Part shown: in pieces, positions 1-64,000 of the stretch
Position numbering within the stretch: the first letter of the stretch is position 1
Layout: the number at the start of each line of letters is the position of its first letter
DNA from: Parapedobacter koreensis
Lineage (GTDB): Bacteria; Bacteroidota; Bacteroidia; Sphingobacteriales; Sphingobacteriaceae
DNA: 64,000 bases
Assembly (NCBI RefSeq): GCF_900109365.1
Contig: NZ_FNZR01000001.1
Coordinates: forward strand, 372,001 to 436,000
Direction of reading: 5' to 3'
Position numbers and translations under genes: made by a program
The notes under the pieces: model-generated
What the model saw: only the letters and a program-made list of their open reading frames with translations
Told to the model about the DNA's origin: nothing
The model's database searches: none

Positions 1-2508
1 AAGCATGTAACTATTGACGTTAGCGGGCGTTAATAAGTATTGTGTAACTTTATTCCACGTGTAGCTGTACAATGCTGTTGTAGTCCATTTTAGTTTAGTT
101 AATAAATTTTGGCTGTTTATGGTCACATCCGTTCCATGTCCGGCCATCGATGCTGTATTACCCCGAAAGGTGACCCTGCCACTTGAAGGAGCCATTTCAG
201 CATCCCCCATTAAATCGCTGCCTAATTTCCAATATTGTTCTATACTTCCCGTAATCCTCCCTGATCTCAAAATTGAAAAATCTAAAGCTGCATTTACCGT
301 TTCGATGGTTTCCCATTTTAAGTTTGGATTTGCTGGACTCCCAATTCGTAAATTTGGCTGATTATAATCATTAAATATGGGGATGGCACTTGCTATTAGA
401 TAGGCCGAAACGCTTCTATCCACATTTCCGCTTTTACCGTAGGTAGAGCGCAATTTAAGCGAGGGCAACCAATTTAGATTATAGAAGCCTTCATCAGAGA
501 CTTTCCATGAAAACCCAGCTGACCACAGTGGTGTCCATTTTTGATTTGTAGCAACACCAAATAGGTTGGATGCATCCCTTCGGAAGCTTCCATAGAGATT
601 ATATTTGTTATTAAATGTATAATTGGCATTGGCATAAAAAGACACGAATCGGTCAGTTAAATATTGCAAATTTTGCGAAGTTGGGATTTGAGTATTCCAA
701 CCGGTTATTATACTTGGATAAAAATTAATTGGGTCAATATTACCTACTGTCTCACGTTCTGCATTATAGCCATAGAATCTGTTGCTGTTTGATTGGGTAA
801 CCATATTGCTTAATTCCGCGCCAACAATGCCATTAATGGAATGTAGTCCTAAATCCTTATCCCAATCTAATTGCCCCCTAAGATGGTGTGCTTCGTAATT
901 ACCCGCACTTAGGTCCAAAATGCCTCCCAAGGGAACAGGTCGACTTACCTGTCCATTAGGAGCAATTGAAGAAAATTGATTAATCAAATCACGGGTAAAG
1001 AAAGTTTCCTGGCTTCGATGGTTTCTCCTGTTGGAGTTTCCGCGACCATATTGGTAACGTACATTGGCTTTGAGGAAAGGGAATAACGCATATTGCGCGA
1101 TGGCGTTGAATTTCAAGTCAGTGGCTTTGACCGTCTGATCCGCAAAACCCAATTCATCCAGTGGACGGTAATTCCAATCCAGTAATCTACCTTGTCCCAC
1201 AGTATCTATAAAGGACGGCCTATACCTTGCTATGGGCAGACTGTTGCCATCTGCATCGGCTAATTGGGCATATGGATAATTAACAAGTAAGCCATGCGTG
1301 TTGTCATCATCTTGCGATTGAGTGTATATAAGCCCAGTGCTGACTTCAAGTTTATTATTAATAAATGAAAAAGTGTTATTGAAATTCATGGTTAAACGGT
1401 CGAAACCGCTACCAACCTTGTTATTCAGATTTTTATCCCAGCCTACTGAGGCGTAGTATCTGTTGTATTGCCCACCTCCGTTTACGGAAAGAGCATGTTG
1501 TTGTGCAACCGAATTACGATCGAAGTATTTTGATATATCATTACGGACATCCAATTGCCTAAAAGCGTCAACTGCCGCAGAGGAATCTCCGGATGATATA
1601 TTTCCCAATCTTCGTTGCTCAAGCATCCAAACGACAGGAGTTACACTCGGCATTTCAGGCCCCGTTAAGGCATACGAATAATGACCCCGACTGAATAAGA
1701 AAGTCTCTAAATCGATAAAGTCTGAACTGCTTAATTGTTGTCGAGTGAACTGATTCGGCTTTTGGGTTACTGAGATATTTGTAGTTAGCGAAATATTGGG
1801 GCGTTGGTTAAATTGTCCGCTTTTCGAGGTGATTACGATTACCCCGTTCCCTGCTCTTGCACCCCAAATAGAAGTAGCTACGGCATCTTTCAAAACAGTG
1901 ACATTAGCAATGTCATTTGGGTTAATATTCCTTATGTCTCCATTATATTCAAAATTGTCCAATATTATTAAGGGGCTTGCATCGGCATGTATTGTGCTTG
2001 GCCCTCGTATACTCAATTGCGGTTCAGCATATGAAGCAGTTTTGTCGAATAGTAATCCATTTGTTACCCCATCGAGTCTACTTAGTATATCAGTTGAAAG
2101 GCTTCTATTTAACAATTCGTTATCAATTTGCACGAAGCTACCTGTAGTCCTTTCTGATGAAAGCCTTTGATATCCTGTGGAAATTTCCACTTCCTCAATC
2201 ATACGTTCCTCGGGTTCTAAATCAATTTGGAACGGTGCTGTTTGAAATGAAGTAAAGTTCACATCCGTGACTTTAAAGCCAAGGTACTGGATACGGAGTT
2301 GCCCTTTTTGTTGGTTAGTGGTAATGGTGAAATTGCCATCATCATCTGTCTTGGTGGATGTGGGGCTATCCACGATCTGTATGGTAGCACCGATGAGGGG
2401 TGACCCATCCGTAGCAGATTTGACAACGCCTCTTAGGGTGATGGTCTGTTGTCCGTATACTTTGTTAGAGGCGATGATGACTAAGAATAAGAAGGAAAGG
2501 TATTTCAC
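1..2508 (-). CDS. SusC/RagA-family TonB-linked outer-membrane receptor, 3' part outside the window
   Basis: An uninterrupted frame of 836 codons runs off the left edge. The GTG start is chosen because a signal peptide begins exactly there (MKYLSFLFLVIIAS..., ending near VYGQQ). A carboxypeptidase-regulatory-like domain follows (about residues 22-95), then a TonB plug with LSIRGPSTI and the repeated-barrel sequence typical of SusC (NANYTFNNKYNLYGSFRRDA). The family imports glycans or peptides across the outer membrane with a SusD lipoprotein; any partner would lie left of the window. A GGGAGGGG stretch precedes the start, and the GTG overlaps the TGA of a leader frame. Base composition is more AT-rich than the second SusC at 62-64 kb. 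Family assignment is secure; the substrate is unknown. Confidence 0.93.
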   Translation of the reverse strand, partial: MKYLSFLFLVIIASNKVYGQQTITLRGVVKSATDGSPLIGATIQIVDSPTSTKTDDDGNFTITTNQQKGQLRIQYLGFKVTDVNFTSFQTAPFQIDLEPEERMIEEVEISTGYQRLSSERTTGSFVQIDNELLNRSLSTDILSRLDGVTNGLLFDKTASYAEPQLSIRGPSTIHADASPLIILDNFEYNGDIRNINPNDIANVTVLKDAVATSIWGARAGNGVIVITSKSGQFNQRPNISLTTNISVTQKPNQFTRQQLSSSDFIDLETFLFSRGHYSYALTGPEMPSVTPVVWMLEQRRLGNISSGDSSAAVDAFRQLDVRNDISKYFDRNSVAQQHALSVNGGGQYNRYYASVGWDKNLNNKVGSGFDRLTMNFNNTFSFINNKLEVSTGLIYTQSQDDDNTHGLLVNYPYAQLADADGNSLPIARYRPSFIDTVGQGRLLDWNYRPLDELGFADQTVKATDLKFNAIAQYALFPFLKANVRYQYGRGNSNRRNHRSQETFFTRDLINQFSSIAPNGQVSRPVPLGGILDLSAGNYEAHHLRGQLDWDKDLGLHSINGIVGAELSNMVTQSNSNRFYGYNAERETVGNIDPINFYPSIITGWNTQIPTSQNLQYLTDRFVSFYANANYTFNNKYNLYGSFRRDASNLFGVATNQKWTPLWSAGFSWKVSDEGFYNLNWLPSLKLRSTYGKSGNVDRSVSAYLIASAIPIFNDYNQPNLRIGSPANPNLKWETIETVNAALDFSILRSGRITGSIEQYWKLGSDLMGDAEMAPSSGRVTFRGNTASMAGHGTDVTINSQNLLTKLKWTTTALYSYTWNKVTQYLLTPANVNSYML

Positions 2509-2780
2509 TGTGCCCCTCCCTTCTGGTTAGCACTTACGTAAAAAAAACAAGGCCCATGAGGGGCCTTGATTTGGAATAGAAATAGGTTGGGGGCGATTGT
2601 ATGGATGGAAAAAGGTAGCCGCGTTGGCAGGTTCCACGGGCGTGGAACGCTGCCGCACGGCGTCTGCACACATGACTCTTTTTGTGATGCGGAATCGCAC
2701 CGTCGGGATTGCTTTATGTAGGTTGTATTTGCATGCTTGATATGGGGCATAGCCTGCCCAATACGTAAAAAAACGTTCAT
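2505..2780 (-). other. possible leader reading frame overlapping the SusC start
   Basis: A 91-codon frame starts at an ATG and stops at a TGA that overlaps the SusC GTG (shared GTGA), the layout of translational coupling. The product is Pro/Cys/Ser-rich and resembles no family I recognise. The frame crosses a perfect hairpin (2631-2648) and then an intrinsic terminator (2540-2568) just before its stop. It may be a translated leader controlling SusC, or an untranslated structured leader in which the frame is fortuitous. Confidence 0.35.
2540..2568 (-). terminator. intrinsic terminator or attenuator upstream of SusC
   Basis: On the minus strand an 8-bp stem CAAGGCCC/GGGCCTTG with a 5-nt loop is followed by eight T. 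It ends about 32 nt before the SusC start codon. No clear gene upstream would need it, so attenuation in the SusC leader is possible. Confidence 0.7.
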
Positions 2781-3168
2781 TTTTGTGTTTGGTTAATTAT
2801 ATGTTAGTGAAAGAAGATTACTCCGAATCTTGGGGGGATGCGTCCAGTTTAAATCGGAGCTTTGATGATATTCCGATAACGGTTTTGGGAAAGGTCGTTG
2901 AGTAGTTGGAATAGGTTTGGCTCCCCTATTGGCAGGCGCAGACGGGATTTCAGCACATTGTTAAGCGACCAACGGAGAGTTGCCGACCGCTTACCCGCGC
3001 ACCCACCAAAAGGGGTAAAGCCAATGCCTGATTGGTTAGTTTGGTTTCCTAAGAAGCTTTTGGAAAAAGTTGTAATATGTCTTTCCAAGGGCTGCATGAT
3101 TTTGTCTGGTTAATAAAATCTTTAATGCAGCGAGAGAGGCTTAAAATAGCACGGGGCCTCTGCTCGCC
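2781..3168. other. intergenic region without a supported gene
   Basis: Overlapping frames of 71 (plus) and 82 (minus) codons lie at 2849-3113. Neither has a recognisable domain or clear start signals, so neither is called. The stretch lies between the SusC leader and the inverted-repeat element and may be a remnant of an element end. Confidence 0.3.
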
Positions 3169-3305
3169 CCCTCTCCACCCAATGGTTCGGAAAGCGAGTG
3201 AGCACCCCATGCCGTAAACATATTTATATCGATAACAATATAAAAAGCGAACACGGGGGCTTCACTTCGCCGCTACTGAGGTTCCTAAACATTGGGTGGA
3301 GAGGG
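3169..3305. repeat. 137-bp imperfect inverted-repeat element
   Basis: A 16-bp perfect inverted repeat (CCCTCTCCACCCAATG at 3169-3184, complement at 3290-3305) bounds the segment. Inside, further parts pair imperfectly: TTCGGAA against TTAGGAA, and GCGAGTGAGCACCCC against GCGAAGTGAAGCCCCC. The centre is AT-rich. It looks like a MITE-like or long-hairpin element at the left of the accessory region. No coding sequence is inside. Target-site duplications are not obvious. Confidence 0.65.
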
Positions 3306-3516
3306 CCACAGTAGCTTTGACGTTAAGCCCATTAATAGGCTACAAAACTACCAAATTATGTTGAATCCTGAATATTTCCTTTTTTCATAATTTCAATGTT
3401 ATCCGTAATCAAAGATGCTCAAACATTAAATGATTTAAAAATAACGGCTCATAAAATTTGTTCCTGTATGTTAAATTTGGTAACTTGGCAGCGAGTTATT
3501 GTTGATAATTGAAAAT

Positions 3517-3918
3517 ATGAAAACGGGGCTTTCGATTGACGAATTATTGATTTCCATTGGGAAAAACCTGTCTGCAATAAGAAATGCAAAGCGGGAAACA
3601 CAGGATGGTGTAGCAAAATCCATTGGAGTAACTCATCCTGTGGTTAGCAAAATCGAAAGTGGTCAGTACAACCTAACTTTTGACCTTCTAATAAAATTAT
3701 GTAATCATTTTGAAGTCAGTTTAGAACAAATCCTGGATTTAGATATTTCACAAATTTTCAATTTTACCCAAAAGAATAAATCCGGAGACCGCCATAAACA
3801 GTTTGTTGTCCATGAGCATACTGATGGATATGATTTATTGGTTAAACAACTTCAATCAGAAATTTCTTATCTTCGGAATTTCATTGAGAAAAATTTAGAA
3901 ACAACGAAAAAGCCATGA
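3517..3918 (+). CDS. XRE-family helix-turn-helix regulator, copy 1
   Basis: The protein has 133 residues from the ATG at 3517; an in-frame TTG at 3499 is less likely. Residues about 10-70 form an XRE/Cro HTH (IGKNLSAIRNAKRETQDGVA, then VTHPVVSKIESG). The C-terminal half ends in a probable coiled coil (LVKQLQSEISYLRNFIEKN). A TAAATTTG -7-like box at 3472-3479 fits a Bacteroidota promoter. The stop overlaps the next start by 4 bp (ATGA), so the two are co-translated. The next gene is a clear paralogue. A DNA-binding regulator is likely; its target is unknown. Confidence 0.8.
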   Translation: MKTGLSIDELLISIGKNLSAIRNAKRETQDGVAKSIGVTHPVVSKIESGQYNLTFDLLIKLCNHFEVSLEQILDLDISQIFNFTQKNKSGDRHKQFVVHEHTDGYDLLVKQLQSEISYLRNFIEKNLETTKKP

Positions 3919-4337
3919 TAGCGAATATGAACAAAGAAATTATACCGGAAGAATTACTAAAAACCATCGGCAAAAACCTCGCTAAAATTAGAAGCGATAA
4001 AGGCGAGGATTTAAAAGACGTTGCAAAAGCGGTTGGTGTAAAGGCGGTGGATTTGGAAAAGGTTGAAGCTGGTGTCTATCCATTAACAATAGAGTTGCTT
4101 GTAATATTAGTCAATCATTTCGACACAAGTTTGCAACAGGTTATGGAAGTTGCTTTGGCTCAAATATATTATTTTACTCAAACAAATTCGACTGGCAGTA
4201 GCCATAAACAATACGTTGTTAATGACCATACTAATGGTTATGAATTGTTGGTTGAACAATTGCAAAAGGAAGTTGAATATTTACGAGGATATTTCGAAAA
4301 GTATGTTGCCTTAACATCATCGAATCCGACTGAATGA
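3915..4337 (+). CDS. XRE-like regulator, diverged tandem copy
   Basis: The 140-residue product shares the whole plan of the preceding gene (IGKNLAKIRS, a central FTQTNSTGSSHKQYVV block matching FTQKNKSGDRHKQFVV, and a C-terminal LVEQLQKEVEYLRGYFEK coiled coil). The recognition helix differs (VKAVDLEKVEAG against VTHPVVSKIESG), so copy 2 may bind a different site or only form heterodimers. An internal ATG at 3927 (MNKEI) is an alternative start. Tandem duplication is inferred from similarity and the 4-bp overlap. Confidence 0.78.
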   Translation: MIANMNKEIIPEELLKTIGKNLAKIRSDKGEDLKDVAKAVGVKAVDLEKVEAGVYPLTIELLVILVNHFDTSLQQVMEVALAQIYYFTQTNSTGSSHKQYVVNDHTNGYELLVEQLQKEVEYLRGYFEKYVALTSSNPTE

Positions 4338-4356
4338 GTTTAATGGTTTTTTGCAT

Positions 4357-4428
4357 TCATAACTTGACTGATTGTGCAATCAGCGGAATGTCATGAGTAT
4401 CCACAGAAAGCCTAACACCGGATGGACA
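4357..4428 (-). pseudogene. remnant of the 3' end of the 4866-5603 gene family
   Basis: Minus-strand codons read CPSGVRLSVDTHDIPLIAQ, then SVKL and a stop. They match the last residues of the gene at 4866-5603 (YPSGVKLSVNAHDISLIAQ). In-frame similarity ends at a TAA a few codons upstream, so this is a broken copy. Tails of this kind resemble the C-terminus of IS66-type accessory protein TnpA. Confidence 0.6.
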
Positions 4429-4494
4429 TTGACGGTATTATGAGGGGCGAGAAAAACATGAAGACGATTCTGACAAGGCAAATAATTTGCATAA

Positions 4495-4517
4495 GAAGCC
4501 GCCTGTTAGGCGGCTTC
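4495..4517. terminator. hairpin between convergent genes
   Basis: The 9-bp perfect stem GAAGCCGCC/GGCGGCTTC has a 5-nt loop and lies between the XRE pair (plus) and the 4533-4760 gene (minus). Poly-T is weak on both sides, so it may serve both directions. Confidence 0.55.
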
Positions 4518-4532
4518 GTCATTTAAAAAACC

Positions 4533-4760
4533 TTACTTCTTCTGCTCAAGAAGAAACTGTAACTTATCTATAATGGGTTTTTTCCAGCTTTCGGGCATGG
4601 TGCTTTCAAGCTTTTCAAAATTTTCATCGATGACAAGTGTTTTTCCTTCTGAAGTGATATAGCACGCTTGCCCGTATTTGCTTGTTTCTGTATAACGGTA
4701 GTTGAAGAAATGGATTCCCTCCTCAATTTCTACAGGTATATCTTTAAATTCATATTCCAT
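4533..4760 (-). CDS. small hypothetical protein
   Basis: The 75-residue acidic protein (MEYEFKDIPVEIEEG..., C-terminus KLQFLLEQKK) has no signal peptide, membrane segment or recognised domain. It follows the 4866-5603 gene on the same strand but a terminator separates them. Codon use fits a real small cytosolic protein. Function unknown. Confidence 0.6.
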   Translation of the reverse strand: MEYEFKDIPVEIEEGIHFFNYRYTETSKYGQACYITSEGKTLVIDENFEKLESTMPESWKKPIIDKLQFLLEQKK

Positions 4761-4800
4761 ATTGTGGTGACAGTCAGCCTAAGCGATTTGTTTTAATTAT

Positions 4801-4837
4801 AAAAAGAGGCTTTGAATTTTAATCCAAAGCCCCTTTT
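4801..4837. terminator. bidirectional intrinsic terminator
   Basis: The stem GAGGCTTTG (4806-4814) pairs with CAAAGCCCC (4825-4833), with A-run and T-run flanks, so it works on both strands. On the minus strand it ends the 4866-5603 transcript. Confidence 0.7.
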
Positions 4838-4865
4838 AAGTCTTTCCGTATCCCCTGTACCAGCA

Positions 4866-5603
4866 TTATAACTTCACCAGTTGTGCGATTAGTGAAATGT
4901 CATGAGCATTCACCGAAAGTTTCACGCCCGATGGATATTCAAGCGTGACTTGTTTCGATTTATTTTCCACGGCACTGGTGGCTAAGATAGAAGACGGACT
5001 TGTCATAAGGCGATTGCCCATGATTTCCGGTTCGTTGAATAATTCTTCTTGGATTTGCTTGCTTCGGTGATAATTGCTGAGTCGGTATAACTTTCTTTCC
5101 ATCCGTCCCATCGTTTTTCTTTCTCCCACATAGAGCTTTGACAGGGGTGGCCTATTCACTCTCGGCATTGGTAGCCAAGATTCTTGTTGGGTTTTTTCAA
5201 CTGTGGTCGGTTCTGTTACTACATTTGCCGTGGCCTGTGTTTTTTTGAGCGATTCACGCCAGTATTTTGCGCAGGGTCGTGGACAAAAATCAATGAGCCA
5301 TGCAAGGAGTTCGATGTTTTTTTCATCTGTTCGAAACTCTTTTTTCAACAAACTGCAAAGGGGTTTAAATTTGTCTATATCAAACCTTTTGATGGCCATT
5401 TCATGAAATTCTTCGGTGGGCAGAAGCCCGAAGAAAGATTTGAGCGTTGAGTCGTCATCCCTGTGGTGTTTTTTCTTTCTGAATTGGATTAGACACTCGT
5501 TGCGTAGCTTGGCCGGTGATGGATAGGTTAAGTTTACCGACAATTCACCTGCGGCTTTTTTCATTTCGTAAAACTGCCGCACTTCGATTCTGTAGTTTTC
5601 CAT
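4866..5603 (-). CDS. uncharacterised protein with IS66 TnpA-like C-terminal tail
   Basis: The 245-residue protein has a basic N-terminal half with two Cys in DFCPRPCAKYW, a Ser/Thr/Gln-rich linker near residues 125-145, and a C-terminal VTLEYPSGVKLSVNAHDISL block. The tail resembles that of Bacteroidota IS66 accessory proteins (pattern YPNGV-hydrophobic), but no TnpB or TnpC follows and the rest is not typical. A broken copy of the tail lies at 4357-4428. A mobile-element protein is possible; function is not assigned. Confidence 0.55.
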   Translation of the reverse strand: MENYRIEVRQFYEMKKAAGELSVNLTYPSPAKLRNECLIQFRKKKHHRDDDSTLKSFFGLLPTEEFHEMAIKRFDIDKFKPLCSLLKKEFRTDEKNIELLAWLIDFCPRPCAKYWRESLKKTQATANVVTEPTTVEKTQQESWLPMPRVNRPPLSKLYVGERKTMGRMERKLYRLSNYHRSKQIQEELFNEPEIMGNRLMTSPSSILATSAVENKSKQVTLEYPSGVKLSVNAHDISLIAQLVKL

Positions 5604-5658
5604 TGTATCAAAGATTAAATTATAGATTTACTTGGGTTGGTGGTTAGGTATTGGGATT

Positions 5659-5689
5659 AAAAAAGCCACCCGTTCGTAGCGGATGGCTT
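5659..5689 (-). terminator. intrinsic terminator downstream of the Rpn-like gene
   Basis: On the minus strand AAGCCATCCG pairs with CGGGTGGCTT (one G-U), followed by six T. A nearly identical AAGCCATCC hairpin follows the other Rpn-like gene at 27.87 kb. Confidence 0.7.
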
Positions 5690-5777
5690 GCTCTTATATC
5701 TTGCAATAGTGTCTATTTCTTGTTGCCAAAATAGGCACGGACTTTTGGCGATTTCTGCCTTGGTGAAATGTAACGGA

Positions 5778-6662
5778 TTAAAGTTTTTCGACTTCTTTAA
5801 TCGTGAGCTTGGTGGTCTTGGCAATAAATTCTACGGAAAGCCCCTCTTTCTTCAATTCACGTGCGATGGCGATGGCCTCCTCGCGGCGGCCTTTTTGCCT
5901 TTCTTGTTTTTTTACTGTTTCAATTATTCCCATATTGATTGCACCTCCTGTCAGTTGTATCACATGCTCATCAAAGATACGATTTATTTCAGAATCTTTG
6001 ATATACAAGAAATTTTTCAAGAACACCAAGAAGCTGATGATGCGGTCGTGATCATAGTCGTGCCGGAGCAGCGCCCTGGCGATGGTGAGCCTGTCCTCGC
6101 TCAATTCCTTATCCGGTACTTTGCCCTCCAGCAACGCCTTTTGGCAAGCGACAACAATGAGTGCAAATGCATTGTCCATTTGCAGCAATTCGGCCTCGTC
6201 ATTGTCGAAGATGTGGTACGCACGGTAGCGGAAATGGATGGATGTGTCTATGCCCCTATGAACGTACTCGGATGGCTTGTGTTGGTTCTTGTCACCTGTG
6301 AATACGGCGATGGTTTCAACCGGAACGCGATAACGGTCTAAAATCCGATAATGATATTGGAAGATGCGAAACGCAAAATCCTCTTGGCTGCCTCCCTCTA
6401 TTTCGGTGTGCAGCAAAATCCACCGCTCGGCGCCGTCTTTGAGATACACCTTTACTAAGAGGTCGGCCACGCGTTTGCCTTTTTTGCGCTCACGCTCTGG
6501 GATGATGGCCAAAAGCTCTTTGTCCATAAAGGTCAATCCGCGCGCGAAGTCAAACAGGTCGTTTGCATTGGGATAAATGAAGCGAAGAAATTCGATGAAC
6601 CATTCTTCAAATGCCCCTTTGAGTAACTCGTCGTTTTGTTTGGTTGGTTTCGTACTGGCCAT
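5778..6662 (-). CDS. Rpn-family PD-(D/E)XK nuclease-like protein
   Basis: The 294-residue protein fits the Rpn (recombination-promoting nuclease, YhgA-like) family. A nuclease-like core has D67 in KRVADLLVKVY and HTEIEG with E87 and E89. A C-terminal segment (KGRREEAIAIARELKKEGLS) ends in a small helix-turn-helix tail typical of these proteins. A second member at 26963-27847 shares the ending (LSVEFIAKTTKLTIKEVEKL against ISVEQIAKFTKLSIEEIEKL) and a similar terminator. Rpn proteins are DNA endonucleases linked to recombination and phage defence. Activity is inferred. Confidence 0.8.
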   Translation of the reverse strand: MASTKPTKQNDELLKGAFEEWFIEFLRFIYPNANDLFDFARGLTFMDKELLAIIPERERKKGKRVADLLVKVYLKDGAERWILLHTEIEGGSQEDFAFRIFQYHYRILDRYRVPVETIAVFTGDKNQHKPSEYVHRGIDTSIHFRYRAYHIFDNDEAELLQMDNAFALIVVACQKALLEGKVPDKELSEDRLTIARALLRHDYDHDRIISFLVFLKNFLYIKDSEINRIFDEHVIQLTGGAINMGIIETVKKQERQKGRREEAIAIARELKKEGLSVEFIAKTTKLTIKEVEKL

Positions 6663-6708
6663 GCGGCAAAGATAGGGATTATTATTGTTGGCAGCCTTTT
6701 AATGCGCA

Positions 6709-7035
6709 CTACCGTTCTTGGCCTATAGTGCTGTCCTGCCAGTCCCAATCCGGCATTTCCGGTGTGTCGGGCGTTTTGGAAATGATAAGTACGGGTTTGA
6801 CTTTCGGATTGTCTGACACGGGTATTCGTTCTTCCTCGCTGCTGATTGCATATATGCAGCCAGTGGTTGGGTCATTCACGTATTTATCCATTTCTGACTT
6901 ATTGATGAGGTGGTAATACTCTCCTGCAATGCGGTAAAAATTTTCATCCCCTGTCCGCTCGTCTTCATGACATGAGGCGAAAAGCACGAAGCAAAAAGGC
7001 AGCCGTTTGAGAAAACTATAAACAATCGTTCTCAT
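6709..7035 (-). CDS. small predicted lipoprotein
   Basis: The 108-residue protein starts MRTIVYSFLKRLPFCFVLFA and has a lipobox-like ASC at residues 20-22, so it is probably exported and lipidated. The mature part is polar and has no recognised domain; it ends in a Trp/Asp-rich stretch (MPDWDWQDSTIGQER). A palindrome at 7133-7147 lies upstream. Function unknown. Confidence 0.6.
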   Translation of the reverse strand: MRTIVYSFLKRLPFCFVLFASCHEDERTGDENFYRIAGEYYHLINKSEMDKYVNDPTTGCIYAISSEEERIPVSDNPKVKPVLIISKTPDTPEMPDWDWQDSTIGQER

Positions 7036-7132
7036 CGTCTAATGCTTTTGAGGTTAGTAATTAACACAAATTTAAGCAACGTTGCTTTTATATGCAATTA
7101 AAAGCTCGATGAAAATCGCTGTAAACCAGCCT

Positions 7133-7147
7133 GAACGAAATTCGTTC
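7133..7147. promoter_or_regulatory. short palindrome upstream of the lipoprotein gene
   Basis: GAACGAA and TTCGTTC are separated by one base. It lies about 100 bp before the 6709-7035 start and could be an operator. There is no further support. Confidence 0.3.
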
Positions 7148-7226
7148 TGTATCCGTGACTGCGGCACCATAATGCGTTCGGATAGTTTTTGGGGACGTGG
7201 TTTTTTACTGCGTTCGGCGATACGGT

Positions 7227-7436
7227 TTAATTACGGATGGAATCATAGAAACGTTGCAACCTCAATACATATAGCTCTTTGTGTTGTGGCTTCATATCCG
7301 GATCTTCCAATGCCCCGAAGTGGGATTTAAAGAACTGCTCTGTAACCGTGATCGTAGCCCCCCCACCTATGTGGACAGGGCCTTGGAAAGAGGATTTTTT
7401 TTCTTTCAGGTATGCGATGAGTTCAATGGTATCCAT
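7227..7436 (-). CDS. small hypothetical protein
   Basis: The 69-residue protein (MDTIELIAYLKEKKSSFQG...) contains a Gly-rich HIGGGATITVTEQFF turn. Its start lies about 85 bp from the divergent 7521 gene. No domain is recognised. It is kept because the start, length and codon use look normal. Confidence 0.5.
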   Translation of the reverse strand: MDTIELIAYLKEKKSSFQGPVHIGGGATITVTEQFFKSHFGALEDPDMKPQHKELYVLRLQRFYDSIRN

Positions 7437-7481
7437 GATGCGAAGTTAACAATATTGCGGGAATTTTGGCGGTTCAATAAT

Positions 7482-7513
7482 TTTGATTTACTAATTACTT
7501 TAGCATATATTTG
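7482..7513 (+). promoter_or_regulatory. Bacteroidota sigma promoter for the 7521 gene
   Basis: TTTG at 7482-7485 and TATATTTG at 7506-7513 are separated by 20 bp, the exact layout of the Bacteroidota -33/-7 consensus. The expected start of transcription falls on or next to the ATG at 7521, so the mRNA is probably leaderless or nearly so. Confidence 0.7.
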
Positions 7514-7520
7514 CGTTGCT

Positions 7521-7790
7521 ATGGCTGGCAGTAATGAACAACCGAAAAATGTGGCTAGGGTGTGGTATCTCACCCGTTATCTCCATGTGAGGTATGAAAC
7601 TTCGTATGTAGCGGGTAAACTTGCTGTTACCCTTTTTGGCAAGGATGACGCGGTGTACAAGTTTATGCGTGTGGGAAAAAAATGGCGGCTTTTGCAGGGG
7701 GACATTGGCACGTGGCCGGAAGACCTGCGATATAAAATTGCGAAAATGATGAACAGTATTGCGGAAAACAAGGTGGATATAGTTGTATAG
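7521..7790 (+). CDS. small hypothetical protein, paralogue of the next gene
   Basis: The 89-residue protein starts at the ATG following a clear promoter. It resembles the next gene: a beta-rich first half, then W-P-x-D-L/F-x-Y and a helical end with MM/ML (TWPEDLRYKIAKMMNSIAEN against KWPADFVYTLHRMLDTVLEK). No family is recognised. The two genes are 5 bp apart and surely co-transcribed. Confidence 0.65.
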   Translation: MAGSNEQPKNVARVWYLTRYLHVRYETSYVAGKLAVTLFGKDDAVYKFMRVGKKWRLLQGDIGTWPEDLRYKIAKMMNSIAENKVDIVV

Positions 7791-7795
7791 ACAAT

Positions 7796-8050
7796 ATGAA
7801 TAGGCATAGCGGTACACTTGATTTTGATTATTTAGGTCAACGGAAGACCATCCCATACAGTTATTTTGAAAACGGTGGACAAGCGAATGTCCACCTCACG
7901 GATAAAAAGGGTTGTTGCCATGCCTATTTCTACGATGAGCGTAGAAACGTGTGGGTAGGTCTTGGTAAACAACCCAAGTGGCCCGCTGATTTTGTTTACA
8001 CGCTGCACCGGATGCTTGATACCGTACTGGAAAAAGCGAAAATCCAATAA
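7796..8050 (+). CDS. small hypothetical protein, second copy of the pair
   Basis: The 84-residue protein is distantly similar along its whole length to the preceding gene, which suggests tandem duplication and divergence. It has a Cys pair (KKGCCHAYF) absent from copy 1. No signal peptide is present. It converges on the 8058-8336 gene with 7 bp between stops. Function unknown. Confidence 0.63.
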   Translation: MNRHSGTLDFDYLGQRKTIPYSYFENGGQANVHLTDKKGCCHAYFYDERRNVWVGLGKQPKWPADFVYTLHRMLDTVLEKAKIQ

Positions 8051-8057
8051 TCGGTGG

Positions 8058-8336
8058 TTACTCCGGTGAATCGTCGCTTTCATTAGCGTTTCGCCAAGCA
8101 TCCTGGTTGTAATATGCCCAAGCGATATCTATGAGATCGTGGTCAATCACCGTCCCGTCAGCCATTTCGGCGATGTAGGTGCCGCCTAAGTCGTCGTATA
8201 CGATAGATTTCTGCTGCTCCTCTAATTGTTCCGGAATGTCTTCCGTGGGCGAAAACTTGATGGTCTTGCCTGTATTGGTATGGGTGACGTAAATGGTGGT
8301 TTCGTCGTCGCGTTGCGCTATTTCAAATGGTTCCAT
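8058..8336 (-). CDS. small acidic protein, last gene of the umuDC-SRAP operon
   Basis: The start is set at the ATG at 8336 (MEPFEIAQRDDETTIYV), 5 bp after the SRAP gene stop; a longer frame would overlap SRAP. The 92-residue product is acidic and probably beta-rich (FEIAQRDDETTIYVTHTNTG) with a helical acidic tail. No family is recognised. Its position predicts expression with the DNA-damage genes. Confidence 0.6.
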   Translation of the reverse strand: MEPFEIAQRDDETTIYVTHTNTGKTIKFSPTEDIPEQLEEQQKSIVYDDLGGTYIAEMADGTVIDHDLIDIAWAYYNQDAWRNANESDDSPE

Positions 8337-8341
8337 AATTT

Positions 8342-9046
8342 CTATATTTCGTTTTGGATTTCGGGGTAATTTGTATCGCCTTTCATGGCTGTTACTCTTG
8401 CCGTGCGGTGGGTAAGAAACTCCCCATCCCACGGTTGCATAAGTTCTTTTATCTCTATGGGGTCTTTGGCTGCAAGCCAATCGTCCCGTTTATCGGGGGG
8501 TACAATGAGTGGCATGCGTTTCTTCTCATTATGTATTTCCTCCAATTGCTCATTGGCTGCTGTGGTGATGACGGAAAACGTATTGTAGCGGTTGCCTGTT
8601 TCCTTGTCTTCCCACGGTGAGTACACAATGCCAATGGTGAAAATCTCTTTATTGGGCAGGTAGAGGTAATAGTTTTCGGTATCCTTCTGTCCGGCCACCT
8701 TGTGGGGTTCGTAAAAACCATTGACGTAAAGCAAGCCACGGTACTTGCCGATGTAATCTTTGTAGCTGGCCTTTTGAAAAATACTTTCACTCTCGGCATT
8801 GAGGGTGTTGGCATACTTGGCCGCTTCGCTTTCGGACTTGACCCAAAAGGGCAGTAGCTTCCACCTTGATAGGCCGATATCGTCCGGTTTTCCATTGACC
8901 GTAGTAGGCAACCACGGTCTTGTAAATCCGCTTACGTGGTAATATTCTTCGTCCGGCGAATATAGATTTCCATCCCAATCTACGTGGTATTTTGGAAATG
9001 CTTCCCTCAATGCTTTCTTAGAGGGAGTGGATGTATGGTAACACAT
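8342..9046 (-). CDS. SRAP-domain protein (HMCES/YedK family)
   Basis: The 234-residue protein has the SRAP features: catalytic Cys2 right after Met1 (MCYHTS), an NAE motif (N83, E85 in TLNAESESIF), E113 in GFYEPHK, and His172 in EEIHNEKKRMP. SRAP proteins form a covalent thiazolidine link to abasic sites in single-stranded DNA through Cys2 and so shield them. It starts 10 bp after the umuC stop, so it belongs to the same operon as the translesion polymerase, a sensible pairing for abasic-site tolerance. Confidence 0.92.
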   Translation of the reverse strand: MCYHTSTPSKKALREAFPKYHVDWDGNLYSPDEEYYHVSGFTRPWLPTTVNGKPDDIGLSRWKLLPFWVKSESEAAKYANTLNAESESIFQKASYKDYIGKYRGLLYVNGFYEPHKVAGQKDTENYYLYLPNKEIFTIGIVYSPWEDKETGNRYNTFSVITTAANEQLEEIHNEKKRMPLIVPPDKRDDWLAAKDPIEIKELMQPWDGEFLTHRTARVTAMKGDTNYPEIQNEI

Positions 9047-9056
9047 GCTGTCAAGA

Positions 9057-10322
9057 CTATTTCGCTACAACAACAATTATCTCCGAAAGTTTTGTGGTGA
9101 ACCTTTTTGACCGATGTTCTTGCTTCATCGTCCACTGGCCTTCATTGCCCGTTGCAGCCATACGGACAGTATCACGCCCTTCCCGACGATTCACCTTGTC
9201 CATCGCCTGTATGGCCTTTGCTATGCGGACGCGGTTATCGGGTTTGGTGTCAAACAGTGATTGCTGTACCTGCGTATCGGGTCTGATGTCGGATAGCATC
9301 ACACCGACTTTTTGGTAGCGGTAACCCTGCTTGAATGTGGTACGTAGTATGCTTTGTGCAATGCGTATGAGCTCCCCATCGTTAGCGGTCGGAGTTAATA
9401 ATTTCACTTCCAATCCACAGGCGAAACGGTCTTGCTCCTTGATGTGGTCGCTGGTGCGCGCATAGACATAAATACGATTGCAGACGCAATGCTGAGACCG
9501 TAGCTTGGCCGCTGCAATGCTCACATAGGTGGCCAACGCTTCGAGCATGACTTTTAGGTTTGTCTCGGGGCGACCGAATGAGCGTGAGGTGCCTATGCCT
9601 TTCTTGGCTTTACGGTGGTACTCCATCGGTATGCAGCTTTCGCCACGGAGTTCACGCCACATCCGTAAACCGACTATTGTCATCTGCTTTAGCACCCAAT
9701 CGGCAGGGAGTGCAGTGAATTTGTATGCATCCGTAATGCCCATATCCACCAGCCGCGTTGCATGGCGGCTGCCGATACCCCATACATCGCCGATTTCGGT
9801 GGCAGCCAGTGCCTCGGCCTCCTGCTCAGGTGTGGATAGGGTATAGACTCCCGTATCCTTGGATTTCTTCTTGGCCATGCGGTTGGCAATCTTGGCCAGT
9901 GTTTTCGTTCGGGCGATGCCGATGCACACGGGTATGCCTGTGCATTGCAATAACTCCCCGCGTAGGCGTGTTGCCAATGTGGTCGGGTCAAGCAGGGCAT
10001 AACCCGCGAGGTCGCAAAAGCACTCGTCAATGCTGTATATCTCTTGGTCGGGAAAATACTTGCGGATAATTGAAGTAACACGATACATCATGTCTTGATA
10101 TAACGCATAATTGGACGAACGTACCCATACATCGCGATGGGTATCCCTAAACTGAAAATAGGGATGTCCCATTTTTATGCCCATATCCTTTGCCTCTTGG
10201 CTACGGGCTATCGCACACCCATCGTTGTTGCTAAGTACTACGCCTGCTTTGTCCTGCAATTGGGGCTGAAATGCACGTTCGCAGCTAACGTAAAAGTTGT
10301 TGCAGTCTATCAGCGCGTACAT
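9057..10322 (-). CDS. umuC: Y-family translesion DNA polymerase subunit UmuC
   Basis: The 421-residue protein is normal for UmuC. The N-terminus MYALIDCNNFYVSCERAF carries the first metal-binding Asp (D6); YSIDECF holds D99-E100. Finger, thumb and little-finger domains follow, with the C-terminal UmuC-specific segment (about 300-421). Its start overlaps the end of umuD by 38 bp, which couples translation. It acts in error-prone bypass at stalled forks together with processed UmuD. Confidence 0.95.
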   Translation of the reverse strand: MYALIDCNNFYVSCERAFQPQLQDKAGVVLSNNDGCAIARSQEAKDMGIKMGHPYFQFRDTHRDVWVRSSNYALYQDMMYRVTSIIRKYFPDQEIYSIDECFCDLAGYALLDPTTLATRLRGELLQCTGIPVCIGIARTKTLAKIANRMAKKKSKDTGVYTLSTPEQEAEALAATEIGDVWGIGSRHATRLVDMGITDAYKFTALPADWVLKQMTIVGLRMWRELRGESCIPMEYHRKAKKGIGTSRSFGRPETNLKVMLEALATYVSIAAAKLRSQHCVCNRIYVYARTSDHIKEQDRFACGLEVKLLTPTANDGELIRIAQSILRTTFKQGYRYQKVGVMLSDIRPDTQVQQSLFDTKPDNRVRIAKAIQAMDKVNRREGRDTVRMAATGNEGQWTMKQEHRSKRFTTKLSEIIVVVAK

Positions 10323-10752
10323 CTTTCCTCCTATGCTGATTGTGTATGGTATGCTGTACCACTCCCCAAACGGTGAATTGGGTGGTTTCCGTGCGCTTGA
10401 TCGGGCGGTAGGCTGGATTATCCGGCATCAGATATTCAACATTCCTATGCATCAGGTATGCACGTAGTATAAAATCACCGTCCATTACCCCAACTACAAC
10501 ATCACCGTTTGCCGGGGTGAGCGAACGATTGACGACAAGCAAATCACCGTCATGGATGCCGGAGCCTTCCATACAATCGCCCGTGACCTTTGCATAAAAG
10601 GTGGCTTCGGGGTATGAGGTGACGTAATCATTCAAATCAATTTTTTCTTCTTCATAATCTGTGGCTGGGCTTTCAAACCCTGCGTGGATACGCTCACCGA
10701 ATAGCGGTATGAGACTCCTTGACCTACCGCGTTTATACAATACTACATCCAT
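10285..10752 (-). CDS. umuD: UmuD-like LexA/S24-fold protein with altered catalytic dyad
   Basis: The ATG at 10752 gives 155 residues and a register matching E. coli UmuD; an in-frame TTG at 10767 would add five residues. The AG-F cleavage-site context is kept (HAGFESPATDYEEEKIDLND). Catalytic Ser60 is Cys60 (VTGDCMEG, codon at 10573-10575) and Lys97 is Arg97 (DGDFILRAYL, codon at 10462-10464). Family members normally cleave themselves with Ser/Lys when RecA filaments form. This copy may be uncleavable or cleaved differently. It is the first gene of umuD-umuC-SRAP-small gene. Confidence 0.88.
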   Translation of the reverse strand: MDVVLYKRGRSRSLIPLFGERIHAGFESPATDYEEEKIDLNDYVTSYPEATFYAKVTGDCMEGSGIHDGDLLVVNRSLTPANGDVVVGVMDGDFILRAYLMHRNVEYLMPDNPAYRPIKRTETTQFTVWGVVQHTIHNQHRRKDVRADRLQQLLR

Positions 10753-10774
10753 ACAATACAACTTCAAAGACCTG

Positions 10775-10806
10775 CAAATTAAATACTAAATTAATTAGTA
10801 TGCAAA
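10775..10806 (-). promoter_or_regulatory. umuD promoter with palindromic operator between -33 and -7
   Basis: On the minus strand TTTG (10803-10806) and TTAATTTG (10775-10782) are 20 bp apart, a Bacteroidota promoter. The spacer is filled by a palindrome, TACTAA-N5-TTAGTA (10784-10800), placed to block RNA polymerase. It is a good candidate for the SOS-type operator of the operon; which repressor binds is unknown. Confidence 0.68.
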
Positions 10807-10846
10807 TGACTTAAACAAATGTTACAATTTGATTGTAGTGGATGGG

Positions 10847-11116
10847 ATGGTGAGATTTGAAAAACTGACTTGCGAATTGTTGCAATTGCTTGAAGCAGGG
10901 GGCTATACCGTGCTGACCAGTGTATCGGGGCTGTGTGATGAAAATCCCACATACGTGCCGGAGCGGATAACTGACTTATGGGGTTATTTGGGAAGCATCA
11001 ACGTGTGGAGCGGCGGATTGTCGGAAAAGGAGACTAATCTTTTGGTGATAAGGGATGCCCTTGAAAATATACTTCCTGAAGACTTGCGGGGAGTGGTATT
11101 GTTGTTTGACGATTGA
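10847..11116 (+). CDS. small hypothetical protein divergent from umuD
   Basis: The ATG at 10847 (MVRFEKLTCELLQLLEAGG) is preferred over the upstream TTG at 10829. The 89-residue acidic protein has a helical start and ends EDLRGVVLLFDD. It is transcribed from the intergenic region that holds the umuD operator, so it may share regulation. No family is recognised. Confidence 0.6.
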   Translation: MVRFEKLTCELLQLLEAGGYTVLTSVSGLCDENPTYVPERITDLWGYLGSINVWSGGLSEKETNLLVIRDALENILPEDLRGVVLLFDD

Positions 11117-11125
11117 CTTTATGCA

Positions 11126-11398
11126 CTATCTGAGGTCTTCCCTGCTTTCGTATCGTTTGAAATCCCTTTCGCCCCATTTGGTGAGATGGTAGCCTCCGCA
11201 ATGGGGACAATAATAGGCTCGCCTTTGTTGGGGTCTGCCCTGTCGGTGTTTGATGCGTCTGCCATCCAGTCGATTGTGCAAGGCTTTGAATCCCCATCGT
11301 AATCTAAGGATGGTAAGCCTTGCTTCCATTTTTGAAGCAAAGCAGATTTTTCCTGTTGCAAGGCACTTTTTGCGTTCTGATGGGGCCGGTAAGTCCAT
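11126..11398 (-). CDS. small zinc-ribbon-like protein
   Basis: The start at the ATG at 11398 (MDLPAPSERKKCLATGKICF) is 4 bp after the TetR stop. The 90-residue basic protein contains YYCPHCGGYHLTKWGER, a CxxC-x3-H knuckle, and an upstream Cys pair (KKCLATGKIC) that could complete a zinc site. It is the last gene of the synthase-TetR operon. A nucleic-acid-binding role is plausible but not shown. Confidence 0.66.
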   Translation of the reverse strand: MDLPAPSERKKCLATGKICFASKMEARLTILRLRWGFKALHNRLDGRRIKHRQGRPQQRRAYYCPHCGGYHLTKWGERDFKRYESREDLR

Positions 11399-11402
11399 TC
11401 TG

Positions 11403-12158
11403 TCACCTTTTTTTGATTTGCGATGATGGCCTGTATGACCGTCTGCGACGGTCACGGACGGGCGTTTTGGTTGCCCGGTAGCGTCCACTTTGCGTGTTGC
11501 TATTTTCAGCTTTTTGTGTTCTTGCTGATTCGTAGGTGTTTGACATAATCAATCTGATGGCCCTTTTTATCCTTTCCATCCCCTGGTCAGTGCTGATGTC
11601 TACCCCGCAGAACAGGCTGTCGTTGTACTGGCTATGCAGTACGAGGTGATATATCCCTGCAATGACCAGCGCGGATACCGCGCGTATGTCCACATCGGTG
11701 CCGTGGAAATGCGGGTCGGTCATGTTGAAAAGGCGCTCGCCAAGCTGTTCCCTCTCCTCGCCAATCCTGAACAGGATGGGATTCCGTTCGCACAGTTGCC
11801 AAAGGATGACCTGCTGCATTTCCCTGTTCTGATAAAAATAATCCAGTTGGTTTATCATGATGGATTCGGCAAGCTCGCGCCCGTAATTGCCGCCGTGTTG
11901 TTTGATAAGCTCGGTGACCTGCTGAGTAAACCCTACCCAATAATCCTTATTGCGAATGTATGTTTCAATGAGGTTATTGATGTTGCCGAAATGGTGGTCT
12001 AACTGGCTTCTCCTCAATCCGGATACTTCTGCAATATTTTTTATCACTAATCCGCTGTACCCGTATTTAGTGATGATTTCTCCCACTGCGTCGAGGAACT
12101 TTTGCATGGTGCGCGTGCTGTTGTTTTTCGGGCCGTTGTATTTCCTTTGTGGTCCCAT
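11403..12158 (-). CDS. TetR/AcrR-family regulator
   Basis: The 251-residue protein has an N-terminal TetR HTH (FLDAVGEIITKYGYSGLVIK, then IAEVSGLRRSQLDHHFGN) and a helical ligand domain. The basic C-terminal extension after about residue 215 (RDRRRRSYRPSSQIKKR) is unusual. It lies 4 bp downstream of the oxoamine synthase gene and probably controls that operon. An inverted repeat at 13463-13510 is a candidate operator. The ligand could be the enzyme's product. Confidence 0.85.
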   Translation of the reverse strand: MGPQRKYNGPKNNSTRTMQKFLDAVGEIITKYGYSGLVIKNIAEVSGLRRSQLDHHFGNINNLIETYIRNKDYWVGFTQQVTELIKQHGGNYGRELAESIMINQLDYFYQNREMQQVILWQLCERNPILFRIGEEREQLGERLFNMTDPHFHGTDVDIRAVSALVIAGIYHLVLHSQYNDSLFCGVDISTDQGMERIKRAIRLIMSNTYESARTQKAENSNTQSGRYRATKTPVRDRRRRSYRPSSQIKKR

Positions 12159-12162
12159 AGCG

Positions 12163-13437
12163 TTACTCCTTTTTATTTTTTTTTGAGATTTTCAATTGGC
12201 TATCTACGTATGCAAAGGCTTCAAGTGCTCGGTCAAGGTGTTCTTTCGTATGGGTCGCCATCACGCTCATACGGATACGTGCATCGTGCCGTGGCACGGC
12301 AGGGTACAAGATGGGATTGGTGAATATTCCGGCTTTGAGCAGCATTCGTCCTGCATCTCCGGTGAGGTGCGGATCACCTATCTTTACGGGTATGATGGCA
12401 CTGCAAGTGGTTCCGGTGTCCATGCCAAGATCTTCCAGTCCCTTTTTGAAATAGTTGATATTCTGCCATAGACTGTTGCGCCAATGGGGTTCCTCGTCGA
12501 TGAGTTCGATGGCTTTGACAATGGCCATGACCGTAGGTGGTGCTGTCGATGAAAATATCTGCTGACGGGATTGAAAACGGATGAAATTGGTCACATCGGG
12601 ACTGGCAATGGTGTATCCCCCGATATGGCCAAGGGTCTTGCTGAATGTGCCGGAAATGATATCCACCTTGTCCAGCAAATCTGCATCTTCCAACACGCCA
12701 CGGCCTGTGCGGCCCAACACGCCGATACCGTGGGCATCGTCTACCATGAGGTATGCGCCGTGCTGTTTGACGAGCTTGAACATTTCGGCAAGCGGGGCTA
12801 CGTCTCCATCCTGCGAAAACACGCCATCGGTGACCACGAGCTTGGTTTTGAATGTGCCCTTTACGGTTTTGAGGATATGCTCCAAAGCAGTGAGGTTGTT
12901 GTGCGGAAAGGTCTTTGCGTTGGTTCCCCTTAGTCCTTCGGCGACGCTGGCGTGTACGCCCATATCCACTATGGCAATGTCACTTTTCTTTAACATGGAT
13001 AGCAGTGTCGCGCTGTTGGCGGTATAGCCCGTGGTGAATGTGGCCGATTCATCGGGGTCGCGCCCGTAGAATGCGGCTATTTTTTCTTCAAGTTTTTTGT
13101 GGTACTCAAAAAAACCTCCTATCAATGGACTCGCCCCACTGCCTACGCCGTATTTTTCGATGCTGTCTATTGCCGCTTGTTTGACTTTTGGGTGCTGGCT
13201 GAAATTAAGGTAGTCATTGCTTACGAAGCAAACGCAACGTTGCGGCTTGTTGTCATAGGGTGTTTTGATGTCCATTTCCGGCCCGCATCCGGTGGTTGTG
13301 ATAAGCCTGTAATTCATGTGGCCGTTTTCGGCCATGTAGTCCGTGAACTGTTTGAATGTCTTGGCGCGCTCGAATGCATCGAGGCCGGGAATGTCCTCAA
13401 AATCCTTGAACGTGGCTTTGGTAAAATCTATTTCCAT
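12163..13437 (-). CDS. PLP-dependent alpha-oxoamine synthase (SPT/KBL/AONS/CqsA family)
   Basis: The 424-residue fold-type I enzyme has the family signatures: SNDYLNFS, GVGSGASPLIGGFFEYH, VDDAHGIGVLG with D234 and H236, and the PLP lysine K267 in SGTFSKTLGHIGG. Members condense an amino acid with an acyl-CoA (serine palmitoyltransferase, 2-amino-3-ketobutyrate CoA ligase, AONS, or CqsA-type signal synthases). I cannot choose among these from sequence alone. It is the first gene of an operon with TetR and zinc-ribbon genes inside a mobile region, unlike housekeeping copies. Confidence 0.88.
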   Translation of the reverse strand: MEIDFTKATFKDFEDIPGLDAFERAKTFKQFTDYMAENGHMNYRLITTTGCGPEMDIKTPYDNKPQRCVCFVSNDYLNFSQHPKVKQAAIDSIEKYGVGSGASPLIGGFFEYHKKLEEKIAAFYGRDPDESATFTTGYTANSATLLSMLKKSDIAIVDMGVHASVAEGLRGTNAKTFPHNNLTALEHILKTVKGTFKTKLVVTDGVFSQDGDVAPLAEMFKLVKQHGAYLMVDDAHGIGVLGRTGRGVLEDADLLDKVDIISGTFSKTLGHIGGYTIASPDVTNFIRFQSRQQIFSSTAPPTVMAIVKAIELIDEEPHWRNSLWQNINYFKKGLEDLGMDTGTTCSAIIPVKIGDPHLTGDAGRMLLKAGIFTNPILYPAVPRHDARIRMSVMATHTKEHLDRALEAFAYVDSQLKISKKNKKE

Positions 13438-13462
13438 AATCCGGTGTAATGATGTTAACTAA

Positions 13463-13510
13463 ATAAGTAGCATCTTTAAAGTACACTGGAAATACGGATC
13501 GGCTACTTAT
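13463..13510. promoter_or_regulatory. inverted repeat upstream of the oxoamine synthase operon
   Basis: ATAAGTAGC (13463-13471) and GCTACTTAT (13502-13510) are perfect 9-bp inverted arms separated by 30 bp, starting 25 bp before the synthase ATG. Such spaced arms could bind the operon's TetR protein. Confidence 0.45.
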
Positions 13511-13589
13511 GCGTGCAGGTTAGTGCCATGAAATATGATGTAAAGATACCGATTTTTACGCGGATGTGGAGCGATTGGTTGCTTGATTC

Positions 13590-14270
13590 CTATAGAGGCT
13601 GTTGTTTAATTATCATTTCAAGTTTTGTCTTATCTATTCCTCCGCCTTTTTTGAAAATTGCACCAATGTCTTGTTGATCCCTAACAATTTTGTTGTCAAT
13701 AAGCACTTTTGATACGAGGTCTTCAAAGGTATTTTTTACCCTTGCATAACGAAAGAATGTTTTGATGTTTGTTGATTTTTTTTCGGCAATTGTTTTGATT
13801 TTTTGTTCAAAGAATGTTGGAATTGTTAGTTGAACTAATTCTCTATATTCTTTTTTAGTAAGTTTTAAACTGCCATTCTTGTTTTTAGCGTAGTTTATCT
13901 TTGTGTCTTTATAATTAAGAGGAAAAGGCGAAATGTCAAGAATAAGAAAACCAATATCATTACATACTTTGATAAAGTTTTCCTTATTTAAAATGTTTTT
14001 GTTTAATATATCGCCTAAGTCATTGCGATAGAAAAACTGCGAGTTTTTTGTATTTGGATTATAGATGTATTTTTTCTTTTTTCCCCAAAGCGGAGCTTCT
14101 GATATCATTAAGAAATTCACCTTGTCAATTTGTTGAAAGTTGTCAAACCAAATCGATGTAATTTCATTAAATGCATTTTCTAAGTACAAAGAGTCTTGGT
14201 CAAAATATGCTGAAAGCCCTCGTTTGTCGTAAAATGCTTTTAGGATTTTTTTATTGTCGGAATAATTCAT
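13590..14270 (-). CDS. hypothetical protein with uracil-DNA-glycosylase-like motifs
   Basis: The 226-residue Lys/Asn-rich protein comes from AT-rich DNA. VNFLMISEAPLWGKKK and FLILDISPFPLN recall the two active-site blocks of the UDG superfamily fold (E-x-P near a beta-strand, then SPF), but the match is weak. No domain was confirmed. Low GC compared with neighbours suggests recent acquisition as cargo. Confidence 0.5.
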   Translation of the reverse strand: MNYSDNKKILKAFYDKRGLSAYFDQDSLYLENAFNEITSIWFDNFQQIDKVNFLMISEAPLWGKKKKYIYNPNTKNSQFFYRNDLGDILNKNILNKENFIKVCNDIGFLILDISPFPLNYKDTKINYAKNKNGSLKLTKKEYRELVQLTIPTFFEQKIKTIAEKKSTNIKTFFRYARVKNTFEDLVSKVLIDNKIVRDQQDIGAIFKKGGGIDKTKLEMIIKQQPL

Positions 14271-14349
14271 TTATGATGTTTTATTGAAGTTTTGACGGTG
14301 TCAATTGCATGCTCGCTAACGGCTCACTGCTTGGAATTTCTGTTTGTTG

Positions 14350-15069
14350 TCATAGGTTGTTGTAAAATGCCCAATTCAGCTTCAATTCCCCTTCCATTTC
14401 GTATTCCTGTATTTTTGCTTTAATCGGTTCTCTATGTTCTGCTCCGCAAATAAACATCGCTTTGTTGTACAGATGTTGTTTGCTGTAATTGTAAATATTT
14501 CTAAGCATTTCAGTTTCACGTTTATCATGAAGCTCACTTTCAGATTTATGTTCACGAAGCAATTTTAGGTCATTTATTCTCGATAAAACGGTTTCTTCAA
14601 CGACACGTATTTTATCCAAACGCTCTGAGCAGGTATCACTATTTAGAAAGTTATGGCCCTCCTGTTTAATCATTGCTACCTGCTCCTTCCACAGTCTGAC
14701 GTATTCAGCACTTCGCTTTGCTATTTCATCGGCGCCAAAAAAAAGGTCGGTTTTATATATTGGATAAGTGTCAACCGGAAAATGCTTTATAGAGTAACAC
14801 CTTAAATATTTCTTGATTGCTGTTGCCTCTATTGTATTTGGAATATAGTCGTCAGCATATACAAAGGAAAAAGTGTCAGGGGAAAGCTCTTCGAATATTA
14901 TTTCCGGTTGTATTTCCTCAATGATCTTGTACAACTCATCGGGATTGCATTTTCCAAGGAGTTTATGGAATGATGAAAGTAAAGTAATGCTGTACACTTG
15001 TATGGGCTTCTGTTGTTTATACCTGTCACTAACGACTAAGTATTTATACAGGTGTGGGATTGGCAGCAC
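14350..15069 (-). CDS. hypothetical protein, possibly TraB/TIKI-ChaN-like
   Basis: The 239-residue protein starts near a beta-strand with Ser-x-x-His (VYSITLLSSFHKLLGK), followed by IQPEIIFEELSPD and a late ICGAEHREPIKAKI. The spaced H, E-E and H resemble TraB/ChaN-type putative hydrolases. There is no signal peptide or membrane segment. It lies in an AT-rich cargo stretch between unknown genes. Assignment is tentative. Confidence 0.5.
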   Translation of the reverse strand: MLPIPHLYKYLVVSDRYKQQKPIQVYSITLLSSFHKLLGKCNPDELYKIIEEIQPEIIFEELSPDTFSFVYADDYIPNTIEATAIKKYLRCYSIKHFPVDTYPIYKTDLFFGADEIAKRSAEYVRLWKEQVAMIKQEGHNFLNSDTCSERLDKIRVVEETVLSRINDLKLLREHKSESELHDKRETEMLRNIYNYSKQHLYNKAMFICGAEHREPIKAKIQEYEMEGELKLNWAFYNNL

Positions 15070-15164
15070 TCCGGCTGATTGAAAATATACAGATGCCGTT
15101 ATATTCGTCTGCCCAATTTAGAACGTATTGCCACACTTGTATAAATACGTATGTTTTGCGTTTG

Positions 15165-16037
15165 CTATTCTTTTCGAAAAGCTGTGTCAATTACAATAGG
15201 TTTTATTCGCTCGTCTTTAATTGAGTCTATAATAGACTGAATTTGCTTCTCGTCGATTTTTACAGAAGCGGGAATCCCTATACTATACAACGTGAGAATT
15301 ATTGCAACAAGGGACACCAAAGCACTAAATAAAGCCGTGTATAAACCAACTTTTGCAAGCTTTAAATTTTGTTTTGAGATTAAAAAATCATTTTTAGCTA
15401 TCAAAAGTTCAGGAGAACTATACCCATTATTTTTAAACTCGAAAAGTTTAAACGTTGGAACATAATAATAGCTGAAACAATTTAAGAAGTTGTCAACGAC
15501 ATCCTTATTTTTTATTTCTAAAGTTGTCAAATAGTCTTTGTCGCAATTGATATAAAAAGGAAATGTATCAGCCCTATCCTGTAATTTGTTCCGTAAGTTA
15601 ACCTTATCGATAAAACCATTAATTTCCAACTGTTTTAGAAAGTTGGCAACCTTCACCAGTATATAATTTACTCTTTGGAATACAAACCAATTGCCGATAA
15701 TTATAAAAAGGTCTGCATTCTCTTTCTCCATCAGATGAATCGTTGCTTCGTTTTTTTCAAAATCTACATTGATAACTATTCCGACATTTGTTAATTCTTT
15801 GTCTCGCTTAAAAAGTCTTAGAATTAAATTTTCAATGTTTGCATCATTGTGCTGCGAGGCCATCAGGAGCGGGTCAGTTCTAATCGTAAACCTATGTACC
15901 AATGATGGCTTTTCGTCAGGACTACGAAATCCAGATGTGCGCCAAACTGATTTGCCGTTATCGAAATTTCCACCAATAGTGTCAGCGTCTATAAGGTAGT
16001 CAATGATTTCTTGTTCAAGTTCGCTAAGATTATCCAT
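15165..16037 (-). CDS. hypothetical protein with one C-terminal membrane segment
   Basis: Of 290 residues, the first 220 appear soluble (MDNLSELEQEIIDYLIDADT...). A hydrophobic helix follows near residue 230-255 (VGLYTALFSALVSLVAIIL), then a short polar end. The product is probably anchored in the inner membrane. A perfect palindrome at 16162-16180 lies upstream. No family is recognised; the AT-rich context suggests a defence or cargo gene. Confidence 0.55.
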   Translation of the reverse strand: MDNLSELEQEIIDYLIDADTIGGNFDNGKSVWRTSGFRSPDEKPSLVHRFTIRTDPLLMASQHNDANIENLILRLFKRDKELTNVGIVINVDFEKNEATIHLMEKENADLFIIIGNWFVFQRVNYILVKVANFLKQLEINGFIDKVNLRNKLQDRADTFPFYINCDKDYLTTLEIKNKDVVDNFLNCFSYYYVPTFKLFEFKNNGYSSPELLIAKNDFLISKQNLKLAKVGLYTALFSALVSLVAIILTLYSIGIPASVKIDEKQIQSIIDSIKDERIKPIVIDTAFRKE

Positions 16038-16161
16038 GCTTTATGCTTTATATTGACGCGCAACTCCCAAATATATGCAATAATCTTTTGTAGGCAAGGA
16101 TGTCAAGTGTCTTTCAATTACTCCCTATAAATAATTGTTTTTAAGCGCATTGTTTTAACAT

Positions 16162-16180
16162 TAACAGATTTAATCTGTTA
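16162..16180. promoter_or_regulatory. 19-bp perfect palindrome
   Basis: TAACAGATT and AATCTGTTA are separated by one base. It lies about 125 bp before the 15165-16037 start and may be an operator for that gene. Confidence 0.4.
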
Positions 16181-16313
16181 CGCATTTTGTATAATTTCTT
16201 TGGCCTTGTTTTGACAGGTAATGCAAGAAGCGCTATAAGAATACTCTCATCACAATTGCTCTGTTGTTGAAACCGATGTAAGCTATACAATTTAATTTTG
16301 TGTTACTCAATTG

Positions 16314-16352
16314 GATTGTTTTCACATGGATGTGGGTGTGGGCTATTTGACA
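16314..16352 (-). repeat. remnant of the 3' end of the coupling-protein gene
   Basis: Minus-strand codons read PTPTSM and stop, then AAAACAATC, against RPTSM, stop, AAAATAATC at the end of the 17761-19893 gene. GATT-TTTTCACATGGA-GTGGG is shared with only two changes. The genes at 16452-17595 thus lie between two copies of this gene end. Confidence 0.55.
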
Positions 16353-16451
16353 ACCCTACGAACTTGAACTACGAAACAATATTGGCGACATAAAAGAAAG
16401 GGGGTATCGGCTGTTTATTTAGAATATCAAGTTGGTTATTAGCTGCTACTT

Positions 16452-17021
16452 TTATGTTGCCCTCCTAAAGTTCCACACCTCTCTCATTGACTTTATGTGT
16501 TCAGGAATTAAGTTCTGCACTTCCTTTTTAGGGGCGCCCATAGTCCTAAATTCCTTTTTCAAAACATCAATCAATAATTTATTCCATTTCTTCTCAAACT
16601 CTGAATTGGGAACCTCAATCACAATCCCATCTTTAATTCTTTGGGAAACCTTATCAGTTGACTTACCTGTCATCAGACAAAAAGCTTTCGATCGAATGAT
16701 TCCATCAACCAGTGAATATTGGGATGATAAATGAAATTCGATTACAAAGCCAATTTCCATCGGTTGTAGAAATTCTACGATTAGATAAATATGCTTTGGA
16801 GCAAAAAATGTTTTAGGTAATGACCACTGAGTTTTAGCATCTCCTGGGGGCAACTCGTTGTGCAACCGCATTAACTCAGGTATATTTTCGTCATCCTCTA
16901 CATCAATTATTAATGCAGGTATAACTCGACCCTCGCCTATTCCGACTGAGGAAAAGGCTCCTTGAGCGACTGTCTTATAAACCGGGTCAACAACTTTGAT
17001 TGTCCTTCTAACCATTTGCAA
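16452..17021 (-). CDS. hypothetical soluble protein
   Basis: The 189-residue protein shares a 14-bp overlap with the end of the upstream membrane-protein gene, so they form a two-gene unit. It is beta-rich in the first half (HIYLIVEFLQPMEIGFVIEF) with a helical, charged C-terminus. No domain is recognised. The unit sits between two copies of the mob gene end and looks like inserted cargo. Confidence 0.55.
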   Translation of the reverse strand: MQMVRRTIKVVDPVYKTVAQGAFSSVGIGEGRVIPALIIDVEDDENIPELMRLHNELPPGDAKTQWSLPKTFFAPKHIYLIVEFLQPMEIGFVIEFHLSSQYSLVDGIIRSKAFCLMTGKSTDKVSQRIKDGIVIEVPNSEFEKKWNKLLIDVLKKEFRTMGAPKKEVQNLIPEHIKSMREVWNFRRAT

Positions 17022-17595
17022 ATTCTTTGATAATTGAGCATTCTGAAGTTTGGCAGTTACCCTGAGTATCTGTTACTTTAATAGTGTATTTATCAATCCT
17101 ATAGCCAGCAAAAGCATTTTGAGGTTGTTCAAACATCAACCATTTTGACATCATTCCTCTTTCTTCAACTCTTATATCGTTAGGAAATGCCGAAATACTG
17201 TCTTTAGGTATTTCGCTTTTGTGGTTCTCATTGTGGTGAATGATAACCCTGGCAACAGAGTCGTCGTCTCTTATATACTCGATCTCTAAATCTGCCTTAA
17301 ATGAACTTTTGCTATCGGACTTGTTAAATACAGCGACATGAAATAGCAAGATTTTTTTGATAGGTTCGGCTTGTGTTGACCACCTGTATGCTTCATGCAA
17401 ATACAAACTAAAATCGGCCTGTCGGTCACCATAGTTTTGTTGTGCTAACTCGTAAGACTTTTTTGCAAAACCTCGGCTTTGATATGCAGAGAAAGCTGAA
17501 ATAATTGTTGCTGCAACTGCTATAACTGTCCAGATAGTAACGGTTGGCTGTGCTGTTTGGTTTATGGCTTGAAGTAGTATGTAAGCTAATGTCAT
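17008..17595 (-). CDS. hypothetical single-pass membrane protein
   Basis: The start is set at the ATG at 17595 (MTLAYILLQAINQ); a longer frame to 17658 has a less likely N-terminus. The 195-residue protein has one membrane helix near residues 18-40 (VTIWTVIAVAATIISAFSAY). A soluble domain follows with many beta-strands. It overlaps the next gene by 14 bp. A membrane plus soluble pair in cargo DNA may be a defence unit, but no known family is seen. Confidence 0.52.
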   Translation of the reverse strand: MTLAYILLQAINQTAQPTVTIWTVIAVAATIISAFSAYQSRGFAKKSYELAQQNYGDRQADFSLYLHEAYRWSTQAEPIKKILLFHVAVFNKSDSKSSFKADLEIEYIRDDDSVARVIIHHNENHKSEIPKDSISAFPNDIRVEERGMMSKWLMFEQPQNAFAGYRIDKYTIKVTDTQGNCQTSECSIIKEFANG

Positions 17596-17760
17596 TCTTT
17601 GGTTGTGGTTAATGTTCGTTACATCTCCCAAATATATGAAACAACCTTGTCGATACAAGTATAGTTTTTTCTATTTTTCCCTTGTAAACTCCTGTTTTAA
17701 AACATCCTGTCTCTTTAGCGGCTTTTGTCTCTTTCTCAAAAGGGCAAATCTCGATTATTT

Positions 17761-19893
17761 TCACATGGACGTGGGGCGGTTGACTGCACTTTGCTCTGTG
17801 GTGTTTTTTTGCTCTTGCCGGGGTATCGGGGGTCGTTGTCCGCTATTTCGGGAAGTTGCCGTGCGGCGTTTCTTTTGCTTCTTGGCTTTTTGGTGGTGTG
17901 TCGGCGCTGGTTGTTCGTCGTTTTCGGAAGGAGACATTTCGGCCTCAATCTTCCGTAATTCGTCTACCATTAAGTCATGCACTTCCCGTTTTATTCTCAG
18001 GTAGTTTTCGCGTACGTCGTCTTCGGTGACGTTCGCAAAAGAGGGAATAGGTCTGTATCTGCTTTCTTCGCTTGCAATGGCCTCATGGTCATTTTGGATT
18101 TCGCTATGGAATATCTTTAATGCCATTTTTTCATTGGGATTGTCGGCCACCATGCCCACGAATGTGCCGGATGAAAGTGTGGCGATTTTTGAGGCAGGGA
18201 CAGCATAGTCCAACTGCATCGATTTGGTAAACGTGGTGTCGTTGCTGCTCAGGGTGCTGCTGGTTCGCTCCTGCATGATTTTCCCCAACGTCTCCGAAAG
18301 TGCTTTGGCGGTTTCCCCGGTGGCCTGTCCGCTGATGATGTTGCCCACTACGCTGAATATGACATCTGCGGTTTCCCTGCCGTAATCCCGCGTGATCTGT
18401 TCCTGATTTTGGACTGCCAGGGTAGTAGCGACCAAATTACTTCTCGCGGTAGCCAAAAGTCCGTCCACGCCCGACGAGCCGCCTACATAAATCGTGGGAA
18501 ATTCGTCGAAGATGAGTGAACATTTCTGCTTCCCCTTTTGGTTGACGAGCTTTATCATCCGTGACACGAACAGGGACAACACCGCCCCGTAGATTTGCAG
18601 CTTTTGCGGATTATTGCCAAGTGCCAAGATTTTGGGGTCTTCGGGGTTGTTCACGTCCAACGTAAAATCACTGCCGCTCAAAACCCAGTATAGTTGGGGT
18701 GAGGACAGGCGGCCAAGCCCGATTTTTGCCGATGCTATCTGCCCTTCAAGTTGCTCCTTTGCGTTGTTTTGGAATGCCATCAAAAAGGGACTGATTAAAG
18801 CCTTAATTTCTTCCTCTCGGCTTAGCACTGCAAACAGTGGGTCGTAATCGACCTGCATCAGCTCCAATGCGTGGGGTAGGGTGCAATAGATGCCGTCCCT
18901 GTATTTCCGCAAAAACCAAATGATGGCCGTGAGGAAGCTAATTGGTGACTCCACGAAGAAGTCCCCAATTTTCTGCAACCATTGTCTGTTGAGGCCGAGC
19001 ATGATGCTGCGGCTTGCTTCGGTCGCGTCCGTGATGTCTGTCATGCTGTGGGGGTCGAGCGGATTGCAACGGTGTGTTTGGTTCAGGTTGTCGAAATTGA
19101 TGATGTAGAATTTGGGAGTGATGCCGTAATTTTTGCGGTATTGCAATAGCTTGTTGTAGGCTAAGTGTGTAAGGTCGGGATATTTGAAATCGTAGACGAA
19201 CATCGCGAAGCCCTTTTTGATGTGCTGGTCGATGATATGCCGGATGATGAAATAGGATTTTCCCGCTCCGGGGGTGCCTATCACGAGCAGGCCGCGAAAT
19301 GGATTGATGAAATTAATCCAACTGTCACGGAGTTTGCCTTTCAGGTTGTACTTTGCAGGTAGGTTGATGGAATATTCGTTTTGCAATAATCTTTCCTCCT
19401 GCGGAAACGTTTCATTGTCATTATTGAATATGTCTCGTTGCAGGCTGAATTTGACAAGGCGTGAAAGGTGGGTGCCGCCGATGACCATGAGCAGGTATCC
19501 GATTGCGGTTGTGCCGATGTAGCATAGGGCAAGCATGTCGGTTTCGACGGTCAGGTACAGCGTGAGGGCGCTGGCGAAATAAAGGGATAGCCCGCTCACG
19601 ATGTATGCGGTAATGCTGCGCCAATTTATCTTTTCGTCCTTGCGGCCCCTCACTCCCATGAGTGAAATGGCAAGGAATATGAGCGCCCCGAATTTCGGTT
19701 TTGCCATTCCATCCAAAAAACCCATTGTCAATAGGTTGGCCAAAAGGCGGTCGGAGATATCTGCCGTCCATCCCCATTGCCGGAAAGCAAGGTAGCATGT
19801 AAGGTACGCATGTATCGCAAGGATGGCTATGCTAACCATTCTGCTGAGGTCCGCAATTTTTCGTAGAGCTTGGATGTCTTCGCCTGTATTCAT
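17761..19893 (-). CDS. mobC: VirD4/TraG-like coupling protein of a mobilizable element (MobC type)
   Basis: The 710-residue protein has four or so membrane helices in residues 15-150. Walker A GTPGAGKS follows at 206-213 and Walker B SLIFDEFP near 440. The C-terminus is basic (KAKKQKKRRTATSRN). VirD4-like ATPases bring the relaxase-DNA complex to a type IV secretion channel at the inner membrane. It follows the relaxase gene by 17 bp. No channel genes are in the window, so a helper element would be needed. Its last codons are duplicated at 16314-16352. Confidence 0.9.
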   Translation of the reverse strand: MNTGEDIQALRKIADLSRMVSIAILAIHAYLTCYLAFRQWGWTADISDRLLANLLTMGFLDGMAKPKFGALIFLAISLMGVRGRKDEKINWRSITAYIVSGLSLYFASALTLYLTVETDMLALCYIGTTAIGYLLMVIGGTHLSRLVKFSLQRDIFNNDNETFPQEERLLQNEYSINLPAKYNLKGKLRDSWINFINPFRGLLVIGTPGAGKSYFIIRHIIDQHIKKGFAMFVYDFKYPDLTHLAYNKLLQYRKNYGITPKFYIINFDNLNQTHRCNPLDPHSMTDITDATEASRSIMLGLNRQWLQKIGDFFVESPISFLTAIIWFLRKYRDGIYCTLPHALELMQVDYDPLFAVLSREEEIKALISPFLMAFQNNAKEQLEGQIASAKIGLGRLSSPQLYWVLSGSDFTLDVNNPEDPKILALGNNPQKLQIYGAVLSLFVSRMIKLVNQKGKQKCSLIFDEFPTIYVGGSSGVDGLLATARSNLVATTLAVQNQEQITRDYGRETADVIFSVVGNIISGQATGETAKALSETLGKIMQERTSSTLSSNDTTFTKSMQLDYAVPASKIATLSSGTFVGMVADNPNEKMALKIFHSEIQNDHEAIASEESRYRPIPSFANVTEDDVRENYLRIKREVHDLMVDELRKIEAEMSPSENDEQPAPTHHQKAKKQKKRRTATSRNSGQRPPIPRQEQKNTTEQSAVNRPTSM

Positions 19894-19910
19894 GGTTATT
19901 TGTATTGGGG

Positions 19911-21209
19911 TTATCTGTGGATTGCCTTACGCTTTTTCTTCTTTTTGGGTATCTGCGGTGCATATTCGGGTGCGGTTTTACTGAGCAGGTTTGGTAACAG
20001 GCTGTCTCCGCTTGCGCGTTGTTTGGGTGTGCGGTTTGCTTCCAAAGCCATTTTCAGGTAGTTCTTGGCCTTTGCGGCTTGTTGCAGGTAGGATGTTTGC
20101 CGCATGGTCGGTTTAAGTACTTTTGCCGGCTGCTCTTTTTCCGATGGAATGTTCCGCTTACCAAGTTTGTCGGTGACGGCTTTTGCGCTGTACGCTTTAC
20201 CGAAGTCGCTGCCGTTGAAGACCGTCTTATTGATATTGTCTACGTAGGTGATACCGTATAATTGTCCCTGTTCGTTTTGCCGGAATACTGCATGGATGCC
20301 CTCTTTTGCCAATTCCTTGATGAAGGTGGTTTTGGTGAATTGGGTGTGGTTTCCCATAACGTTGCCAATGCGCTGTTTGAGGCCATCTTTGTGCTGCTTG
20401 CGCTTTTCGGTGTTTCGGTCGAATCTTTTTTCAAGATTGGCAACCGTGGGTTTGCCATAGATGGTGCTGGCCTTGATTGGGATACCCACCCGCTCGCCTT
20501 TTTCATCGATTAATGAATATTGCAGCCCATTGCGTTCGTGCATCCGCGTACCCTCTTTGCCTCGGTCGGCCACGATGTTGTACTGGCTAAGGACGGCATT
20601 CAATTCGGCGATGCTGGTGAAGCTGTACTCTTTTATGATAGCATTCACGATATTGGTGATAGCCCGTTTCGTGGGGGATTGGCCATAGCTTGCGGCTTCG
20701 ATATTTGCAGGTTTGATGCCCTGCTCTTGTTCCTGTCCCCTGCCTTCGGCTTTGATGAGCCTGTATTTTTCTTCGATTTCTTTCCGCGCCGTTTCGGATA
20801 GAGTACGCCCGATATTGTGGATGTCGATGCGCTGGCCATCCGGCTTGATGTTTACCGTCGCAATGTGGATATGCGGATGGGCGGCATCGAGGTGGCGGTA
20901 AACAAGGAATGGCTGGTCACCGAAACCGATGCGCTCCATGTAGTCGATGGCAATCTCCTGCATCCTTTGGTCGGTCAACTTCTCCGTGGGGTCGAAGTTG
21001 AGCGAAATGTGGATGGCGTTGGTTTTTACCCTGCCGTTGAGCATGGTGAGGTTTTCAAAACGCTGCTTCTTTTGCAGCATATCCATATCCGTTATTTCCC
21101 CCGCAAATCCGCTTGCAAGGATGATATGTGCCTCTCCTTGTTCAACCTTGTGTTCGTTGTAGTATAGCACACCGCCGATATCCTTACCGCTTATGATTTT
21201 CGCAACCAT
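19911..21209 (-). CDS. mobB: relaxase/mobilisation nuclease (MobB type)
   Basis: The 432-residue protein has the relaxase HxH metal motif (AAHPHIHIATVNI, H111-H115) and an N-terminal tyrosine pair (GGVLYYNEHK, Y16/Y17) as candidate nucleophiles. The first 200 residues form the relaxase domain; the remainder is basic and ends KKKKKRKAIHR. It nicks oriT and pilots the strand during transfer. Its start overlaps the end of the MobA-like gene by 19 bp. Confidence 0.9.
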   Translation of the reverse strand: MVAKIISGKDIGGVLYYNEHKVEQGEAHIILASGFAGEITDMDMLQKKQRFENLTMLNGRVKTNAIHISLNFDPTEKLTDQRMQEIAIDYMERIGFGDQPFLVYRHLDAAHPHIHIATVNIKPDGQRIDIHNIGRTLSETARKEIEEKYRLIKAEGRGQEQEQGIKPANIEAASYGQSPTKRAITNIVNAIIKEYSFTSIAELNAVLSQYNIVADRGKEGTRMHERNGLQYSLIDEKGERVGIPIKASTIYGKPTVANLEKRFDRNTEKRKQHKDGLKQRIGNVMGNHTQFTKTTFIKELAKEGIHAVFRQNEQGQLYGITYVDNINKTVFNGSDFGKAYSAKAVTDKLGKRNIPSEKEQPAKVLKPTMRQTSYLQQAAKAKNYLKMALEANRTPKQRASGDSLLPNLLSKTAPEYAPQIPKKKKKRKAIHR

Positions 21210-21601
21210 CGCTGTGCAAGTTTTGAGGTGATGCCAAGGAGCGTATCTATTTTGGCTTCGATGCGTTTGTACTCTGCGGTTGTTTTGATGTGGTGGAATG
21301 CCCGCTCGGTCGGCGATTCCGAAATATGGAATTTATGTGTCTGTTGGTTTATGTTGATGCCGATGGCTTTTATTTCCTTGCGTATTAGCGCCAGTTCTTC
21401 CATTGGGCCGTTTAGCGACACGTCACGGTAAAAGCATTTTATTTGCTCATTGGACAGGATCTTACGGGCTACTTCTCCGATACTCCGGCAATCGCTGTCA
21501 TTGACCAGCTTTTCGAGCCGCTTATATGTCTTATCGTCTACCCGTGTGCGGATAAGATGCCTCAATAAACTGTCTTGGTCATGTGCTTTTTTCCTTCCCA
21601 T
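21191..21601 (-). CDS. mobA: MobA-like mobilisation accessory protein
   Basis: The ATG at 21601 (MGRKKAHDQDSLLRHLIRTR) gives 136 residues; an upstream extension would cover the hairpin region. The N-terminal half fits a ribbon-helix-helix DNA-binding domain (RVDDKTYKRLEKLVND, RSIGEVARKILS), as in relaxosome accessory proteins. The C-terminal half is helical (IRKEIKAIGININQQTHKFH). It overlaps the relaxase gene by 19 bp, and the likely oriT lies just upstream. Confidence 0.82.
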   Translation of the reverse strand: MGRKKAHDQDSLLRHLIRTRVDDKTYKRLEKLVNDSDCRSIGEVARKILSNEQIKCFYRDVSLNGPMEELALIRKEIKAIGININQQTHKFHISESPTERAFHHIKTTAEYKRIEAKIDTLLGITSKLAQRWLRKS

Positions 21602-21670
21602 AACTTCACCCTTTGGGGAATGTTCCGGACGGTCGCAAGTTTCGAAGCGGCTGCCCCCGACAATGGGTCG

Positions 21671-21720
21671 GCAAGAATTTTTGTGGACAAAAATACATCT
21701 TGCTCCCCCCACGCGGGGGG
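21671..21720. other. candidate oriT: two strong adjacent hairpins
   Basis: GCAAGA and ATTTTTGT pair with ACAAAAAT and TCTTGC (21671-21703, one 3-nt bulge, 14 paired bases). A second hairpin CCCCCC-ACGC-GGGGGG follows at 21705-21720. The position directly upstream of mobA-mobB fits an origin of transfer. The nick site cannot be read. Confidence 0.55.
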
Positions 21721-21781
21721 CCACCGCTCCCTACCGGACGTGCCGGAACGGACGTTGTAATGCTGTTCTTATGGCTCTGCT

Positions 21782-21961
21782 CTACGGCAGTTCCGGTTTG
21801 TCGGTTAGGTCTATTCTCTCCACCTCGGTGAGCGGTATAGAAGCACGGAGTACCTGCCGGATGCGCTGCCGTGGTGTCTCTTTCTTTCGTTTGAATCGGG
21901 GGGCGAAGCTGTCTGCCGGATGGCGGTTGCCTTTGTTCCTTTTGGGTGTGTTGTTGTTCAT
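21782..21961 (-). CDS. small basic protein upstream of the mob genes
   Basis: From the ATG at 21961 the product has 59 residues, rich in Arg, Lys and Asn (MNNNTPKRNKGNRHPADSF). It ends in an acidic tail with TEVERIDLTDKPELP. It precedes the candidate oriT on the same strand as the mob operon. A DNA-binding accessory role is possible. It could also be a chance frame. Confidence 0.4.
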   Translation of the reverse strand: MNNNTPKRNKGNRHPADSFAPRFKRKKETPRQRIRQVLRASIPLTEVERIDLTDKPELP

Positions 21962-22069
21962 GGCTATCCTATTTTGTCGGGTCAAAATTGGGCAGCCGTG
22001 TCGAGGGAAATTGGGTACTTTTGGGGAGTACCTAAATTTAAAGTTTGCTCTTAGGATTAGGTTGGTTCT

Positions 22070-22816
22070 TTATCTAATTAGGATGCGGCTGACAAATTCC
22101 GAGGCAACTTCGTGCTCTAACACAAAAATCCGCATTGTATTGTCTTTTTTAATCTTGGCAACTTCAAAGATTTTATGATTATGGGTTGAAGATATATTAA
22201 AATGGAAAAATAAGCCATTGATATAGAATACAAATTCCACCTCATTATTATTGGCAAACTTCAAAGGTCTAATTATTGTATCGATAAGTCGCGGGTCGTT
22301 AGGTTTTGCGTAAATCATTGATGCTTCATAGGTGGTTTCTTCTTTGCTGTCGTTGTTCAGAAGCATCCTACGTATCTCTTCCGAATGTTCTTTTCCTAAA
22401 TCTACTTGCTCGAAAAACTCGTGTTTGGATATATGCGCCCTCCAAAGCAAGGAAAGGAAAAAGAGTTTCGTTTTTGTATAATCAATGTTGCTTATTAAAG
22501 TAGATTTGAGCCCATTTTGATTGACCTGATTAAAGTACATAGGGCGTTTTTCCTTGCCAATATTTCCTCCGTAGAGAACCTTGCTAACATAATCTTCATT
22601 CTTGCCGATAACGTTACTATCACAATCTTGACATAAGATATGTTTATCGTAGATGCCATCAAAGAGGCTTCTTGCCCTCCCGTTTGAAAGATTTTTATAG
22701 TTAACATAATGCTTGATTGGGTCGAACAGTCCATTGTACATAAAATCAGGGATTATATGAGATTTTTTAATTAGCGCTTTTTCTTGTAGGCAAAGTTTAC
22801 AAATCATTGCTTGCAT
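22070..22816 (-). CDS. HNH-like / zinc-binding protein
   Basis: The ATG at 22816 (MQAMICKLC) is chosen; a GTG at 22849 would run into the divergent promoter. The 248-residue product begins with CKLC, then KKSHIIPDFMYNGLF, then ILCQDCDSN, so four Cys and one His can form a zinc site as in HNH-type endonucleases with a SHIIP signature. The rest has no known domain. It is divergent from the small gene at 22869, whose paralogue pairs with the HEPN gene further right. A nuclease role in defence is plausible. Confidence 0.55.
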   Translation of the reverse strand: MQAMICKLCLQEKALIKKSHIIPDFMYNGLFDPIKHYVNYKNLSNGRARSLFDGIYDKHILCQDCDSNVIGKNEDYVSKVLYGGNIGKEKRPMYFNQVNQNGLKSTLISNIDYTKTKLFFLSLLWRAHISKHEFFEQVDLGKEHSEEIRRMLLNNDSKEETTYEASMIYAKPNDPRLIDTIIRPLKFANNNEVEFVFYINGLFFHFNISSTHNHKIFEVAKIKKDNTMRIFVLEHEVASEFVSRILIR

Positions 22817-22830
22817 ATTTAGAAAAGAAA

Positions 22831-22838
22831 TATCTTTG
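22831..22838 (+). promoter_or_regulatory. -7 element for the 22869 gene
   Basis: TATCTTTG matches TAnnTTTG and lies 30 bp before the ATG. No convincing -33 box is seen. Confidence 0.4.
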
Positions 22839-22868
22839 TTCCATACCACTAAATATAGACTTAAAAAA

Positions 22869-23198
22869 ATGAATTATCAATTGGACAATCTCCGAATAAA
22901 TCTCTTTAATGTAGTCAGGGACTTAGCTACAGGAAAAGGTGAAATCAAGGGTAGACTCAAAATTGCGTACAAGACCTTTCATAAATTAAGGAGTGAAGAA
23001 TTTCCAGCTCGATTAAAAGAAAGTTGGAATATCATCGATTCAAATCTTAAAAAAAGCGAAAAGGAAAATGATAATTTTGGAGAAACCGTAATTGACAAAA
23101 TGGATGATGAAACCTGCGTTGATTTGGCAACTCTTATATGTAATTTGATGTGGGATTCCGTTGATCCAGCTACGGAAGAAGCCAAACCAACATCTTAA
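22869..23198 (+). CDS. small paralogue family protein, copy A
   Basis: The 109-residue, mostly helical acidic protein has RDLATGKGEIKGRLKIAYKT and a W-N-I-I-D-S block. It aligns with the 24913-25233 product (VKALAIGTGDIRSRLTLAYDQ, WDFIMSS), with the same order of conserved Gly, Arg-Leu, Ala-Tyr and Trp. It is divergent from the HNH-like gene, 52 bp between starts. No known family; an immunity or accessory role for its divergent partner is inferred from the repeated layout. Confidence 0.65.
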   Translation: MNYQLDNLRINLFNVVRDLATGKGEIKGRLKIAYKTFHKLRSEEFPARLKESWNIIDSNLKKSEKENDNFGETVIDKMDDETCVDLATLICNLMWDSVDPATEEAKPTS

Positions 23199-23305
23199 AC
23201 ATATCCTACATCACGTGTTCTATTCACGGCATTATTATTTATACAAAAAACCCACTAAACACCCCAAATCGGGCAAATAAGGGTTAGAGAAATGTACATG
23301 ACGGA

Positions 23306-23518
23306 TTACTCTACATACTCCCGAACAAAGTAGCCGAGCCAAAACCAGTCTTTTGGTTCCAAGTTAACACCCTCTTTTGCGGTGAATACGATATAATTCT
23401 CATCACCGTCTATTTTATAGTCAAACTCGCAAGTTTCGGCGAATCCTATGCCGGAGCTATTGGTTTCCATTGCTTCCAAAATGGCAATGATTACGTAGGA
23501 TGGCGCTACTATTTTCAT
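23306..23518 (-). CDS. small hypothetical protein
   Basis: The ATG at 23518 (MKIVAPSYVIIAILEAMETN) is preferred over an in-frame TTG six codons earlier. A TACCTTTG -7-like box lies just before. The 70-residue protein is acidic, with beta-rich VFTAKEGVNLEPKDW and a Trp-rich end. No domain is recognised. Confidence 0.5.
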   Translation of the reverse strand: MKIVAPSYVIIAILEAMETNSSGIGFAETCEFDYKIDGDENYIVFTAKEGVNLEPKDWFWLGYFVREYVE

Positions 23519-23593
23519 ATTTTGTGTTTTTTTCAAAGGTACATAGCATGAAACTTAGGTTCTTACGGGAAACCGTAAACGGATTACTAAGTT

Positions 23594-24718
23594 TTAATTT
23601 CTTTTTAGATAATCCACGAAGTCTCGGTCTTTAAGGTATTCGATTAAAATTACTCCTATATAATCATATAGTTGATCTATAGACTCCAAATAAGTAGCCT
23701 CATCTTTATGGCTGATGTAGTTTCCATGTGCTATATCAGATCTCTGGTTATATATGTAGTTTAAATTATTATGAATTTCGTCCAAATCCCTTGTTTTATC
23801 GTTAAGATATATCAAAGTTGTCGCTTTCAATTTAAATTGTTTGCTAATACTATCTTCAACATTAAATCTGTTAAAGTCGGGGTTTCTTGTTAATAAAAAT
23901 TCAATGATACTGACAAGAAGTAATAATTTAACTTTTATGTCGTAAGTTTCATGGAGAATTACTCTAAGCAAATTTCCGACGAACAACAGTTTTTCTTTTG
24001 GGCTTTGCTTTTTATTAGATGATTTATTGCCATCCGTTTGTGTCAAAACAGATTCTAATAGCTGTGAAATATCTCTTACATCATCAGCAACCAAAGGGAA
24101 CCATATCCATTTCTTATGGACTGGCTTATTCTCATTTAGAAAAATTCCAATATGTTTAAAATCTTCCAAAACATAATACAAATCATTATCTCTACTTTCA
24201 TAGAAAATTTCCTGTGGATATTTCAATGGAATTAGGTTTTCCCCATAATAATGCCCATTCCTATTCAATAGAAGTGAAATTAGTCCTGTATATCCAATGA
24301 CTTGATTAAATGAATTGAGAAATGGGTGATTATTATCACCGCCATATATAATTGGTATGAGGGTAGTTTTCTTTTCCAAAATTTGCTCAAAGAAACCATC
24401 ATCTTGATATCGTAGAATTATCCATGCTTTTACAATTATATCTATTGTATTATCGGTATGGTATTCTTGAATTATATCAAACGCAGTTTTATCATTTGCC
24501 TTTAGATAGTCTGTCAGTTCTCTTAGCCCGAAAGCAACTCCAAGCGCCGGATTATCATCGTTATTACCACCCCCCCAATTGACGCTTTTAATAACAAACT
24601 CTTTTATCAAATTTTCTTCTTCTTGGCTTCTTGGATTGTCAAGAGCATAACCCATTGAATTTGAAAGTATGATTTTATCCTTAAGTGGATAAATAAAGTG
24701 AGTGAGTGTAAAAGCCAT
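23594..24718 (-). CDS. HEPN-like putative ribonuclease (ApeA-like)
   Basis: The 374-residue protein ends in a helical region with RSDIAHG (R326-x4-H331), the catalytic RxxxxH motif of HEPN ribonucleases, embedded in NYIYNQRSDIAHGNYISH as in ApeA-like HEPN proteins. The N-terminal 220 residues have no known domain. HEPN proteins often cut RNA in phage defence or toxin systems. It is divergent from the 24913 small paralogue (194 bp apart). Low GC marks it as acquired. The HEPN motif is seen; activity is inferred. Confidence 0.65.
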   Translation of the reverse strand: MAFTLTHFIYPLKDKIILSNSMGYALDNPRSQEEENLIKEFVIKSVNWGGGNNDDNPALGVAFGLRELTDYLKANDKTAFDIIQEYHTDNTIDIIVKAWIILRYQDDGFFEQILEKKTTLIPIIYGGDNNHPFLNSFNQVIGYTGLISLLLNRNGHYYGENLIPLKYPQEIFYESRDNDLYYVLEDFKHIGIFLNENKPVHKKWIWFPLVADDVRDISQLLESVLTQTDGNKSSNKKQSPKEKLLFVGNLLRVILHETYDIKVKLLLLVSIIEFLLTRNPDFNRFNVEDSISKQFKLKATTLIYLNDKTRDLDEIHNNLNYIYNQRSDIAHGNYISHKDEATYLESIDQLYDYIGVILIEYLKDRDFVDYLKRN

Positions 24719-24912
24719 AAATATTATTTAAGTTTCAATGAACCAAGCAACAAAAGTATTAAATATTTAAACCTGTGTTATGTGTGATTGATTTCTTTTA
24801 TAGTAATGGAATGAAAAATTTAAGAGGTTTTGTAATGGTCGTTTCCATTGATAGCTGAAATTTTTGAATGCTTATTCTATCGGATTAGATCAAAATATTA
24901 TAATTTTACAAA

Positions 24913-25233
24913 ATGAGTGATATGACAATTGAATATGTTAAATCCCGGTTTCTAATGGCAGTTAAAGCATTGGCCATAGGAACGGGTGATATTAGAAGTA
25001 GACTTACCTTGGCATACGACCAATTAAAGACATTGCAAATGCGAGATTCAGATATTCCGGAGCAATTTAGGACTGATTGGGACTTCATAATGTCATCGTT
25101 AACAACAGATCCTATTGACAGGGAGACTCGTGAGGTCAGTAAGAATTTAAGCAAAACGGATACAACGGATTGTATCACCTTAGCCGAAAGTATATTTGAT
25201 TTGATGCGTAAATTAAACGGCCTTTCGTTGTAA
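24913..25233 (+). CDS. small paralogue family protein, copy B
   Basis: The 106-residue, helical, acidic protein is homologous to copy A at 22869 (LAIGTGDIRSRLTLAYDQLK; then IPEQF and TDWDFIMSSL). It is divergent from the HEPN gene as copy A is from the HNH-like gene. No HTH or membrane segment is evident. It could be an inhibitor or sensor for its neighbour. The terminator at 25429-25469 follows. Confidence 0.65.
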   Translation: MSDMTIEYVKSRFLMAVKALAIGTGDIRSRLTLAYDQLKTLQMRDSDIPEQFRTDWDFIMSSLTTDPIDRETREVSKNLSKTDTTDCITLAESIFDLMRKLNGLSL

Positions 25234-25390
25234 TCTTTTGAGTTTATTAGGGATAACTTATTAATTTAAACAAAAGTTACCGTGATGGAAAAATTTCATT
25301 TTACTGCAACTATATAGTCCTAAATAGACTTTAAAGGCACTTTTTAACTGGCTAATTTGCGCAAGTCATCAAGGAAGTGTTTTGTAATAC

Positions 25391-25407
25391 TTCCCCTAAA
25401 GCCTACA
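25391..25407 (+). other. candidate left attachment core of the 25.4-38.6 kb element
   Basis: TTCCCCTAAAGCCTACA resembles TTCCCCTACGGGCTACA at the right end (38575-38591), with an identical TTCCCCTA. It lies about 110 bp outside the left arm-type repeat. It is not part of a full tRNA. Confidence 0.4.
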
Positions 25408-25428
25408 CATCTTGAAGTCAAAACATAC

Positions 25429-25469
25429 AAAAGCCTGCAAATTAAATGTTTGCGGGCTTTTTGTTTTTT
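25429..25469 (+). terminator. intrinsic terminator
   Basis: AAAGCCTGCAAA pairs with TTTGCGGGCTTT (one G-U) and is followed by T-rich sequence. It is placed just inside the left end and ends rightward transcription from the 24913 gene. Confidence 0.75.
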
Positions 25470-25505
25470 ACAGCATCCTGATTCATTCAATTATTCGCAT
25501 AAAAA

Positions 25506-25525
25506 CAGTGAGTAATTCAGTGAGT
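25506..25525 (+). repeat. left copy of a 20-bp end repeat (integrase arm-type sites)
   Basis: CAGTGAGTAATTCAGTGAGT contains two CAGTGAGT units at 12-bp spacing. It matches 17 of 20 bases of 38498-38517, with the same spacing. A third, inverted unit (ACTCACTG) is at 25545-25552. Such repeats near both ends fit arm-type binding sites of a tyrosine recombinase. Confidence 0.65.
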
Positions 25526-25581
25526 CAATTCCCCGCATACCTTTACTCACTGGAAACGTTGTAACGAATTGTAAAACAATG

Positions 25582-25598
25582 TGTTCAATCATTGAACA
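25582..25598. promoter_or_regulatory. palindrome upstream of the integrase gene
   Basis: TGTTCAAT and ATTGAACA are separated by one base, about 57 bp before the integrase ATG. It could be an operator or an excisionase site. Confidence 0.45.
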
Positions 25599-25654
25599 TC
25601 TTGACTGCCGTAGGCTGCAAGGCTAATTTTGTTTCACTTAAATGATGTGTTATC

Positions 25655-26872
25655 ATGAGTACAAATTATTCCTTGCTCTTCTACTTGAAGAAACCAAAAA
25701 ACTATGCTGTTGGTGCAAAACCCATTTACATGCGTATCACCGTGGCCGGTGAACCCAAGGAAATATCCACTGGCCGTGAGTGTGACCCCGCGCGGTGGAA
25801 CGCCAAGGCTAACCGTGCCAAGGGAACGAAAGAAGAAATCCGTAACCTGAATGCCTACCTCGACACGCTGGAGCGAAAGGTGGCCGATGCCCACTTGCAA
25901 CTCGTAAAGGACGGCGCGGAAATCACCGCCGAATCGCTGAAACTGAAATACCTCGGCAAAGACGTGCAACGGCGGCACCTAATGGAAACGTTCACCGAAC
26001 ACAACCGGAAAATGGAAGCATTGCTGGGCAAGGGCTTCAAGCCAAACACACTGAAAGGCTACAACACTTCGGTTGGGCATCTTACCGCGTACCTCTCGAA
26101 ATGCCTCGGTGAAACGGATATCGACATCCGGCGCATCGACCATGCGTTTATCACGGGTTACGAGTTTTTCCTGCGCTCGGACATGGGATGCAGTGCGGTG
26201 TCGGCAGCCAAGTACATGAAGCACCTGCGCAAAATCGTCAACCTGTGCATCGCCCACCGTTGGATTACGGAAAACCCCTTTGCGTTCTACAAAACGAAAG
26301 CCAAGCCAAGGGAAAAGGAATTTCTCACACCGGATGAACTGGACAGGGTAGCGAAAAAGGAGTTCGGCATACCAAGGCTCGCCCATGTGCGCGACATCTT
26401 CGTGTTCTGCTGCTATACGGGGCTGTCATATGCCGATGTGCGAAAATTGCAAAAGACGGACATCGCCAAGGGCATAGACGGCAGGTTGTGGGTATTGACC
26501 AGCCGGGAGAAAACGGAAACTTCCTCCAACATCCCCCTGCTGCCGCAAGCATTGGAAATCATCGGACGCTATGCGGACTATCCACCATGCGTGGCAAAAG
26601 GGCTGGTGCTTCCCGTGTTGAGCAACCAGAAGATGAACAGCTACCTGAAAGAGATCGCCGACCTGTGCGGCATCGCCAAGACGCTGACATTCCACATGGC
26701 GCGGCACACATTCGCCACCACGGTGACACTGGCCAACAACGTGCCGATAGAAACGGTTTCCAAAATGTTGGGGCATACCAGCATCAAGACCACCCAGCAC
26801 TATGCCAAATTGCTGGATACCCGGATAGGCAACGACATGCTAACTTTACAGCAAAAATTGGCAGGAACTTAA
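25655..26872 (+). CDS. int: tyrosine recombinase, IntDOT-like integrase
   Basis: The 405-residue protein has the Bacteroidota conjugative-transposon integrase plan: an arm-binding N-terminus (YSLLFYLKKPKNYAVGAKPI), a SAM-like core-binding domain (about 105-210) and a catalytic domain. HMARHTFATT gives the His-x-x-Arg, LGHTSIKTTQHYAK the second His and the nucleophilic Tyr. In CCYTGLSYADVRKL the usual first Arg of TGLR is Ser, as described for IntDOT. It reads inward from the left end of the 25.4-38.6 kb element and should drive its integration and excision. Confidence 0.95.
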   Translation: MSTNYSLLFYLKKPKNYAVGAKPIYMRITVAGEPKEISTGRECDPARWNAKANRAKGTKEEIRNLNAYLDTLERKVADAHLQLVKDGAEITAESLKLKYLGKDVQRRHLMETFTEHNRKMEALLGKGFKPNTLKGYNTSVGHLTAYLSKCLGETDIDIRRIDHAFITGYEFFLRSDMGCSAVSAAKYMKHLRKIVNLCIAHRWITENPFAFYKTKAKPREKEFLTPDELDRVAKKEFGIPRLAHVRDIFVFCCYTGLSYADVRKLQKTDIAKGIDGRLWVLTSREKTETSSNIPLLPQALEIIGRYADYPPCVAKGLVLPVLSNQKMNSYLKEIADLCGIAKTLTFHMARHTFATTVTLANNVPIETVSKMLGHTSIKTTQHYAKLLDTRIGNDMLTLQQKLAGT

Positions 26873-26962
26873 TCTGGCTATACTCGATATCCGTTTGGGA
26901 ACTTATTTCCCAAACGGATATAAGAAACATTACATAAACCCAAAATACATTATATTTGAATC

Positions 26963-27847
26963 ATGTCCAAAGCAACACAACCAACAATAGGAACTTACAT
27001 TGACCCGTTAACCGATTTCGCATTTAAAAAGCTCTTTGGAAGCGAGCCGAACAAGGACTTACTGATTGACTTCCTCAATGGCGTGTTCCGTGGGCGGAAA
27101 CACATCGTGGATTTGGTATACAACAAAAACGAGCATCCCGGCGAAACGGTAAACGAAGGGAGTGCCATATTTGACCTAACCTGTACCGGAAACGATGGGG
27201 AGCAATTCATCATAGAAGTACAACGGGGAAAACAGGGCAACTTCAAGCAACGGGCAATCTTCTATACCAGCCGCTTGGTCACCGAGCAAGCCCCCAAAGG
27301 AAAGCGTTCCGAATGGGGATATAATGTGAAAGAAGTGTACCTCATCGCGCTCTTGGAAGATTTTTCCTTGGATGCGGGTAATGAGCAAGAGTTTCTGCAT
27401 GATATTTGCCTAAGTAACAGGGAGACAGGTAAAGTTTTTTACGAGGGGCTGGGGTATATATTCATTGAATTGATTAAATTTGTAAAAACGGAAGCGGAGC
27501 TGGATACCGACCTTGACAAATGGCTCTATGTTTTGAAGAACATGAGTAGCATGGATAAGATTCCGGTATATCTGCGCAAACCGATTTTTGAAAAACTGTT
27601 TAATATTGCTGAATACAGCAATCTGACAAAGGAGGAAAAGACCATGTACGATACAAGTCTGAAACGCAAATGGGACAACAAAGCTGTGTTGGACTATGCA
27701 GTAAATGAGGCGGCAAAGGAAGCAGCAAAGGAGGCCAAACAAGAAGAAAAAATGGAAATCGCACGCGAAATGAAAAAGGACGGCATTTCCGTTGAACAGA
27801 TTGCCAAGTTTACCAAGCTGTCCATCGAGGAAATCGAAAAGCTTTAA
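26963..27847 (+). CDS. Rpn-family PD-(D/E)XK nuclease / putative transposase
   Basis: The 294-residue protein opens with TYIDPLTDFAFKKLFGSEPN, the classic start of this family. The PD-(D/E)XK core has D71 (IFDLTC) and E85-V-Q87 (FIIEVQRG). The C-terminus is charged (EAAKEAKQEEKMEIAREMKK) and ends in the same helical tail as the 5778-6662 paralogue. It lies between the integrase and the mob genes. These nucleases stimulate recombination in E. coli; here it may aid defence or mobility. A strong terminator follows. Confidence 0.87.
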   Translation: MSKATQPTIGTYIDPLTDFAFKKLFGSEPNKDLLIDFLNGVFRGRKHIVDLVYNKNEHPGETVNEGSAIFDLTCTGNDGEQFIIEVQRGKQGNFKQRAIFYTSRLVTEQAPKGKRSEWGYNVKEVYLIALLEDFSLDAGNEQEFLHDICLSNRETGKVFYEGLGYIFIELIKFVKTEAELDTDLDKWLYVLKNMSSMDKIPVYLRKPIFEKLFNIAEYSNLTKEEKTMYDTSLKRKWDNKAVLDYAVNEAAKEAAKEAKQEEKMEIAREMKKDGISVEQIAKFTKLSIEEIEKL

Positions 27848-27870
27848 CAGAACGCTCACCATTATAGAGT

Positions 27871-27902
27871 AAGCCATCCCCAAAACGGATGGCTTTTTTT
27901 GT
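27871..27902 (+). terminator. intrinsic terminator after the Rpn-like gene
   Basis: The 9-bp perfect stem AAGCCATCC/GGATGGCTT with a 7-nt loop is followed by a run of T. Confidence 0.88.
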
Positions 27903-27970
27903 ATCCCCCACCCTTGTACGCACCAAGGCATTTTCACCGCTTAGGCCACCGAACGCAAGGCGGGGGAATT

Positions 27971-28045
27971 GGGTCAAGGGCGCCGGAGGGCAAAGGCCTG
28001 CGGACGGCGGCGTTTATATACCCTTGACCTTTCCCACGCCGTGGG
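27971..28045. other. GC-rich hairpin region downstream of btgB
   Basis: GGTCAAGGG (27972-27980) pairs with CCCTTGACC (28021-28029) around a GC-rich 40-nt loop. CCCAC-GCC-GTGGG follows at 28033-28045. It lies between convergent genes and is not coding. It could be a transfer origin, a small structured RNA or a bidirectional stop. Confidence 0.4.
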
Positions 28046-28096
28046 TAATTTTGGCCGGGCGGTGCAAAGGCCGGATGTCCTCAACCACCTGTAAAC

Positions 28097-29080
28097 TCAC
28101 CGCCTGACACCCCGTGACTGCGCTTTCTTTTTCCGCTTGCGCCGCCTTTCCTCTTCCTCAATGGGGTTTTGCTGGCTGCCCTCATGGATGGGTTCAAGCA
28201 GCATCCCCAGCAGTTCGGCGGCACCGCCCACCGTGGTGGCCAGCATTTCGCCCACGCTTTCGAACATGCCTTGGCTCACTTCGAGTGCCAGTTCCATTGC
28301 CAATGGCTGACCCTGCGGATGCCGACCCGCCAATTCCGTGAGCGTGTGCATCTGTGCCTTTTGCTGTGCCGTGCCGTTCTTCATCGTATTGGCATATTGC
28401 AGGCTGTCTTCCAGGTTTCGCTCGAAATCGAACAGTTCATCGAACAGGGTTTCGCCCGACTGTTTGAATGCCGTGCGGTCGAACTGCCCCAGCTTCTGCG
28501 AATGGGCTTTGTTCCGGCCACGTGACGTATTCTGCGGGCTTAGCTTGATTTTATTGGTGATGTCCTTGCGGCTCACGATTATCTGGACGTGCATCTGCCG
28601 CCCCTCCTTGCGTTCCCCTTTTCTCTTTTGCCCACTTTTCACTTCCCTGTCGTTGTGGCCGTAATAGCGGTGGTTTTCCAGCTTGCCGAACCAAAGCAAA
28701 TCTTTGTGGCTTTCGATGCCGGGGCGTTTGAAGTTACGGGCGTATTCGTCCATCACCCTCATGGCAAATTCCTTTAACTTTTCCCTTGCCCCGTCCTCGC
28801 CGTATTTGGACACGAGGTGCGCCAGTTCCTTTTGGCTGGGGCTGACGTTGATGAGGAAGAATTTGCTGTCGTCCCTGCCCAGCTTGGCCACGTTGCGGTC
28901 GATGCCCGTCCGCACCTCGTGGGGTTTGATGTCGTTGGCCGTTCCATTGAACCAACGCTCCGGCTTGACCTCCATCCCATTTTCCGGCTTCATCCGGTTT
29001 TCCTTTTCTAGGTAGTGTACCAGCGCACCGCTGCTGCCCTTGTTGTCGCCCGTTTCCGATTTGGTGATGTTGATGTACAT
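28097..29080 (-). CDS. btgB: BtgB-like relaxase (DUF5712 type)
   Basis: The 327-residue protein starts MYINITKSETGDNKGSSGAL, the hallmark of the Bacteroides BtgB/DUF5712 mobilisation proteins. It has HYLEKENRM near residue 27 and RQMHVQIIVSRKD with a His before the C-terminal part. The end is basic (EEERRRKRKKKAQSRGVRR). It is the last gene of the xis-like, winged-helix, btgA, btgB operon. It is unrelated to the relaxase at 19911-21209, so the window has two mobilisation systems. Confidence 0.82.
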   Translation of the reverse strand: MYINITKSETGDNKGSSGALVHYLEKENRMKPENGMEVKPERWFNGTANDIKPHEVRTGIDRNVAKLGRDDSKFFLINVSPSQKELAHLVSKYGEDGAREKLKEFAMRVMDEYARNFKRPGIESHKDLLWFGKLENHRYYGHNDREVKSGQKRKGERKEGRQMHVQIIVSRKDITNKIKLSPQNTSRGRNKAHSQKLGQFDRTAFKQSGETLFDELFDFERNLEDSLQYANTMKNGTAQQKAQMHTLTELAGRHPQGQPLAMELALEVSQGMFESVGEMLATTVGGAAELLGMLLEPIHEGSQQNPIEEEERRRKRKKKAQSRGVRR

Positions 29081-29088
29081 CGCTTTCT

Positions 29089-29643
29089 TTACAGGTTGTC
29101 CAACGATTGCCTTGCACGCCCAGCCAGTTCTTCTTTTTTGGCCGCCGATACAGGCCAGCCGAGGGCTTCCCTTTGGGTGATGTAATAGTCCAGTACCTGC
29201 CGGAACCTGGACTTCAATGTTTCCCTTTCCCGCATGTTGCCAAGTATCTTTTTCAGCGTGCCGTCCACCAGTTTCAGGTAACCGATGGTTTCCCTGCCCA
29301 TGATGGTTGCCTCCGACTGCCCTTTGCCGATGCTTTTCAAAAGCGGGCTTTGCATCTTGGCGATGGCCATCAGTTCCTCCATCGCCGAATACATCGGCAC
29401 CAGCATGTCACCCTCCTGTTTGCGGATGAACGAGAGGATGCGGCTGATGCCGCTTGCCAACTCCTTTTTCAGCACTTCATCGTTCAGGTCGGCGGGGTCT
29501 TTTTTGCTCTTGTAGAAATAATCCACCATCTGCATGACCACCTCCCGCTTGGTGCGGCCAAGTTTCCGCGCAAGCAACGTGAGCCGCTCGTCCACCGCTT
29601 CGGGGAAACGGACGGATTTCGTGTTCTCGTCCTGCCTAACCAT
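29089..29643 (-). CDS. btgA: BtgA-like mobilisation protein
   Basis: The 184-residue protein starts with a ribbon-helix-helix-like segment (TKSVRFPEAVDERLTLLARK, then KREVVMQMVDYFYKS). A long helical part follows, with KLVDGTLKKILGNMRERETL. This matches the BtgA family of Bacteroides transfer factors, which binds oriT with BtgB. It overlaps the winged-helix gene by 8 bp and ends 8 bp before btgB. Confidence 0.82.
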   Translation of the reverse strand: MVRQDENTKSVRFPEAVDERLTLLARKLGRTKREVVMQMVDYFYKSKKDPADLNDEVLKKELASGISRILSFIRKQEGDMLVPMYSAMEELMAIAKMQSPLLKSIGKGQSEATIMGRETIGYLKLVDGTLKKILGNMRERETLKSRFRQVLDYYITQREALGWPVSAAKKEELAGRARQSLDNL

Positions 29644-29959
29644 TTATCCCGCCCTCCCCGTGGATGATGAACCTGAACCTGCTGCCCTTGGCCGGATGCC
29701 ATGAGGGGCGGTACTCCAAGTAGCCATAGGCCACCAGTTCCGACAGGCATTTGTGGTAGGTGGCGATGGAGCGTATCCGCGAGAAGCGCATCAGCTTCCT
29801 GCGGCTGGCGTGGAAATGGCCATGCGGGTTGTCGCAATCGTGGTGATAGAACAATGCCGCCACTAACCCGATGTGCGTGGGCAGTAAACGCCTATCATCG
29901 CCAATCCGCTCAAAGAACGCGCTGAACGCGTGCTTGGGCAATTCCATTCGTTCAGCCAT
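29636..29959 (-). CDS. winged-helix-like protein of the mobilisation operon
   Basis: The 107-residue basic protein has PTHIGLVAALFYHHDCDNP, then RRKLMRFSRIRSIATYHKCL and LVAYGYLEYRPSWHPAKGS. This is a winged helix-turn-helix pattern as in replication or partition accessory proteins. It overlaps both neighbours by 8 bp, so translation is coupled. Such proteins are common between xis-like and btgA genes in Bacteroidota mobilizable elements. Confidence 0.72.
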   Translation of the reverse strand: MAERMELPKHAFSAFFERIGDDRRLLPTHIGLVAALFYHHDCDNPHGHFHASRRKLMRFSRIRSIATYHKCLSELVAYGYLEYRPSWHPAKGSRFRFIIHGEGGING

Positions 29960-30227
29960 TGCCGTTACCTCCCTCCATCATTTTCCTGATGTCCTCCCTG
30001 CGGTAGTACATGCTGCCGCCCACTTTGCGGTAAGGCAACGTGCCGTTGACACGGAGGTTCTGCAATGTTCCGGGCGATATGCCAAGCAGTCTACGCACCT
30101 CTGCGCTTTTCAGCCATTCCCGGCCAAGATTGTCTTTTTCCTTGCTCCCGATGATTTGTTTGAACTCCTCCAGCATTTCCCGCTTGAACTGCCGGAGGTC
30201 TTCCCGTGTGACGATGTCTATTTCCAT
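29952..30227 (-). CDS. xis: excisionase-like MerR/AlpA HTH protein
   Basis: The ATG at 30227 (MEIDIVTREDLRQFKREMLE) gives 91 residues. The C-terminal half is the excisionase-type HTH found in Bacteroidota elements (WLKSAEVRRLLGISPGTLQN, then LPYRKVGGSMYYRREDI). The N-terminal half is a charged helix. It is the first gene of the mobilisation operon, reading away from the hairpin array. It is expected to bind DNA for excision or to regulate transfer. Confidence 0.82.
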   Translation of the reverse strand: MEIDIVTREDLRQFKREMLEEFKQIIGSKEKDNLGREWLKSAEVRRLLGISPGTLQNLRVNGTLPYRKVGGSMYYRREDIRKMMEGGNGNG

Positions 30228-30255
30228 ATCTCTATCATTATGTTTCCATATCCAT

Positions 30256-30605
30256 ATATCCCGATAGCGGGATATTGATTTGCGCCGTTTACACAGCATG
30301 TGGTATACCGCCAAGTATACCGAAACCTTATGCTGGGGCTGTGCCAGCGTATTGGAGTATCCCCGGAGGATACCCGAAACCCCCATGGCGATAGCGTGGG
30401 GGCAAGCAAGTAGGGCTATGCCCAACTTCCGCTTGCTCCATTCCCATCGGGGAATGGCAATTTGGCGGAGCGTGCGAACAGCACGGTTTGGCGCTGCGGC
30501 CAAACAGGGTGATATCCGGTGTTTCCATCGGGCGGCACCCGCTCCGTTGGGACAAAGTTGGGGGATATGACAGGGATATGGATGACCAACCGGAGCGGCT
30601 TGGTC
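30256..30605. repeat. array of about ten perfect short hairpins
   Basis: The perfect inverted repeats are ATATCCCG/CGGGATAT (30256-30275), GGTATAC/GTATACC (30302-30321), GCTGG/CCAGC (30332-30348), GTATCC/GGATAC (30357-30373), CCCCCA/TGGGGG (30380-30402), GGGC/GCCC (30413-30423), CCATTCCC/GGGAATGG (30438-30457), CGTGC/GCACG (30471-30485), GTTTGG/CCAAAC (30486-30505) and GACCAA/TTGGTC (30584-30605). The region is non-coding and lies upstream of the xis-like gene. Origin of transfer or replication, or a structured RNA, are the main options. Confidence 0.75.
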
Positions 30606-30632
30606 ATGTTCGGGGATTGAACGGGTAGACGA

Positions 30633-31379
30633 TTAGGCTTGGTCTACGGGGACGATGCGGAACAACTTCCTGCCATCCGGCACCTGCGAACCCTTTATCG
30701 GGGTTTCGTCCTTGCCCACGAAATAATTGCGTGCCGTATCCAATGGGATTTCCTTGCCGCCGTGGTTGAAGTATTTCGCTATTAGCTTGTAATACGGGCT
30801 ATGATGGTCGCTTTTGAGCAGATTCCTCCCGCTTGGTAGTTCCGCTTCGCGCAGTTGCTGGATGAGGTCGATCAGCGTGGGCAGGTAGCCGTCCTCCACG
30901 TACACTTTCTGTGAAATCCCATATTTCGTATGCGCTTTCAACTGTTCTTCCAAATCCAGTATACGGGCTTGGAGTTCGGCTATCTTTCCGTCTTTTTCTT
31001 TCAGCAGCACGTCGTTAGGCCGGATGTTCCATTTATCGCGTGTGCCGAGGTATTGCTGGAATTCGGTAAGTTTCTCAATGTTTAACAAATGCCGGGGATG
31101 CTCGGATGAGAACGGGTCTTTCCGCTCGAAATGTTCAATCCGTTTCTGCACGATGTACCACACATGGGAAAGGAAATCTTTTTCGGAACCCTGCCCTGTG
31201 GACAGGAAATGATTCAGGTGGTAGGTGTAATAGTCCACAAATTCGGTTTTGTCCAACCCATATATTTTGAGCAAAAAATGGTTGTTGCCATACCCCCTCT
31301 TCAAACCAAGTATGTTGCCAACATCAAACGGATGTGGGGAAAAATCGAAGCGCTTTCTGCTTTTGAAATATTTGACCAT
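30633..31379 (-). CDS. hypothetical protein with central coiled coil
   Basis: The 248-residue basic protein (MVKYFKSRKRFDFSPHPFDV) has a coiled coil near residues 125-150 (LKEKDGKIAELQARILDLEE) and a C-terminal domain with KYFNHGGKEIPLDTARNYFV. No known family. It is the last gene of the 34119-30633 group, 114 bp after the HEPN gene, and borders the hairpin array. DNA binding or partition is one possibility. Confidence 0.62.
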   Translation of the reverse strand: MVKYFKSRKRFDFSPHPFDVGNILGLKRGYGNNHFLLKIYGLDKTEFVDYYTYHLNHFLSTGQGSEKDFLSHVWYIVQKRIEHFERKDPFSSEHPRHLLNIEKLTEFQQYLGTRDKWNIRPNDVLLKEKDGKIAELQARILDLEEQLKAHTKYGISQKVYVEDGYLPTLIDLIQQLREAELPSGRNLLKSDHHSPYYKLIAKYFNHGGKEIPLDTARNYFVGKDETPIKGSQVPDGRKLFRIVPVDQA

Positions 31380-31493
31380 GCTTCCTTATTTTTCCAATAA
31401 AGATAAGGAATAGGCGCGGGCGAAGGAAAAATAGGGGTGATGGAAGATTAAAAACGCGTTCTTCACGCTTATGTTATTTGCGATTTTTATACG

Positions 31494-32312
31494 TCAATTC
31501 GTTACCGTATCGAGTGCAGCCCCAAACGCTTCAAGCATATCCCCGCAAGCCTCTTCCACCATTTCCTGTATGGTCTGTGACTTGTCTACCAAGTACAGCA
31601 ATTGTCTTTCGGTTATATAATAACCGTTTTCGTATCGTACGGACAAATAGGCGCTGTCCAGCAACTCCATAATTGTCATGTCGTTTTCGTCATTCCTGTC
31701 GAAAACCAATTTTAGCTGCGGCAGGTATGCCAACGCAATTTGATGGTGGTTACGGATGGAATGTGATAGCTTTTCCTTACCAAAAAGGACGATTTCCACC
31801 ATACGGTAGCACAATTCAAAAACCTGATGCAACATAAACGCGCAAAGCTGGTAATTGCCTTTATCCAAATAAAACTGCGCTCCATTGTTGAAAGCCTTTA
31901 TTTTCTGCTTTTCCATTTCGAGGGCTTCATTTGCCCGTTTGAATACCCTTTCGGGCGATAGCTTGCTACTTAGGGCTACATAATTTGCTTTGGAATTTAT
32001 GTAGAGCAGGTTGTCGGGCTGGCAACGGAAAAAGAAAGCTATCCCGCCCTTTCGTATACTATGCCGTACTTCATTTGCATAGTAAAGTTTGTGCCTGAAA
32101 TGCGAATACATGCTCATTACCGTACCGACCAACGGCTTGGCCTCGGTAATGAATTGTTTGTTCGTGTGTGGGAGAAGAATGATAAATTCCTGATGGCAGA
32201 TACCCTGAAATTCATACCGCGAAAAATAGATTTGGTCTACGAGAATGGTATTGACCAGCCGCTCGGTAATCACGGTTAACTGCTGGAATGTTTTCGTGTC
32301 GGGGCAAAGCAT
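31494..32312 (-). CDS. HEPN-domain protein with nucleotidyltransferase-like N-terminus
   Basis: The 272-residue protein has a C-terminal HEPN-type helical bundle (YQLCAFMLHQVFELCYRMVE, then SIRNHHQIALAYLP) after a region of about 130 residues resembling degenerate minimal nucleotidyltransferases (FIILLPHTNKQFITEAKPL). HEPN-MNT pairs are toxin-antitoxin or defence units; here both seem fused. It is the fourth gene of a tight operon, 6 bp after the preceding one. Function in the element is unknown. Confidence 0.62.
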   Translation of the reverse strand: MLCPDTKTFQQLTVITERLVNTILVDQIYFSRYEFQGICHQEFIILLPHTNKQFITEAKPLVGTVMSMYSHFRHKLYYANEVRHSIRKGGIAFFFRCQPDNLLYINSKANYVALSSKLSPERVFKRANEALEMEKQKIKAFNNGAQFYLDKGNYQLCAFMLHQVFELCYRMVEIVLFGKEKLSHSIRNHHQIALAYLPQLKLVFDRNDENDMTIMELLDSAYLSVRYENGYYITERQLLYLVDKSQTIQEMVEEACGDMLEAFGAALDTVTN

Positions 32313-32318
32313 CTGAAT

Positions 32319-32981
32319 TTAAATTGATGTGGTGTAATGGATACTACCATTTATCGTTTTCATTTGAAAACAATTTTCGGCGATTAGTCGGTATAGTACT
32401 TCTTTCAGGTATCGGGGGCGTAAAATGGGATTATGGTGGGTAAGCCTTATGCGTTCATAGATTTGTAGCGGAGATTGCGGGTACTGGAAAAAAGAAATCC
32501 GCAATAACCAATTGACAGCCTCATCAAACAAAGCTAACGCTTCCTGTTGCTGTTGGGTTTCCAGCCGGAATGGTAATTCCCTGTATGTAATCGGGAAATT
32601 CTTTTTTATCACGTTATCCCCTTTCTCAATACGTATCAACCACGGATGATTAAGCGTGTAATGATAAGCACCCTGCTTTTCTTCACGCTCGCCTTTTATG
32701 ATACGTTTGTAATCATAGCCGAATTCATCGCGCTCGAAATTGATTGGACTGCTTAGCTGCGTTTTGAAAACCGAACAGAGCAGCGTTTTCTCGGATTCGG
32801 CTAACTTGGTTCCGTCCCGCATCTCTTCATGTTCGCCATAGAAGTAGGGATGCTTGCCCATCAGGAAAGATGCTTCCTCCTGTGTATATCCGATGGCTAT
32901 CCTCGATTGGCAGAACCCGAAGCGCACGTTAAAGTCGTCCTGTGTGACCAAACCTTTATAGGTGTATTTTTCCATTGCCAT
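32319..32981 (-). CDS. XRE-like HTH protein of unknown role
   Basis: In the 220-residue protein, residues about 18-55 read FCQSRIAIGYTQEEASFLMG, then KHPYFYGEHEEM, which fits a diverged XRE HTH. The remainder has many Phe/Tyr/Arg and a probable second helical domain. Gaps to both neighbours are 6 bp. It probably contacts DNA or regulates the operon. Confidence 0.58.
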   Translation of the reverse strand: MAMEKYTYKGLVTQDDFNVRFGFCQSRIAIGYTQEEASFLMGKHPYFYGEHEEMRDGTKLAESEKTLLCSVFKTQLSSPINFERDEFGYDYKRIIKGEREEKQGAYHYTLNHPWLIRIEKGDNVIKKNFPITYRELPFRLETQQQQEALALFDEAVNWLLRISFFQYPQSPLQIYERIRLTHHNPILRPRYLKEVLYRLIAENCFQMKTINGSIHYTTSI

Positions 32982-32987
32982 ATATCC

Positions 32988-33641
32988 TTACATTGCTGGT
33001 TTTTCTTCCGCTGTTCCCTGTAAAGGCTCGACCCGACAGCCCTCGTCCACACTAAGCCAAGAAAACCTCGGCGTACCGCGATACGAAAACCTGCTTCTTC
33101 CCAATATGCGGGCTTCCATTTCCCCGTTTATCCAAACGGATGCTCTGGCATTATTGGTGAGATATACCATCCCCGTTGAGGCTTGGAGCGATGCGCCGTC
33201 ATACCAGCCATCATGGTAGACACGCAGGAATGTTTCAATGGTTTCGCCTGCAACCTTTATGTGGCCGCGTTTGAGTATGGTGCAATCCACACGCAATGCA
33301 TCCACATTCAACTCCACCGTTCCATCCTGCCGGATAATGACACCAAGTTTCTCCACGCGAAGTCTTTCCGGTGAAGTAATATTTGCCCTATTAAAAAGCT
33401 GGATACCGTTTAGGTGGGTACATGCAAGCTGTATATTGGGGTAGCTGTCGTGCAATAACAGGAAACCATAGTGCATGGGCTTGGTTTGGATGATTAATTC
33501 ACCGTTCTCCACGTGGTAATCAATCCATTCGGCAACGTCATCCGGTTCATCCACATGGATGGCACACGAACTATCCTGATGTAAAGAGACCTCGCACCGG
33601 GTAAGGATGCGGATGGTGTGAAAAGGGGTTAAGCTATTCAT
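32988..33641 (-). CDS. DUF2807-like beta-helix protein without signal peptide
   Basis: The start is the ATG at 33641 (MNSLTPFHTIRILTRCEVSL). The 217-residue beta-rich protein has repeated short strands with Leu/Val/Asn (LRVEKLGVIIRQDGTVELNV, then ALRVDCTILKRGHIKVAGET), the DUF2807 (GIN head) pattern. Family members are usually exported; this one has no signal peptide, so it is probably cytoplasmic. It is the second gene of the operon, 10 bp after the first. Confidence 0.6.
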   Translation of the reverse strand: MNSLTPFHTIRILTRCEVSLHQDSSCAIHVDEPDDVAEWIDYHVENGELIIQTKPMHYGFLLLHDSYPNIQLACTHLNGIQLFNRANITSPERLRVEKLGVIIRQDGTVELNVDALRVDCTILKRGHIKVAGETIETFLRVYHDGWYDGASLQASTGMVYLTNNARASVWINGEMEARILGRSRFSYRGTPRFSWLSVDEGCRVEPLQGTAEEKPAM

Positions 33642-33651
33642 TGTTTTGTGG

Positions 33652-34119
33652 TTAGTATTTTTCAAGTATGGATATATCGTCCTGCCGCCTATTCTTTTCA
33701 AACCAGCGTTTGAACCAATATTCGATATACATATGGTTGTTTTTCCAAAACAGTTCTTTGTCGTCCCAATCCATGTTTTCGGTACTGTTGTAGGTCGCCC
33801 TCATTGCTTTTAGCTCCTTGAACATCGTGTTTATGTCTTTTTCCGAATATGTCGGTTGCCCGAATCGGCAGGTAAGGAAAAACTTCTTGGCAGCCTTTCG
33901 CTGTTCTTCTGTTGCCCTGTCTGATGGTGCATAGCACACCATCCGCATAAAATCGCAGAGAATGTCTTTCGGCATGACACCGAGGATGGCGCACAGCATC
34001 CTGAAATTGCTTGGGATGAACAGGTTTACCTTTTTCCATTTGGACGAATACATTTCGCCGATTTCGGCATACTTTTCATACTTGTCCACCGTCCTGACCT
34101 TGGTTTTTTGCTTTTTCAT
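33652..34119 (-). CDS. hypothetical protein, first gene of the unknown operon
   Basis: The 155-residue basic protein (MKKQKTKVRTVDKYEKYAEI) has helical and aromatic-rich segments (FMRMVCYAPSDRATEEQRKA) and a Trp-rich end (WFKRWFEKNRRQDD). No domain is recognised. It is divergent from the XRE regulator at 34291, which may control it. Confidence 0.6.
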   Translation of the reverse strand: MKKQKTKVRTVDKYEKYAEIGEMYSSKWKKVNLFIPSNFRMLCAILGVMPKDILCDFMRMVCYAPSDRATEEQRKAAKKFFLTCRFGQPTYSEKDINTMFKELKAMRATYNSTENMDWDDKELFWKNNHMYIEYWFKRWFEKNRRQDDISILEKY

Positions 34120-34290
34120 GTCTTGCAGTGTTTGGTTATACTATCAAAGTTCCCGAAGCGGAAAAGCATATACAAACCTATGGCCGGCATAAATTATCCC
34201 GCCATCGGAATATGTTATCCGTGAAATATTCCGTATTTTCGTCATCGGTAGCGGCTTGCGATGCTACCTTTGTCGCATCATTTTATCATT

Positions 34291-34704
34291 ATGGAAAGAA
34301 CACAACAAATACACGAGGGACGAAACATTAAACGGTTCAGGGAAATGCTCGGCATGAAGCAGGAAACCCTTGCCTATGAATTAGGTGAGGACTGGACACA
34401 AAAGAAAATATCCCAACTGGAAGCCAAGGAAAAAATCGAAGCGGATATATTGGAACAGGTGGCCAAGATTTTGAAGGTAAGCCCGGAGGCTATCCAACGT
34501 TTCAATGAGGAAGTGGCAATCAATATTATTTCAAGCACTTTCCATGATTCTGCATCCGGTGTAAACTATCAATGTGAAATGACCTTCAATCCTCTGGACA
34601 AATTGATGGAAGCGTACGAGGAAAATAAAAAGCTGTATGAGCGATTGATTGAGGTGGAAAGGGAGAAGGTTGCTTATTTAGAGACTAAAGGCAAAAGCGA
34701 ATAA
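34291..34704 (+). CDS. XRE-family regulator
   Basis: The ATG at 34291 follows a TACCTTTG -7 box (34265-34272). The 137-residue protein has an N-terminal XRE HTH (GRNIKRFREMLGMKQETLAY, then QKKISQLEAKEKIEADIL) and a C-terminal coiled coil (LMEAYEENKKLYERLIEVER). It sits between the divergent unknown operon and the restriction-modification genes, so it may control either. Its plan resembles the XRE pair at 3.5-4.3 kb. Confidence 0.82.
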   Translation: MERTQQIHEGRNIKRFREMLGMKQETLAYELGEDWTQKKISQLEAKEKIEADILEQVAKILKVSPEAIQRFNEEVAINIISSTFHDSASGVNYQCEMTFNPLDKLMEAYEENKKLYERLIEVEREKVAYLETKGKSE

Positions 34705-34782
34705 TTATTTAGAAAGTCTCACATAACATTATTATGCTTTTACCAAAAAAATATCCACTAATCGAATGTCGAAATAATAAAG

Positions 34783-36807
34783 ATGATAGAAACTAAGGTT
34801 ATCATTTCCATTCCCGAAGGGAAATTACGGGATTATATTGATGGAACTATCCGAATTGATACCGCAGAAGAATACGTAAGACAAACTGTTGAAAAAAGGC
34901 TGATAAACGAGCATAAGTATTCAAAGGAACAAATTAAGATTGAGTATGCTGTTCAAATGGGTTCTGGAAAAAAAAGAGCTGACATCGTTATCTTCCCAGA
35001 AGGTGCCACAGACGAACAAAAGAAAAATCAACACAATATATATATTGTCATTGAATGTAAAAAGGAGTCGGTAAAACCGACCGATAAACAGAACGGAACG
35101 GAACAGCTTAAATCGTATATGGCTGCTTGTGGCAATTGTGAGTGGGGAATGTGGACGAACGGGCTTCACAAAACAGTCTACAGAAAAGTAAAAGACGATA
35201 AAAACCATACTATTTTTGAAGAATATAATGATATACCTTCGGCAGATGGAACAACTGACGAGCAGGAGCGACCAAATAGGAATACGCTTATAAAAGCGTA
35301 CGAAGACAATCTTCTTTTTACGTTCCGAACTTGTCACAATATAATCTATGTGAATGAGGGTCTACAAAAACAACCTGCCTTTTTTGAGTTCCTCAAAATA
35401 ATTTTTTGCAAAATTCACGATGAACGAAACTTGCTTGAGCCAGTTGAGTTTTACACCACGTCCAAAGAAAGAAACTATAAAGACGGACAAGCCAGTGTTT
35501 ACAAACGAATCTCAAATATTTTTGAAGAAGTAAAGAAGCGACACGGACAAATTTTCGATAAAAACGACGAAATAAAACTGTTGCCACGTACAGTAACTTA
35601 CTTGGTAGCTGAACTTCAAAAATATGCATTGTTGACTACTGATATTGATATCAAGGGCAAGGCCTATGAAGAACTTGTCGGCTCAAATCTAAGGGGTGAC
35701 AGAGGAGAGTTTTTCACACCGAGGAACGTGATGAAAATGGCTGTGGCAATGATTAATCCAAAGGAAACCGAACGCGTTTTGGACAGCAGTTGCGGCACGG
35801 GCGGGTTTGTTGTGACCGCCATGAACGTCGTAATTAATAAGATTACGAAAAAACTTGAAGCTCAATATGGTGAAAAGGAAGGATGGAGTGCAGACGTTCG
35901 CTCGCTGTTCAATCAAAAGATATCTGAAATTGCTTCCGAGAACTACTTTGGGTTTGACATCAACCCAGACCTTGTCAAGGCCACCAAAATGAATATGGTG
36001 ATGAATAACGATGGTAGCGGCAACATTTTGCAACTCAACTCCCTTTTACCACCGCAAGAATGGCCCGAAGAGACCAAGAGGAAGTTGGCAAAAGCCTTGA
36101 GAATTTCTATCAACGATATTCGCAATCATAGGAATTTAGGGCATTTTGACGTGATTGTAACCAATCCTCCGTTCGGTTCCAAAATTCCAGTCAAAGATCA
36201 ACAAATACTTGAGCAATTTGACCTTGCATATATTTGGAACAAGGACGAAAACGGCAATTGGTACAAGACTGCCAGATTGCAGTCGAGTGTTCCACCGGAA
36301 CAACTTTTTATCGAACGCATTATACAGCTCTTAAAGGGAGGCGGTAGGACGGCGATTGTTCTTCCTGATTCTATCCTTGGCGCACCTGGTCTTGAATACA
36401 TCCGACATTGGCTGATTAAGAAAACGAAAATCCTAGCCAGTGTAGACTTACACGCTGATGCCTTCCAACCGCGCAACGGAACCCAATGCTCCATTCTGTT
36501 TCTCCAAAAGAAGACTCAAGCGGAGATTGACGAGGAAGAAAAAACAAGGGAGATTATTGATTACGACATTTTCATGACCATGATTGACCAAATTGGCCAT
36601 GATAAGCGTGGAGGTAAAATTTTTAAGAGAGATGAACAAGGAAATATCATCATGCTTGAAGTGGAGGAAATAGTTCGAGAAAAAGATGTAAACGGTGATT
36701 TGGTTGCGCGAAAAGAAGTAACGCAAGAAAAAATTGTGAACGACCAAACTGTCCATGTTGCAGACATTTTTGCAAAATGGAAAACTAAACAAGGTATAGT
36801 ATGGTAG
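34783..36807 (+). CDS. fused restriction nuclease and N6-adenine methyltransferase (BcgI-like RM subunit)
   Basis: The 674-residue protein begins with an HsdR-N-type PD-(D/E)XK domain (D67 in KKRADIVIF, E91-C-K93 in YIVIECKKE). A helical HsdM N-terminal region and a gamma-class methylase follow: motif I LDSSCGTGGF near 333, motif IV NPPFG near 461. No helicase/translocase exists, unlike type I HsdR. A separate specificity subunit follows with a 7-bp overlap. This is the layout of type IIB systems such as BcgI, where one chain cuts and methylates. Confidence 0.85.
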   Translation: MIETKVIISIPEGKLRDYIDGTIRIDTAEEYVRQTVEKRLINEHKYSKEQIKIEYAVQMGSGKKRADIVIFPEGATDEQKKNQHNIYIVIECKKESVKPTDKQNGTEQLKSYMAACGNCEWGMWTNGLHKTVYRKVKDDKNHTIFEEYNDIPSADGTTDEQERPNRNTLIKAYEDNLLFTFRTCHNIIYVNEGLQKQPAFFEFLKIIFCKIHDERNLLEPVEFYTTSKERNYKDGQASVYKRISNIFEEVKKRHGQIFDKNDEIKLLPRTVTYLVAELQKYALLTTDIDIKGKAYEELVGSNLRGDRGEFFTPRNVMKMAVAMINPKETERVLDSSCGTGGFVVTAMNVVINKITKKLEAQYGEKEGWSADVRSLFNQKISEIASENYFGFDINPDLVKATKMNMVMNNDGSGNILQLNSLLPPQEWPEETKRKLAKALRISINDIRNHRNLGHFDVIVTNPPFGSKIPVKDQQILEQFDLAYIWNKDENGNWYKTARLQSSVPPEQLFIERIIQLLKGGGRTAIVLPDSILGAPGLEYIRHWLIKKTKILASVDLHADAFQPRNGTQCSILFLQKKTQAEIDEEEKTREIIDYDIFMTMIDQIGHDKRGGKIFKRDEQGNIIMLEVEEIVREKDVNGDLVARKEVTQEKIVNDQTVHVADIFAKWKTKQGIVW

Positions 36808-38357
36808 AGAACAATTTGGCATACAAGTTCCAAGAGGTCGAAAAGGAAATAGACTATACATATCTACCTGACCCGCTTAAGTATACATCGGTTTCTCTTT
36901 CGGATGTACTAAATAACCGACTAAGATTAGAAGCAAATGCTTTTAATTTAGAAGCTAAAGTCGCCAACGAGAAAGTCTTAGCCAACAGATACGGGACGGT
37001 GAAACTCTGGTCGGAAAATGGTTTGGTCGAATCTGCATTTCATAGACCTCGATTTAAACGCATCTATGTTGACCACAAAGAAATTCCATTTTTTCAGCCA
37101 TCGTCGATCGCCGAAATTTATCCCAAACCATCAAGATACATCTCTGCCAAGACTGAAACGGACTTGGAAAGTTTAAAGGTCAAAAAGGGCATGCTCTTGA
37201 TGACGGTATCGGGCACTATAGGGAAGGTTGCTATAGTGGGCAGAAAACTCGACGATCAAATTTTCAGCCACGATCTGTTGAGACTAAACGGCAAGGGGAA
37301 GCACGACACGGGATATATTTATGCCTACTTCTTGACCGAAACAGGCCAATATATCCTACAATCTAATAATTATGGAGCAGTTATCAAACATATCGAACCA
37401 GATCATTTAAAAAGTGTTATAATTCCTAATGCGCCGGAACACCTAAAAAAAGAAATACATGAACTGGTAATCCAATCTTATGATTTACGGGACCAATCCA
37501 ACGAATTGATTGACAAAGCCGAAGAGATTCTTTACGAGGAATTGCAACTAAAACCAATAGAGGAGCTTAAAGAAGTTTTTTTTGACAATTCCGTTGAGGT
37601 GAGAAACTATAATACTCGATTAAGCGAACTGGGATTAAGATTAGACAGTTCCTATCATTTGCCTCGTAAAAGGTTAGCCAAAAAAGCATTAACAGCCAAT
37701 TCATTAAAAAATGTCAAAATCGGCGACAAAAGTATTTCTCAAACTATCTATACAGGCAATAGATTCAAGAGGGTATATGTGGATAAAAGCTACGGAGCGC
37801 CGTATCTAACCGGGAAACACATCATGGAATTGAATCCGGGCGGTTTTGACAAAAAGTATCTTTCTATCGACCAGCATGCCGCACAAATCAAAGAACAACT
37901 TTTAATTGAACATAACTCCATTCTGGTCACGTGCTCTGGTTCTATCGGCAAAGTTGTTTTAGTTCCAAAGCATTGGGAAAATTGGGTTGGAACTCACGAT
38001 CTAATTAGGTTAATTCCAAAAGACAATGATATTGCAGGCTACTTATTCTGTGTTCTGAATTCAGAGTATGGCCAGCTTATTCTAAAATCTTTAGTTTACG
38101 GTGCTGTCGTTGATCATATTGAAGCTTTCCATGTCGCAGATATTGAAATCCCCATTCTTAAAAATCAATCGAAGCAAAATGAGATTAATAATTTGGTCCT
38201 AACAGCAAATGAATTAAGGCACCAGGCTTTTTTAAAAGAACAGGAGGCGGTAAGGAAAATGGAAAATGTTATTAATTCAACCACGAACAGCCATAGTTCT
38301 ATGGCGGCAGAAGCCGCGCAAGGATACAAAAGATATAATGGTATCAGCAATATATGA
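36801..38357 (+). CDS. HsdS-like specificity subunit with two target-recognition domains
   Basis: The 518-residue protein has two similar halves. Each contains RFKR-I/V-YVD, S-G-T/S-IGKVA/V, S/THDLLRL or THDLIRL, and YGAV-I/V near the end, followed by a helical spacer (LVIQSYDLRDQSNELIDKAE and LVLTANELRHQAFLKEQEAV). This is a classic HsdS with a bipartite target. It overlaps the methylase-nuclease by 7 bp. The target sequence cannot be predicted. Confidence 0.88.
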   Translation: MVENNLAYKFQEVEKEIDYTYLPDPLKYTSVSLSDVLNNRLRLEANAFNLEAKVANEKVLANRYGTVKLWSENGLVESAFHRPRFKRIYVDHKEIPFFQPSSIAEIYPKPSRYISAKTETDLESLKVKKGMLLMTVSGTIGKVAIVGRKLDDQIFSHDLLRLNGKGKHDTGYIYAYFLTETGQYILQSNNYGAVIKHIEPDHLKSVIIPNAPEHLKKEIHELVIQSYDLRDQSNELIDKAEEILYEELQLKPIEELKEVFFDNSVEVRNYNTRLSELGLRLDSSYHLPRKRLAKKALTANSLKNVKIGDKSISQTIYTGNRFKRVYVDKSYGAPYLTGKHIMELNPGGFDKKYLSIDQHAAQIKEQLLIEHNSILVTCSGSIGKVVLVPKHWENWVGTHDLIRLIPKDNDIAGYLFCVLNSEYGQLILKSLVYGAVVDHIEAFHVADIEIPILKNQSKQNEINNLVLTANELRHQAFLKEQEAVRKMENVINSTTNSHSSMAAEAAQGYKRYNGISNI

Positions 38358-38497
38358 TTTGCGTCAATAAGTAGTGATTGGCGCAAATGCTCATCGTTAG
38401 TTGACTCGCGTTACGTAGTCAGTTTTTGTTTCTTATTATCATGGAATTATTTATATTAGCATTAATATAGCAATTGCAGCTAAAACGTATGTCAAAC

Positions 38498-38517
38498 CAG
38501 TGAGCGATTCGGTGAGT
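38498..38517 (+). repeat. right copy of the 20-bp end repeat (arm-type sites)
   Basis: CAGTGAGCGATTCGGTGAGT matches 25506-25525 at 17 of 20 positions and keeps the 12-bp unit spacing. It marks the right inner end of the element, about 57 bp before the attachment core. Confidence 0.65.
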
Positions 38518-38567
38518 AGGGAAAAGAGATGGTTGTAAAATGCTGATAAAGAGATTAATGCCCAATA

Positions 38568-38591
38568 GGTTCGATTCCCCTACGGGCTACA
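38568..38591 (+). other. tRNA 3'-end fragment, candidate right attachment site
   Basis: GGTTCGATTCCCC is a tRNA T-loop and half stem; TACGGGCTACA is an acceptor-like 3' end. The T-stem 5' half does not pair and there is no tRNA body upstream, so only the 3' end remains. It is followed directly by a terminator. This is expected where an element has inserted in a tRNA gene. Confidence 0.6.
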
Positions 38592-38600
38592 GAAAACAAG

Positions 38601-38643
38601 AAAAGTTGGTTTAAAGCGATACCGCTGGACACCAACTTTTTTT
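38601..38643 (+). terminator. intrinsic terminator after the tRNA fragment
   Basis: The 10-bp perfect stem AAAAGTTGGT/ACCAACTTTT has a 20-nt loop that itself holds AGCG/CGCT, and is followed by T. It was probably the original tRNA terminator. Confidence 0.85.
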
Positions 38644-39044
38644 CGTTTTAGGGTATCATTAAGTGTCGCCCAAATTAGAGGTTTTGTTTCCCCCATAGCT
38701 TCCCCTCTTTTCCTTCAACCTGCTAAGTGTTATTTAGATATTTGCAGATCATACTAAAATAAAGTGTGTTCTCCTCCCCTCCTGGCTTTTTGCCAGTAGT
38801 CGTATTGACGCAGGTTGGACGACCCATCGGCCGAAAGGATAATTGGATAGCTCATCCTAAAATAGGTATTGGGATAAGAAAATGACTAACGAGATTTAGA
38901 AAGACATAAAATAATGTAACTTTAGACCAATTATATCATACCCAAAAGTGGTGCTGTTTTAAGAATGAGCTACATTATTGAATAAACGCCGAAAACGACA
39001 GCATAACAGTATAATGGTAATTTTTTAAAAGTAATAATAATGTT
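38644..39044. other. intergenic stretch before the beta-helix gene
   Basis: No gene is supported. A -7-like TAACTTTA lies near 38920, more than 100 bp before the next start, so a long 5' leader is possible. A small GGC-TTTTT-GCC hairpin lies near 38786-38796. Confidence 0.4.
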
Positions 39045-41984
39045 ATGGAGCAACACGGTAATTCAAACAACGTAACAGGGACGGAAGGTCATTTCAAAAA
39101 CGGGTCAAGCCTGACATGCCATATGAATAGGGAAAATTTGAGCATTACAAAAACAGCTTCAAAGCTGGGCAACATGGCTATGATCGCCATTATAGTACTA
39201 TTTATTGCAAACACTGCTCATGCTCAAGTGGGGATTGAGCAGCAAGCAGACCAGCAAAGTATAAAAACTATTTATCCTACGAAAGATTGGGTTATATCCG
39301 ATTTTGTCGTAACCGATCCAGAATTTGGCGCAAAAGCCGAACCAGGGTTTGACAACCGATCGGCTTTCCAGGCTGCTATTGATGCCGCATACAACAATGG
39401 CGGTGGTGTAGTGTATGTACCAACGGGTAATTATGAGTTCCGCAGCACGCAAACTGCCACCAGGAACGTCAGGGTGCGTCAGGGTGCTGAACAAGTAATG
39501 AAAGATTTTAATTACCAATATGTGCTGAATATCCCATCGAGTGTACAGCTCCGTGGCGACTGGGCGGATCCTGAATTAAACAAAGGGAAAGTGCTCGGAA
39601 CCATTCTTGAAGTGCGCGTTGGCAAAAACGCGCCCAATTATAACGGAACTGTTGAAAGTTGGTGGAACGACTCGCAGGCTGGCAACGCCCTCCGTACTAC
39701 CTATACCAGTATAGCCGACAGGTTTATAGATATGAATTCGGGAACCGGCGTGACGAACCTGTCAATTTGGTATCCTGAACAGGATATCAACGACGTAAAA
39801 CCCTATCCATGGACATTATTTCAGCCGGATGGCGACTGTGTGACGATTGAAAACGTCACGCTTGTAAACTCTTACAACGGTTTCTATTCCGCGCCCAGCG
39901 AACTGCATTATGTTTTAAACAGCTACATAACCGCCCTCAATACAGGGATCGAAGTTCATGTATGCACGGACATCGGACGTATCGAGCATGTCAAAATAGA
40001 CCCGAAGTACTGGGCAAATTCAGGGCTTCCTGGTTCACCCTCCCTTGCGAAGGTTGCAGGGTACACGAAAGCAAACGGAACTGGATTCAATATGCACCGC
40101 TCAGATTGGGAATATGTGTCTAATCTGTATGTATCCGATTACAAGACAGGCATGTGGGTCGGTAGAGAACCCGGCTACTCCGATACCCCAAATGCGCAGT
40201 TTTACGAAATTCATATCAAAAATTGCGAAACCGGCATATATGTCCAAGCCGTCAACCCATATGGCTTGCTTATTTCCAACTCCACATTCGGAACTGAAAA
40301 AGATGGCAAGGCCGTGTATTTCGATAACGATTTCAAAACTTCTGTCCAATTCAACGGTGTAGACTTCACCGGACCTGTCGTCAGCGACGGCAGCGATGGG
40401 GTTATATCCTTTGAAAGCTGTACGTTTAGCAACGACAGCGAATACGCGCTTAAAGTCAACAATGGCAATGTACTGCTCACCCAAAGCGAATTTAAAAAAC
40501 CTGCCGGCCACGTGTTTCTGGGCTCGGACGTGAATACGCTCAAATCAGTGAACTCCGGCTACAGTGGCAAATTGGAAATCAAAAATGACAGCAAATCGGC
40601 CAAAGTTGAGATCAATAATAGCAAGGAATATCTGTTTGATCCGATCCCTAAAAATGTAGTAACAGATATTAAAGTACACCCGAAACCGGCTTCCAACAAC
40701 GTGTTGAAAGTTGATCTGCCGAGAGCAACCGGTTTTAACGATGACCAACCGACAGCAGATGTATCGGCTCAGTTGCAAAAGGCACTTAATGAAGTTAAGG
40801 CTCTCGGCGGCGGTACACTGTATCTGCCGGGAGGAAGATATTTAGTGAATAATCCCATCAAAATTCCTTCGGGCGTTGAACTGCGGGGAACATGGGATGT
40901 ACAGCACCATACACAAAGCGGCGGTGTAGGTATATTTACAACGTATACAGGCGGCGCTACCGGAGAAAAGGGCCCTTCGCTGATACAACTCGAGGCCAGT
41001 GCGGGTATCAGCGGATTAACCATCTCGCAGCTTAATATAGCCTCAGATGGTTATAGCGCTGAGAATCCCAGACCGACCCCGTTCTTGATACAAGGGCAAG
41101 GTCCAGATGTATATATTGTTAACGTGACCGTAGGAGGTGGCGATAAAGGAATAGACCTCGCCTCATACAACACGAGCAGGCATTATGTTGACTATTTTGC
41201 CGGCGTACTCGCAAGAGCGGGCATTTGGGTCGGCGGAGGTGCTGAAGGCGGGTTTATCCGAAATATGCAGCTCAATCCGCATTACGGATCACGGCTTCCA
41301 CAAGGAGGACAGGGATATCCGAAGATTTCTCTGACACGTTTCGTACAATCAAATTGCAGCGCGCTTAAATTCGCCGACATTAAAAATCAGACAATTTTCA
41401 ACAATTTCGTTTACGGGTCATTCTACGGCATACATTTCCTGAAAGATGCAATAACCGGCAGGAATCCTGGAGAAATGACAGTTATAGGCCACGGTTCAGA
41501 CGGATGCTCGTATTCTTTATTTGTGGAAGACGCCGACAAAAACACCAAATTAATCGCGATCAACTCCGAATTGGTTAATACGCGAACAGCAGAGCCTGTC
41601 CGATCATACGTTCTTATGGGCGGCGAAGCTAACACCAGTAAAGTTCATCCTGATGCTCAACTTATCCTATATAACAGTGCATTTTGGGGTAGCCCTACCA
41701 TAGGGGCTATCATCAATAGCGGTACAGTACGTTTTCAACAGGCAAACTTCCAACGGTCCGGTGCCCCCGCCATAGACAATAGGGGCGGAAAAACGCATGT
41801 GTACTCTTCTTACTTCGCACAAAGAATGCCAGAGGAAGCCAACGGGGATAACGTGCATGCGAAACTACACACGACCAACGTCTCAACAGAACTCACCAAT
41901 AACTATTACATCTCTGGGTTTAGGGAAAATAACACGAAATCAGGCGAGATTTACGGATCTGATATTGTTTCCGATAAGAAATGA
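39045..41984 (+). CDS. exported protein with two pectate-lyase-3-type beta-helix domains
   Basis: The 979-residue protein has a signal segment (MAMIAIIVLFIANTAHAQ) preceded by an unusual polar extension, so a start at 39123 (MNRENLS) or 39174 is possible. Two domains each open with a pectate-lyase-3 signature: AFQAAIDAAYNNGGGVVYVP (residues about 108-127) and LQKALNEVKALGGGTLYLPG near 585. Right-handed beta-helix coils follow. Tandem helices occur in GH55 glucanases and related glycan enzymes. Periplasmic or secreted polysaccharide cleavage is likely; the substrate is unknown. Confidence 0.78.
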   Translation: MEQHGNSNNVTGTEGHFKNGSSLTCHMNRENLSITKTASKLGNMAMIAIIVLFIANTAHAQVGIEQQADQQSIKTIYPTKDWVISDFVVTDPEFGAKAEPGFDNRSAFQAAIDAAYNNGGGVVYVPTGNYEFRSTQTATRNVRVRQGAEQVMKDFNYQYVLNIPSSVQLRGDWADPELNKGKVLGTILEVRVGKNAPNYNGTVESWWNDSQAGNALRTTYTSIADRFIDMNSGTGVTNLSIWYPEQDINDVKPYPWTLFQPDGDCVTIENVTLVNSYNGFYSAPSELHYVLNSYITALNTGIEVHVCTDIGRIEHVKIDPKYWANSGLPGSPSLAKVAGYTKANGTGFNMHRSDWEYVSNLYVSDYKTGMWVGREPGYSDTPNAQFYEIHIKNCETGIYVQAVNPYGLLISNSTFGTEKDGKAVYFDNDFKTSVQFNGVDFTGPVVSDGSDGVISFESCTFSNDSEYALKVNNGNVLLTQSEFKKPAGHVFLGSDVNTLKSVNSGYSGKLEIKNDSKSAKVEINNSKEYLFDPIPKNVVTDIKVHPKPASNNVLKVDLPRATGFNDDQPTADVSAQLQKALNEVKALGGGTLYLPGGRYLVNNPIKIPSGVELRGTWDVQHHTQSGGVGIFTTYTGGATGEKGPSLIQLEASAGISGLTISQLNIASDGYSAENPRPTPFLIQGQGPDVYIVNVTVGGGDKGIDLASYNTSRHYVDYFAGVLARAGIWVGGGAEGGFIRNMQLNPHYGSRLPQGGQGYPKISLTRFVQSNCSALKFADIKNQTIFNNFVYGSFYGIHFLKDAITGRNPGEMTVIGHGSDGCSYSLFVEDADKNTKLIAINSELVNTRTAEPVRSYVLMGGEANTSKVHPDAQLILYNSAFWGSPTIGAIINSGTVRFQQANFQRSGAPAIDNRGGKTHVYSSYFAQRMPEEANGDNVHAKLHTTNVSTELTNNYYISGFRENNTKSGEIYGSDIVSDKK

Positions 41985-42110
41985 AATCCAAAACTAACTA
42001 GTCCACTTGCACCCAGGCATTTATTGCAGTAGCGTTGCAAGGGCCATATACAAATAGTCCCAATTCGTTCGTCTTAACTTTATTCATTAAACAGATCCGA
42101 ATTCCAAGAC

Positions 42111-43091
42111 ATGGTACGTCCAGGTGAATTGAAGTTAAACTTGCCAATGAAGCTTTCCAATGGTGTGATGTCCACCACGATAAAAGTATGGGAAATTTTA
42201 GTTGCAAGTAAAAATGGTGATTTAGACACTGTAAAGAAATTGGTTTTTGAATGTCCTGAACTAATTTATGCCCAGTATAACTACACGCCGCCAATTCATT
42301 TCGCTGTTCGGGAAGGACATGTGGATTTGGTAAAATACCTATTGGGCAATGGAGCGCACGACCCCGGCTATCGGACTTATCCCTTTTTAGACACACTGCA
42401 AACCGTTGCACAAGACAGGAACAACTGCGAAATCATTGCATTATTGAACGAATATGCTGCTAAGCCGCTATTGCACCTATTCAAAGGTGACAATGGAAAA
42501 ATTCTTTTTGACAGAACCGATTTACAAAAAGAATTTGAAAAGGCCGTTGATAGTAATGATTTAGCAAAAACAGAAATCATATTGAAGCAACATCCGGAGT
42601 TTGCAAGAGATGAAACCTATTTCTGGGGAGAAGGAATTTTAACGTTCGCTGCTAAAGAAAACAATCGTTCAATGATTGACCTTTTGATGATTTACGGCGC
42701 AAAAGTCCCCAATATACTAAAGTGGGCGCAATTTTATTACATTGAACATGACGACGGGATGGCTTACATGATGGAAAAAGGAATGAGTCCAAACACCATG
42801 AGCTGGCACCATGTTACCATCCTTCATGACATGGCACAAAAGGGAAATTTATACAAGGCAGGATTACTTATAAAATACGGTGCTGACCTAAATCCGATTG
42901 ACGAAGAATATCAATCCACACCGTTGGGAATGGCTGCAAGATGGGGACGCCATGAAATGGTGAAATATTTGCTCGATCAGGGTGCTGACCCCAATAAAGC
43001 CGGTACTTCATGGGCTACGCCTCTAGCATGGGCAAAGAAAAAAGGATTTGCTGACATTGAAGAAACGTTAATAGTAGCTGGGTCAAAATAA
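42111..43091 (+). CDS. ankyrin-repeat protein
   Basis: In the 326-residue protein ankyrin repeats appear as TPPIHFAVREGHVDLVKYLL, then TFAAKENNRSMIDLLMIYGA, YKAGLLIKYGADLNPIDEEY, TPLGMAARWGRHEMVKYLL and ATPLAWAKKKGFADIEETL. Repeats on both sides flank a less regular middle. A start at 42168 (MSTTIKVWE) would remove a tail without repeats. There is no signal peptide, so a cytosolic protein-binding scaffold is likely. Confidence 0.82.
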   Translation: MVRPGELKLNLPMKLSNGVMSTTIKVWEILVASKNGDLDTVKKLVFECPELIYAQYNYTPPIHFAVREGHVDLVKYLLGNGAHDPGYRTYPFLDTLQTVAQDRNNCEIIALLNEYAAKPLLHLFKGDNGKILFDRTDLQKEFEKAVDSNDLAKTEIILKQHPEFARDETYFWGEGILTFAAKENNRSMIDLLMIYGAKVPNILKWAQFYYIEHDDGMAYMMEKGMSPNTMSWHHVTILHDMAQKGNLYKAGLLIKYGADLNPIDEEYQSTPLGMAARWGRHEMVKYLLDQGADPNKAGTSWATPLAWAKKKGFADIEETLIVAGSK

Positions 43092-43241
43092 GTTAAAAGA
43101 ATAGAAAACGTTAGTAATGAGAAAAACTGATAATGTGGAACATCATAACCCTTGTTCCCGAGGATAGTTGCAGTACGGCTTTTTTATTTCAATGATATAA
43201 CAACTTTTACCAAAAATCACCGCTATCCTATAAATTACAAC

Positions 43242-43272
43242 TATCTTTGTGACTAAGTTATTTATCTGATAA
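43242..43272 (+). promoter_or_regulatory. promoter -7 box and palindrome before the MarR gene
   Basis: TATCTTTG (43242-43249) matches the -7 consensus. TTATC-T-GATAA (43262-43272) lies between it and the ATG at 43278 and could be an autoregulatory MarR site. Confidence 0.45.
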
Positions 43273-43277
43273 GATAT

Positions 43278-43733
43278 ATGGGTAATAATCGAGTCAAACA
43301 ACTAAGGAAACTAAGTCAACACTATGCATACTCCTCCATTCAGATGCATGAAGCTGTTGCCAGAAAGGCAGGACTTTCAGGAACTGATCATAAGTATTTG
43401 GGCTTTTTAATTGAAAAAGGGCAGATGACAGCAGGCGAACTTTCGAATTTAACAGGTCTAACGACTGGTGCAGTTACCGGTTTAATTGACAGATTCGAAA
43501 AGAAAAAGCTAGTGAAAAGACAATTCGCCGAAGACGACAGGCGAAAGGTCATCATTGTACCAAACACTGAAAATATCATGGCGCTTTTGGAACCGCTTTA
43601 TGCAACATTCCGACACAAATCAGAAAAACTTTATGCATCATTTTCAAACAAAGAAATTGTAATCATTGAAGCCTACTTTTCAAAAGCAATTGAAATAATG
43701 GTTGAAACAACCACTAAACTCAATGAAAAATGA
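43278..43733 (+). CDS. MarR-family regulator
   Basis: The 151-residue protein has a winged-helix with MTAGELSNLTGLTTGAVTGL, then DRFEKKKLVKRQFAEDDRRK, the MarR DNA-binding wing with its conserved D-R-R-K. Its stop overlaps the start of the phosphotransferase gene by 4 bp (ATGA), so they are co-translated. It probably controls that gene in response to a small molecule. Confidence 0.9.
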   Translation: MGNNRVKQLRKLSQHYAYSSIQMHEAVARKAGLSGTDHKYLGFLIEKGQMTAGELSNLTGLTTGAVTGLIDRFEKKKLVKRQFAEDDRRKVIIVPNTENIMALLEPLYATFRHKSEKLYASFSNKEIVIIEAYFSKAIEIMVETTTKLNEK

Positions 43734-46357
43734 TTGCAAAAATGAAACCTACAGATTCCTACATACTTGGTATTCGGGATATTGGCAAAACAAAACTCGG
43801 GGTCGTTGGGAGCAAAGGAGCAAACCTAGGAGAACTTACCAAAATCGATGGAATCCATGTGCCAGATGGGTTTTGTATTTCCACAGAAGCTTTCACAAGA
43901 ATCATTGGAGAAGCGCCACCGATTAACGAGTTGCTTGACCAGTTATCGCTGCTAAAGGTAGAAGACAGGGATAAAATCAGTAAACTTAGCCATGAGATCC
44001 GCAGGAGCATCGAAGGGATAGTCATCCCCCAAGACATCAGTGAAGCAATCAACGACACCCTCTCCAAATTCGGTGAAAAGAATGCTTATGCAGTACGATC
44101 CAGTGCAACGGCAGAGGATTTACCGACAGCTTCTTTTGCAGGCCAACAGGACACGTATTTGAACATTATCGGAATAACGGACATCTTAAAACATGTCAGC
44201 AAATGCTGGGCATCGCTATTCACCGAGCGGGCTGTAATTTACCGCCTTCAAAACGGCTTTGACCACCGTAAAGTCCAGTTGTCCGTGGTTGTCCAGCGGA
44301 TGGTCTTCCCACAGGTGGCAGGAGTTTTGTTTACCGCTGATCCAGTCACTTCAACGAGGAAGGTGGTATCCATTGATGCCTGTTTCGGCCTCGGTGAGAC
44401 TTTGGTCTCCGGGCTGGTAAACGCCGATAATTACAAAGTGCACAACGGCAAGATTACTGATAAGGAAATAGCCATTAAGAAACTGGCTGTTTATGCGTTG
44501 AAAGAGGGTAGCACGGCGACACAGGAAATTGAGCCTGGGCGGCAGTATAGCCCTGCACTGACGGATGAGCAGCTATTGCAGCTTGAGCACATGGGCAGAA
44601 CCATCGAAGCACATTTCGGCCGTCCGCAGGACATTGAATGGTGCTTGGCTGATGGTGTATTTTACATTGTCCAAAGCCGACCGATCACGACGCTATACCC
44701 CATCCCAAAAGTTAATGATCAGGAAAACCACGTCTATGTGTCTGTCGGGCACCAGCAAATGATGACCGACGCCATGAAACCATTGGGAATATCACTGTGG
44801 CAGTTGACAGCTGGGCGACCCATGCATGAAGCTGGCGGAAGGTTGTTTGTAGACGTCGCAGCAGACTTAGCTTCGCCGGCCGGAAGAGAAGTTATAATCG
44901 ATGTCCTGGGAAAATCCGATCCGCTCACAAAAGACGCGTTGATGACCATCATAGCGCGGGGGGATTTTATAAAATCACTACCAAATGGTGAAAAAGAACA
45001 GGATGGTAAGGGCAATAAAGGTATGGCGAATTTCCAAACACTAATCGAATACGATCCAGCGATTGTTTCTGATCTGATGAGGCGTAGCCAAATCGCAATA
45101 GCAGCATTGAAGCATCATATCCAGTCGAAATCGGGGCCGGATTTAATTGCGTTTATTCTGGAGGACATTGGGCTACTAAGGAAAAGCTTGGTTGATCCGC
45201 AAAGTTTTGGCGTGATAATGACCGCTATGAATGCCACATCATGGATCAATGAGAAAATGGAGGAATGGTTGGGTGAAAAAAACGCAGCAAACACGCTTTC
45301 GCAATCGGTACCTAACAATATTACTTCGGAAATGGGCTTGGAGCTATTGGATGTCGCAGATGTGATCCGCCCTTATCCAGAAGTGGTTGATTATTTAAAA
45401 CATGCAAAGGATGACGACTTGCTGGATGAACTGGTCAAATTTAATGGTGGCCAGAAAGCTAGAGATGCTATCTATGCTTACCTTGCTAAATACGGAATGC
45501 GATGTGCCGGGGAAATCGATATCACGAAAACTCGCTGGATCGAAAGGCCGACGATGCTTGTCCCCCTGATCCTCAGCAACATCAAAAACGTCGAGGCTAA
45601 TGCTGGCAATCGAAAATTTGAGCAAGGGCGACAGGAGGCGTTGAAAAAAGAACAGGAACTTTTGGACCGGGTGGCGACATTACCGGATGGCAGACAAAAA
45701 GCCAAAGAAGCCAAAAGAATGATCCACCTGATCCGGAATCTCGCCGGTTACCGTGAGTATCCAAAATACGACATCGTTAATCACTATTTCGTTTATAAGC
45801 AAGCTTTATTGAAAGAAGCTGAGCAGCTTGTACAAGCCAACGTCATTCGGAAAAAAGAAGATATCTACTACCTCACTTTTGAAGAGCTCCGTGAGGTTGT
45901 ATACACAAATATGCTGGATTACCGAATTATCGCTAAACGAAAAGACAAACATAGCGTATACGAAAAACTGACTCCCCCACGTGTTATCACGTCTGACGGT
46001 GAAATCATTGTGGGCGCGTACAAACGGGAGTACCTTCCTGCAGGAGCTATCGCAGGCCTACCCGTTTCCGTTGGAGTGGTAACGGGACGAGCACGTGTCA
46101 TCTTGAACATGGCAGATGCCAATCTGGAAGAAGGAGATATATTGGTCACCACCTTTACCGACCCCAGTTGGACACCCTTGTTTGTCTCCATAAAAGGCCT
46201 GGTCACCGAGGTTGGTGGATTGATGACCCATGGAGCAGTGATCGCACGTGAATATGGCTTACCAGCGGTCGTTAGTGTGGAAAATGCCACCAAATTGATC
46301 AAAGATGGGCAACGGATTCGCGTGCATGGAGCAGCGGGATATGTAGAAATCTTATAA
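43730..46357 (+). CDS. rph: PEP-synthase-like phosphotransferase, probable rifampicin phosphotransferase
   Basis: The 875-residue protein has an N-terminal PPDK-type ATP-binding domain (GSKGANLGEL, YAVRSSATAEDLPTASFAGQ, QSRPITTLYP near 320), a central substrate region, and a C-terminal swivelling His domain GGLMTHGAVIAREYGLPAVV with H834. The length and THGAV motif fit rifampicin phosphotransferase, where true PEP synthases have TCHAA. It would transfer the beta-phosphate of ATP to rifampicin-like ansamycins. A start at 43742 is possible. MarR coupling supports a resistance role. Function was not tested. Confidence 0.85.
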   Translation: MIAKMKPTDSYILGIRDIGKTKLGVVGSKGANLGELTKIDGIHVPDGFCISTEAFTRIIGEAPPINELLDQLSLLKVEDRDKISKLSHEIRRSIEGIVIPQDISEAINDTLSKFGEKNAYAVRSSATAEDLPTASFAGQQDTYLNIIGITDILKHVSKCWASLFTERAVIYRLQNGFDHRKVQLSVVVQRMVFPQVAGVLFTADPVTSTRKVVSIDACFGLGETLVSGLVNADNYKVHNGKITDKEIAIKKLAVYALKEGSTATQEIEPGRQYSPALTDEQLLQLEHMGRTIEAHFGRPQDIEWCLADGVFYIVQSRPITTLYPIPKVNDQENHVYVSVGHQQMMTDAMKPLGISLWQLTAGRPMHEAGGRLFVDVAADLASPAGREVIIDVLGKSDPLTKDALMTIIARGDFIKSLPNGEKEQDGKGNKGMANFQTLIEYDPAIVSDLMRRSQIAIAALKHHIQSKSGPDLIAFILEDIGLLRKSLVDPQSFGVIMTAMNATSWINEKMEEWLGEKNAANTLSQSVPNNITSEMGLELLDVADVIRPYPEVVDYLKHAKDDDLLDELVKFNGGQKARDAIYAYLAKYGMRCAGEIDITKTRWIERPTMLVPLILSNIKNVEANAGNRKFEQGRQEALKKEQELLDRVATLPDGRQKAKEAKRMIHLIRNLAGYREYPKYDIVNHYFVYKQALLKEAEQLVQANVIRKKEDIYYLTFEELREVVYTNMLDYRIIAKRKDKHSVYEKLTPPRVITSDGEIIVGAYKREYLPAGAIAGLPVSVGVVTGRARVILNMADANLEEGDILVTTFTDPSWTPLFVSIKGLVTEVGGLMTHGAVIAREYGLPAVVSVENATKLIKDGQRIRVHGAAGYVEIL

Positions 46358-46403
46358 AGCTGGCATGCCTTTTGTCGATAGCTAATCAGGTTTAGGTTGA
46401 TTT

Positions 46404-46437
46404 GAAAAGTCCGACTATCCCAAATGTCGGGCTTTTC
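46404..46437 (+). terminator. terminator after the phosphotransferase gene
   Basis: GAAAAGTCCGAC pairs with GTCGGGCTTTTC (one G-U) around a 10-nt loop, then GCTTTT. Confidence 0.7.
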
Positions 46438-46508
46438 GCTTTTGACATCGGAGTGTGACGTCGGACATCAATCTCGTGAGTAACGGATATCATTAATTTA
46501 TTTTTATA

Positions 46509-46700
46509 ATGCCACAGGGAACAGTAAAATTCTTCAACGAAACCAAGGGTTTCGGGTTTATCACACCAGCGGACGGTGGTAAAGATGTATTCGTACATTC
46601 ATCCGGCTTAATCGGCCGTATTCGCGAAAACGACAAAGTATCGTATGAAGTCGAACAGGGCAAGAAAGGTCCAAGCGCGGTAAACGTGAAACGCATTTAG
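46509..46700 (+). CDS. cold-shock protein, CspA family
   Basis: The 63-residue single cold-shock domain has RNP1 KGFGFI (13-18) and RNP2 VFVHSS (27-32). It binds single-stranded nucleic acid and acts as an RNA chaperone. A clear terminator follows, so it is a single-gene unit. A second cold-shock-domain protein lies at 47410. Confidence 0.95.
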
Positions 46701-46726
46701 GACATTGGTGCTACCATCCTCTTTGG

Positions 46727-46753
46727 AGCTGCCCCCTAAAGGCAGCTTTTTTT
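46727..46753 (+). terminator. intrinsic terminator of the csp gene
   Basis: AGCTGCC pairs with GGCAGCT, 7-nt loop, then a T-run. Confidence 0.88.
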
Positions 46754-46823
46754 GTTTGCTAAAACAAACTTTTCCAGATGCGTGTTAAGCTAATATAATT
46801 TTAAAATTTGTTTGTGATCAGGA

Positions 46824-47216
46824 ATGGAGCGGGCAAGGAAAATACTGATAATTGATGATGAAGAGGATATCCTCGAACTGCTTGATATTGTCTTTAAAGA
46901 TTCAGGATATGAGGTCGCATTGTCAAGATGCAGTCTTGACACGGAGCATGTAGGCACGCTTAATCCCGACCTTATTCTCCTGGACGTTCGATTAGCCGGA
47001 TCGGAGAAAGATGGGGCGGAAATGTGCAGGGAGATAAAAGACAAAAAATACCTGCAATACCTTCCTGCCATTTTAATTTCCGCAGAGCATGATATAAAAT
47101 CAATAGCAAGGGATTGCAAAGCTGATAATTATGTGGCCAAACCATTTGAAATTTGGGAATTAGTCACGAAAGTTGACGGGTATTTACATGACCGTGTCAC
47201 CAGATCCTCCGTCTAA
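46824..47216 (+). CDS. single-domain response regulator
   Basis: The 130-residue receiver domain has acidic pair D11/D12, phospho-acceptor D54 in ILLDVRLAG, S86 in ILISAE and K106 in YVAKPFE. No output domain is attached, so it is a CheY-like signalling intermediate or phosphate sink. No histidine kinase is adjacent. Confidence 0.9.
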   Translation: MERARKILIIDDEEDILELLDIVFKDSGYEVALSRCSLDTEHVGTLNPDLILLDVRLAGSEKDGAEMCREIKDKKYLQYLPAILISAEHDIKSIARDCKADNYVAKPFEIWELVTKVDGYLHDRVTRSSV

Positions 47217-47306
47217 AATCTTATTTCAATACTTGCTTCTTTAATCAATTATCCGTAGCTTCGGATGGCAGGATCGGCGAATAGCAGTATTACAAGAAAT
47301 TTTTGA

Positions 47307-47314
47307 TACCTTTG
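47307..47314 (+). promoter_or_regulatory. -7 element of the 47410 gene
   Basis: TACCTTTG matches TAnnTTTG. It implies a 5' leader of about 90 nt, typical for cold-shock-type genes. The -33 box is unclear. Confidence 0.45.
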
Positions 47315-47409
47315 TACCACCCGTACGAATAATGTTCATTAGACGGGATGCACAAACCAGCTGTCCAGCAGCAAAAAAACACGACTTTTTAAATCATTAA
47401 TTAATCTCA

Positions 47410-47871
47410 ATGGCAAAATCCCAAGAAACATTTAACAAAAAAGAGCGAGCAAAAAAGAAATTACAAAAACGAAAAGAAAAAGAACAACGTAGGGAAGAAA
47501 AAAAACAGGAGCCTTCTGGCAGAGGAAAACAGTTCGACGACATGATCGCATATGTGGATGAAAATGGAAACCTTTCTTCCACTCCACCGGATCCCAAGAA
47601 GGCGAAGGAAGTCGCCTTAGAAGATATCGTCATTGATATACCAAGAGCGGCTCCCGCAGACCCCGATGCCTTACCCACAGGCGTGGTATCATACTTTGAT
47701 ACATCGAAAGGATATGGATTTATCACAAACTCAACGTCACAAGAACGTATTTTCGTGCATGTAAAAAGCCTGGCGGATCCTGAGGTCACATTGGCCGCCG
47801 GAGACAAAGTTGAATACACCGCAACGAAGGGCCCACGCGGCTGGCAGGCCGAATCGGTCAGGAAGCTTTAG
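47410..47871 (+). CDS. cold-shock-domain protein with basic N-terminal extension
   Basis: In the 153-residue protein residues 1-40 are very Lys/Arg/Glu-rich (FNKKERAKKKLQKRKEKEQR) and probably helical. A linker follows, then a C-terminal cold-shock domain with KGYGFI and RIFVHVKS. The basic arm should raise RNA or ribosome binding. This architecture is common in Bacteroidota. Confidence 0.85.
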   Translation: MAKSQETFNKKERAKKKLQKRKEKEQRREEKKQEPSGRGKQFDDMIAYVDENGNLSSTPPDPKKAKEVALEDIVIDIPRAAPADPDALPTGVVSYFDTSKGYGFITNSTSQERIFVHVKSLADPEVTLAAGDKVEYTATKGPRGWQAESVRKL

Positions 47872-47906
47872 GGATTTGCCAAGCCATAATCAATATAAAC
47901 GACCAG

Positions 47907-48890
47907 CTACTGGATTTGTTGGTAGCATATTGAGAATACACTGCGGTACGTGTCTCCTTGTTCAAAATGGATAGTGGCCACCATTTTGACAGAAATGGAC
48001 AACGGCCATCCGTTTTCATAATCAAAGACGTATTCAGCAAGGTTGCTCACGGTAAGCAATGATCCGTCACGCAACTGCATCTCCATCTCTGCAAGGCGCT
48101 GATCCTCCACTTCTTGATCGAGATCAGCCGCCTTGATAAAATCCTCGATTACCGTCCTGGAAATATCATGCAGCACGCCCTCATCTGGCACCATCCTAAC
48201 CTTGATGATGCAGTTTTTTTTCTCCTGGTCTATCCCATCGAGCCAAATAGAACTTCTTGAAGGAAGTGTCGTGCCAAGTGCTGGAATGAACGTTTCATCT
48301 TCATAATACAACGTATCGCCCAATTGGTACCTACGCCCATAAGGAAAATGGAAGCGGCCGATTTCAGGTGTAAAAACTTGAGCAAATCCGCCAACCTGTA
48401 TTTCTTTCCATGTAGCAAGGGCTTCAGCCACGATACCTGCGGTATCCCGTTCAACCAAGCCTTCACCAATACGGTCAAAAAGTTCATCCGCGAACGCATC
48501 AATTTCATCAGCATTGGTCGTCTCCAGAAAAACACCGGTACCATCGGTAAGGTAGCGATAGGTAAGTTGCCCATATTGCTCGATAAGGGCCTGAAAGGCA
48601 GGATTAGCCGCCCGAACATCCTTATCGGATAGTTGTGCGCTCTGCGTCAAACAGGAAAGCTCAAAAACACTTTCGATGGAATCAGCAACCGTGATTTGCA
48701 TGACAGCATACCGGGTAGTGTCCGTTTCGATGAGTGAGTCGCCGGCAAACGTTTGCTTTTCTTGCAGCACAACGTAGTTCCTGTAATCTCCCTTCTTCCA
48801 ATTGGCTGTAATAGCAATCGTATGTTCCTGTGCGTGGAGACCACTTGCGACGCATGTGATCAACGCGAAAGCGGATAAGACGTTATGCAT
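47907..48890 (-). CDS. exported hypothetical protein
   Basis: The 327-residue protein has a signal peptide (MHNVLSAFALITCVASGLHA-Q). The mature part is mostly beta-strand with acidic helices (EVEDQRLAEMEMQLRDGSLL). It ends VFSICYQQIQ. No Pfam-like motif is recognised. Probably periplasmic. It converges with the 47410 gene (35 bp between stops). Confidence 0.7.
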   Translation of the reverse strand: MHNVLSAFALITCVASGLHAQEHTIAITANWKKGDYRNYVVLQEKQTFAGDSLIETDTTRYAVMQITVADSIESVFELSCLTQSAQLSDKDVRAANPAFQALIEQYGQLTYRYLTDGTGVFLETTNADEIDAFADELFDRIGEGLVERDTAGIVAEALATWKEIQVGGFAQVFTPEIGRFHFPYGRRYQLGDTLYYEDETFIPALGTTLPSRSSIWLDGIDQEKKNCIIKVRMVPDEGVLHDISRTVIEDFIKAADLDQEVEDQRLAEMEMQLRDGSLLTVSNLAEYVFDYENGWPLSISVKMVATIHFEQGDTYRSVFSICYQQIQ

Positions 48891-48934
48891 TTGACAAGGC
48901 GTTATTTGCGAAACAAAGGTAATTCATTCATTTC

Positions 48935-48973
48935 AAAAAAAAACCACCCGCTACCGATTAGGCACACGGGTGG
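48935..48973 (-). terminator. terminator of the 49001-50578 gene
   Basis: On the minus strand CCACCCG pairs with CGGGTGG, 16-nt loop, then nine T. Confidence 0.82.
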
Positions 48974-49000
48974 TACTAAGTTGATTATTAACTAAATCGG

Positions 49001-50578
49001 TTATTGCGTTACCGGCTCTGCAAGCCGATAGGTGCTTTGCTGTGTAAACGTCCTTCCGAACATATCCGTGGCACGTACTTCAATTTGATGCACGCCTATG
49101 GGCAAGTTCGTTGGAACGTTAGCCCGCCATAAGTGGGTGCTGGTTACCGCATTGGATGGGCGCCGTCCCGGCATCAGTTCCTCGGTTATGTCCCAACGGT
49201 ATAGGGACCATACAAAATCGGGATCCGGTTCCTCAATGTGATTCATTGGCTTCCATTCGTCATTGTCAACACGGTATTCTACCTTATCCCCTTCCCGTCC
49301 CATGAAAAAATTGGCAAAAATACTTGATGAAGTACCACGCCCCTGAGCCACTACTTTTGGATGGAAAAGTTTGATTTGAAATTCTTTCGGCGCATTGGCT
49401 ACCTTATAATCGATGACATACCGATTGCCACGGATATGGAGGAAGATATACCCCTTGGGGGTACCGTCCCGCATGGTAGATACCGGCACTCCTTGCTCAT
49501 TAAGTTCACCTGAGTACCAATCACCTGAAGTCGTACCGGCGTTGTATTCGTGGTGTGGCTTGTCCTGGTGCCAGCCTGCTTCGCGGCCATAGAAATTCTG
49601 GCGCTGCAAGTGGGTATGGGCAGACATGGAAAACGTATAAGGGAAGTCTTTCAACAAGTCAAACAGCCGTTGGCGATCAGCATTACGGAAAGACCCTTCA
49701 TTTTCATGCAAAAGTGGGATGTGGAATGCCAGCACAATCAGTTTGTCCTTGCTGACTTGCTTTAAATCGTTTTCCACAAAATCCAATTGTTCCTTACGGA
49801 ACCCGCCCCAATAGCCACTACCATCACGTGGATCGGGATATAGGATATCATCTAATACAATGAAGTGCGCATTACCATAGTTGAATGCATAATTTGCCGG
49901 ACCAAAACTGGCTTCGAACGTCTCATCAGCCAACGAATCAGCGGTCGCATCGTAGTCCATATCGTGGTTGCCCATGAGGTTGTACCAAGGAAGGCCAATC
50001 TGGGCAACCGTCCGCAAGTAAGCGTTGTGCATAGACAAATTGTCCCCCACCAAATCTCCCAAACTTAAACCGAATGCGACACCCTGAATAGCCTTTACTT
50101 CGGCGACCACGCCGCGATTGAAGCTTTCCATATCCTCATCAGTATACGGTTGGGGATCACCAAAGATCAACGCCGTGAAGTCATTAGGCTCTTCCTGTTG
50201 TATTAATGGAAAATCCACTGACTTCGGCAGTGCCCCTGTAGCGGCTACTCCGCCATATTTTAGGGCAGGTGAGCCATTAGGCTTATGGATATAATAAAAC
50301 TGGGGTAGGTTATTTTCGTCTACAGGCACCACATAGCCGGACGGCTTAATGACAAAAATGATGTTGTCTTGCCCCACAGGCAATTCATAACGCCCGTCCT
50401 GGCCGCTTGTCGCCACCTGTGTACCATTGCTTACGGACACGCCTGCAACGCCCTGTTCGCGGCGGTCACGCTGGCCATTGCCGTTGGCATCGTTATAGAC
50501 ATAACCTGTGACCACAGACTGCCCATACAACAACGTGCCGCAAACCAGCGGTAGAAAAGTTACAATTAATTTTTTCAA
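49001..50578 (-). CDS. calcineurin-like phosphoesterase with MetallophosN and MetallophosC domains
   Basis: The 525-residue protein has a signal peptide (MKKLIVTFLPLVCGTLLYGQ) and an N-terminal SdrD-B-like/MetallophosN domain (GYVYNDANGNGQRDRREQGV, 25-110). The catalytic domain has GDPQPY, LSLGDLVGD, MGNHDMDY, AFHIPLLHENEG and SAHTHLQ, the five metal-binding blocks. A C-terminal beta domain (about 385-525) follows. It probably hydrolyses phosphate esters in the periplasm. Substrate unknown. Confidence 0.9.
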   Translation of the reverse strand: MKKLIVTFLPLVCGTLLYGQSVVTGYVYNDANGNGQRDRREQGVAGVSVSNGTQVATSGQDGRYELPVGQDNIIFVIKPSGYVVPVDENNLPQFYYIHKPNGSPALKYGGVAATGALPKSVDFPLIQQEEPNDFTALIFGDPQPYTDEDMESFNRGVVAEVKAIQGVAFGLSLGDLVGDNLSMHNAYLRTVAQIGLPWYNLMGNHDMDYDATADSLADETFEASFGPANYAFNYGNAHFIVLDDILYPDPRDGSGYWGGFRKEQLDFVENDLKQVSKDKLIVLAFHIPLLHENEGSFRNADRQRLFDLLKDFPYTFSMSAHTHLQRQNFYGREAGWHQDKPHHEYNAGTTSGDWYSGELNEQGVPVSTMRDGTPKGYIFLHIRGNRYVIDYKVANAPKEFQIKLFHPKVVAQGRGTSSSIFANFFMGREGDKVEYRVDNDEWKPMNHIEEPDPDFVWSLYRWDITEELMPGRRPSNAVTSTHLWRANVPTNLPIGVHQIEVRATDMFGRTFTQQSTYRLAEPVTQ

Positions 50579-50782
50579 GATTGAATCCCTTTAGTTTCTG
50601 ACAGACAAATAAACGTCGTAAAACCCAATTAAATATTAAGCCTGTGCTACATTATTGTTAAGTCGGATTCGATGTAACATTTTTCGTGAAAAACCAATGA
50701 TTCTATGATGAAAATGAAATTATTTCCATATTTACACCCAAAATCATTAAAACAATATAACAATTCTTAAAAAAATCATTTT

Positions 50783-50814
50783 TTTTAAATATTTGCATCA
50801 AAATTTTATATTTG
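50783..50814 (+). promoter_or_regulatory. promoter of the carbon-uptake cluster
   Basis: TATATTTG at 50807-50814 is an exact -7 box; a T-run at about 50781-50786 stands in for the -33 TTTG at the right spacing. Confidence 0.5.
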
Positions 50815-50867
50815 CAACCGTTATTTGTCACGATAAATAGGCAATATCAATTTCCAATACCAGAAAA

Positions 50868-51236
50868 ATGGTAATATTTCTCAGATTACTTACCTGCCTT
50901 TTGCTTTTTACGACTACTTACCACCCCATGGTAGCGGCGTTGGAGGACAACACGCAGACAGCCAACGATTATAATGCACAGCGGCTGGAAAACGCGTTCG
51001 GTGGTCATTTCCTACGAATAAAAAAGCAAACATCCTCCCACAAAGCCATGGAAATCCTTGGAGAAGAACGGACAGAGCTTGAAAAATTTGATTCACTGGC
51101 CAACCCTATCTTGTGTACGGTACTACTTTTCTTATTTGTTCCACAATTCACCCGGAATGCTATCCTGCTTACAGAATGGCATGCCCCTAAAGCGTTTCCG
51201 CCCCTATTCATTGCCCTGCGCAACTTACGTATCTGA
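50868..51236 (+). CDS. small exported or membrane protein at the head of the carbon-uptake cluster
   Basis: The 122-residue protein has an N-terminal signal-like helix (MVIFLRLLTCLLLFTTTYHP) and a second hydrophobic stretch (ILCTVLLFLFVPQFTRNAIL). It lies 157 bp before dabA, downstream of the cluster promoter. No family is recognised. A DIC-linked accessory role is inferred only from position. Confidence 0.5.
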   Translation: MVIFLRLLTCLLLFTTTYHPMVAALEDNTQTANDYNAQRLENAFGGHFLRIKKQTSSHKAMEILGEERTELEKFDSLANPILCTVLLFLFVPQFTRNAILLTEWHAPKAFPPLFIALRNLRI

Positions 51237-51393
51237 TCCCCCCTATATTTATCCTATCTGAGCGATAGCTTATTGGGACATATAGCCCAAAAGGCTTGCT
51301 TTCTTTTGTTTTTGCGCGCTTAGCTTATAGGATAAAGCCTTCCAAGCTTTTTAGGTAGTTCACCTTATTGTTTACCCATAACTATTCATTTTA

Positions 51394-53928
51394 ATGAATA
51401 CAGGAGTCTTATTGTTTGATGAGCAGGAAATGCTCCATCAGCTGACACATTATTTACCCTCGCAAACACCATTAAAGGACTTTGTGCATCACAATACGTT
51501 GCATGCCTTCCAGCACTTGCCTTTTTTCGAGGGAATACACCAAGCGAGTACAGTATTTGGCTACCGAGTATTCGCTGAGCTGGATGAATACCGCCAATGG
51601 TACAAAAAAGGCACTATTGACGACAGGATATTGCGCCGCATCATCGCCGAGAAAAAGGGGCCGCGACAGGTGGATGATTGGATGCAACGTATGAAACATA
51701 AAACATACGACACCCGTCAGACACCCCGAATCGGGCAATTTCGCAACTTGTGGAAAGAGGTGCTCAAGATAGACCTCAATGCCTTGGTGCATCCCATCTT
51801 GTTTCGCGTGCTGAGCAATTACCTCGACCAGGGGATTGCCACTTGGAGCTTTCCTGTAGCGTGCACAGGTTTATTGGAAGCCTTGCTCGAATTGGAGCGG
51901 AATAGTGCAAGCAGCCTCTTCCGTACAACCAAGGTCAGGCAACTGTTTCGATCGGGTTCTTATACGCTCACACAGCTATTGGACGAACTGGTAGGCAATA
52001 CGTCGTATTATGACCGCTACGTTTTTGATCAGCAATTTGCGCATCCGGGTTGGTCGGGTATGGTAGCAGCTATCGCCCAACAGCCGGAAACATTGCTGGC
52101 CAAACGGCCGGTATCGCTGCATGACCTCATCGTTTTCGAGCTGCTGCTCGAACTGGATGCCCTGGAGTTCCAGACCAAAGGCAAATGGGCTCCGTTGGCT
52201 CCCCTGTATCAGGGAAAATCCTTGGGGCTTTTCGATCCGATGGAAGTAACCGAGCTCGATGAAGTATACCGCCTGTGGCAGGATGCTTTTGAATGGAGTT
52301 ATTACGACCAAGTGCTTGCGGCACTGAAGGTGACCTCCCACGGCCCGGAAGCAGCAAGTCAAAGCCCGCAATTCCAGACACCGCCCCAATTTCAGGCGTT
52401 GTTCTGCATCGATGACCGGGAATGCTCCATCAGGCGCCACGTAGAGCAATGCCATCCACATGCGGAAACCTTTGGTACACCGGGTTTTTTCGGCGTACCG
52501 TTCTACTACTTACCAAAGGGAAGCCAAGCGTATACCAAATTGGCCCCCGGCCCCGTACAGCCACGGCACCTCATCAAGGAACGCAGCACATCCGAGAGGC
52601 GCATCAAATTGCAGAAGGATGTCCATTTCAACAAGCATTCGCACAATTTCCATAGCGGATGGATATGGTCACAGACCGTGGGGTTTTGGTCTGCCGTACG
52701 TTTGGTAGACAATATCATTAGGCCTTCCATGGCACCTATGGCCTCTTCTTCATTGAACCACATGGATCCCACTGCCGAGCTGATCATTGAAAACGAACAT
52801 CCGGATGATATGGAAAATGGCTTGCGCGTCGGATTCACCGTGTCGGAAATGGCCAACTGTGTGGCCAACGTGTTGCTTAGCATCGGCCTCACCTATCGGT
52901 TTGCACCCTTGGTCTATGTCATTGGCCACGGCGCCAGCAGTATCAATAATCCCCACTATGCCGCATATGATTGTGGCGCGTGCTGTGGGCGTGCAGGGTC
53001 TGTCAACGCCCGGGTATTTAGTTACATGGCCAATAAACCTGAAGTGCGGGCATTGCTGGCACAAAAAGGTATCTACATTCCAGCGGAGACACAATTCATC
53101 GGCGGACTGCATGATACCACACGGGATGACATGGTCTTCTTCGATGAGGGTCTGCTCAATGTCGAAAACCGCAAATCCCATGACAGCTATGTAGCTACCT
53201 TCACCCGGGCACTGGACTTGAATGCCAAGGAGCGGTCGCGCAAGTTTGAATCCATCAACACGAAAAAGTCGCCGGAGCGGGTACACCGGGCCGTGAGGAA
53301 ACGCTCGGTCTCCTTATTTGAGCCCCGGCCCGAACTGAACCATGCCACGAACGCGCTGACGGTCATCGGGGGGCGTTACCTGACCAGGGATCTCTTCCTT
53401 GACAGGCGCTCGTTCCTCAACTCTTATGACTACCGCATTGACCCGGAAGGCACACTGCTGCTGGCTATACTCCGTGCAGCTACGCCTGTGTGCGGCGGGA
53501 TAAACCTTGAATATTACTTCTCACGGGTAGACAACGACAAGCTCGGTGCCAGTTCAAAGTTACCCCACAACGTGATGGGTCTTATTGGGGTGGCAAATGG
53601 TGCAGACGGCGACCTACGGCCGGGATTGCCCAGCCAGATGATTGAGGTGCACGATCCCATCCGGATGTTCTTTGTGGTGGAGCAGGTACCCGAAATCGTA
53701 TTGCAGGCCATCAAATCGGACAAAAATGTCTATGAATGGTACCGCAATGAGTGGGTACACCTTGTGGCGCTCGAACCACGTACCCATCGGTTCTATGTAT
53801 TCAGCGAAGATGCGTTTGTGCCGTATGAACCGATTGGACAAGCTGTTGCCACCGCCCCCGATCTGCTGACGCTCTTCGAGCAGCATCGGGATGCGCTGCC
53901 GGTAATGTTACTTCAAAATAAGCATTAA
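51394..53928 (+). CDS. dabA: DabA, inorganic carbon uptake subunit (DUF2309)
   Basis: The 844-residue protein has the zinc site of DabA: C338 and D340 in FCIDDREC, H512 in VIGHGASS, and C527 in AYDCGACCGRAG. The 15-residue H-to-C spacing equals that known for H. neapolitanus DabA. DabA is a carbonic-anhydrase-like cytoplasmic subunit that traps CO2 as bicarbonate, powered by the DabB membrane subunit. dabB follows 15 bp downstream. Confidence 0.95.
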   Translation: MNTGVLLFDEQEMLHQLTHYLPSQTPLKDFVHHNTLHAFQHLPFFEGIHQASTVFGYRVFAELDEYRQWYKKGTIDDRILRRIIAEKKGPRQVDDWMQRMKHKTYDTRQTPRIGQFRNLWKEVLKIDLNALVHPILFRVLSNYLDQGIATWSFPVACTGLLEALLELERNSASSLFRTTKVRQLFRSGSYTLTQLLDELVGNTSYYDRYVFDQQFAHPGWSGMVAAIAQQPETLLAKRPVSLHDLIVFELLLELDALEFQTKGKWAPLAPLYQGKSLGLFDPMEVTELDEVYRLWQDAFEWSYYDQVLAALKVTSHGPEAASQSPQFQTPPQFQALFCIDDRECSIRRHVEQCHPHAETFGTPGFFGVPFYYLPKGSQAYTKLAPGPVQPRHLIKERSTSERRIKLQKDVHFNKHSHNFHSGWIWSQTVGFWSAVRLVDNIIRPSMAPMASSSLNHMDPTAELIIENEHPDDMENGLRVGFTVSEMANCVANVLLSIGLTYRFAPLVYVIGHGASSINNPHYAAYDCGACCGRAGSVNARVFSYMANKPEVRALLAQKGIYIPAETQFIGGLHDTTRDDMVFFDEGLLNVENRKSHDSYVATFTRALDLNAKERSRKFESINTKKSPERVHRAVRKRSVSLFEPRPELNHATNALTVIGGRYLTRDLFLDRRSFLNSYDYRIDPEGTLLLAILRAATPVCGGINLEYYFSRVDNDKLGASSKLPHNVMGLIGVANGADGDLRPGLPSQMIEVHDPIRMFFVVEQVPEIVLQAIKSDKNVYEWYRNEWVHLVALEPRTHRFYVFSEDAFVPYEPIGQAVATAPDLLTLFEQHRDALPVMLLQNKH

Positions 53929-53943
53929 GACATTCATTTTTTT

Positions 53944-55800
53944 ATGGATCATACACTTTTTTTGTTATTCATCTTTCCCTTGGCTGGCTTCATCAGCAGC
54001 CTACTGATATCTCCAAAAAATGAAGGTGCCCTATCCTGGGTGGCCTTTACTTCCGTGGCACTCCAACTGCTGATGGGGAGCTATGTTTTTTGGGTGTGGC
54101 TACAGGGTGGTTTCATACCGTTGTCCGAAAGTGACTGGGCGCTCTATCGCATACCGGGCTATCATTTCACGATCGCCTTGTATTTCGATCGGATCACGGC
54201 CGTCTTTCTATCACTCGGCACGTTCCTTACCTTCATGGTCACTATCTACAGCCGCTATTACCTCCACCGGGAAGATGGTTATAAGCGTTTTTTCAATACC
54301 ATCCTATTCTTTTTCCTGGGGTATACCTTCACCGCGTTGGCGGGCAACTTCGAGACGCTCTTCATCGGTTGGGAAATGCTGGGCATCTCTTCGTTCCTGC
54401 TGATAGCCTTTTACCGTAAGCGCTATCTGCCGGTGAAAAATGCGGTCAAGGTGTTTTCGGTATACCGCATGGGTGATGTGGGTCTCCTGCTGGCCATGTG
54501 GATGAGTCACCACCTGTGGCATGACAACATCGCTTTTTCGAAACTGGTAGACTACAATTGGGTAGACAACTATATCCAGCATCACAGCGGTGTGTCGCTC
54601 TTCGTATCATTGATGATTTTGCTGGCTGCGGCAGTTAAATCTGCCCAATTCCCATTCTCATCGTGGCTACCAAGAGCCATGGAGGGACCCACCCCGTCCA
54701 GTGCCATTTTCTATGGTTCGCTATCGGTACACATGGGTGCCTTCCTGCTCATGCGTACGTCCAACATGTGGGAACACCAATTGACCGTACGCCTGTCTAT
54801 TGGGCTCATAGGAGCGGCCAGTGCCGTCATCGCCACGGGCATCGCCCGCGTACAGTCGGCTGTCAAAAGCCAGATTGCCTATGCCTCCATTGGCCAGATT
54901 GGGCTCATCTTCATCGAAATCGCACTCGGATGGCAGACCTTGGCATTGCTGCATTTCGTAGGCAACGCCTGCCTGCGTACTTACCAGTTGCTCACCTCGC
55001 CCTCGGTGGTCACCTACCTCATTCGTGAGCAGCAGTACACGGACATGACCCACCATCGGACCGTAGAGCGTTTCTTGCCGCGCAAAATGGCCTACACCAT
55101 TTACACCCTATGCCTCAAGGAATGGAACTTGGATTCCTACTTATACCGACTACTATGGAACCCGCTGAAGTGGGCCGGGCGGAAACTGGACTTCCTCAAT
55201 TTCAACCGGGCGATATGGGGGTTTGTGGTTACCTACTCCGTGGGGTTGTTCTGCTTGTATAATCAGGCTTATTTACCCAGCTATGCAATTAGCCGCTTTA
55301 TACCCGAGCTATGTGCGCTGTTGGGGCTGGTACTGACTTTGAAGGCCTTTACCGAACGCAACAGGGCCTCGATGAGCTGGGTGATGGTCATGATGAGCCA
55401 TTTTTGGGTCGTGCTGGCCATCGCCTTCAACGAACCGTTCGACTTCGGCCAGGTGCATTACTACCTGAGTGGCGTGGTGGTATCCGGCGGAATCGGCTTT
55501 CTGTGCTTGCGCTGGATGAGGCAGCAGGCCAATAGCTTGGATTTAGCCCGGTTCCACGGGCATTCATCACATTATCCCAAGACCGCGTTACTCTTCCTGC
55601 TATGTTGCCTGGGATTATCGGGCTTCCCCATCAGTCCCACCTTTATCGGTGAAGATGTCATCTTCACCCACATCCATACCAATCAACTGGTGCTCACGCT
55701 ATTTGTCGCGCTCACCTTTGTTGTCAATGGGTTGGCCATCATCCGTATGTATGCACGGATTTTCTTGGGGTCAGCAGACCCCACCTATGTAAATTACTAA
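53944..55800 (+). CDS. dabB: DabB, NuoL-like membrane subunit of the carbon pump
   Basis: The 618-residue polytopic protein has a Complex I proton-antiporter domain: LFIGWEMLGISSFLLIAFYR, and KSAQFPFSSWLPRAMEGPTP with P-T-P-S-S-A. It has about 12-16 membrane helices. DabB couples cation flow to DabA-driven CO2 hydration at the inner membrane. Its place right after dabA, with no other complex I genes nearby, excludes NADH dehydrogenase. Confidence 0.93.
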   Translation: MDHTLFLLFIFPLAGFISSLLISPKNEGALSWVAFTSVALQLLMGSYVFWVWLQGGFIPLSESDWALYRIPGYHFTIALYFDRITAVFLSLGTFLTFMVTIYSRYYLHREDGYKRFFNTILFFFLGYTFTALAGNFETLFIGWEMLGISSFLLIAFYRKRYLPVKNAVKVFSVYRMGDVGLLLAMWMSHHLWHDNIAFSKLVDYNWVDNYIQHHSGVSLFVSLMILLAAAVKSAQFPFSSWLPRAMEGPTPSSAIFYGSLSVHMGAFLLMRTSNMWEHQLTVRLSIGLIGAASAVIATGIARVQSAVKSQIAYASIGQIGLIFIEIALGWQTLALLHFVGNACLRTYQLLTSPSVVTYLIREQQYTDMTHHRTVERFLPRKMAYTIYTLCLKEWNLDSYLYRLLWNPLKWAGRKLDFLNFNRAIWGFVVTYSVGLFCLYNQAYLPSYAISRFIPELCALLGLVLTLKAFTERNRASMSWVMVMMSHFWVVLAIAFNEPFDFGQVHYYLSGVVVSGGIGFLCLRWMRQQANSLDLARFHGHSSHYPKTALLFLLCCLGLSGFPISPTFIGEDVIFTHIHTNQLVLTLFVALTFVVNGLAIIRMYARIFLGSADPTYVNY

Positions 55801-55842
55801 TTAGCTAAAACACAAAACGTGAATCTTAAAAAAGTAAACGAT

Positions 55843-57441
55843 ATGAAAACAACGAATCAAAGCGAACTGCCTAAGGATGGATTTGCCGGATTACGTGCGC
55901 ATTGGCAATCGGACGCTACCTCAGGGTTGCTTGTCTTCTTACTCGCATTGCCCCTGAGCTTGGGTATAGCCAAAGCATCTGATTTCCCTGCAGTGATGGG
56001 ATTAATTACCGCTATCATAGGTGGCATCGTCGTCAGTTTCTTTGCCGGATCGCGGCTCACCATCAAGGGGCCAGCTGCAGGCTTGATCGTCATCGCCGCT
56101 GGGGCCGTAGCCGAGTTTGGTGGCGGTGAGCAGGGGTGGAAACTCGCCTTGGGTGCCATTGTCGTTGCTTCCGTCATCCAAATCGCCTTTGGCTTGCTCA
56201 AATTCGGTAAGTATACCGATTTTTTCCCGCTGGCTGCCGTACACGGTATGCTCGCCGCCATTGGCATCATTATTATTGGCAAACAGATTCCGGTACTCCT
56301 CAATGACGCACCTCAACTGGCAGCAGGAAAAAGCGTTATCGGATTGTACGCTTCGTTGCCTGATTTCATTGCCAACATGGATCCCAAAGCAGGTATTATC
56401 GGACTGGTTTCGCTGGCCTTGATGCTGTTTTGGCCGCTCATCAAACATCCGGTATTGAAAAAGATCCCGGCACCGCTTATTGTCCTGATCATTGCCATTC
56501 CCGCTGAAATCATCGAGAATTTCAAGGAAACCGAGCCGGAATACGCTTTGGTTCATATCGGCAATTTTATGGGCAATCTTTCCTTGAACGCAAGTTTTGC
56601 TGGCGTGGCCCAAACCGGATTGTTCGTCAAATACGTGATCATGTTTGTACTGGTAGGTAGTTTGGAGTCGTTGCTGACGGTGAAAGCGTTGGATATGCTC
56701 GACCCTTGGCATCGCAAAAGCGATTACAATAAAGATCTTATCGCCGTGGGTATCGGCAACATTGCAGCCGGTCTGCTGGGCGGCCTTCCCATGATTTCGG
56801 AAGTAGCCCGTAGCTCGGCCAACGTCAACTATGGTGCCAAGACCCGTTGGGCCAATTTCTTCCACGGGTTTTTCCTTTTGGCTTTTGTACTGGTAGCCAC
56901 GCCATTTATCGAACTCATCCCCAATTGCGCACTGGCCGCGATGCTGATATCCGTGGGCATCAAATTGGCTCACCCTAAAGAATTCAAGCACATGCTGCAT
57001 ATTGGGAGGGAGCAGCTCATCGTCTTTTTGGTAACCATCATTTTCACCATCGCTGAAGACCTGTTGGTTGGCATCGCAGCAGGCATGCTGTGTGAAATCA
57101 TCATCAATGCCATCCATGGCAAGCCGCTGGCAGCCATCTTCAAAGCACCCACCGAAGTGGTTTTTGCCGAAGAGCAATATACGGTCAACATCAGCAAAGC
57201 AGCCGTGTTTACCAACTTCCTGGGCATCAAACGCAAGCTCGAATCTATCCCATTAGGCGGCACCGTGGTCATCAACCTCGAAGAGACCAAGCTCATTGAC
57301 CACAGCGTGATGGAAAATTTCCACCATTTCAAGCGCGATTATGAGTTGCAGGGTGGCAAAGTGGTGTTAGCTGGCCTGCACCAGCACAAATCGTTGTCTT
57401 CCCACCACCTCGCTGCGCGGAAAAAAGTTGGATTGGCATAA
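55843..57441 (+). CDS. SulP-family anion (probably bicarbonate) transporter with STAS domain
   Basis: The ATG at 55843 is preferred over a GTG at 55819. The 532-residue protein has about ten membrane helices with SulP signatures (SGLLVFLLALPLSLGIAKAS, GSRLTIKGPAAGLIVIAAG, GGLPMISEVARSSANVNYGA). A C-terminal STAS domain follows (VVINLEETKLIDHSVMENF). It sits 42 bp after dabB, so bicarbonate import is likely, though sulfate is a family alternative. No carbonic anhydrase is fused. Confidence 0.9.
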   Translation: MKTTNQSELPKDGFAGLRAHWQSDATSGLLVFLLALPLSLGIAKASDFPAVMGLITAIIGGIVVSFFAGSRLTIKGPAAGLIVIAAGAVAEFGGGEQGWKLALGAIVVASVIQIAFGLLKFGKYTDFFPLAAVHGMLAAIGIIIIGKQIPVLLNDAPQLAAGKSVIGLYASLPDFIANMDPKAGIIGLVSLALMLFWPLIKHPVLKKIPAPLIVLIIAIPAEIIENFKETEPEYALVHIGNFMGNLSLNASFAGVAQTGLFVKYVIMFVLVGSLESLLTVKALDMLDPWHRKSDYNKDLIAVGIGNIAAGLLGGLPMISEVARSSANVNYGAKTRWANFFHGFFLLAFVLVATPFIELIPNCALAAMLISVGIKLAHPKEFKHMLHIGREQLIVFLVTIIFTIAEDLLVGIAAGMLCEIIINAIHGKPLAAIFKAPTEVVFAEEQYTVNISKAAVFTNFLGIKRKLESIPLGGTVVINLEETKLIDHSVMENFHHFKRDYELQGGKVVLAGLHQHKSLSSHHLAARKKVGLA

Positions 57442-57478
57442 ACAAATAAGATACGTGAATTCCCAAGAAAAATAGCAT

Positions 57479-57513
57479 GAACCCGACATGATTAAAATAA
57501 TCATATCGGGTTC
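57479..57513 (+). promoter_or_regulatory. long hairpin between transporter and porin genes
   Basis: GAACCCGA pairs with TCGGGTTC and inside it ATGATTA with TAATCAT (one mismatch between), loop AAA. No T-run follows, so it is more likely an mRNA-stability or processing hairpin than a terminator. Confidence 0.6.
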
Positions 57514-57546
57514 TATCTGACAACTAAAAAAACAGAAGATAAACAG

Positions 57547-58875
57547 ATGAAATCATATATTCAGCGGGCCAAATGGATGGCCTTTGCGTTGGTACTCCTG
57601 TTCAACGCCTCGGTTTCCCATGGCCAAGCGTATAAAGACGGAAAATTTTGGCTCAACGACGACGGCAGCCACTATTTCAAACTCACCCTGTTGTCACAGG
57701 TATGGCTGCGCAGTACCGATCTCAACCCCGGCAGTACCATCAATGGCTACGCCAAAGACCATTACACGGATATCGGCATCCGGCGGGCGCGTGTCCAAGC
57801 GTATGGTCAGCTGACCGATCGGGTATTCATCTACACCCAGGTGGGCATGAACAATTTCAACTTCCTGTCCGATCGCAAAGCGGGATTTTTTATCCACGAT
57901 ATCCTCGGGGAATATGCAGCAGTAAAAGGGCGGCTGTCCTTCGGGATGGGGCTGACGGCATGGAATGGACTTACGCGTTTCGCCGCTCCGTCCGTAGCCA
58001 CCATCCTGGGGGTGGATGCCCCGCTATTTGAGCAGACCACGAATGACGTGACTGACCAGTTCCTCCGCAAGCTTAGCCTGTATGCCAAAGGCAAACTGGG
58101 GCGACTGGATTACCGGTTGGTCATGAGCAGCCCAATGGACGTACACAAGGCCGCTGGATACAGCGATGCCATCAGCACCCGGTCCAATTTTTCACCCCTG
58201 CCCGCCAAGATGCAATGGCAGGGATATTTCAAATGGGATTTCCTTGACAAGGAGGACAATACGACGCCCTATAGCGCCGGCTCCTACTATGGCACCAAAA
58301 AAGTGTTCAACGTGGGCGTGGGCTTCCAGTTCCAGCCCGATGCCATGTGGCATGCCGGCGCTACGGGCGATACCGTGCTTACGGACATGAAGCACGTGGC
58401 TGTAGATGCATTCTATGATGTACCGTTGCAAGGTGCTGGCGGCCCGTCCATCAGTGCCTATGCCACCTACATCCACTTTGATCACGGCCCGGGATACATC
58501 CGCCAGCAGGCTGTGATGAACCCAGCCAATGGCACTACCATGGCAGGCAATGCCTTCAGCGGAGGCGGCAACGGCTATCCGTCATTCGGAACGGGCGATT
58601 TGGTGTACGCTCAAGTGGGGTATAAATTCAAGGAAAATCTCATTGGAAGCACTACACTCATGCCTTATGCCAGCGCCCAGTTTGCTAATTACGATCGGCT
58701 GAACGACAACATGCTATTTTGGGACGCCGGTATCAATTGGCTGCTGAAAGGGACAACCTCCAAGCTGACACTGGCCTACCAAAACCGACCGGTATATGAA
58801 ACCGCTGCCAACGGAAACGGCGAACGCAGCGGACACAAGGGCACAGCCCTGCTCCAATACCAGGTCTTTTTCTAA
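57547..58875 (+). CDS. outer-membrane porin (OprO/P-like)
   Basis: The 442-residue protein has a signal peptide (MKSYIQRAKWMAFALVLLFN..., cut near SHGQA). Alternating beta-strands follow (IGIRRARVQAYGQLTDRVFI, LSLYAKGKLGRLDYRLVMSS), and it ends in aromatic YQVFF as outer-membrane barrels do. It resembles phosphate-selective porins O/P. Being last in the DIC cluster, it may admit bicarbonate or other anions. Confidence 0.83.
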   Translation: MKSYIQRAKWMAFALVLLFNASVSHGQAYKDGKFWLNDDGSHYFKLTLLSQVWLRSTDLNPGSTINGYAKDHYTDIGIRRARVQAYGQLTDRVFIYTQVGMNNFNFLSDRKAGFFIHDILGEYAAVKGRLSFGMGLTAWNGLTRFAAPSVATILGVDAPLFEQTTNDVTDQFLRKLSLYAKGKLGRLDYRLVMSSPMDVHKAAGYSDAISTRSNFSPLPAKMQWQGYFKWDFLDKEDNTTPYSAGSYYGTKKVFNVGVGFQFQPDAMWHAGATGDTVLTDMKHVAVDAFYDVPLQGAGGPSISAYATYIHFDHGPGYIRQQAVMNPANGTTMAGNAFSGGGNGYPSFGTGDLVYAQVGYKFKENLIGSTTLMPYASAQFANYDRLNDNMLFWDAGINWLLKGTTSKLTLAYQNRPVYETAANGNGERSGHKGTALLQYQVFF

Positions 58876-58908
58876 TGCGCTGTACGTTGGTGCTATATTA
58901 AATGAGGG

Positions 58909-58940
58909 AAGGGGTGCCGATTTTGGCACCCCTTTTATTT
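58909..58940 (+). terminator. terminator of the carbon-uptake cluster
   Basis: The 10-bp perfect stem AAGGGGTGCC/GGCACCCCTT, 6-nt loop, is followed by TTATTTT. Confidence 0.88.
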
Positions 58941-59141
58941 TATATGTCGGCTACCCGTAGCCAGAAGGTGCCGCATCACGGTCGGATCAGCTGGCGGTCA
59001 AGGTGCTGTGAACTTGCTGTAAAAGTGCTTCAAACACCCAGCAGACACCCAGCCCACAGCAGGCATACAGCAACGCCACGCGCAGCAGTCTGGGAGCGGT
59101 CTGGCAGCAGGTACGGCGCCCTGGTATCCCTTTGCGTTGTT
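58941..59141. other. GC-rich CAGC-repeat intergenic sequence
   Basis: No gene is supported. Short direct repeats (CACCCAGC, CAGCAG, ACAGCA) and their complements (TGCTGT near 59000) recur within about 130 bp. It may be a dispersed repeat; copies elsewhere in the genome could not be checked. Confidence 0.35.
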
Positions 59142-60293
59142 TCAACAATAGCTATACGCCATCCGTCCCAGGGGTACCACAAACCGCTCGAACAATGCAG
59201 CCTCTGTACCTTCCCGCGTTATGGCATCCTGAGCAAGCGTGTAATACTCGCCCACCAGTTGTAAGCCCTGTTCCTGCTTTTCGATGGTGATTTTGAGGAA
59301 TCCGTAGCGGTCGTCGCAGTAATTTTCCAGCCGCACCTGATGGATAGTTGGATGGACATCTTCCACTCGTGAGTCCCCAATAGGCGCAACGGGATGCAAA
59401 TCGGCATAACCACCTGCGCCCGCCACCACATAAGGTAGCTGGGTGCCGTCTTCGTAAGCCTTGGTAAACCGTTGGTAGTTGTGCACGTGTCCGCTGAAGA
59501 CGACGTCTGGTTTTACCCCAGCCGTTTTGAACGCGCTTTCCAGAAAAGCAATCATTGCCGGACTGGAACCGTGGTTGGTATCCGCCGAATATGGCGCATG
59601 ATGTATGCAGACGATAACCGCCCGGTCGGGCCGGAGGCTGTCCGCATAACGGAGTTCTTCGATAAACCAATCCCGTTGGTCAGCGGTAATGGTGCCATGT
59701 TTTGTGACATTGGCGTAGAGCCCAATAAAATGGGCGATAGGGGTCTCCAAAGCCCAGTACACATTGGGCTGTATCATGCTGAGCCGTTTGCTACCGTTTC
59801 CAAATATAATCTTGCGCGGATACGTGTCGCAAAACACATCCATGAATGCATCCAAGCTTTGGTAGATGAGTTCGCTATCCGGATTGATGTCCCCGTCATG
59901 GTTGCCCGCTACGGCAAATATCGGTCCGGGATAGGCTTCGTAAGGCACAAAAAACTGCTTGGCATATTCACGGGCTTCACCGTGGTTGTACACGATATCG
60001 CCCAAGTGAAACAAAAACGCCGGCCGTTCGTTGGTTAGCGCATCCGCTTGAGCTTGCCGCGTCATTGCTGTCGCGATTAACGATTGGAATGCCGAGTGCC
60101 GTACGCTGCCGGTATCACCAATCATGTGGAAACTCATCTCCTCCGCCAAGCGTTCACGCTCATGATTCAACACATCAAGTATATTCAATCGATAGGGGTA
60201 TAGGCCCGTAGGGTGGGGCAACGGCTTGAATAGATGAGCATCATCCGGGATGTGCCGCAAAAAAACGGGGCCTGTTCGTCGCACGTTCGTCAT
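59142..60293 (-). CDS. metallophosphoesterase, purple-acid-phosphatase-like
   Basis: The 383-residue protein has the metallophosphatase blocks IGDTGSV, FLFHLGDIVYNHG, AVAGNHDGD, VCIHHAPY and FSGHVHNYQRF, the last typical of purple acid phosphatases. There is no signal peptide, so it is cytoplasmic unless the start lies elsewhere. It lies 94 bp after the SusD stop on the same strand and may be the third gene of that operon, or be expressed from the duplicated -7 boxes just upstream. Confidence 0.87.
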   Translation of the reverse strand: MTNVRRTGPVFLRHIPDDAHLFKPLPHPTGLYPYRLNILDVLNHERERLAEEMSFHMIGDTGSVRHSAFQSLIATAMTRQAQADALTNERPAFLFHLGDIVYNHGEAREYAKQFFVPYEAYPGPIFAVAGNHDGDINPDSELIYQSLDAFMDVFCDTYPRKIIFGNGSKRLSMIQPNVYWALETPIAHFIGLYANVTKHGTITADQRDWFIEELRYADSLRPDRAVIVCIHHAPYSADTNHGSSPAMIAFLESAFKTAGVKPDVVFSGHVHNYQRFTKAYEDGTQLPYVVAGAGGYADLHPVAPIGDSRVEDVHPTIHQVRLENYCDDRYGFLKITIEKQEQGLQLVGEYYTLAQDAITREGTEAALFERFVVPLGRMAYSYC

Positions 60294-60327
60294 ATTACAA
60301 AGTTAACATGATATTACAAAGTTAACA
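60292..60327 (-). promoter_or_regulatory. tandem 17-bp repeat carrying two -7 boxes
   Basis: ATATTACAAAGTTAACA occurs at 60292-60308 and 60311-60327. Read on the minus strand each holds TAACTTTG, a -7 consensus. The proximal box is 4 nt from the ATG of the phosphoesterase, so its transcript would be leaderless. Confidence 0.55.
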
Positions 60328-60351
60328 CGGGCATATTAAACCCGTGTTAAC
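60321..60351 (-). terminator. hairpin downstream of susD
   Basis: GTTAACACGGG pairs perfectly with CCCGTGTTAAC across a 9-nt AT loop. Only TTTG follows on the minus strand, so termination may be partial, allowing read-through to the phosphoesterase. Confidence 0.55.
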
Positions 60352-60387
60352 GAACGGCTAAACGTCTGTATCTATTTTTGCACGCGA

Positions 60388-61980
60388 TCAGTACCCATTG
60401 TTTTGCTCCAGGTTCGGATTAAGTGTCCGTTCACTCGTCGGTATCGGATACAGGCGCATATTCGGGTTGCTATCGGTTTTATATCCCCAGCTGTCTTCAA
60501 ACCTGCCGAAGCGGATCAGGTCGTTCCGGCGCCAGCCCTCCCATGCGAGTTCCCGTGCCCGTTCATCCAGCAATTCAGCGAGTGTAATACTTTCCACCAA
60601 CGGTGCATGTACACGATCCCGTATTTTATTGACCAGTAGCACCGGCGTCTGCAATTCGCCATTCACCGCTGTGGCGGCGGCCCCCCGCAGGATAGCCTCA
60701 GCCTTCATCAAATACACGTCTGCCAGCCGGAATATCGGCATGTCATTGTTCTGATAGCGCGTGCTGGGATTGGCATTTTTATCCGGATAATATTTGATGG
60801 ATCGTACGCCACGTGCCTGCCCCAATACATCATTACCGATATCCATGGTAGCTGGAAACCGCAGCGGCATCTCCGGTGTAAATTCCAGGTGCCACTCAAT
60901 AGCATCGGTACCATCTGCACCTTCATAGGTCTCATCCAGCCCCCTTTTTGTGGCACTGATCGTGATTGGCGTACCATCCCAATTGTATTGCTTGCCAGCC
61001 AGCCACGTGTCATTGCGCAAATCGCCTTCCAAGTTAAACAACGCATAATAATCGGCGATGGTGCTCAATGCGATACTGGGCCTGAAGGGCAGCTCATATT
61101 TCTCCTGAATGGATGTGTGCAATCCGTAGCGGTTGAAATGATTGCCCTCTGCCACGTTGGCATCGTAAGGCACTGCCAAGATGGTTTCCTGAATTTGCGG
61201 GCCGTTCTCAGGCGCAAAGATGCTCATGTAGTCCGCATCAAGACTATACCCACCTTCGCTTAGGATACGGTCGCCTATCTCCACTGATTCAGCATAGCGG
61301 GGAGTTCCAGTATAATATTCGGCATTCAAATACAGCTTTTGCAACAACGCATAGGCAGCAAACTTCGTGGGGCGTCCGTAAGTCAATTGCCCCACCGTGG
61401 TGGTCAAATTGGGCAGTGCCGCATTAAGTTCCTCTTCAATGTAGGCAAATACTTCCGCGCGGGGTGCTGTTGCAGGCGCATCGGTTTCACCGAATGTACG
61501 GATAATGGGTATATTGCCGAAAAGATCCATCATGAAAAAGTAGAAGAGGGCCTTCATCGTCCGTACTTCAGCCACCGTCATTGCCTTGGTCTCCGACTCG
61601 GGTGCCGATTCAAACAGATTGAGTATCCGGTTACAGGTATTGATTCCGCTGAACCCCCAGCTCCACACGTCTTTCACGATGATGTGGTCGGGGTTCCAGG
61701 TATGATAATGCAATGTCCGGAAGCGGCCGCCGTCATCATAATTGCCACCTCTCGCCGGAATGATGGCCGCGTCGGTGGAGTGCTCCTGCAACCGCCAATA
61801 GTCCACCGCATAAAGCGAACGAAGCTGTGTATAGATGGGGCCTGTGGCCGCCACAAAAGACTCCGGCGTGGTAGGGAAGTTGTCCGGTGTATATTCCGAT
61901 TCGATAGCCACATCCAGATCCGTACAGGAAGCCACACCCAACAAGAGTAGTGCAGCATATGTTATCATCGATTTCTTCAT
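60388..61980 (-). CDS. SusD/RagB-family nutrient-binding lipoprotein
   Basis: The 530-residue protein has a lipoprotein signal (MKKSMITYAALLLLGVASC, Cys19). SusD features are the N-terminal DNFPTTPESF, TPR-like helices with EVRTMKALFYFFMMDLFGNI, and a C-terminal RARELAWEGWRRNDLIRFGR ending LNPNLEQNNGY. It caps the SusC barrel encoded immediately upstream and binds the oligomeric substrate at the cell surface. It starts 24 bp after the SusC stop. Confidence 0.95.
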   Translation of the reverse strand: MKKSMITYAALLLLGVASCTDLDVAIESEYTPDNFPTTPESFVAATGPIYTQLRSLYAVDYWRLQEHSTDAAIIPARGGNYDDGGRFRTLHYHTWNPDHIIVKDVWSWGFSGINTCNRILNLFESAPESETKAMTVAEVRTMKALFYFFMMDLFGNIPIIRTFGETDAPATAPRAEVFAYIEEELNAALPNLTTTVGQLTYGRPTKFAAYALLQKLYLNAEYYTGTPRYAESVEIGDRILSEGGYSLDADYMSIFAPENGPQIQETILAVPYDANVAEGNHFNRYGLHTSIQEKYELPFRPSIALSTIADYYALFNLEGDLRNDTWLAGKQYNWDGTPITISATKRGLDETYEGADGTDAIEWHLEFTPEMPLRFPATMDIGNDVLGQARGVRSIKYYPDKNANPSTRYQNNDMPIFRLADVYLMKAEAILRGAAATAVNGELQTPVLLVNKIRDRVHAPLVESITLAELLDERARELAWEGWRRNDLIRFGRFEDSWGYKTDSNPNMRLYPIPTSERTLNPNLEQNNGY

Positions 61981-62004
61981 CGTATTAATCTCCTTAGTTA
62001 TGTA

Positions 62005-64000
62005 TTAAAAAATCACATTCAAGCCAAAAATAAACGAACGGGTTTTCGGATAATAATTCCCGTTGTCGATACCGGGGGTCAGCCCGCCCATGTTGATTTC
62101 GGGATCGATACCCCGATAATCGGTGATGACAAAAAGGTTGTTGCCCGAGGTATAAAGACGCAGCGTGGATGCATTTTTCAATTTGAAGGTATAGCCCAGC
62201 GTCGCATTATCCAGCCGCAGGTACGAACCGCTCTCGATATACCGATCAGACAGCAGGTAGGCGTTGTTGTCATTGGCCGCTTCATCCAACGTAAAGACCG
62301 GTATGTTTGAAAATGTCGCTTCACCCGGGCTGTTCAGGTCGGCCAATGTAGCGTTCATGATTTTATTGCCCGATACCCCCCTCAGGAAGAAGTTGAAGTC
62401 GAAATTTTTATACCGGAAGCTGTTGTTCCAGCCGTAGATAAGTTTAGGTTGCGCATTTCCGGCAAATGTAAAATCATCCGATGTCGGTGCCGTGGTGGGA
62501 TTGCCTTCCCTATCGTAGATCAACGTTACGCCTTCCTCGTTCTTGCCCGCATACCGCCAGGTGTAAAACGTGCCAATGGGATAGCCCTCCTGTACGATCT
62601 GCGAGGAGTTGCCCGACTGCCCCTTGCCACCGAGGTAAGCGGTATAAATCAGCGGCAACTCGAAATTGTCGTTCGAAAGCGAAATCAACTCATTCGTGTT
62701 GTGGGAGAAATTCAGTGACGTTTTCCATGTAAAATTGCCATTGCGCAAGGGCGCGGTATTGAGCTGCACTTCCACGCCGGTATTTTTTACTTCCCCGGCA
62801 TTGGCCGTCAATTGGTTGACGAAATATTGGGTCGTCGATACGGGATATGTCCATATCAAATCGGATGTACGCTTGTCATACCAGTCAACCGAACCGGACA
62901 CCAAGCCGCTAAACAAGCCGAAATCCACGCCGATATTCAGCATGCCTGTACGCTCCCACCTCAGGTCGGGATTGGCATTCTGAAATGGCCCAATGGCATT
63001 GATGAAGCTGCCATTGTAGTAAAACCGCTGCGCCGAACCATACAACAAGGTGGCCGTGAAGGCATCAAATCCCTGCGAATTGCCGGACACGCCATAGCCA
63101 GCTCGCAATTTCAACAAATCCACAGCCGAGACCCCCTGCATGAACCCTTCATTGTGCAGCAGCCAGCCCGCAGATACGGCGGGGAAATAACCCCAGCGGT
63201 TGTTTGCACCGAACGCAGAGGAACCATCCCTGCGGATGGAAGCTTGCAGGAGGTATTTGTTTTGGAACGTATAATTTGCCCGTCCGTAAAATGAAATGAT
63301 GCGTTGGGTTTGTATCCGCATATTGCCGTAGTCTACCGGAACACCAGCTGGCGGATCACCCAATCCGGGATTGTTGTACCCCAGATCGTCGCTCGTAAAG
63401 CCCTGATTGGACGTTTGGAAACCATCGCCAAACTTGTCCTCCTGCCAGGAATAACCGGCCAGCAACTTGACCTCATGTGCACCAAAGAGCCGATCATAAT
63501 TCAAATACGTTTCTAATATCCGTTTAGTGTTGTTCACCGTGTTGCGCACGGCACGGCCGTTGGCATTTTGGTAAATGCCGGATAGGCTGTTATAGTAGTT
63601 ATTGTTAGTGATTTGCTCATCCTGCGCTGAGATGTTTAGCGTATATTTCAAACCGGTGAGGATGTCCACTTCAGCCTGTCCACTTGCCAGCAGGGTTTTG
63701 ACCTTGCCATCAAACGTGTTGTTGTCAATGAGGGATACCGGATTCAGGTAATTGCGCGTACGCGACCAATCCTCAGAGTAGGTGCCATCGGGTCTTTTCA
63801 CCGCTACGGTGGGCAAGTATTTGAGCATGTTGGAATAAACCAGCTCATGCACATTCTCCGTATTGGTGATGCTGTTCACCAATGAAAAATTGAGCCTTAG
63901 GCGATCGTCAAACTGCCGATGCTGGATGTTGGTACGGAGGTTGAACCGCTCCAGGGAAGTACCTTTGATGATGCCTTCATTATCCAGGTAGTTGATGCTC
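62005..64000 (-). CDS. SusC/RagA TonB-linked receptor, 5' part outside the window
   Basis: The open frame continues past the right edge; the visible 664 codons are the C-terminal barrel. SusC strands are evident (YSWQEDKFGDGFQTSNQGF, RANYTFQNKYLLQASIRRDG, FGANNRWGYFPAVSAGWLLH) and the end TRSFIFGLNVIF is a typical barrel terminus. It pairs with the SusD gene 24 bp downstream. Higher GC than the SusC at the left edge indicates a different history. Confidence 0.94.
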   Translation of the reverse strand, partial: SINYLDNEGIIKGTSLERFNLRTNIQHRQFDDRLRLNFSLVNSITNTENVHELVYSNMLKYLPTVAVKRPDGTYSEDWSRTRNYLNPVSLIDNNTFDGKVKTLLASGQAEVDILTGLKYTLNISAQDEQITNNNYYNSLSGIYQNANGRAVRNTVNNTKRILETYLNYDRLFGAHEVKLLAGYSWQEDKFGDGFQTSNQGFTSDDLGYNNPGLGDPPAGVPVDYGNMRIQTQRIISFYGRANYTFQNKYLLQASIRRDGSSAFGANNRWGYFPAVSAGWLLHNEGFMQGVSAVDLLKLRAGYGVSGNSQGFDAFTATLLYGSAQRFYYNGSFINAIGPFQNANPDLRWERTGMLNIGVDFGLFSGLVSGSVDWYDKRTSDLIWTYPVSTTQYFVNQLTANAGEVKNTGVEVQLNTAPLRNGNFTWKTSLNFSHNTNELISLSNDNFELPLIYTAYLGGKGQSGNSSQIVQEGYPIGTFYTWRYAGKNEEGVTLIYDREGNPTTAPTSDDFTFAGNAQPKLIYGWNNSFRYKNFDFNFFLRGVSGNKIMNATLADLNSPGEATFSNIPVFTLDEAANDNNAYLLSDRYIESGSYLRLDNATLGYTFKLKNASTLRLYTSGNNLFVITDYRGIDPEINMGGLTPGIDNGNYYPKTRSFIFGLNVIF

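Follow-up and report, generated by a model that had tools for sequence, protein, structure and literature searches.

A proposed transfer origin beside the BtgA-MobB pair of an integrated element in Parapedobacter koreensis

The locus and its hairpin array

The window analysed here, a stretch of 64,000 nucleotides from Parapedobacter koreensis, carries what appears to be an integrated element, in which orf248, an array of hairpins, xis, orf107, btgA and mobB follow one another on the minus strand, while the tyrosine integrase (25655..26872) lies on the plus strand. The orf248 gene (30633..31379) encodes a conserved protein, for which neither a Pfam family nor a significant PDB fold match was found. 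The product of xis (29952..30227) is a small, excisionase-like protein with a helix-turn-helix domain (HTH_17), and family searches with orf107 (29636..29959) found none. The last two genes encode a mobilization protein of the BfmA/BtgA family (btgA, 29089..29643, NF041200) and a MobB family relaxase (mobB, 28097..29080, NF041495, DUF5712). Three further neighbours may be mentioned: a gene for a nuclease of the Rpn/PDDEXK_2 family (26963-27847), which lies between the integrase gene and those for mobilization, a HEPN-domain gene upstream of orf248 (31494-32312), and type I restriction-modification genes (34783-38357), in which a methylase whose N-terminal part is HSDR_N-like is followed by a specificity subunit.

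The array was placed at 30256-30605 in a preliminary description of the sequence, and hairpin counting together with shuffling bears out this location. By counting non-overlapping hairpins with perfect arms and loops of 3 to 12, and using 300 dinucleotide shuffles as the null, it was found that the stretch holds 8 hairpins with arms of at least 5 (2.9 +/- 1.3 in shuffles, none of the 300 reaching 8) and 6 with arms of at least 6 (0.85 +/- 0.87, again with no shuffle having as many). With arms of at least 4 the count rises to 11, in comparison with 7.7 +/- 1.7, and 15 of the 300 shuffles reach that number. The original figure of ten hairpins thus hinges on how nested repeats and 4-bp arms are counted. 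Among 350-nt stretches taken every 50 nt across the window, six hairpins with arms of at least 6 were reached only by those overlapping the array; the second-richest stretch, at 39601, holds five. Folding of both strands of 30230-30632 gave z values of -5.1 for plus-strand RNA, -5.0 for minus-strand RNA and -4.3 for DNA, and in each of the three cases none of 100 shuffles folded to an energy as low. The possibility that the hairpins are both unconserved in related elements and random by shuffling was examined, and the array withstood it.

Read along the minus strand, the region opens with element A (30544..30626), a conserved segment at the junction of orf248 and xis with GTTC..GAAC and ATGACCAA..TTGGTCAT repeats. 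Two more hairpins follow between elements A and B (30486-30505 and 30471-30485), the former having a mismatch in three close relatives (L001, L002 and L003, alignment A1). Core B (30356..30440, minus strand) is the conserved segment that extends from H1 to H3. H1 (30402..30436, minus strand) is the core inverted repeat, GCAAGC-GG-AAGT..ACTT-GCTTGC, and directly 5' of it stands H0 (30438..30457), which reads CCATTCCC-CGAT-GGGAATGG on the minus strand. Between H1 and H3 lies the variable H2 (30380..30402, minus strand), which was dropped as a candidate conserved hairpin, with just 27 of 82 loci reaching p <= 0.05. H3 (30357..30373) is an inverted repeat of the form GTATCC-N5-GGATAC, and H5 (30302..30321) one of the form GGTATAC-N6-GTATACC; the short hairpin H4 (GCTGG/CCAGC, 30332..30348), which emerged from the hairpin count, separates the two. 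The array ends by the start of xis with the hairpin ATATCCCG-ATAG-CGGGATAT (30256..30275), nearly conserved in Parapedobacter and in an Olivibacter locus (L037).

A conserved core that accompanies the MobB relaxase

Relatives of the element were collected through a search with the xis protein, and the best 80 of 556 confirmed places were taken as loci. Similarity over the whole stretch is confined to four Parapedobacter loci (89-93%), and farther relatives keep two separate pieces, core B in 29 of the 80 loci and element A in 15. Core B, always on the xis strand (29/29), may precede xis, separate orf107 from btgA, or stand past orf248, 1-2 kb upstream of xis. Of the 30 loci in which MobB was matched it is present in 27, as against 2 of the 50 without such a match, namely L008, where part of btgA is present, and L047. 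The three loci in which it is absent beside MobB are L014, whose contig starts within orf248, L025 and L035. A covariance model later added core B in L030, L052 and L064, in which it lies no more than 230 nt from a contig end. Element A, on the other hand, lies between orf248 and xis in all 15 of its loci, including four that have no BtgA or MobB match (L020, L022, L050 and L055), and for these reasons it is not regarded as part of the transfer module; an operator or promoter region is proposed for it. The array does not behave as a single unit, since core B tracks the BtgA-MobB pair and element A the orf248-xis junction.

Two observations on individual relatives can be added. In the Olivibacter locus (L037, 4921-5028), where neither core B nor BtgA nor MobB is present, similarity to the window is limited to the part between the middle of H5 (30307) and xis, which places a module border inside H5. 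Two metagenomic bins labelled Thermoanaerobacteraceae and Neobacillus (L014 and L036) carry Sphingobacterium-like elements and are probably wrongly binned.

The covariance model of core B, named R1, comprises 82 positions and 21 pairs. Applied to 201 genomes of the family, it found 80 places in 54 genomes, one place being counted on both strands, while the MobB model NF041495 matched in 50 of the same 201. Core B and MobB occur together in 44 genomes, core B only in 10 and MobB only in 6, giving a Fisher p of 5e-28 when the genomes are treated as independent. In 58 of the 80 places core B lies 595-2205 bp upstream of MobB, on the same strand in every one of the 58; the remaining 22 have no MobB within 6 kb. 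Seen from the relaxase, 58 of 72 places have core B and 14 do not. A sample of 198 genomes of the class gave three R1 matches, all in the window's family and none outside it, whereas a MobB-like gene (E <= 1e-10) is present in 11 genomes of this sample, 8 of them outside that family; the reach of the model thus ends at the family. The genome of the window itself holds a single copy of core B, and a plain DNA similarity search with the region found no match in plasmids or phages.

Some of the cores without a nearby MobB have other neighbours; of thirteen such regions, some genes of eight were scanned. One core (L124:5094-5175) adjoins a DncV-like nucleotidyltransferase and a SAVED-domain gene, a CBASS-like arrangement; another (L128:4987-5068) adjoins an AAA ATPase gene, and a third (L134:2210-2292) two tyrosine integrases and a DnaG-like primase. 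It is possible that these three are origins served in trans. In a further copy (L131:5016-5632, the same place as L102) the core gives way to integrase-like sequence on the opposite strand, as if recombination had cut or joined an origin.

That the neighbouring protein is a relaxase is indicated by several lines of evidence. MobB scores 263 bits against NF041495, whose cut-off is 200, and in NCBIfam naming MobB is a relaxase and its neighbour BfmA/BtgA. A structure predicted for MobB, with a mean pLDDT of 73.3, was compared with known folds, and the first 28 rows are conjugative relaxases, with Z of 8.9-11.6 and rmsd of 3.0-4.8 over 144-184 residues; among them row 23 (4ht4) is one that we take to be a relaxase, its title not saying so. 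The next row falls to Z 6.5. A Foldseek search with the same model gave no significant match (best E 0.096) and a PDB sequence search with MobB gave none. By the comparison of folds, the predicted structure resembles the HUH relaxase fold.

Transfer origins and rolling-circle origins share the use of hairpins and HUH enzymes, and on this ground the array might be a single-strand or rolling-circle replication origin of the excised element. The core, however, tracks the BtgA-MobB pair, and a scan of ten neighbouring proteins matched no replication gene. The rolling-circle suggestion of the preliminary description accordingly gained no support, and we consider such an origin extremely unlikely.

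Compensatory changes, which the preliminary description had proposed to look for, are seen in related elements at 12 of the 21 core pairs. They were counted in 53 distinct sequences from 54 hand-chosen sources, in an alignment that was fitted to R1 and so favours pairing. On this basis, 96.9% of cells pair in comparison with 92.3% when shuffled; 12 pairs changed on both sides contrast with 2.5 in shuffles, and 38 cells with 3.0. Sliding the pair partners abolishes the co-variation signal. The inverted repeat of H1 is conserved and co-varying, its 5' arm AGCAAGCGGAAG is conserved, and 50 of 51 scorable cells have a sense-strand G-T pair, for which the other strand would give an A-C mismatch. 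The arms of H0 vary widely among loci yet pair in about half of them: perfect arms of at least 6 are found in 23 of 51 loci, with 17 distinct sequences, and p <= 0.05 in 49 of 82. H0 is kept as a hairpin despite its changed letters, which suits a role in single-stranded DNA.

Co-varying pairs, the sense-strand G-T pair of H1 and the low folding energy of both strands are also what a structured non-coding RNA would offer, either as a leader of the xis-mob operon or as a separate RNA such as the sgm-sRNA of SGI1, which provides a precedent beside an oriT (PMC9299015). Against an action as RNA stand the lack of any Rfam match, whether over the window at the gathering score or within 30200-30660 at E <= 5, and the differing place and order of the modules among relatives, which are found apart or rearranged. 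Moreover, the outer stem of the global fold (30245-30253/30574-30582) loses one pair in two close relatives (L003 and L004). The RNA suggestion is for these reasons held to be very unlikely, and the paired repeats considered below fit DNA better.

Paired inverted repeats and a residue of BtgA

The repeats of the array had been described as not being copies of each other, a statement that needs an exception for H3 and H5, two sites that resemble each other and lie roughly five turns of the helix from one another. In 77 of 80 loci the centre of H3 lies 71 or 72 nt from where the core starts. Partial core matches of fewer than 60 model positions were dropped from this spacing set, and those of fewer than 40 from the set used for H3, H5 and BtgA. 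The search for H5 allowed its centre to lie about 41 to 63 nt away from the centre of H3, and at least six of seven pairs were found in 45 of 51 distinct loci, as against 7% of shuffles, and in 66 of 86 in the larger set. Among 49 loci with an H5 of at least five pairs, the distance between centres is 53.5 in 31 and 52.5 in 14; in the window it is 53.5 bp.

The start of BtgA follows a pattern like KSVRFP, whose fourth letter, in the N-terminal strand, is Arg or Lys. This sequence pattern and the family name suggest that BtgA is a ribbon-helix-helix-like protein, and a BtgA relative is annotated as CopG family. From 86 distinct extended loci, 73 could be compared: 62 through the BtgA-start pattern, in which the tested residue had to be R, K or Q, ten read later, and L119; those left out have contig ends, lack the relaxase, or gave no BtgA. 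H3 holds GTA/TAC in all 57 loci with Arg and in none of the 16 with Lys, and H5 in 56 of the 57 and again in none of the 16, so that for H5 the rule fits 72 of 73 loci, with L108 as the exception. The rule was formulated after the fact and covers all ten later loci. An earlier version, in which the second base of the half-site was T for Arg and A or C for Lys, was abandoned: 7 of the ten later loci obey it, among them L142 with GAATTC and Lys, whereas L158 and L159 break it and L160 (with G) falls outside it.

Since btgA lies close to its oriT and the two are inherited together within lineages, the number of loci overstates the evidence, and changes were therefore counted on a tree. On a BtgA tree built without the strand residues, the Arg/Lys state changes six times with 62 rows and five times with 73, and in the 62-row tree at least three changes are forced by well-supported branches. 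All three of the independent pairs that fall on supported branches follow the GTA rule (sign test p 0.25), a number of pairs with which the association cannot reach significance. These tree-based counts supersede a permutation test of H3-H5 coupling, which ignores relatedness. Taken together, the sequence comparisons suggest that the Arg/Lys residue of BtgA is probably a specificity switch. A likeness of TATCCTCCGG in H3 to the IncP nic motif was also considered, and was dropped since the arms of H3 change freely and track BtgA.

The helical-turn spacing of H3 and H5 and their link to a residue of a DNA-binding protein fit a function as DNA better than one as RNA. They could in principle be explained if H3 and H5 were only autoregulatory operators of a btgA (or xis) promoter and transfer started elsewhere. 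On plasmid RA3, MobC acts on its own promoter as a repressor via a palindrome (PMC4175270), and in Mucilaginibacter H5 lies shortly before btgA. Yet the distance from H3 to H1 is fixed, and in L006, L008, L009 and L036 core B and H5 lie 1-2 kb upstream of xis, past orf248, away from the btgA promoter. A purely autoregulatory role is accordingly considered very unlikely.

A proposed transfer origin and its counterparts

The position beside MobB, the co-variation of the core, the fold predicted for MobB, the likeness to plasmids set out below, the spacing of H3 and H5 and the association of residue and bases together argue that 30302-30457, on the minus strand, is very probably the oriT of an integrated mobilizable element, adjacent to its BtgA-MobB pair. 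Of the earlier suggestion of a transfer origin or multi-hairpin recognition site, it is this middle part of 156 bp that is well supported, and not the rest of the array. In the proposed mechanism, BtgA would bind the inverted repeats H3 and H5, its putative operators, on one face of the DNA helix and help to recruit the relaxase. MobB would recognise H1 on the mob-sense (minus) strand, nick at or just 3' of it and stay on the 5' end, which would then enter the recipient via the secretion system of a helper element.

The copies without a relaxase, some of which lie beside integrases or defence genes, and the Arg/Lys-GTA code allow a further and decidedly tentative reading, in which the Sphingobacteriaceae would have origins with such a code that has switched several times, and the relaxase-less copies would be mimics through which resident BtgA-MobB elements move other islands, as in staphylococci but with a separate evolutionary origin. 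If the code is true, the choice of elements for transfer could be read from the origin. Among the CC-licensed PMC papers listed in literature searches, none was seen to describe such an origin in Sphingobacteriaceae. BtgA/MobB modules move genes in Bacteroidota; with the short covariance model, origins of this kind can be located in genomes of the family that have not been annotated, and the Arg/Lys-GTA association predicts which accessory protein pairs with which origin.

Among the closest counterparts are the BtgA/BtgB plasmids of Bacteroides (pBFTM10 type), which have the same protein pair as the window and of which several records are typed as relaxase class MOBB by MOB-suite. Binding of BtgA to the oriT of pBFTM10 has been reported (PMC10865816). 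These plasmids carry a GCAAGAGGAAA..TTTCCTCTTGCCCTACGG repeat, 100-200 bp before btgA, that resembles H1, and two Spirosoma plasmids have a looser GAGCGAGACGGAA..TTCTTCTCGCCCTACGGGG repeat before btgA. They differ in that inspection by eye of the upstream stretches in the Bacteroides plasmids showed nothing like the H3/H5 pair, and in that their MobB is only about 33-37% identical to that of the window. When R1 was run on 12 plasmid loci, four (L092, L086, L089 and L090) matched at E 0.0013-0.018 on the expected strand and in the expected place, one (L083) matched at E 1.6 and seven had no match at E <= 5; because the core scores as well against its own reverse strand, these E-values carry little weight by themselves.

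Related arrangements are known from other systems. On the F plasmid, several binding sites for TraM and for the ribbon-helix-helix protein TraY lie next to nic (PMC12117103), but the relaxase is of another class, the host IHF is used and the sites are different. MobC of the IncU plasmid RA3 is likewise a ribbon-helix-helix protein, encoded before the relaxase, that binds a palindrome near oriT (PMC4175270); it differs in having one operator within the promoter and a MobP relaxase. For SGI1, whose mobilization needs the sgm-sRNA (PMC9299015), a non-coding region beside the oriT also matters, and there it acts as RNA, of which no sign was seen here.

The arrangement of H3, H5 and BtgA may work like the SmpO/oss system in the oriT of the staphylococcal pWBG749 family, an analogy by which membership is not claimed. 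That system belongs to another phylum and has another relaxase, and in the window each site is an inverted repeat, to which BtgA would bind. SmpO is a ribbon-helix-helix protein with two sites about 50 bp apart that contain GNNNNC, and the substitution F7K switches its specificity (PMC8136818). The spacing of ossA and ossB is close to the roughly 53 bp between H3 and H5, GNNNNC fits 69 of 73 left half-sites of H3, and, just as one N-terminal residue sets the specificity of SmpO, the Arg/Lys residue of BtgA would, by association, do the same for the paired repeats of the proposed origin.
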